Source: a virus. Taken from it: a DNA stretch of 23,786 bases. The DNA lies in IMG/VR virus record IMGVR_UViG_3300010885_077336, positions 1-23,786 of that record. One strand, given 5' to 3'. The notes beneath the pieces are model-generated. The model saw nothing but the letters and a program-made list of their open reading frames with translations. It searched no databases and had not been told where the DNA came from. Shown here one piece after another: positions 1-23,786 of the stretch. Positions within the stretch are counted from its first letter, which is position 1, and the number at the start of each line of letters is the position of its first letter. Made by a program: the position numbers and the translations under genes.

Positions 1-42
1 AACGAAATGACTGCTTACAATAACAGGAGTAAACAACAATGA
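1..42 (+). CDS. 3' end of an unknown gene (partial)
   Basis: The first reading frame is open from base 1 to a TGA at 40-42, which overlaps the next start codon as ATGA, a junction typical of phage operons. The other two forward frames stop within the first 21 bases. Only 13 residues are visible (ending RSKQQ), so no family can be assigned. The ribosome site of the next gene lies inside it. It may simply be chance open sequence. Confidence 0.3.
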   Translation, partial: NEMTAYNNRSKQQ

Positions 43-131
43 AGTATTTACCAAAATTAGATGTTAACTTAGTTGGTAACATCGTGGTAGCATTAATTAT
101 TGTTAAAGTGTTAGCAAAACTTTTAGGATAA
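39..131 (+). CDS. 30-residue single-span membrane peptide
   Basis: This short ORF encodes 30 residues. It has an AGGAG ribosome site at 25-29, about nine bases before the ATG. After a short polar start (MKYLPKLDVN) comes an uninterrupted hydrophobic run of about 18 residues (LVGNIVVALIIVKVLAKLLG), enough for one transmembrane helix with a Lys-containing C-terminal end. It is followed at once by a terminator-like hairpin, so it would be the last gene of its transcript. I do not recognise the family. A small membrane peptide could affect lysis timing or the host envelope, but that is speculation. The good ribosome site and TM profile make it a plausible gene. Confidence 0.5.
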   Translation: MKYLPKLDVNLVGNIVVALIIVKVLAKLLG

Positions 132-141
132 GCATCAAGGG

Positions 142-173
142 TTGGTGGACCCCCAAAACCACCAATATTTTTA
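142..173 (+). terminator. Rho-independent terminator-like hairpin
   Basis: A perfect 7-bp inverted repeat, TTGGTGG at 142-148 and CCACCAA at 159-165, encloses a 10-base loop and is followed by the T-rich tail TATTTTTAT. It sits right after the small membrane peptide gene and before the AT-rich leader of the glycosyltransferase, where an operon boundary would be expected. The stem is short, so termination may be partial. Confidence 0.55.
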
Positions 174-182
174 TCGACTCTT

Positions 183-253
183 TTGAAAAAAAACTATAGA
201 ATACAGATATATAATATAGTAGTATGACTTTAACATTAAATGACTGATCGGAG
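183..253 (+). promoter_or_regulatory. AT-rich leader with possible -10 box and SD for the glycosyltransferase
   Basis: TATAAT at 210-215 is a perfect -10 hexamer, but the nearest -35-like sequence (TTGAAA, 183-188) is 21 bases away, too far for a standard sigma70 promoter. It may be an extended or activator-dependent (middle-type) promoter, or chance in AT-rich DNA. A GGAG ribosome site at 250-253 precedes the ATG at 264. Confidence 0.3.
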
Positions 254-263
254 ATAGTAGTTC

Positions 264-1235
264 ATGAAATTAAACGCACCCCCAAAGAAAAAAGAAATGA
301 GTAAGTTGCAACAGCAATTATTCAACAACAATCCACTTTTTATCAATAAACCCCAAGACAAAAAACCACCGCATATTTTTATTGCTACTCCCATGTTTGG
401 TGGTAGTGCTAATTACATGTACATGATCAGCCTGATCAATCTCTTGACCAAGTTGGGTCAGGCAGGTATTCCCAGCATGTTTGAGATTGCAGCCAATGAG
501 AGTTTAATCACCAAGGCTCGTAACATTCTGGTAGAAGGGTTCCTAAAATCTTCTGCTACTCATATGTTATTCCTGGATGCCGATCTGGGCTTTGATGCCG
601 ACGATGTACTTCGCATGATTCAATCAGATAAAGATCTCATCGGCGGTCAGTATGCTAAAAAGAAAATTAACTGGGATGTAGTTAAGCGTGTAGTTCAGGG
701 TGTTCCTGATATTCCACCTGCTCATGTTAATGCAGTCATTGCTGAAAGTACTTTCAGACCCATTGGTGATACCATGAGCTTTGACATCAACCAACCAGTT
801 GAAGTAGAAAGCATTGCTACTGGTATGATGCTGATCAAGCGTGAAGTATTCGAAGGCATGATTGAAAAACTAGGCGATGAAATTAACATCATCTCTGGTG
901 GTTCAGAAACCATGGATCCCAAGACCATGACTCGTGTTACAGATGCACATCGCAGAGCTTATTCATTCTTTGACGTAAGCATTGATCCAGTAAGTCGTGC
1001 ATATACCAGCGAAGACTTTACCTTCTGTAAACGCTTCAGACAAATTGGTGGCAAAGTTTGGTTAGCTCCCTGGACTCGTACAGTTCACGTAGGTACTTAT
1101 GAATATGTTTGTGATCTGGGTGCTGTAGCTAAATATACACAACAGATGATGGATCATAGTCCAGCTGCTAGTAGCACACCATTCCCTCAGAGTCCAGCTG
1201 GTGCAGAAATTAAACCAGTACAGGTTCCAGCATAA
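264..1235 (+). CDS. GT-A type glycosyltransferase
   Basis: This 323-residue protein looks like a nucleotide-sugar glycosyltransferase of the GT-A (GT2-like) fold. Near residues 37-43 it has a strand leading to ATPMFGG. A DxD motif (LFLDADLGF, D106-A107-D108) should bind the metal and nucleotide-sugar diphosphate. A later SEDFTFCKR segment has the acidic residues typical of the acceptor side, and ATGMMLIKREVF is a usual core segment. The Pro/Ala-rich C-terminal tail is probably disordered. A GGAG ribosome site lies ten bases before the ATG. The stop overlaps the next start (TAATG), so it is coupled to gp33. The sugar and acceptor (DNA, virion protein or host glycan) cannot be read from sequence. 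Related proteins are common in aquatic T4-like phages. Confidence 0.8.
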   Translation: MKLNAPPKKKEMSKLQQQLFNNNPLFINKPQDKKPPHIFIATPMFGGSANYMYMISLINLLTKLGQAGIPSMFEIAANESLITKARNILVEGFLKSSATHMLFLDADLGFDADDVLRMIQSDKDLIGGQYAKKKINWDVVKRVVQGVPDIPPAHVNAVIAESTFRPIGDTMSFDINQPVEVESIATGMMLIKREVFEGMIEKLGDEINIISGGSETMDPKTMTRVTDAHRRAYSFFDVSIDPVSRAYTSEDFTFCKRFRQIGGKVWLAPWTRTVHVGTYEYVCDLGAVAKYTQQMMDHSPAASSTPFPQSPAGAEIKPVQVPA

Positions 1236-1594
1236 TGGCCGGAATCAAGGACAAGGTTAATGCAGGTCAGGACATCATGGGCCTCAAGCTCATGGGTCCA
1301 GACGGCCAGGTCAAGGATAATCGTCTGGTAGACGAAGAGTCTGAAGTCGTGCTGACCAATGAATTCTTAATCAGTCGAGAGTTCACCAGCAGCAACGACT
1401 TCAGCACCTGGGTAGACAACTATCATGTGCAGACTCGCATTCCACGCATGGACATCATCATTGACTATTGTCAGAGTCGAGACATAGACATTGAATCAGT
1501 TGCACCGCTAATCAATCGTGTACTAAAAGAAAAAATCCGAGTTGAAGCCGAAGAAGCTAAACTCATGAAACCCACGGGCAGATTACCATTATAG
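1235..1594 (+). CDS. 33: gp33-like late-transcription co-activator
   Basis: This protein is 119 residues; T4 gp33 is 112. In T4, gp33 bridges RNA polymerase and the gp45 sliding clamp and activates late promoters recognised by gp55. Support here is a short helical C-terminal half (MDIIIDYCQSRDIDIESVA, then LINRVLKEKIRVEAEEAKL) resembling the gp33 family pattern, a hydrophobic C-terminus (GRLPL) where T4 has its clamp-binding LDFLL, and position directly before gp59 in a 33-59-32 cluster. T4 has the same three genes in another order. It starts in the TAATG overlap with the glycosyltransferase and has no strong ribosome site, so translational coupling is likely. Assignment rests on weak similarity plus context. 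Confidence 0.65.
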   Translation: MAGIKDKVNAGQDIMGLKLMGPDGQVKDNRLVDEESEVVLTNEFLISREFTSSNDFSTWVDNYHVQTRIPRMDIIIDYCQSRDIDIESVAPLINRVLKEKIRVEAEEAKLMKPTGRLPL

Positions 1595-1596
1595 CA

Positions 1597-2178
1597 ATGT
1601 CGGAATTCGATGCCTATAAGATGTATCTGGCACTCAAGGCTCATTTCCAGACTGAAAACTATGATGTGTTCAAAATGAAAGGACGCATCAGTGCCAGTCG
1701 CAAGAGCTTTGATGGTGCAGGTAAAGAGTTGGCATTTCGTCGATTAGTCAAGCTGTACAAGGACGAGGAAGTCTGTAATTTCATGGTGGCTAACTTCATC
1801 ACAGGTAATCGCTGGGGTGGCGTATTTGATGTAGCAGCTGCGCGTGAATACGCAGACTGGCAACGTCGTCAGCAAAGCCTGCGTTATATATTTGAACAGG
1901 ATCTCCGACAATTATATGACGAGGCTGCTGATCATGAGGTAACTGATATCTTTGCTCATGAAGCTGGTCAGCATCCACTGGTACTGAAATCCTATCTGAG
2001 ACGCAGCATTACTCCAGAAACTCTGATCATATTAAACAAGTTAACTGGGTTTGCCGCAGACATAGATCTGGATACCGATCCAGTCTGGCCAGACATACAT
2101 AGACTCATAGTTAAATATGCTCCGTTCCTAAAAATCAAACTCGAACCCTATCAGGAAATATATCATGGCTTTAAATGA
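1597..2178 (+). CDS. 59: gp59 replicative helicase loader
   Basis: This protein has 193 residues; T4 gp59 has 217. gp59 binds forked DNA and gp32 and loads the gp41 helicase during recombination-dependent replication. The N-terminal block (YKMYLALKAHF...YDVFKMKGRISASRKSF) and the following aromatic/basic helix (FRRLVKLYK...FMVANFITGNRWGG) match the order and key residues of the T4 protein (YKLYLMIKQHM, YDVIKY, ISNLVANQDAW). The mid-protein FEQDLRQLYDEA corresponds to FEEDIRNIYYFS. The C-terminal half is helical, as expected. It begins two bases after the gp33 stop and overlaps the next gene by 14 bases. Neighbouring gp32 is its functional partner. Confidence 0.9.
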   Translation: MSEFDAYKMYLALKAHFQTENYDVFKMKGRISASRKSFDGAGKELAFRRLVKLYKDEEVCNFMVANFITGNRWGGVFDVAAAREYADWQRRQQSLRYIFEQDLRQLYDEAADHEVTDIFAHEAGQHPLVLKSYLRRSITPETLIILNKLTGFAADIDLDTDPVWPDIHRLIVKYAPFLKIKLEPYQEIYHGFK

Positions 2179-2416
2179 AATAGAAGAACAAATCAGTCTG
2201 GAACGCATTCGTCAGCTAGAAGAAGCAGTCATGGTCCTGAGCTCAGACATACAGCACATCAGTCAGGCTGTGAGAGATTGTCAGAACATGATAGTTAAAA
2301 TAGCAACCAATCAGCAGCAAATGGCCGAAAGAGTCAGCATGTGGCCCTATGTTAAAGTTGAATCAAAGCAAAAACCTAAACCCAAACCTAAACCACCAGC
2401 TGGTGATATATATTGA
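2165..2416 (+). CDS. Small coiled-coil protein, unknown function
   Basis: This 83-residue protein begins inside the end of gp59 (14-base overlap) and stops at a TGA lying within the -35 box of the gp32 promoter. Residues 1 to about 60 form a likely amphipathic coiled coil (SLERIRQLEEAVMVLSSDI and following). The tail is a Lys-Pro repeat (KPKPKPKPP) that is probably extended and basic. I do not recognise the family. Its place between gp59 and gp32 suggests a link to DNA replication or recombination, but nothing in the sequence shows a function. Confidence 0.7.
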   Translation: MALNEIEEQISLERIRQLEEAVMVLSSDIQHISQAVRDCQNMIVKIATNQQQMAERVSMWPYVKVESKQKPKPKPKPPAGDIY

Positions 2417-2441
2417 CATCAGCAATGATTTATTATATAAT
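2413..2441 (+). promoter_or_regulatory. Perfect sigma70 consensus promoter for gene 32
   Basis: TTGACA at 2413-2418 is separated by exactly 17 bases from TATAAT at 2436-2441, a full match to the sigma70 consensus. Transcription would start near 2448, leaving a leader of about 75 bases before gene 32. The -35 box contains the stop codon of the preceding gene. Host sigma70 RNA polymerase should use it without phage factors, giving early, strong gp32 expression. Confidence 0.85.
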
Positions 2442-2446
2442 GTCTT

Positions 2447-2522
2447 TGATGAGTAGTAATTCGTCATGGTAATACCAAAACTAAAAATACAATTTATACA
2501 ACGCACATAAGGAGTAATACAA
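2447..2522 (+). promoter_or_regulatory. gp32 mRNA leader, possible autogenous operator
   Basis: The leader starts with TGATGA (2447-2452), which can pair with TCGTCA (2461-2466) around an 8-base loop (one G-U pair). The loop TAGT (2454-2457) can pair with ACTA (2480-2483), giving a possible pseudoknot. Beyond it is an A-rich unstructured stretch running to the AAGGAG ribosome site (2509-2514). T4 gp32 represses its own translation by nucleating on a 5' pseudoknot and spreading over an unstructured A/U-rich ribosome site. The layout here is similar, but the pairing is short and unproven. Confidence 0.45.
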
Positions 2523-3419
2523 ATGGCTTTTAATAGCTTATCCGATCTAAGAAATAGTCGTGGCAATTTTGATTCATTAATGAAAGAAGTTGAGAAGATT
2601 GCCAATCCTCAAACCTCAGATAGCCGAGACGATGAACGTTTCTGGCAACCTGAAGTCGATAAAGCCGGCAATGGCTTTGCAGTAATTCGTTTTCTTCCTG
2701 CACCTAAAGGTGAAGAAATGCCCTGGGCAAGAATCTGGAGTCATGGATTCCAAGGTCCAACTGGTAAGTGGTATATTGAGAATTCACTAACCACCATCGG
2801 TAAACCTGACCCAGTGTCTGAAATGAACAACGAACTTTGGAACTCAGGTTCTGAAGCCAACAAAGAAATTGCTCGTAAACAAAAACGTCGCTTAAATTAT
2901 ACCTGTAACGTTCTAGTCATACAGGATCCTGCACATCCAGAAAACGAAGGCAAAGTTAAATTATTTAAATTTGGCAAACGCATCTTTGACAAGATCAAAG
3001 ATGTCATGCAACCTCAGTTTCAGGATGAAGAACCAGTTAATCCGTTTGATTTTTGGAAAGGTGCTAACTTCAAATTAAAGATTCGTAAAGTTGAAGGTTA
3101 TCGCAACTATGACAAATCAGAGTTTGAAAGCATTGCGCCTTTGAACGCGGATGATGCAGAAATTGAAAAAGTTTGGACACAACAACACAGCCTGGTAGAT
3201 TTTTCAGATGCTCGTCATTTCAAATCATATGAAGAGCTCAAGAAGAAATTAGATGCTGTGCTTAGTGGTGTTCCAGCAGCAGTACGACATGCTGAAGAAG
3301 TTGACCTGGCAACACCAGCTGCAGTTAAACCTGCGGCAGCTGCTAGACCAGCTCCACAGCCTGAAGAGGATGATGACAGTAGCCTAAGTTACTTTGCTAA
3401 CCTAGCTGCGGAAGATTAA
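2523..3419 (+). CDS. 32: gp32 single-stranded DNA-binding protein
   Basis: This 298-residue protein (T4: 301) coats ssDNA in replication, recombination and repair and recruits gp59 and polymerase. Core OB-fold signatures are present: NGFAVIRFLPAP, SHGFQGPTGKWYIE, CNVLVIQDPAHPENEGKV, FGKRIFDKI and GANFKLKIRKVEGYRNYDKS, in the same order as in T4. The C-terminus is Ala/Pro-rich, then acidic (EEDDDSS...AAED), as expected for the partner-binding tail. H74 matches a T4 zinc ligand, but the Cys cluster is absent: T4 CPVC reads DPVS (residues 96-99), and the only Cys is C128. A zinc-free fold is therefore likely. It has an AAGGAG ribosome site, its own sigma70 promoter and a downstream terminator. 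Confidence 0.95.
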   Translation: MAFNSLSDLRNSRGNFDSLMKEVEKIANPQTSDSRDDERFWQPEVDKAGNGFAVIRFLPAPKGEEMPWARIWSHGFQGPTGKWYIENSLTTIGKPDPVSEMNNELWNSGSEANKEIARKQKRRLNYTCNVLVIQDPAHPENEGKVKLFKFGKRIFDKIKDVMQPQFQDEEPVNPFDFWKGANFKLKIRKVEGYRNYDKSEFESIAPLNADDAEIEKVWTQQHSLVDFSDARHFKSYEELKKKLDAVLSGVPAAVRHAEEVDLATPAAVKPAAAARPAPQPEEDDDSSLSYFANLAAED

Positions 3420-3468
3420 AACGTCCCTTAAAGAAGGATGTTTTGAAGGGGCTTCGGCCCCTTTTTTT
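3420..3468 (+). terminator. Tandem hairpins with strong UUCG terminator
   Basis: Directly after the gp32 stop, AACGTCC (3420-3426) can pair with GGATGTT (3436-3442) in a first, imperfect hairpin. A second hairpin has stem AAGGGGC (3446-3452), loop TTCG and stem GCCCCTT (3457-3463), followed by Ts to 3468. This is a textbook rho-independent terminator for the plus-strand operon. The minus-strand operon ends at 3467, directly against it, but on that strand the hairpin lacks a good T-run, so it works mainly for gp32. Confidence 0.93.
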
Positions 3469-4774
3469 ATAGTGGCATCATGCCACGGAACATGTGACGC
3501 TCAAACGCACTTTCGTTTGGTCTAATGCTTGGTCCCGGAGCAAATATTGGTGGAGAAGTTGTAACTGATGGTGGAGCAGCTGCAATGTTATTAATTATGG
3601 TTGGGTTACTACCAAACTGAGACTGAAGATTTTGGTTTTCACTTTGCAAATCCTGAACCTGTCTACTAAGCATAGGTCTTGGTTTAACTTCAGCAGGCGC
3701 AGAACCACTGCTAAAAGAAGTTCCGTTAGGGTTTGTATCAAATAAATTAGTACGATTTTTTACACCCTCAATTAGACCGTAACCTGCACCCAAAGCACCT
3801 CCAACAACTGCGCCGCCTGGGCCAAGAATACTTCCTAACATGGCACCAGTGCCAGCATAACCTGCAACATCTGCAGCTATGCCCACACCAGCCCCAATAT
3901 TTTCATGTCCATGTTCAGCCAACTGATCAGCAGCAACATTACCTAAAATATTAGTAGCTATTCCAGCAATACCTAATTTACCACCTAATTTTAAATTTTG
4001 TCCTATTCTTTGTTTTAGTGTTGGTTTAGCCGAGGGCCCTTTTTTGGAACCTGGTCCTGTTTTATCGTTACCACCCCCAGCACTTGGACCCCCTGGGCTA
4101 CCTGGAATGTCTGGCAGGCCCGGTAAATTTTTAATGCCCATGGCAGCTGCTAATGAACCAATGGCTGCACCTAAAACACGACCTAAGCCTTCTATGGCTC
4201 GACCAATGCCCTCGGCTATACCACCTATGGCTGTACCTATGCCCTGTATGGCTGCACCTATGCCACTGCTACCCGAACCAACTGATTTAGTTTCAGCAGT
4301 TCCAGCAGTAGTAGCGCTTTCATTTACAGCATAATTTTCTGGGCTCAGTGTTGGAACAAATGTATTTTTAGTTGATGCTGATGCCGGAGCAGGTGGTATC
4401 ATGCTAGCCATGCGAGCCTTAGCTCCGGTATTAGCAGTACCAGCCAGGCGACGATTTAGGGCATCTATGCTTCTGCGTAATCCTATACTATCAGTATGAT
4501 TAGCAGTCTGTAATTTTTTTAGAGTGTCTTCTAACTCATGAAATATTGTTTTCTGTTCTTCGGTGGCGTCTTTTAATAACTCTTCGCGTTTGCGAGTCTG
4601 ATTAACGAAATCTTCAAAGATCTGGGCACCACTCTTAGCGCCAGCAGAAGTAGCTGCTCCAGATAGAGCATCTACCAGATCTTTAAATTGATCTGGGTTA
4701 AGTCTAACCAGAGCTTCTTCCTTTTGATCTAGTCTTTGCTGACCAGCAATTAGATCTTTTAATTTAATGGCCAT
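3467..4774 (-). CDS. Coiled-coil and glycine-zipper protein, possible tape measure
   Basis: This 435-residue protein was not recognised by family. Residues about 50-115 are charged and helical (coiled-coil-like). Residues 171-205 are a 7-residue repeat (GIGAAIQ, GIGTAIG, GIAEGIG, RAIEGLG and so on), followed by a Gly/Pro linker. Residues about 265-335 are a long hydrophobic Gly/Ala segment, and a short coiled coil sits at about 370-390. Helical N-terminus plus hydrophobic segments is a pattern seen in tail tape-measure proteins, and the gene lies downstream of the gp26/gp51-like chaperone pair, where many phages place the tape measure. Against this, a holin-like gene intervenes and T4 gp29 is longer (590). 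A membrane-active lysis or injection protein is the alternative. The start overlaps the preceding stop (TAATG). Confidence 0.75.
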   Translation of the reverse strand: MAIKLKDLIAGQQRLDQKEEALVRLNPDQFKDLVDALSGAATSAGAKSGAQIFEDFVNQTRKREELLKDATEEQKTIFHELEDTLKKLQTANHTDSIGLRRSIDALNRRLAGTANTGAKARMASMIPPAPASASTKNTFVPTLSPENYAVNESATTAGTAETKSVGSGSSGIGAAIQGIGTAIGGIAEGIGRAIEGLGRVLGAAIGSLAAAMGIKNLPGLPDIPGSPGGPSAGGGNDKTGPGSKKGPSAKPTLKQRIGQNLKLGGKLGIAGIATNILGNVAADQLAEHGHENIGAGVGIAADVAGYAGTGAMLGSILGPGGAVVGGALGAGYGLIEGVKNRTNLFDTNPNGTSFSSGSAPAEVKPRPMLSRQVQDLQSENQNLQSQFGSNPTIINNIAAAPPSVTTSPPIFAPGPSIRPNESAFERHMFRGMMPL

Positions 4775-5160
4775 TATTCAGCGTATCTTGCATTAGGTGT
4801 TGGTTCATCTGCAGGTGTGGCTGCTGCCTGTGTCCAGGTATCGGTAGTTTTGGTTCCCAGCGATGCTCCACCATTGGGATCAATACCTTTATTAATCATG
4901 GCTTCTTTTTCCTTGCCACGAGTCCAGGCAGCTATGCCTAAAATACCACCCATGGCCAAATGATATAGTCCGCCGCCCTGTAAGGTCAGGGGCGTCCATG
5001 AGGTCACAGCCTGACCTGGATTCCAATATTGTAGGATGTTAAAAATAATTGGTCCTACTATAAAATCAAACCAAATTGTAGCCATGTATGTAATAGCCAT
5101 CATAGGACGCCATTTTTTGGTCATCCAATCTTCTGTAGATAGTGCTGGTTTAGTTGCCAT
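4774..5160 (-). CDS. Holin-like two-span membrane protein
   Basis: This 128-residue protein has two likely transmembrane helices, residues about 20-43 (MMAITYMATIWFDFIVGPII) and about 63-80 (GGLYHLAMGGILGIAAW). The second is followed by a basic/acidic RGKEKEAM stretch and a hydrophilic tail. Pattern and spacing, with WRPM before the first helix and a Gly-rich second helix ending in RGKEK, resemble the 3TM-type phage/GTA holin families. It would form lesions in the inner membrane for endolysin release, but no endolysin gene is adjacent, so this is tentative. It could instead be a tail-associated membrane protein. An AAGGAA ribosome site precedes the ATG. The stop is coupled to the next start. 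Confidence 0.65.
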   Translation of the reverse strand: MATKPALSTEDWMTKKWRPMMAITYMATIWFDFIVGPIIFNILQYWNPGQAVTSWTPLTLQGGGLYHLAMGGILGIAAWTRGKEKEAMINKGIDPNGGASLGTKTTDTWTQAAATPADEPTPNARYAE

Positions 5161-5161
5161 T

Positions 5162-5350
5162 TTAAGTTCCTTTCTGTTGTTGTAAACGCTGGTTCTCTTC
5201 CTTGAGATAATTAACCAACAACATAATATAAATTTCCCTCTCCCACGGCATCATATTTTCTAACTCTGTTAAACTATACTTATGAAACTGCATCAGATTA
5301 AAGTTAGTCTGATAATAGTTCAGAAGTGTCTCGTGTGAAAGGATTAACCG
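5162..5350 (-). CDS. gp51-like tail-assembly chaperone extension, made by -1 frameshift
   Basis: The -1 frame relative to gp26 is open from 5383 to a TAA at 5162-5164. Read through the slippery site it adds 62 residues to the first 233 of gp26, giving a 295-residue fusion. The added part is amphipathic and helical: NYYQTNFNLMQFHKYSL, then ELENMMPWEREIYIMLL, then LKEENQRLQQQ. A Y-x-L-x-E-L-E-x-M-x-P-x-E-R-E pattern like this is typical of the downstream part of tail assembly chaperones, and its position after gp26 suggests the gp51 role (baseplate hub assembly). There is no ATG, GTG or TTG until an ATG at 5293-5291, which lacks a purine-rich ribosome site. Translation by frameshift is inferred. 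The coding potential is clear from the open frame and protein-like composition. Confidence 0.75.
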   Translation of the reverse strand, partial: RLILSHETLLNYYQTNFNLMQFHKYSLTELENMMPWEREIYIMLLVNYLKEENQRLQQQKGT

Positions 5351-6048
5351 AAAAAACTTTGCAAACCCTCCAGGGCTGCGGTATTATCTGATTCACATTT
5401 GATACACTTAAAACTAATTTCATGTCTAAGCTTAGGTAAAGTAATAAAAAACTTTTCTAGTTTACTAAAATTACCTGGACTTAAATTCTCTACAAATTCA
5501 ATCAAATCAGCTGGACTATAATCCAGAGCTGAGTACATGTCATCATCTTTCCAAATAGTATTAATACACTTGGCAATTAAACCAATGATCTGATCTGCAT
5601 CAGGGTTAGTAACACCTCTGAGACTGGTTAGACTTTCCAGATCTGGATCTGTTAATGTTACCAATAATCCATGCCCTAGATCAACTTTATGATCATGATC
5701 CGGATATTTTTTAACTTCAACTGTGGTTAGATCTAATTGAGCATCCTGTTTATTACCACATTCACCACAGGTTAAAACCAGATCTATGTTCTCACCCACG
5801 CTGTTGGCTCGGAGTTTTAAAAATAAAAACTCTAGATCATAGGCTGGTAATTTACGTACATCTAGTTTGTTAAATGTACATTCAAACACCAGATCAATGA
5901 CTGCCTGTGTTTGTTGTTCTAATCCTGCGTTTTGTGCAATTAATAATTGCTTTTGCTCTCGGACCAAAAATGGTCGGTATTTTATGACTTCACCAGTACT
6001 AGGTAATTCTGTAGAATAAACCGGCACGTCAATTTTGGGTAATGCCAT
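5344..6048 (-). CDS. 26: gp26 baseplate hub protein
   Basis: This 234-residue protein matches the T4 base plate hub family that includes gp26 (T4: 208). The opening MALPKIDVPVYSTELPSTG, then IKYRPFLVREQKQLLIA, is the hallmark N-terminus. Middle motifs include LPAYDLEFLFLKLRANSVGE. Two CxxC pairs, C94/C97 and C215/C218, could form a zinc ribbon bridging the domain. gp26 acts in hub assembly in the cytoplasm. An AGGAG ribosome site overlapping the previous stop precedes the ATG. The 3' end carries a -1 slippery heptamer leading into a second ORF, so this is likely the short form of a two-product gene. Confidence 0.88.
   Translation of the reverse strand: MALPKIDVPVYSTELPSTGEVIKYRPFLVREQKQLLIAQNAGLEQQTQAVIDLVFECTFNKLDVRKLPAYDLEFLFLKLRANSVGENIDLVLTCGECGNKQDAQLDLTTVEVKKYPDHDHKVDLGHGLLVTLTDPDLESLTSLRGVTNPDADQIIGLIAKCINTIWKDDDMYSALDYSPADLIEFVENLSPGNFSKLEKFFITLPKLRHEISFKCIKCESDNTAALEGLQSFFG
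5350..5356 (-). promoter_or_regulatory. -1 ribosomal frameshift slippery heptamer
   Basis: On the minus strand, gp26 ends agT TTT TTC ggt taa. T TTT TTC fits the X XXY YYZ rule for simultaneous -1 slippage of two Phe tRNAs, and it lies two codons before the stop. The zero and -1 frames are both open only over about 40 bases, and the heptamer falls inside that window. A possible downstream hairpin (ATCAGA/TCTGAT, 5313-5308 with 5297-5292) starts about 36 bases later, farther than usual for a stimulator. Confidence 0.7.
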
Positions 6049-6056
6049 GACAACTC

Positions 6057-6830
6057 CTATTTAACTAAAAAGTATGAATCTGCTCCATAACCAGGTTGTA
6101 ATAAGTTCTGCGCCTGTTGTTGTGCAGATTGCTGAGCGGTTGGGTTATTATTAAAATAATTTATGTTACCATTCTGAATATTTAAAAGACCACCCAGAAT
6201 GTTATTTTTTGTATTGGCTGGAGCAGTTTGTTGGCCTATGCCAATTCTATACCAGCGACGATAATTAAATGTAACATTTAACTTATGAACTGAATTAGCC
6301 AGTCCAGAATCTAGCTGTAAAGGATTTACCACCACAGGAAAAATGTCTTCTAATTTTACTGCATAGACTACATTATCAGCTTCGTCTAACTGACGAATTT
6401 CCATGGAAGTTAAATATCTAGCCTGATAGGCTGTTGTATAGTTTGTATGATTAACTATACCATCTACCCAGCTATCAAAATAGTTTTTTACATTCATTTC
6501 GCGATCTACCAGGAATTGCATGCCTAGATTATCGCCACCGTAATCAACTCCAACTGGATGGAAACTGGGCGGACCAAATATCTGTTGTCGGCTGGTGATA
6601 AGTCTGGTCATGGGCAACATGGCCTGATCACACATTAAACTAACTGTTTTACCCCAGGCTGGATTGTTTATACAGCGTGGATTTGAAATGCTGACTTCAA
6701 ATCTGCAGGGTTTGGCAACACCACTCTTTACCTGACTGATAAAGTCATTAAGTTTAAACTGAGCATTACCTGGTGCCTGTTGTACATTACCAAATCCAGA
6801 TACTGCATTTATGATGTCCATTAGAGCCAT
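6057..6830 (-). CDS. 54: gp54-like tail tube initiator (tail-tube fold)
   Basis: This 257-residue protein has the T4 gp19/gp54 tail-tube signature: N-terminal RFEVSISNPRCINN, a CDQAMLPMTRLITSRQQIFG segment, then VDREMNVKNYFDSWVDGIVN and a late YAVKLEDIFPVVVNPLQLD with HKLNVTFNYRRW. A Gln/Asn-rich tail (QQSAQQQAQNLLQ) follows. The length exceeds a plain tube subunit (T4 gp19: 163) and is closer to gp54 (320), which caps the baseplate and starts tube polymerisation with gp48. gp48 lies just across the divergent junction. A baseplate location rather than the tail-tube operon supports gp54. A second tube-like protein is the alternative. Confidence 0.72.
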   Translation of the reverse strand: MALMDIINAVSGFGNVQQAPGNAQFKLNDFISQVKSGVAKPCRFEVSISNPRCINNPAWGKTVSLMCDQAMLPMTRLITSRQQIFGPPSFHPVGVDYGGDNLGMQFLVDREMNVKNYFDSWVDGIVNHTNYTTAYQARYLTSMEIRQLDEADNVVYAVKLEDIFPVVVNPLQLDSGLANSVHKLNVTFNYRRWYRIGIGQQTAPANTKNNILGGLLNIQNGNINYFNNNPTAQQSAQQQAQNLLQPGYGADSYFLVK

Positions 6831-7387
6831 TATAGCATCCTACGTGAATTTTTATATACCTGTTCTTTGGATGCACCTGTAAACTGTTCTATGGGCATCA
6901 TGGCTGCGGCCAACCATTGGTCATTGGGTATGTCTAAAAACTGTGACTTTACCTGAGCACTTAAATAATGTTTCACACAGGCACTGACACCTGAATATTT
7001 ACTACTGCCATTAAGTATGCTCCAGCTTACCTGAGCTCGGCTCTGTGGATCTTCAATGTCTGTGACCAAATCCATGAGTGCTCCCATGAGTTTGAATCTC
7101 AGTCCATAGGGCAGATAATGCAGGTTTATGCCCAGGAATCCTCCAGGTGCGTCAGCAAATGGTAGTACCAGAGGTAGTGTATCATAATAGGGCAACTTGT
7201 CTTTGTGTTTAGGATCGTATTTAAACAGATACAAACCACCAGGAACTATGCTGGCCTGCCCCTGTTTAAGAGCAGCATTAACTCCAGTGTTGATGTTTTT
7301 CAGATTCTGTACCTGTTTCTGATACCAGGCCTGACTGCGTCTCACACTCTGTGGATCTACTCTAAGTTGCTGAAAAGGATTTGCCAT
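6830..7387 (-). CDS. Conserved T4-like virion protein, unassigned
   Basis: This 185-residue soluble protein lies between gp4 and the gp54-like gene and overlaps the latter by one base. The N-terminal third is helical and polar (residues 1-45). The centre contains GGLYLFKYDPKHKDKLPYYD, then TLPLVLPF and GGFLGINLHYLPYGLRFKLM, a strongly patterned Pro/aromatic core that looks structural. The end is basic (KEQVYKNSRRML). I believe similar proteins occur in aquatic T4-like phages as virion or baseplate proteins, but I cannot name the family. In T4, gp4 neighbours gp2, yet no gp2 motif is visible here and it is shorter than gp2 (274). The ATG follows three bases after the gp4 stop. Confidence 0.75.
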   Translation of the reverse strand: MANPFQQLRVDPQSVRRSQAWYQKQVQNLKNINTGVNAALKQGQASIVPGGLYLFKYDPKHKDKLPYYDTLPLVLPFADAPGGFLGINLHYLPYGLRFKLMGALMDLVTDIEDPQSRAQVSWSILNGSSKYSGVSACVKHYLSAQVKSQFLDIPNDQWLAAAMMPIEQFTGASKEQVYKNSRRML

Positions 7388-7390
7388 TGT

Positions 7391-7843
7391 TTATTTATCT
7401 AATCCCAGCTCTTTTTCTGTGATAATCTCAAATTTCCAGCCACGATCTTCACAGAAGTTCTGGGCGGCTTTCCATTTAGCCTGATTCACACCCCAGGTAT
7501 AGACTTCCTGCACAAACTGTCGAGTGCGACGCTTGGGGATGTCTGGTGGCTGAGTGAATTTAAGAGGTTTGATCTCTATGAGATATTTCTTGGTGCGTCC
7601 AGAGCTTTCCTGAATCTTCATGTAAAAATCCACAAAGTATCTGTGTACTTTTCCATCGACCGGTGATAAATAAGGTATGACGACTTCTTCGCTTCCCCAT
7701 TCCAAAACATTGGTATTGTTATCACAATACTTCATGAACTTAAACTCCCACATGCTGCGATATATCACATTGGTGGGGTTGCCAGTATATTTGGCTGGAT
7801 TTAAAACTCGATATCGACCTTTATAAACATTATTAGAATACAT
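7391..7843 (-). CDS. 4: gp4 head completion nuclease-fold protein
   Basis: This protein has 150 residues, the same length as T4 gp4 (gp50/65), which is needed to complete the head so tails can attach. Motifs fit its restriction-endonuclease-like (TnsA N-terminal) fold: YRSMWEFKFMKYCDNN with E33, IPYLSPVDGKVHRYFVDFYM with D72, and YLIEIKP with E90-x-K92, a PD-(D/E)xK-type catalytic set. The remainder (KRRTRQFVQEVYTW...KWKAAQNFCEDRGWKF) is the usual helical C-terminus. It is the first gene of the leftward operon, 28 bases downstream of a perfect T4 late promoter on the minus strand. Confidence 0.92.
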   Translation of the reverse strand: MYSNNVYKGRYRVLNPAKYTGNPTNVIYRSMWEFKFMKYCDNNTNVLEWGSEEVVIPYLSPVDGKVHRYFVDFYMKIQESSGRTKKYLIEIKPLKFTQPPDIPKRRTRQFVQEVYTWGVNQAKWKAAQNFCEDRGWKFEIITEKELGLDK

Positions 7844-7851
7844 GATAAATA
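7844..7851 (+). promoter_or_regulatory. Late promoter-like motif (GATAAATA) for the gp48 operon
   Basis: GATAAATA lies 38 bases before the gp48 ATG, seven of eight bases matching the T4 late element. Transcription would begin near 7857, giving a leader of about 33 bases that contains a TAGGA ribosome site. It overlaps the ATG of gp4 on the other strand, so it could also be chance AT-rich sequence. Confidence 0.5.
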
Positions 7852-7871
7852 ACTTATTAACTAGTATTACT

Positions 7872-7879
7872 TATTTATA
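7872..7879 (-). promoter_or_regulatory. T4-type late promoter (TATAAATA) for the gp4 operon
   Basis: On the minus strand the bases read CTATAAATAA, containing the exact T4 late -10 element TATAAATA. Transcription would begin about six bases downstream, leaving a leader of roughly 20 bases before gp4. T4 late promoters need gp55, the clamp and gp33, and a gp33-like gene is encoded in this window. It faces, and its transcript crosses, the rightward motif at 7844-7851. Confidence 0.7.
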
Positions 7880-7889
7880 GGACCAGCAC

Positions 7890-9092
7890 ATGGCTGACAA
7901 TAAAACAGCAGGTGGATATGACCCAGTTAATATGGGGTCAGTAGATTCCTCTCAACAAATTTATCCAAATTTTGGGCTAAAGAAACCGCAACCGCGTGCA
8001 GAGGAATCAAAAAGTTTTAGTAATGACGATCTAAAACCCAGATATTTTAACAATGCTGGTGGCAGTGCTGGTGGATTAAATTACAATGTTAATATAACTT
8101 CGTATCCTGAAAAAACAGGTGCTACTGCAGATCTGCAACATCACATAGTGTTTTTTATTAACATTCGTGGTGCCAGTAAATATAAGAATAAAACACAATC
8201 CGTCCCAGTTTCCATAGGCGGAGCTAATACATTATCATCTGGGGGTAAAGTTAATGCTGGTGTTGCTGGCATTGGGGCTGCAGTTGGAGTTGGAGCAGCA
8301 GCTTTAGCAGGGAAAGCATTTGAAGCAGTAAGTAAAGGTGCAGCCAAAACAATTGTTGTAGGACTAGGTGCCGTAGGCGGTGCCATAGGTTCAGTAAGTG
8401 TAAATGAGGCTCTAAATATTTTTAAACCCGATCAGAGTCGCAGAATTAGTAAAGCCATAATGTTGGCTATATCTTCTGCACCCGAAGCCAAATATGGTGT
8501 AACCTATGAGGGAGCAGAATTAGGTAGTTTAGTTGGCTATTTGGCGCGTGGAGCAGGTGCAACCGATCTAATGAAGGGTCAGCCTACCAGGGAATTAGCC
8601 ATGATTGCAGCCATGACAGTAGCTCAGTTGCCTGGAGCAGTTGCTGATTTATTTGGTGGTAAACTAGGATTTGCCGAAGCTATCCAGGCTGGAACTGCTC
8701 AGGCACCAAATCCATTCCGCGAACAAATTTTCCGTAATGTTCAAAATCGTGAGTTTATGTTCAAGTATAAATTCTTACCTCGAACCGAAACTGAGGCTCG
8801 TAATGTACGACAAATTATTCAGGAATTTAAGCTGCATATGCATCCTGAAATTAGTTCAGGTGGTAATTTTTACATATACCCTAGTACCTTTGACATAGCC
8901 TATTATTTTAACAGTAGTGAAAATACCAACTTAAACAAAATTTCTACCTGTGTTCTAGAAGATCTGGCAGTTGACTATGGTGGTCAGGGGTTCAATACCT
9001 TTGATGATGGTATGCCTACCGAAATTAATCTTAGTCTTAAGTTCAGAGAGCTGGAAGTACTAACTCGCGAACGCATAGAAAAAGGATATTAA
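7890..9092 (+). CDS. 48: gp48 baseplate tail-tube cap
   Basis: This 400-residue protein (T4 gp48: 364) belongs to the baseplate tube-cap family. The C-terminal half gives the clearest match: FMFKYKFLPRTETEARNVRQ, then EFKLHMHPEIS...NFYIYPSTFDIAYYF, then CVLEDLAVDYGGQGFNTFDD and EINLSLKFRELEVLTRERI. Residues about 125-180 are an unusual Gly/Ala-rich hydrophobic insertion (AGVAGIGAAVGVGAAALAG). The N-terminus is disordered and polar. gp48 and gp54 together sit at the top of the hub and start tube assembly. It heads the rightward operon behind a late promoter-like motif and a TAGGA ribosome site. Confidence 0.88.
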   Translation: MADNKTAGGYDPVNMGSVDSSQQIYPNFGLKKPQPRAEESKSFSNDDLKPRYFNNAGGSAGGLNYNVNITSYPEKTGATADLQHHIVFFINIRGASKYKNKTQSVPVSIGGANTLSSGGKVNAGVAGIGAAVGVGAAALAGKAFEAVSKGAAKTIVVGLGAVGGAIGSVSVNEALNIFKPDQSRRISKAIMLAISSAPEAKYGVTYEGAELGSLVGYLARGAGATDLMKGQPTRELAMIAAMTVAQLPGAVADLFGGKLGFAEAIQAGTAQAPNPFREQIFRNVQNREFMFKYKFLPRTETEARNVRQIIQEFKLHMHPEISSGGNFYIYPSTFDIAYYFNSSENTNLNKISTCVLEDLAVDYGGQGFNTFDDGMPTEINLSLKFRELEVLTRERIEKGY

Positions 9093-9093
9093 C

Positions 9094-9603
9094 ATGTACT
9101 TTGAAAAATTCCCAAAGATTGTTTATAGTCTTGATGGTGGTGTTTCAGGATTTCCGGTTACTGATATCTTTCGCAGAGTCAGAGCTCAGACCCAAGAGCT
9201 ATTAACTGCAGCAGCCTATGATGAATATGATATCAAAGATGGTGAAACCCCAGAAATTATTGCTCATAAGTTTTATGGTAATTCAGATCTACACTGGGTT
9301 ATACTAATAGCCAATGACATCATTGATCCACGCTGGGAATGGCCTCTAACATCTGCACAGTTAAAAAATTATATTACTGACAAATATGGTACAGGTAACG
9401 AATATGCTCTAAAATATTACGTCACCAACGATGCTTATGAAGATGTAGTTCATAGCAGCTATGCCGGAAGCAAATTATCAGTCAACAATACTGATTATGA
9501 GGATCAAATCAATGAAGCTAAACGCAAAATTAAAATAGTTAAAGCACAATTTTTACCAAATTTTATCAATGATTTCAATGGGGTTTTATTAGATGGCGAA
9601 TAG
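9094..9603 (+). CDS. 53: gp53 baseplate wedge protein
   Basis: This 169-residue protein (T4: 196) is the last wedge component, binding the wedges around the hub. The family signature is a LysM-like segment (EYDIKDGETPEIIAHKFYGN) followed by SDLHWVILIANDIIDPRWEWPL, with the start MYFEKFPKIVYSLDGG also typical. The C-terminal third (QINEAKRKIKIVKAQFLPNF) is helical. An AAGGA ribosome site precedes the ATG, which starts one base after the gp48 stop. It overlaps the next gene by 11 bases. Confidence 0.9.
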   Translation: MYFEKFPKIVYSLDGGVSGFPVTDIFRRVRAQTQELLTAAAYDEYDIKDGETPEIIAHKFYGNSDLHWVILIANDIIDPRWEWPLTSAQLKNYITDKYGTGNEYALKYYVTNDAYEDVVHSSYAGSKLSVNNTDYEDQINEAKRKIKIVKAQFLPNFINDFNGVLLDGE

Positions 9604-10930
9604 TGATGGCGTACGCAAAGCCGGTGACATTGACTTACAGCAAGTAACTTTAATTACTGCTGGTGGTCAGGAGTTTGATTTAACTGCAGGTTACATAGGT
9701 GAATTAAACTTATTTGAAGATATCTATGCTCAGGGATTGTATGGCAATATTCTCATAGTAGATGCCCTGAATCTATCTACAGCACTAGGACTAACCGGCG
9801 ACGAATATGTTCGTTTAAAATTAGTTACTCCAACCCAGACCAGTTATATCTGGAAAACATTTAAAATTTACAGCATAACCGATAAAATTTTTATCAGTGA
9901 TACTGGTAAACAGACTTTTATCATGCACTTTTGCAGCCCCGAAGTATTTGTTGATGCTCTTAGTCCGGTGTATAAAACATTTAAAAAAGCCAAGGTTCAT
10001 GAACATGCTAAAAAGGTGTTTGAAAACTATCTGGCTTTAAGCAGAATAGGTACTGGAGCTTATACTCCCATGATCATAGTACCCGAAACAACTAACGACA
10101 TACAATTCACCAGTCCGGGTTGGCATCCAGGCAAGATATTAAACTGGTTAGCCAGCAAAGCTCAGGGCAATGGATTTGTAGGACCTAATTTTTTATTCTA
10201 TGAAAGCAACAAGGCTTATTATTTTGCCAACACCGAGGCTCTGATTAAAAGTGCCACAGATAGTAAACAATACTATCAGGACTATTATGTCATGGCCAGC
10301 AAAATTACTGGCAACTACGGAAATGAATCCGACGCCTATTTTGATGACATAGATCGTCAGTATAAACAGGTCATGGATATGCGGGTCATAGAAACCTATA
10401 ATGGTTTAAAAAATACTCAGAATGGTTATCTGGCCAACAGAATGTATACTTTTGACGTAGTAAATAAAAAGCGAACCATCTATGATTATGATCATGTTAG
10501 TTCCTGGAATCAATACAAACACATGGGTAATAAACCACCGTTTCCAACTGAAGGCAGCGCAAGTCTTAGATCACCAGCTGGATTTAATCAAATCTATATG
10601 CAACATGACCAATTATATACTGGAGTTAAAAATAACGTTGGGGAACAGGCTGGCCAGGTAACTACTCGCAGAACCAGCACCATGGCAGAATTAACCAACT
10701 TTAAACTGGAAATTACTGTACCAGGTCGTACAGACGCTGAGATTGGCAGCATAGTAAATTTTCATTTTCCCAATGCCAGTCCTAAAAATTTAACAGATAA
10801 ATCTTTATCTAATGATGATGCCTTATATTCAGGTTTATATTTAATTTCTGCTATTAGGCATCAGATAACACCCCTGAGTCATACCATGGTACTAGAATTA
10901 GTTCGTGACTCATTACAGGATACTAAATAA
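9593..10930 (+). CDS. gp27-like baseplate hub protein
   Basis: This 445-residue protein starts inside gp53 and directly precedes the gp5-like spike gene, the position expected for the hub ring that holds the spike. The N-terminal half is a tail-tube/hub-type beta domain (LITAGGQEFDLTAGYIGELN, LYGNILIVDALNLSTALG, GDEYVRLKLVTPT). The middle has FTSPGWHPGKILNWLASKAQ and FLFYESNKAYYFAN, typical of gp27/gpD-like hubs. The end (VNFHFPNASPKN, SGLYLISAIRHQITPLSHTMVLELVRD) is the conserved hub C-terminus. T4 gp27 is 391 residues. Name-level certainty is moderate, but hub identity is strong. Confidence 0.8.
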   Translation: MANSDGVRKAGDIDLQQVTLITAGGQEFDLTAGYIGELNLFEDIYAQGLYGNILIVDALNLSTALGLTGDEYVRLKLVTPTQTSYIWKTFKIYSITDKIFISDTGKQTFIMHFCSPEVFVDALSPVYKTFKKAKVHEHAKKVFENYLALSRIGTGAYTPMIIVPETTNDIQFTSPGWHPGKILNWLASKAQGNGFVGPNFLFYESNKAYYFANTEALIKSATDSKQYYQDYYVMASKITGNYGNESDAYFDDIDRQYKQVMDMRVIETYNGLKNTQNGYLANRMYTFDVVNKKRTIYDYDHVSSWNQYKHMGNKPPFPTEGSASLRSPAGFNQIYMQHDQLYTGVKNNVGEQAGQVTTRRTSTMAELTNFKLEITVPGRTDAEIGSIVNFHFPNASPKNLTDKSLSNDDALYSGLYLISAIRHQITPLSHTMVLELVRDSLQDTK

Positions 10931-10932
10931 TC

Positions 10933-13900
10933 ATGATAGACAATTTATTTGCCCGAGATGGGTTTTATTGGTGGGTTGGCGTAGTAGAGGATAGAAAAGA
11001 CCCGCTTAAACTAGGTAGATGTCGAGTTAGAATTCTAGGTTATCACATAGATAACAAACGAGAATTATCCACTGAAGATTTACCCTGGGCCATGCCCATG
11101 CAACCTATTACCAGTGCAGCTAATTCTGGTAAAGGTCAGACACCTTTGGGCCCGCTGGAAGGAACCTGGGTCATAGGATTCTTTGCTGATGGCAAGGATT
11201 GTCAGCAGCCCATAATGATGGGAACCATGGGTGGTATTCCTGAGCCGTCAGTAGCCTGTGGTAATCAACAAAGTAATTTAGACAACAGTGCTAACGCTCA
11301 ACGAGACACTGCAGGAAACATTATCTATGATAGCAATGGTAATTCTCAACCAGTATTACCAGCCGATGCCAGCCCTGAATCAACTGTAAGTAACAGCATA
11401 ACATCCACACTGCCTCCGCTGACTCAGGCCGAAATTCAAAAGCTCATGGATGATATTGCCTATAGAGAAAGCAGTAGCATAGCCGGAGGTGTTCAGAATT
11501 ACAGCACCGTAAATAGTCAGGGCTATGTTGGCAAATATCAGTTTGGTGCTGCAGCATTAATCACCAATGGTTACCTAAAACCAGTGCTGGGTCCTAATGC
11601 AAAAGTTAGTAATGCTTTATTAAATGACAGCCGAAACTGGACCGGCAAAGGTGATGTAAATAATCTAGACGATTTTCTTGCTAACAGAAATAATGTTCAG
11701 GAAACTGTTATGTTTGAGAACATTAATTTTAACTACAATCAGTTAAAAAATCTAGGTGCTGTAGATGCCAGTACAGGCAACAATTATGAAACCGCTGGTT
11801 ATCTGGCAGCTGCACACATAGCCGGAGCCGGCGGTGCCAATCAATTACGATTGGGCAAGGATCCTGCAGACATTCTGGGAACCCGAGCTAGTGATTATTA
11901 TGCCTTAGGTTCACAGAGCATAGGAGGAGCTGGAACCAAACCCGTGGCTGCTGCCAATCGCAATACAACTACTGCATCATTAAATTCTGGTCTGCAACTA
12001 ATAAAAACTGCGTTTGGTGCTTTAAATAATCCAAAACTGGGTCAGCCAGATGCCTATGCAGATCCCAATGGTGTATATCCAACCTGTCCGTATACGCAGA
12101 GGCAGGATACCAACAAATTAGCCACTAACAATGACGATCTAAAAGCTACTCCTAAACCCGAAAAAGAAAAAACTCGCATTGAAGACGTAGCTACTGCAAA
12201 CGATGCCGATGGAAGCTGGAGTGAACCACCCAGTGCTTTTGCTGCTAAGTATCCATATAATCATGTTAGGGAAACTGAATCAGGACACGTAGTTGAGTTT
12301 GATGATACACCTAATGCCGAACGCATACACATCTATCATAGAACCGGAACCTATGTTGAAATTGATCGAGAAGGTTCAGTCAGCTATAAAGTCAAAGGTG
12401 AAAACTACAACATCTTTGCTCGCAATAATCGAGTATATACCCAGGGTAATTATGACGTTACCGTAGATGGTGCCAAAACATTATTAGTTAAAAACACTCT
12501 GGATGTTGAAGTAGTTGGTAAGACCACCATTAACCTAAAAGACGATGCCGACATCAATGTCAGCAAAGACCTGCGCATCAAGGCTCAGAACATCTACATG
12601 GAAGCACAACAGGACATTAACATAACTGCGGGCAACTATGAAAATCACAAGGTAGGCGGTGACCTAAACTTTAGAGTTACAGGCGATGAACAACATCGAG
12701 CTTCTGGCAGCATTGACATGGATGCTCAGGATATAAATTTAAATTCAGGCACAGCTAATCCATATACTGCTACAACTACTGCGTTGAGCAATGGCGATTT
12801 GGGCAATGTAACTGCGCAGGGATTTGCAGCCACGGGATTAAATCCTTTGCCAACTGACATAGCCAATCCAGGCAACAGTTATGGTAAAGGATTTAGTGGA
12901 TTATTGGGTGGTTTTTCTGGTGGTGGTCTAGGTTTATTGGGCAATGCTCTGAGCAATCCGGCCATAGCCAATGCTGTAGCTGGATTCAGTCAGGCAGGTA
13001 ATTTAATAGGATCAGGTGCACTGCAATCTACTCTGGGCAGTTTAGGTGGCGGCGGCATAGGTAGTTTATTAAAAATTGGTGGTGTCGATGGACTTAATTC
13101 AGTATTAAGTTCAGCAGGACTAAGTCAAAGCTTTACGGACATCATAGGCAATGCAGCAGCCAATCCGGCCATACGTGATGCTATAACTGGGTTTAGTACT
13201 GCTTTGGATGCCATAGGCGGATTGGGTAATTTAAACAGCTACATAGATATCAACGGTCTGGGCGGATTGAATTCAGTTTTAACCAGTTATGGTCTACCCA
13301 ATGCAGAAAAATTAGTAGCCAATGCTGGATTAGACTTAAACAGTCTTATTAACAGAGCAGTTAGTCCAGCACAACTGAGCATACTAAATGCTCTTAAAAC
13401 TTCTGATCTTATAGATCAAAGGGCTCTGGCAGCTGGCGAAGCACTCATAGTTGATTTTTATAAGAATGGTGTAGCCAACATAGATACAGCCCTACCAGCT
13501 CAGGTTCTGGGTGCAGCAGTTGATGCAACTGAATTTGCAGGCTGGACTGATTTTCCAGCTGCTGCACAGTTAAGCAAATACTATACCCTGGGCGATCTTA
13601 GTTCTAAGGTATTGGATACCAATGCACAATTTGACATACAGGATCAGGGCGACTTGACTCGCTATGACATCATCAGCAACATGAAGGCACTGTCGGCTAA
13701 TACCCTGGATGCCATACGTGAACAGTATCCCAATGTGGTAATCAGTGATGGATTTAAACCATCAAATAGTTACCTGGCCAGTCTGGATGAAAATAATGCC
13801 TACAAAGATCTCATAGCAACCATACAGTTAAATGCTACAGATCCAGATATTGTGCAGGCACAGATAGACACTCTTACTCCTTATCAGGCCGGTCAGGCTG

Positions 13901-14139
13901 TAAACCTGCATTTTACTGGAGCCAGTGTAAGTGATTACTATAGCATAGCTCAGTGGATTAAAAATAATGTTCCCTATGATCAACTAAGATTAGAATATAC
14001 TACCTTTGGTAGTCAGGAACCCTGGATTGGTATCAGCTATAATGCCATCAGCAATCGATCAGTTGATTACTATGATAAAGTAGTAACCTGCATGAATGGA
14101 CAGGTAGTAGCTAATTACCTAGCGGATCTGAATTCATAA
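10933..14139 (+). CDS. 5: gp5-like hub/spike with lytic transglycosylase-like and M15-like domains
   Basis: This 1068-residue multidomain protein is far longer than T4 gp5 (575). Residues 1 to about 105 are the gp5 OB-fold (FYWWVGVVEDRKDPLKLGRCRVRILG, GPLEGTWVIGFFADGKDCQQ). Residues about 162-331 look like a lytic transglycosylase, with YRESSS placing a candidate catalytic Glu at 179, then VGKYQFGAAAL. It sits where T4 has lysozyme. Residues about 430-606 are the gp5 beta-helix needle, with repeating alternating hydrophobic strands. Residues about 640-905 are a Gly-rich linker with a tandem repeat of period 69 residues. Residues about 906-1068 resemble an M15 peptidase but lack the metal ligands (Y984, N991 and G1033 where H, D and H are expected). 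It should pierce the outer membrane and cut peptidoglycan, with the PAAR protein at its tip. Confidence 0.85.
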   Translation: MIDNLFARDGFYWWVGVVEDRKDPLKLGRCRVRILGYHIDNKRELSTEDLPWAMPMQPITSAANSGKGQTPLGPLEGTWVIGFFADGKDCQQPIMMGTMGGIPEPSVACGNQQSNLDNSANAQRDTAGNIIYDSNGNSQPVLPADASPESTVSNSITSTLPPLTQAEIQKLMDDIAYRESSSIAGGVQNYSTVNSQGYVGKYQFGAAALITNGYLKPVLGPNAKVSNALLNDSRNWTGKGDVNNLDDFLANRNNVQETVMFENINFNYNQLKNLGAVDASTGNNYETAGYLAAAHIAGAGGANQLRLGKDPADILGTRASDYYALGSQSIGGAGTKPVAAANRNTTTASLNSGLQLIKTAFGALNNPKLGQPDAYADPNGVYPTCPYTQRQDTNKLATNNDDLKATPKPEKEKTRIEDVATANDADGSWSEPPSAFAAKYPYNHVRETESGHVVEFDDTPNAERIHIYHRTGTYVEIDREGSVSYKVKGENYNIFARNNRVYTQGNYDVTVDGAKTLLVKNTLDVEVVGKTTINLKDDADINVSKDLRIKAQNIYMEAQQDINITAGNYENHKVGGDLNFRVTGDEQHRASGSIDMDAQDINLNSGTANPYTATTTALSNGDLGNVTAQGFAATGLNPLPTDIANPGNSYGKGFSGLLGGFSGGGLGLLGNALSNPAIANAVAGFSQAGNLIGSGALQSTLGSLGGGGIGSLLKIGGVDGLNSVLSSAGLSQSFTDIIGNAAANPAIRDAITGFSTALDAIGGLGNLNSYIDINGLGGLNSVLTSYGLPNAEKLVANAGLDLNSLINRAVSPAQLSILNALKTSDLIDQRALAAGEALIVDFYKNGVANIDTALPAQVLGAAVDATEFAGWTDFPAAAQLSKYYTLGDLSSKVLDTNAQFDIQDQGDLTRYDIISNMKALSANTLDAIREQYPNVVISDGFKPSNSYLASLDENNAYKDLIATIQLNATDPDIVQAQIDTLTPYQAGQAVNLHFTGASVSDYYSIAQWIKNNVPYDQLRLEYTTFGSQEPWIGISYNAISNRSVDYYDKVVTCMNGQVVANYLADLNS

Positions 14140-14660
14140 TGGCAGTTTATGCACTAGCACCTAATCCGGTCAGCACCTATGTGTATCGAACATTTACCAG
14201 TACACATACACTGTATCAGGATACTCTGCTATTAACCAGCATTGCCTGTGTGCTGAGCAGTTACAGCATCAGGGTAGCCAACACTAGTACCCTAACAGTT
14301 GCCATCACAGGCAGCACCCTGACCATAAGTGGATATTATACTGATTGTTTTATTGATCAGTATTTTCAGTTCCGAACCAGTGCCAGTACAACTACACTGA
14401 GTTCAGTGACCAGTTATGCCAGCTTGCCGGCTAATTATTACAAGGCCGTAAAATTTAGACCAGATCTGAACACCACCACCAGTGTGAACATCATCATAGT
14501 CACCAACAATGGCACCATAAACATGGTGCAGACTGTGTACAATGATTGGAATTACGAACGCAACAGATTCATCAATGGGTTCATACGCCGAGGAGAGTTT
14601 GATAGTGTTACCAGCAACACCCTTTATTTTAATCAGTCCATCAGTGACTTGCCTACTTAA
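14139..14660 (+). CDS. Beta-rich tail protein, unknown
   Basis: This 173-residue protein starts in a TAATG overlap with the hub gene. It is rich in Ser, Thr and beta-branched residues (TSIACVLSSYSIRVANTSTL, TVAITGSTLTIS), with a C-terminal helical segment (NDWNYERNRFINGFIRRGEF). I do not recognise the family. Its place between the spike and the PAAR tip gene suggests a small baseplate or spike-associated protein. The composition (S/T-rich, few charges) resembles beta-sandwich adhesin or decoration domains. Confidence 0.8.
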   Translation: MAVYALAPNPVSTYVYRTFTSTHTLYQDTLLLTSIACVLSSYSIRVANTSTLTVAITGSTLTISGYYTDCFIDQYFQFRTSASTTTLSSVTSYASLPANYYKAVKFRPDLNTTTSVNIIIVTNNGTINMVQTVYNDWNYERNRFINGFIRRGEFDSVTSNTLYFNQSISDLPT

Positions 14661-14662
14661 TC

Positions 14663-15088
14663 ATGCCAGCCGCAGCTAGACTAGGAGATTATTGCACCGG
14701 ACATGGATGCTGGCCACCTCGTACTGGAGTTAGTGCCAGCCCTAATGTTTATATCAATGGCATTCAGGCCCATAAACTTAAAGATCCCTGGAATGTGCAC
14801 TGTTGTCCTACTGACGGATGTCATCCAGGTGAAGTTGCCAGTGGCAGTGCGACGGTGTTTATCAATGGCAGACCAGCAGCTCGCATTGGCGACAGCATCA
14901 GCTGTGGTAGTTTAATAGCTATGGGTAGTCCTAATGTCAGCATAGGCAGTCAGAGTCGGGGTCGTGGAAGTTTTGGCGCCAGTAGTTTAATTGATGGGGC
15001 TCTGAGTTTTGCCGAGGATTATGTGCAGGATTATGTAGAAGATGTCGTAACCGGAGGATTATCAGAATTCTTTGATTTTGGTTTCTAA
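14663..15088 (+). CDS. PAAR-domain spike tip (gp5.4-like)
   Basis: This 141-residue protein has the PAAR fold that sharpens the central spike. It has an N-terminal PAAARLGDYCTGHGC and a second PAARIGDSISCG, with INGIQAHKL and INGRPAARIG strand repeats between. Cys and His residues (CTGHGC, HCCPTDGCH, SISCG) can supply the tip metal site. The C-terminal 40 residues are a non-PAAR amphipathic extension (SLIDGALSFAEDYVQDYVED). T4 gp5.4 is 97 residues, so this is a longer version. It sits close behind the gp5-like spike, as expected for a tip protein, and its stop overlaps the next start (TAATG). Confidence 0.92.
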   Translation: MPAAARLGDYCTGHGCWPPRTGVSASPNVYINGIQAHKLKDPWNVHCCPTDGCHPGEVASGSATVFINGRPAARIGDSISCGSLIAMGSPNVSIGSQSRGRGSFGASSLIDGALSFAEDYVQDYVEDVVTGGLSEFFDFGF

Positions 15089-15747
15089 TGACTACAAGAA
15101 TATTTAATTCGGTAATTACCACCAGCATCAATCATGGATTAAGCACTGGCACCCTGGTCAGAATAAGCAATACTGGCATGGGCATAAATGGTCATAATTA
15201 CTATGTTAAAGTTTTATCACTTCGCAGTTTTAGTTTATATGCAGATTCTAGTTTAACCATACCTCTGGGTGGTAATGCAAATTTTGCAACCAGTACTATT
15301 AGTGTTATACCACTGAACCAAACCAGCATAACCTATGCAGCTTTTCCACCCAAGTGGAGTACAGTAGACTGGCCTGTGACCATGATAAATAGCGGTGTGT
15401 ATCAGATCTGTGGAACCGCAGATGAAGGCGGTACAGTATCCCTGACAGCACCACCTGGTAGTACATTTACCAGTGTGGATTTTGCCAGCTACGGTAGTCC
15501 AGCTGGGATATGCTCAAGTTTTGCCACAGGTGGTTGTCATGCTTTAAATAGCCTTAGCGTAGTTCAGGGTTATGTGATTGGAAAAACTGGAACTGTAACT
15601 ATACCAGCAACTAATGCAGTATTTGGCGATCCTTGTGTAGGTACAGTCAAACGATTATATGTACAAGCAACAGCAACAGCTCCACAGTCAGGCACCTTAA
15701 ACTGGACCAATAGTGGTTCAGCAATTACCTGGAAAAATACTTTATGA
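15088..15747 (+). CDS. Adhesin with C-terminal SUEL-type (Gal/Rha-binding) lectin domain
   Basis: This 219-residue protein has two parts. Residues 1 to about 105 are a beta-rich domain (INHGLSTGTLVRISNTGMG, YYVKVLSLRSFSLYADS) of a kind common in phage fibres. Residues about 114-197 match the sea-urchin-egg-lectin / rhamnose-binding lectin family: TSVDFASYG (D131-G136), GICSSF...GGCHALNSLSVV, GKTGTVTIPATNAVFGDPC (DPC at 181-183) and GTVKRLYVQA (from 185). SYG and DPC are the sugar-site and fold hallmarks of that family. Several family cysteines are replaced (Ala, Tyr and Thr), fitting folding in the reducing cytoplasm. It likely binds a host-surface galactose- or rhamnose-type sugar. It sits between the PAAR tip and a Gly-rich adhesin. 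Confidence 0.85.
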   Translation: MTTRIFNSVITTSINHGLSTGTLVRISNTGMGINGHNYYVKVLSLRSFSLYADSSLTIPLGGNANFATSTISVIPLNQTSITYAAFPPKWSTVDWPVTMINSGVYQICGTADEGGTVSLTAPPGSTFTSVDFASYGSPAGICSSFATGGCHALNSLSVVQGYVIGKTGTVTIPATNAVFGDPCVGTVKRLYVQATATAPQSGTLNWTNSGSAITWKNTL

Positions 15748-16802
15748 GTTTGCCCAATATATTTACCAATGAATTTAGTTCAGTATCAGTGACCAAACTG
15801 GATCAAAACTTTACGTTTCTGGAAACCTATACAACAAATTTTTCAACTGGTGTGCTGACCCGATCAGGTTGGCTCATACAGAATCACAGCAATTATCTTT
15901 TACCCCTGTCTACTCCCCGAGGAGCTGCACCTACCAAGGTAACCTATGGCAATGGTACAACCAGCACCCTGGTCATACCAGCAACTGTAACATCCATACT
16001 GGTAAAAATGTGGGGGGCCGGTGGTGGCGGCGGCAGCTATGGAGGTTGGCGTCAGGGCAGTCTGGGCGGAGCTGGTGGATACAGCCATGCCATAGTTCCA
16101 GTAGTCCCAGGTGAAACCATAACCATCAGACCTGGAGCTGGTGGTGGACCACAGCCAAGTAATACTACAGCTTTTCCCGACGGTGGTGGTGCTAGCCTAA
16201 GTGGTGGTGATAATCAATATGCAGCGTCTGCTGGTGGTAGTTCCAGCATCAGAGTTCCATCTATATCAGCAAGTTTTTGTCTCTGGGCCGGTGGTGGAGG
16301 TGGTGGGGGAGCTGTTACTGGATATGCTGTAAATTCAGGCGGAGCCGGCGGCGGTCTGACCGGACATGCTGGAAGTATAACCAGTTATTCGCTAAATGGT
16401 GCAGCTAATAATGGTAGTTATGGAAACCAGCATGGCGGAGGTGGAAACCAGTCAGCTGGTGGTACTGCTGGGTCAGGTAATCAAACAACAGGTGGTGCTG
16501 GTAGCCTAGGTCAGGGTGGCACACATCAGGCCAACAACTGCTATGGTGGTGGAGGCGGTGGTGGTTACTATGGCGGAGGCAGTGGTGCTTATGGAGGTTC
16601 AAGCATGGGCGGTGGCGGTGGTGGCAGCGGTTATGTGCATCCAGCATTGATCATGGCTGTAACTCAGTCAGGAAATGGACGTGTTCCGGGCAATGCTGGT
16701 GATCCAGATCTGAGCATGAGCAGCAGCCAGACCATACAGTTTGCCCTGGGTGGAGAAGAAGCCGGCTATGGTGGATTAGGATTGGTAGTCATTTATTACT
16801 AG
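15744..16802 (+). CDS. Glycine-rich tail adhesin
   Basis: This 352-residue protein starts as ATGA over the previous stop. The N-terminal part (FTNEFSSVSVTKLDQNFTFL) resembles short fibre or baseplate attachment segments. From about residue 75 (VIPATVTSILVKMWGAGGGGG) it is dominated by Gly-rich runs separated by short variable segments, ending in GGEEAGYGGLGLVVIYY. Such layouts match phage Gly-rich receptor-binding domains (polyglycine-helix adhesins such as T-even gp38). The Gly runs form the scaffold and the loops carry specificity. With the neighbouring lectin protein it probably forms the host-recognition cassette. Confidence 0.82.
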   Translation: MSLPNIFTNEFSSVSVTKLDQNFTFLETYTTNFSTGVLTRSGWLIQNHSNYLLPLSTPRGAAPTKVTYGNGTTSTLVIPATVTSILVKMWGAGGGGGSYGGWRQGSLGGAGGYSHAIVPVVPGETITIRPGAGGGPQPSNTTAFPDGGGASLSGGDNQYAASAGGSSSIRVPSISASFCLWAGGGGGGGAVTGYAVNSGGAGGGLTGHAGSITSYSLNGAANNGSYGNQHGGGGNQSAGGTAGSGNQTTGGAGSLGQGGTHQANNCYGGGGGGGYYGGGSGAYGGSSMGGGGGGSGYVHPALIMAVTQSGNGRVPGNAGDPDLSMSSSQTIQFALGGEEAGYGGLGLVVIYY

Positions 16803-16810
16803 GATAAGAC

Positions 16811-17113
16811 ATGGATATTTTAACAGCTATAATGTGGATGTGCCCTCAGGCCAAATGGCATCTGGAGGGAGGGACTGACTATGAACATCTGGTCTGGGAT
16901 GATGCATTCTTTCCAAAACCCACGAAATCAGAACTAGAATCAGCTCACAGGTATGCAGTTTTAAGTCAGCAATCTGGCCGAGACTATCGCATAGAAAGAA
17001 AGAAACACTATCCCACGGCTGAGGAACAACTGGCCATGATCTATGATCTAGGCATAGATGGCTGGAAAGCTCGAATAGATTCAGTAAAATCACAAATACC
17101 CAAGACCGAATAG
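16811..17113 (+). CDS. Small protein, possible fibre assembly chaperone
   Basis: This 100-residue protein has an AGGA ribosome site eight bases before the ATG. The N-terminus (ILTAIMWMCPQAKWHLEGG, then DYEHLVWDD) followed by KPTKSELESA and a helical end resembles small phage tail-fibre assembly or XkdW-like proteins. These pair with the preceding fibre gene. Its place immediately after the Gly-rich adhesin fits a dedicated chaperone. Similarity is only by pattern. A long ORF on the opposite strand overlaps it but lacks context. Confidence 0.7.
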   Translation: MDILTAIMWMCPQAKWHLEGGTDYEHLVWDDAFFPKPTKSELESAHRYAVLSQQSGRDYRIERKKHYPTAEEQLAMIYDLGIDGWKARIDSVKSQIPKTE

Positions 17114-17124
17114 ATAAATAATCG

Positions 17125-17514
17125 ATGGCCAGAGCAACCCGATCATTCATAGACCTAGACGCAGCGTTTGGATACAATCCCCGAACTCGGGACGTAGCCA
17201 CTAAAACTGACGATAATGCCGTGCGTAATGCTCTGCGTAATTTAATCTATACCAAACACTATGAGCGTCCATTCCAGCCTGACCTGGGCTGTCAGATATC
17301 AAATTTATTATTTGAAAACATGGATCCCATGACGTTGATGATTGCTGAACGAGTCATAGAGGATGCCATAACAAAATTTGAACCCCGAGTACAGCTCATA
17401 CAGGTGACTCTGACATCTGCTGAAGACAATGATGTTTATATCAACATAGAATATCGTTTAAAAAACAGCAAAGAACCACAACTTTTTACAACTAAATTTA
17501 CCCGAGTACGATAA
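17125..17514 (+). CDS. 25: gp25 baseplate wedge protein
   Basis: This 129-residue protein (T4: 132) belongs to the GPW/gp25 family, a lysozyme-like fold that starts sheath assembly at the baseplate. Signatures include FGYNPRTRDVA, then NALRNLIYTKHYERPFQPDLG, the EPR motif (residues 86-88) and the C-terminal YINIEYRLKNS strand. It forms the first of a run of wedge genes (25, 6, 7-like, 8), matching the T4 wedge set. Its stop overlaps the gp6 start (TAATG). A GATAAATA motif lies only four bases before the ATG, too close to serve as its own promoter. Confidence 0.95.
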   Translation: MARATRSFIDLDAAFGYNPRTRDVATKTDDNAVRNALRNLIYTKHYERPFQPDLGCQISNLLFENMDPMTLMIAERVIEDAITKFEPRVQLIQVTLTSAEDNDVYINIEYRLKNSKEPQLFTTKFTRVR

Positions 17515-19373
17515 TGGCCAATAATGTACGAGTAACCGAATTAGATTTTGAAGACATTAAGTCTAATCTAAAAACCTATTTACGCAATCAAAGTCAGTTT
17601 ACAGACTATGACTTTGATGCCTCTAATCTCAGTGTGCTGATTGATCTCTTAGCCTATAATACACATTATAATGCAGTGCTGGCCAACATGGTCAGCAATG
17701 AAATGTTCCTGGATACTGCTATCAAACGCAGTTCAGTAGTCAGCCTGGCCAAGCAGATCAGCTATGTTCCACGCAGCCGCAGAGCAGCCACGGCTGTTGT
17801 TGATGTAGTCATACAGAACACCACCACAGTACCTAATTTTATTACACTTAATCCCTATACGGTTTTTACCACCAGCATAGATGGCACCAGCTATAATTTT
17901 TACACCATTGATTCATTTTCAGCTACTCCGATAGCCGGTGTTTATACTTTTAGCAGTGTAAAATTATATCAGGGTCGTAAACAGGATTATTACTGGACAG
18001 TAGCAGCTAACCCTGGCCCTGACGTGAAATATGAAATTCCAAATTCAGACATAGACACCAGTACATTACAGGTTCAGATTCAGTATGGTGGTGTAGGGTC
18101 ATATTCTGAGCCCTATAACCTGGTTACTGATCTTAGTGCAGTTGATCAGACTGCCAAGGTATTCTTCCTGCAGGAAAATACCCGAGGTTTTTATGAAATT
18201 AATTTTGGTGATGATGTTATTGGAGCTAATCTAAGTCAGGGTGATGTAATTAAAATTAGTTATATTATTACTGACGGAGCCGATGCCAATGTTAGCACCA
18301 ATGTCAGTGTAGGCTGGAGTACCAACAGCATAGCTGGTGAAAACAGTGCTAACAGAACCATTAGTACAATTAGTAAACCTGCGGGTGGTAGTGAAAAAGA
18401 AACTACGGATCAGGTTCGTTACAGATCTCTGAATAACTATGCCAGTCAAGGACGTGTAATTACAACTACGGATTATGCAACTTATATTGCCGACAATGTT
18501 CCAGGCGCAGACAGCGTAAATATCTGGGGTGGCGAAGATAATAATCCTCCAGAATATGGCAAGACTTTTATCAGCATTAAACCTAAAACTGGTTATGTAC
18601 TGACCAATAGTGAAAAAACTCGAATTGTTAATGAATTATTAAAACCCCGCAGCATGATGACATCTCAACATGAGTTTGTAGACCCAACCTATACCTATGT
18701 TAACTTTAACATAAAGGTTCGCTATTCAGACACTCGCACAACCAGATCAGATGCTCAGATCAAGAGTCTGATCAATGCCAAGGTTGCAGAGTTTATGCAA
18801 AACAATCTACAAAGTTTTAATTCAAAATTTTATCGCAGCCAGCTTGAAGAACAGCTTATGAATGTGGACGATGCCATACTTAGTGTAAATGTTTTATACA
18901 AATTGGTAAAACGATTACCTCTGGTGCCCAATGTAAGATTGAGTTTTGGCAGCACCATACAGTTACCCATCAAAGTACATCCAGCTGAGCTTACCACCAG
19001 TTATTTTTATTTTACTGATGCAGCAGGTTCTCATTTTTGCTCTATCAAGGACATACCAGACGAAAGCCCTCCAGATTATGAAGGCACAGGAACACTATAC
19101 ACCTATGATCTAAACACAGGTGAATATCTGGATAGTCCAGGAACCATTGACTATGGCAAAGGACTCATCACACTTAGTCCAACATCACCACTGACAATTA
19201 GTGGATATCCAAGTGGAATAACACAATTGTATGTGTATGTTAATCCTCAAGAAAGTGTTGGAGATATCTACCCAGCCTTTAATGAAATTTTAGTCCAGGA
19301 TGATACAGCAGCTGTTGTATTAGCCAATGTAATCAATGGCATAACCATCGAAGTAGAAGCGGCAAATAGTTAA
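17514..19373 (+). CDS. 6: gp6 baseplate wedge (J-like)
   Basis: This 619-residue protein (T4: 660) forms the baseplate inner ring dimers. The N-terminus (VTELDFEDIKSNLKTYLRNQ, then FDASNLSVLIDLLAYNTHYN and NEMFLDTAIKRSSVVSLAKQ) is the signature of gp6/baseplate J proteins. The central YEINFGDDVIGANLSQGDVI and the later AGGSEKETTDQVRYRSLNNYASQGRVITTTDYATYI are the J-protein core. The C-terminal part is beta-rich. It is coupled to gp25 and to the next gene by TAATG overlaps. Confidence 0.95.
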   Translation: MANNVRVTELDFEDIKSNLKTYLRNQSQFTDYDFDASNLSVLIDLLAYNTHYNAVLANMVSNEMFLDTAIKRSSVVSLAKQISYVPRSRRAATAVVDVVIQNTTTVPNFITLNPYTVFTTSIDGTSYNFYTIDSFSATPIAGVYTFSSVKLYQGRKQDYYWTVAANPGPDVKYEIPNSDIDTSTLQVQIQYGGVGSYSEPYNLVTDLSAVDQTAKVFFLQENTRGFYEINFGDDVIGANLSQGDVIKISYIITDGADANVSTNVSVGWSTNSIAGENSANRTISTISKPAGGSEKETTDQVRYRSLNNYASQGRVITTTDYATYIADNVPGADSVNIWGGEDNNPPEYGKTFISIKPKTGYVLTNSEKTRIVNELLKPRSMMTSQHEFVDPTYTYVNFNIKVRYSDTRTTRSDAQIKSLINAKVAEFMQNNLQSFNSKFYRSQLEEQLMNVDDAILSVNVLYKLVKRLPLVPNVRLSFGSTIQLPIKVHPAELTTSYFYFTDAAGSHFCSIKDIPDESPPDYEGTGTLYTYDLNTGEYLDSPGTIDYGKGLITLSPTSPLTISGYPSGITQLYVYVNPQESVGDIYPAFNEILVQDDTAAVVLANVINGITIEVEAANS

Positions 19374-22240
19374 TGACTGACAGTACACAAAAAATATCGC
19401 ATCTGCTGACCGATCAGATTCCAGATTATGTTCAGGAATTTTATCCGTTATTTGTAGTATTTGTCACCAAGTATTTTAATTGGTTAGAAACTACTGGTGA
19501 TGAAAATGCCACCAGTGTTGGCACCCAGTATAGTCTGCAAAACCTGCAGTTAAATCGAGACATTGACACAACTCCCGTAAGTTTAAAACCTGAATTCCTG
19601 CATACCTATGCTCCATTTTTGCCAGATCAGACATCCAGCAATGCAGCCACCTTTATTAAATATGCTCAGCAGTTTTATCGATTAAAAGGATCTGAAAAAA
19701 GCTTTAAATTATTTTTCAGAGCTTTCTTTGATGATGAAGTTGATGTATTTTATCCCCGAGATTATCTGTTCAAACCCAGTGCCAGTAACTATTACTCAGA
19801 AAAAACCATCAGAATAAGTTCGGTATCGGGCAATCCAGCTAACCTAATTCATACCCGAGTCAGTGGCATGACCAGTTTAGCCTATGCTACTGTGGACAAT
19901 GTCATACAGGTAGTAGGTGTTGGTGGTGTTAATTATTATGATCTGGTACTGCAACCAGCTAGTTGGGTAGGAACATTTACCACTGGTGAAACCATAGTTG
20001 GATTATACAAGAACTTTACTACCAACACCAGCAGTTTTGTAACCACAGTAGCTGTAACCAGTGTTGTAGCAGCTCCGGGTAGATATCTGGATGACTATAG
20101 TCAATTAAGTACTGATCAGGTATTACAGGATAGCCTGTACTATCAGCAATTTAGCTATGTGCTTAGAACTCATACGGAGCGTCAGGCCTGGTATGATCAT
20201 GTACTAAGTCAGCTTCATCCAACTGGCACTAAATTATTTAACGAATATCTAAGTGATATCATTAGTGATTTTTCAACCAGCAACACCACGGCCATCTGCA
20301 TTAACAACAGAACCGAAACCACGGTGCGCATCCCCAGCATCAAGACCTATTTGACCAGTCCGACATTTACTTTTGACCGAACCGGTGACGAACAAACCGG
20401 CACCAGCACCACCAAGGTGGCCACTACAACAGGATTTACCACCATAGCCTATACGAGCATAGGTAGCATAACAAGATCTGCAACTTATGATTATCCAGGT
20501 GAAAACATAACCTGGGCTCTGCAGAATCTCAATGACTATGTAACCTATGGCGTTACAACTGAGGTTACCAGATTAGATGGTCCTAGTTTTGATAAACTGA
20601 GCCGAGCCGTGGGACTGGATCCGCAAATTATTGCCTATCCCCGAGACGTAAACACCAGCATAGTAGTCACCAGGTACGTTACTGGCAGCAGCAACCTAAC
20701 AGCTGGAAGTCCATTGACCAGTTTTACTACACAGACTTTAGCCTATAGTACTGCATTACAAAATTCTACCAGTGTGGGCAGCATGATCATGCTCATAACC
20801 TGGGTAAAAACCTCTCAGGGCAACAATGCAGCTGGTGAAAGTTCAAATGCTCTGGTCATAAGTTTTAGCAGCAACGTAACAGTTGTACCGTATTTTGATG
20901 ACGAAAACCAACGTAATCTTAGACGCATTGCACTGGGTGATAGTTTAGACTACAACAAACTGGTTTACTTTCATAGCAGCAACAGTGTACAAAGTATACT
21001 AACACCAAATTCCCCTGTAAGCAGCTATACAGTAACCACCAGCAGCAGCCGCATCATATTTAAACCCTATAACTGGGAACGGGGTCAGAGCTATGATCGC
21101 TGTGCCATACGATTTGAAATTGATCAGCCAACCCAGCTTAACACCAGCCTGAGTGAAACATTCAGTACGGTGAATATTACAGCATCTGGTCTGGTAGCCA
21201 GCTGGAGCAGTCTCAGCACAGGAGTCAGCATCAATGCCTTTGGTGGTAATACCAGCAACACAGTATTTGCATTCAGCAGTAACTGTTTTGTGTTCAATGG
21301 TCCATTTAGTGGAACCAGTCAGAGCCGATTTATAACCACCACCAGTTTTATTCGCTGCAGTCGTCTAGATGCCAGTCTGAGCTATCTGGTGGGCGATAAC
21401 TACAATGGTGGTGAAATTCCTGACAGCGGTGATGATCTAGAAATACAGTACAGTCTCAATGGCGGCAGCAGCTACTTTACCGCAGCCAAACTCTGGGAAG
21501 GTTCAACCAGCAATCTCTGGACCTACGGCACAACTAGTTTATCTGGTAAAGTTTATACCGAACCTGGCAGCAACACAGTGACTGGATTCAGCACCCTGTT
21601 TGCAACCGCAGTCAATGTTGGCGACAGAATCACCATAGACAGCAGTTTAAACTTGACTGCTTATACAATTACTACAATCAGCAATAACAATATAATGACT
21701 GTTACACCAAACTTTGTAACATCGTTCCGAGGATTGATCAGCAGCACAGGCATCATCAGCGGTGGCATCAACGGAACTGAAGTTTCGGGTACAGGTACAA
21801 CCTTTGCCACCAGCTTTAGGGTGGGTGAATACTTTAGTCTGGCCAACACCAGCACCACCACAGCCTATGTCATAACCAGCATAACCAATGATACCAACAT
21901 GACCATAGCTCCCATAATTTCAACCACATTTACAGACAGCAATTACTATAAGATTACTGGCACCAATGGATTCTATAAACTGCCGGCGAGTCGTCAGTTT
22001 AACACCACCAGCATAACAGTGTATGGTCCTGGGCCCGAAACCAGTGTAATTGTCAGAGTCGTGCAGAATTATCAGACTCAGGTCAATGACGATGCCTATG
22101 CTCTAGACTATCTGAATGTAAACAGCTTCAGATACCAGGCAACCACAGGAAACATTAACATCAGTGTAGCAGTTAGTTCAAATTCTACGCTAAATATTAA
22201 CGATAATGACTTTTTTACCATTACCACCATAGGTACTTGA
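19373..22240 (+). CDS. 7: gp7-like baseplate wedge protein
   Basis: This 955-residue protein (T4 gp7: 1032) sits between gp6 and gp8, where gp7 belongs. The N-terminus (LLTDQIPDYVQEFYPLFVVF, YFNWLE, then FIKYAQQFYRLKGSEKSFKLFFRAFFDDEVDVFYPRDYLF) is the conserved opening of the aquatic T4-like wedge protein. The rest is long, Ser/Thr-rich and beta-strand-like. Near the C-terminus two homologous domains of about 65 residues (GFSTLFATAVNVGDRITI and GTGTTFATSFRVGEYFSL) repeat in tandem. In T4, gp7 links the wedge to gp8 and gp10. Beyond the N-terminus and position, similarity to T4 gp7 itself is not obvious. Confidence 0.78.
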   Translation: MTDSTQKISHLLTDQIPDYVQEFYPLFVVFVTKYFNWLETTGDENATSVGTQYSLQNLQLNRDIDTTPVSLKPEFLHTYAPFLPDQTSSNAATFIKYAQQFYRLKGSEKSFKLFFRAFFDDEVDVFYPRDYLFKPSASNYYSEKTIRISSVSGNPANLIHTRVSGMTSLAYATVDNVIQVVGVGGVNYYDLVLQPASWVGTFTTGETIVGLYKNFTTNTSSFVTTVAVTSVVAAPGRYLDDYSQLSTDQVLQDSLYYQQFSYVLRTHTERQAWYDHVLSQLHPTGTKLFNEYLSDIISDFSTSNTTAICINNRTETTVRIPSIKTYLTSPTFTFDRTGDEQTGTSTTKVATTTGFTTIAYTSIGSITRSATYDYPGENITWALQNLNDYVTYGVTTEVTRLDGPSFDKLSRAVGLDPQIIAYPRDVNTSIVVTRYVTGSSNLTAGSPLTSFTTQTLAYSTALQNSTSVGSMIMLITWVKTSQGNNAAGESSNALVISFSSNVTVVPYFDDENQRNLRRIALGDSLDYNKLVYFHSSNSVQSILTPNSPVSSYTVTTSSSRIIFKPYNWERGQSYDRCAIRFEIDQPTQLNTSLSETFSTVNITASGLVASWSSLSTGVSINAFGGNTSNTVFAFSSNCFVFNGPFSGTSQSRFITTTSFIRCSRLDASLSYLVGDNYNGGEIPDSGDDLEIQYSLNGGSSYFTAAKLWEGSTSNLWTYGTTSLSGKVYTEPGSNTVTGFSTLFATAVNVGDRITIDSSLNLTAYTITTISNNNIMTVTPNFVTSFRGLISSTGIISGGINGTEVSGTGTTFATSFRVGEYFSLANTSTTTAYVITSITNDTNMTIAPIISTTFTDSNYYKITGTNGFYKLPASRQFNTTSITVYGPGPETSVIVRVVQNYQTQVNDDAYALDYLNVNSFRYQATTGNINISVAVSSNSTLNINDNDFFTITTIGT

Positions 22241-22246
22241 TAAATA
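22239..22246 (+). promoter_or_regulatory. Late promoter-like motif (GATAAATA) before gp8
   Basis: The stop codon of the gp7-like gene merges into GATAAATAA. The motif matches the T4 late element at seven of eight bases, with expected initiation near 22252. A leader of about 20 bases holding a GAGG ribosome site would precede the gp8 ATG at 22272. It could let gp8 and later genes be boosted separately. Confidence 0.5.
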
Positions 22247-22271
22247 AAACATAGACTTCGAGGAAAATAGC

Positions 22272-23717
22272 ATGGCCATTGTTACAAGTAAATTTAGAGT
22301 TAGTGCAGCGTCTGGATTCGCCAGTACGTTTGCCACGGACAATATCTACATGATATTGGGTCGTCCACAACCCTGGGACAACAGCCTAAGTACCAATTTT
22401 AGCTCTCAGGCATCTGGTACGGTGAGTGACAGTAACCCGCCGAATCCCGTGGACAATTACAGTAACGAATATGCAGTCTGGCGTGATGCCATGGCAGCGG
22501 TCAAGCTAAACAATACAGATGTTAAATTAGCTACTGTTCGAAATAACTGGCAATATGGTACACGCTATGACATGTATCGTCATAATATTACCTCAGCTGA
22601 TGCTACTGAAACTGGTAAATTTGATCTAAGCGATACCAACTTTATTGTATATGATACCAGCACTGGCTGTGTGTACAAATGTCTGTACAATGGCCGTAAT
22701 GCAACTGCTACCACAGGCACAGTTAGTACAGTGAAACCTTCAACCACAGGAACTGCTCCACAAAAAACAGCCGATGGTTATATCTGGAAATACCTGTACA
22801 CCATTACTGCAGCTGATGCTGACTTTGTTACAGCCAATTATATTCCAGTCAATAATAACACCAGCATCAGCAGTGTCAATGGCATAGATGTCATACTGGT
22901 TACCTCTGGTGGTAGTGGATACACCGGAACTCCGGGCTTGACCATCTATGGTGATGGCACCAGTGCAACTGCAGTGGCCATAACCAGCGCAGGCACAGTT
23001 AGCCGCATTGACGTAACCAATGCAGGATCAGGTTATACCTGGGCCAAGGTAGTATTTACCGGCGGTGGTTCGCCAACAACTGCCAATGCCATAGCCATCA
23101 TGTCACCCGCTGGTGGACATGGTAGTAATCTATTAGCCGAAACCATGGCACATAATATCATGATTGCCGGCACAGTAAGTGGGTATGAACAGAATGATTT
23201 CCCTGTGAACCAGGACTTCCGAACTGTAGCAGTTATTAAAAATCCTCTGGTATTCAATTCAAGCGTTGCCAACACCGTCACTGGTGCAGGCACACTATAT
23301 ACTACTCAGACAGGTCGTATTCTTCGCACCCTGACCATGACATCTGGTGCAACTACTGCTCCAGCCAATGACATTGTCATTACTGGTTCAGGCAGTCAGG
23401 CAACCGGACTATTTGTATTCCAGAGTTCAGGAACTGTTCGATTAGAATACATACAACCAGTCAACAGCGATGTTCCTAGCAACATCAGCGATTTAAGAAT
23501 CGACACCACTGGCTCACGTAAACTGTATCAGTTTACCAGCAATGAAACCATTACTGGAGCCAGCTATAGTCAGGTATCTAACAGCAGCACAGGCGTTACC
23601 GGTACACTGCCAGAAATTCATCCATACACCGGACAGATGTTGTATCTGGACTATCGCCAACCCGTAACCAGATCAGCAGGTCAAAACGAAAAAATAAATA
23701 TTGTTATAAATTTCTAG
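22272..23717 (+). CDS. 8: gp8 baseplate wedge protein
   Basis: This 481-residue protein (T4: 334) is the wedge subunit binding gp7 and gp10. The N-terminus (MAIVTSKFRVSAASGFASTF, then YMILGRPQPWDN), VWRDAMAAVKLNNTDVKLATVRNNW, DTSTGCVYKCLYN and DGYIWKYLYTITAADADFV follow the gp8 family pattern closely. The extra length relative to T4 comes partly from an inserted Gly/Ser/Thr beta repeat (VTSGGSGYTGTPGLTIYGDG, VTNAGSGYTWAKVVFTGGG), seen in longer gp8 versions. A GAGG ribosome site precedes the ATG. A further tail gene starts 16 bases after its stop. Confidence 0.93.
   Translation: MAIVTSKFRVSAASGFASTFATDNIYMILGRPQPWDNSLSTNFSSQASGTVSDSNPPNPVDNYSNEYAVWRDAMAAVKLNNTDVKLATVRNNWQYGTRYDMYRHNITSADATETGKFDLSDTNFIVYDTSTGCVYKCLYNGRNATATTGTVSTVKPSTTGTAPQKTADGYIWKYLYTITAADADFVTANYIPVNNNTSISSVNGIDVILVTSGGSGYTGTPGLTIYGDGTSATAVAITSAGTVSRIDVTNAGSGYTWAKVVFTGGGSPTTANAIAIMSPAGGHGSNLLAETMAHNIMIAGTVSGYEQNDFPVNQDFRTVAVIKNPLVFNSSVANTVTGAGTLYTTQTGRILRTLTMTSGATTAPANDIVITGSGSQATGLFVFQSSGTVRLEYIQPVNSDVPSNISDLRIDTTGSRKLYQFTSNETITGASYSQVSNSSTGVTGTLPEIHPYTGQMLYLDYRQPVTRSAGQNEKINIVINF
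23693..23712 (+). promoter_or_regulatory. Possible late promoter before the last gene
   Basis: Two T4-late-like elements lie in the end of gp8: AATAAATA (23693-23700) and TATAAATT (23705-23712), each seven of eight to TATAAATA. The second lies 21 bases before the next ATG, leaving a short leader that includes AAAGG. Both are in coding DNA, so chance is possible. Confidence 0.35.
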
Positions 23718-23733
23718 AATCTAAAGGTAAACC

Positions 23734-23786
23734 ATGGCACAGACATTCAATTTAACACCGTACTTTGACGACTTTGACGCAACCAA
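23734..23786 (+). CDS. Start of a tail/baseplate structural gene (partial)
   Basis: The ATG at 23734 with AAAGG upstream begins MAQTFNLTPYFDDFDAT and runs off the window end. The LxPYFDDFD opening is characteristic of a large structural protein found next to gp8 in aquatic T4-like phages. Only 17 full codons are visible, so the assignment is provisional. Confidence 0.65.
   Translation, partial: MAQTFNLTPYFDDFDAT

Follow-up and report, generated by a model that had tools for sequence, protein, structure and literature searches.

In a 23,786-base virus fragment from IMG/VR (hereafter, the window), gene 26 very probably gives rise to two tail-assembly chaperones by -1 ribosomal frameshifting, a short TAC-N and a long TAC-NC that carries a gp51-like extension. 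This reading, made from sequence comparison, is strongly supported by the conservation of the layout among homologues and by the natural fusion of the same two parts in T4 gp51.

The 3' end of gene 26 and its extension

The features involved are the following.

5344 to 6048, minus strand: gene 26, 0-frame short product (TAC-N), 234 aa, PF12322 / phrog_150
5350 to 5356, minus strand: slippery heptamer T TTT TTC, register X XXY YYZ, 0-frame codons AGT TTT TTC
5344 to 5346, minus strand: 0-frame stop TAA, one codon past the heptamer
5162 to 5350, minus strand: extension in the -1 frame (TAC-C / gp51-like domain), running 62 codons past the slip, then stop TAA at 5164-5162
5366 to 5371, minus strand: GGAGGG, internal Shine-Dalgarno-like sequence and possible stimulator, 9 nt upstream of the heptamer, confounded with conserved Glu-Gly codons

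The gp26 short form contains a PF12322 domain (E=4.7e-54, 183.8 bits against a Pfam cut-off of 24.5), matches phrog_150 at 1.8e-60 in the PHROG search and gives an AlphaFold2 model with a pLDDT of 89. On the minus strand, the last codons of the gene read GGT TTG CAA AGT TTT TTC GGT TAA. As the original prediction had it, an X XXY YYZ heptamer is positioned at 5356-5350, in the 0-frame register and ahead of the 0-frame stop. However, TTTTTTC is found 10 times in the window against 4.7 expected. Taken alone, it is unremarkable, and the case therefore rests on the comparison among homologues.

On the minus strand, the -1 frame stays open between 5383 and 5165 and leads to a predicted TAC-NC of 295 aa with the junction S-F-F-R-L; the open frame, its 62 further codons and the length of the fusion were all as first proposed. 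The extension had also been called gp51-like, which holds: the PHROG search pairs it with phrog_634 (gp51, ‘baseplate hub assembly catalyst’) at 3e-29. A further match, to the C-terminus of phrog_150 (7e-8), suggests that one protein holds the extension in some gp26-family members. In the window, the first ATG, GTG or TTG met in the -1 frame is the methionine codon within NLMQ, which lies about 20 codons downstream of the slip and has no evident Shine-Dalgarno-like sequence ahead of it, in agreement with the original prediction.

In the proposed mechanism, most ribosomes would end at TAA and release the 234-aa gp26, while a fraction would move one base backwards at T TTT TTC and read on to yield the gp26-gp51 fusion. 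The C-terminal helical domain of the fusion would then correspond to the ‘gp51’ that annotation lists as a separate small gene. Short chaperones would be abundant and long ones fewer, as in lambda G/GT. By analogy with that system, slippage would set their ratio, and the two would act as chaperones in assembly of the baseplate hub or the tape measure. For the window phage, we infer slippage, its efficiency and the assembly role from this arrangement.

Conservation of the heptamer and of the -1 frame

Homologues were compared in a set of 44 non-redundant, single-copy gene 26 genes with less than 85% amino-acid identity. An in-register T TTT TT(C/T/G) is present in 43 of the 44 (37 TTTTTTC, 5 TTTTTTT and 1 TTTTTTG), and in each of these 43 a homologous extension in the -1 frame follows, 58-70 codons long when counted from the slip site. 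This comparison, proposed with the original prediction, bears it out. The heptamer-bearing genes belong to cyanophages, KVP40-like phages, Emmerichvirinae, and Rhizobium/Agrobacterium, Stenotrophomonas and Desulfovibrio phages. Annotated phages with both heptamer and -1 ORF include S-PM2, P-SSM2, S-N03, S-PRM1 and C48C1, Vibrio phages D485 and phi-pp2 (KVP40 group), Aeromonas phages phiWae14 and avDM6, Stenotrophomonas phage Yut2, Agrobacterium phages OLIVR5 and Atu_ph04, Rhizobium phages AF3 and RL2RES, and Desulfovibrio phage 7757. IMG/VR homologues with a complete 3' end also keep the gp51-like -1 ORF and the in-register poly-T heptamer. Scans for distant loci, made with single proteins, returned few loci.

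The -1 ORF is conserved at the protein level, with 45-70% identity between diverged phages. On the basis of codon usage elsewhere in the genes, the probability of a heptamer in all 43, given the amino acids, is about 1e-23 with lineages treated as independent, a value that overstates the case because the lineages are related and fewer are independent. At the sequence level, what exceeds chance is the in-register conservation among homologues, not the heptamer itself.

The extension could instead be a separate small gene with its own start, translated by coupling or by re-initiation past the gp26 stop. GenBank indeed lists gp51 as a separate gene in S-PM2, P-SSM2, OLIVR5 and others, and S-PM2, P-SSM2, D485, KVP40-like phages, AF3, RL2RES and Yut2 have an ATG that lies directly at the gp26 stop or close to it. 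However, most IMG/VR homologues, like the window, lack a near start codon, and most of the 43 homologues have no ATG, GTG or TTG in the extension's first ten codons. The place of the annotated gp51 start varies from one relative to another, and in OLIVR5, phi-pp2 and C48C1 it truncates the conserved domain. In addition, a separate gene leaves unexplained the heptamer, the conservation of the -1 register and the full gp26-like front domain of T4 gp51. Because starts are absent or inconsistent, a separate small gp51 gene is rejected as a general rule, and we hold it to be improbable. A possible start for the downstream ORF itself, which the original prediction had regarded as contrary evidence if joined to a ribosome site, does occur in some Vibrio, Rhizobium and Stenotrophomonas phages, where an ATG overlaps the gp26 stop and a separate small product could therefore be made; the window has no such start nearby.

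Transcriptional slippage on the T6 run, producing mRNAs with one extra U, is slightly less probable still. The motif is a T homopolymer, and one more U would lead into the same fusion frame. Nevertheless, the run is only six long in nearly all homologues, and a six-T run is short for slippage of bacterial RNA polymerase. Moreover, the run always occupies the X XXY YYZ register and the base in seventh position varies, as tandem tRNA slippage needs. In several lineages, 3' RNA hairpins are also observed at the distance usual for -1 frameshifting: 12 of the 43 slip sites are followed by a hairpin with z below -2, compared with 15 of 215 control windows, and those immediately downstream of the slip site in S-PM2, P-SSM2, S-PRM1, OLIVR5 and S-N03 are strong.

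With respect to stimulation of the proposed ribosomal frameshift in the window, the 3' hairpin is weak (z=-1.3) and is not claimed as a stimulator. The GGAGGG sequence pairs with the anti-SD at -9.8 kcal/mol, a value matched by about 5% of codon-shuffled versions. In the homologues, an SD-like peak is located 10-18 nt upstream of the heptamer (mean -6.0 against -5.0 kcal/mol expected). A stimulatory role is not claimed here either, because conserved Glu-Gly codons explain most of the signal. As a separate observation, the strong stem-loops after the slip in the marine cyanophages S-PM2, P-SSM2 and S-PRM1 (loci L084, L116 and L082) also bury the annotated gp51 ATG of S-PM2.

Genes 26 and 51 of T4 and the two-gene layout

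In T4, genes 26 and 51 are separate and divergently transcribed. T4 gp26 consists of the PF12322 domain only, whereas T4 gp51 (249 aa) is made of a complete PF12322 domain (3.9e-52) and the extension (phrog_634, 1.2e-23). Gp51 of Citrobacter phage Moon likewise has the PF12322 domain and the extension. Therefore, T4-group phages encode the short and long proteins as two genes: T4 gp26 and gp51 are homologous to the short and long forms, respectively, and require no frameshift, unlike the single gene of the window. Across these phages, a long form combining a PF12322 domain with a TAC-C domain is thus encoded, by a predicted frameshift or by a second gene. The original prediction had taken unlinked homologous genes as an argument against a frameshift; the T4 genes are indeed unlinked, yet gene 51 encodes the whole fusion and not the extension alone.

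The predicted fusions align without gap over the junction with T4, Moon and Aes508 gp51 (FFRL versus VFKL). Profile comparison relates window-type gp26 to T4-type gp51 with an E of 3e-11 over 191 columns, and the AlphaFold2 models of gp26 and gp51 show the same order of elements, with added C-terminal helices in gp51. Since T4 gp51 unites these two parts naturally, it is independent support for the predicted fusion product. Fold and sequence searches of the PDB gave no match; for the T4-type gp51 model, Foldseek returned none at E <= 0.001. Both T4 gp26 and gp51 are listed as hub-assembly chaperones, and gp51 is reported to be essential, being required but absent from the particle (PMC3004832), which fits a chaperone role. 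In Moon, gp27/gp28 (L087:54-1692), described by the depositors as ‘tape measure chaperone, GT-like fusion’, was considered and set aside, as the evidence points to the gp26/gp51 pair.

The T4 group also serves as a control for the view that the heptamer is a by-product of Phe-Phe conservation and the downstream ORF a decayed remnant: Phe-Phe is conserved in most T4-group gp26 too and T-rich codons suit AT-rich phages, but there it is mostly written TTC TTT and never as the heptamer, whereas T TTT is chosen in 43 of 43 heptamer-bearing homologues against the codon-usage expectation given above, and the -1 ORF is conserved as a protein matching the C-terminus of T4 gp51, so that Phe-Phe conservation alone is ruled out and this view is hardly credible.

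Among 21 complete genomes, PF12322 is present in two copies in T4, Moon, fDHCT2, Aes508, Campylobacter phage F379 and Vibrio phage SRILMA, and in one copy in all others, including every genome checked that has the frameshift layout. This layout is also found inside Straboviridae, in the KVP40 group and Emmerichvirinae, which suggests, with weak tree support, that the two-gene state is derived; in the tree, the short and long T4-group copies join weakly (81/64), on long branches. In SRILMA, separate short and long PF12322 genes stand in tandem (L115:814-2156), and in F379 they are about 10 kb apart (L110:1455-2195 / L138). These two phages may represent a duplication independent of that of T4. 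Aeromonas phage TSW001 (L113:2480-2600) has one PF12322 copy and no heptamer, its gene ending AGA CTT TTC ACT GTT TAA. The tetranucleotide T TTC may serve as its slip site, or the gene may be split. A strong hairpin, AACCCCTC...GAGGGGTT, is observed past the TSW001 stop, with a 3' arm that could double as the ribosome site of an ATG.

Tentatively, one frameshifted gene could have become two genes at least twice, in the T4 group and in the SRILMA/Campylobacter lineage, with TSW001 in a third state that has neither heptamer nor second copy; we find this plausible, if somewhat short of probable. If true, this chaperone family would offer a natural series of experiments in replacing recoding by gene duplication.

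Relation to known systems and neighbouring genes

Gp26/gp51 is likened to lambda gpG/gpGT by arrangement; sequence kinship was not detected in the searches made here. The slippery site of lambda G/GT is G GGA AAG, in contrast to T TTT TTC in the window. P2 makes its tail chaperone pair gpE / gpE+E' by a -1 frameshift as well, there at a poly-T heptamer (T TTT TTG), although its protein family appears unrelated to gp26 as far as tested. In the lambda-type placement, the chaperone lies between the tail tube and tape measure genes. Upstream of the window chaperone, the neighbour is a tail-tube-like protein (phrog_45); downstream, a small holin-like ORF is followed by a 435-aa protein that is not an established tape measure protein. 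The large downstream proteins in the window mostly have function-less or lysis-like annotations, with some tape-measure profile matches.

The abstract of the 2022 article by Vladimirov, Gautam and Davidson reportedly names T4 genes 26 and 51. Earlier, G-T frameshifting in long-tailed phages had been reviewed as widely conserved ‘except T4’ (2016 review, PMC5009743). Tail chaperone genes of T4-like phages were then identified (Vladimirov, Gautam and Davidson 2022, Virology 566:9-15). As this work is cited in later articles, some T4-like phages do not frameshift but have a short TAC gene together with a long fusion one (PMC10885494), and polyT-containing sequences are -1 slippery signals in T4-like TAC-N genes (PMC12846349). 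To the extent of these citations, the remark that accompanied the original prediction, that for gene 26/51 of T4-like phages no description of such a frameshift was known, has been overtaken. Since the arrangement was published in 2022, the window, which differs in being a fragment of an uncultivated IMG/VR phage, is a clear and well-supported new example and not a new phenomenon. The small additions made here are the match between copy number and slippery-site presence, the possible second two-gene lineage and the TSW001 exception.

The gp26/gp51 arrangement explains the standing of T4 as an exception to the lambda-type G/GT scheme, the key step being, from the same citations, that of 2022. 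It also bears on annotation. In hundreds of cyanophage and related records, small ORFs labelled ‘baseplate hub assembly catalyst’ or ‘gp51’ are more aptly treated as the C-terminal portion of a gp26-gp51 fusion, and ‘gp26’ in such records as the short form.

Among structure predictions in BFVD, the window gp26 model has matches in Bacillus phage SP-15, Ralstonia phage phiRSL1 and others, annotated as baseplate or uncharacterized proteins; more tail chaperones of the gp26 family may be hidden among them. The holin-like ORF (4774-5160, minus strand; phrog_3427, 5e-6, with GTA_holin_3TM just below cut-off) begins right after the extension stop, between the chaperone and the 435-aa protein. Inside the tail gene cluster, a 150-aa protein (7391-7843, minus strand) matches the TnsA-like endonuclease domain (PF08722, 4.7e-24).
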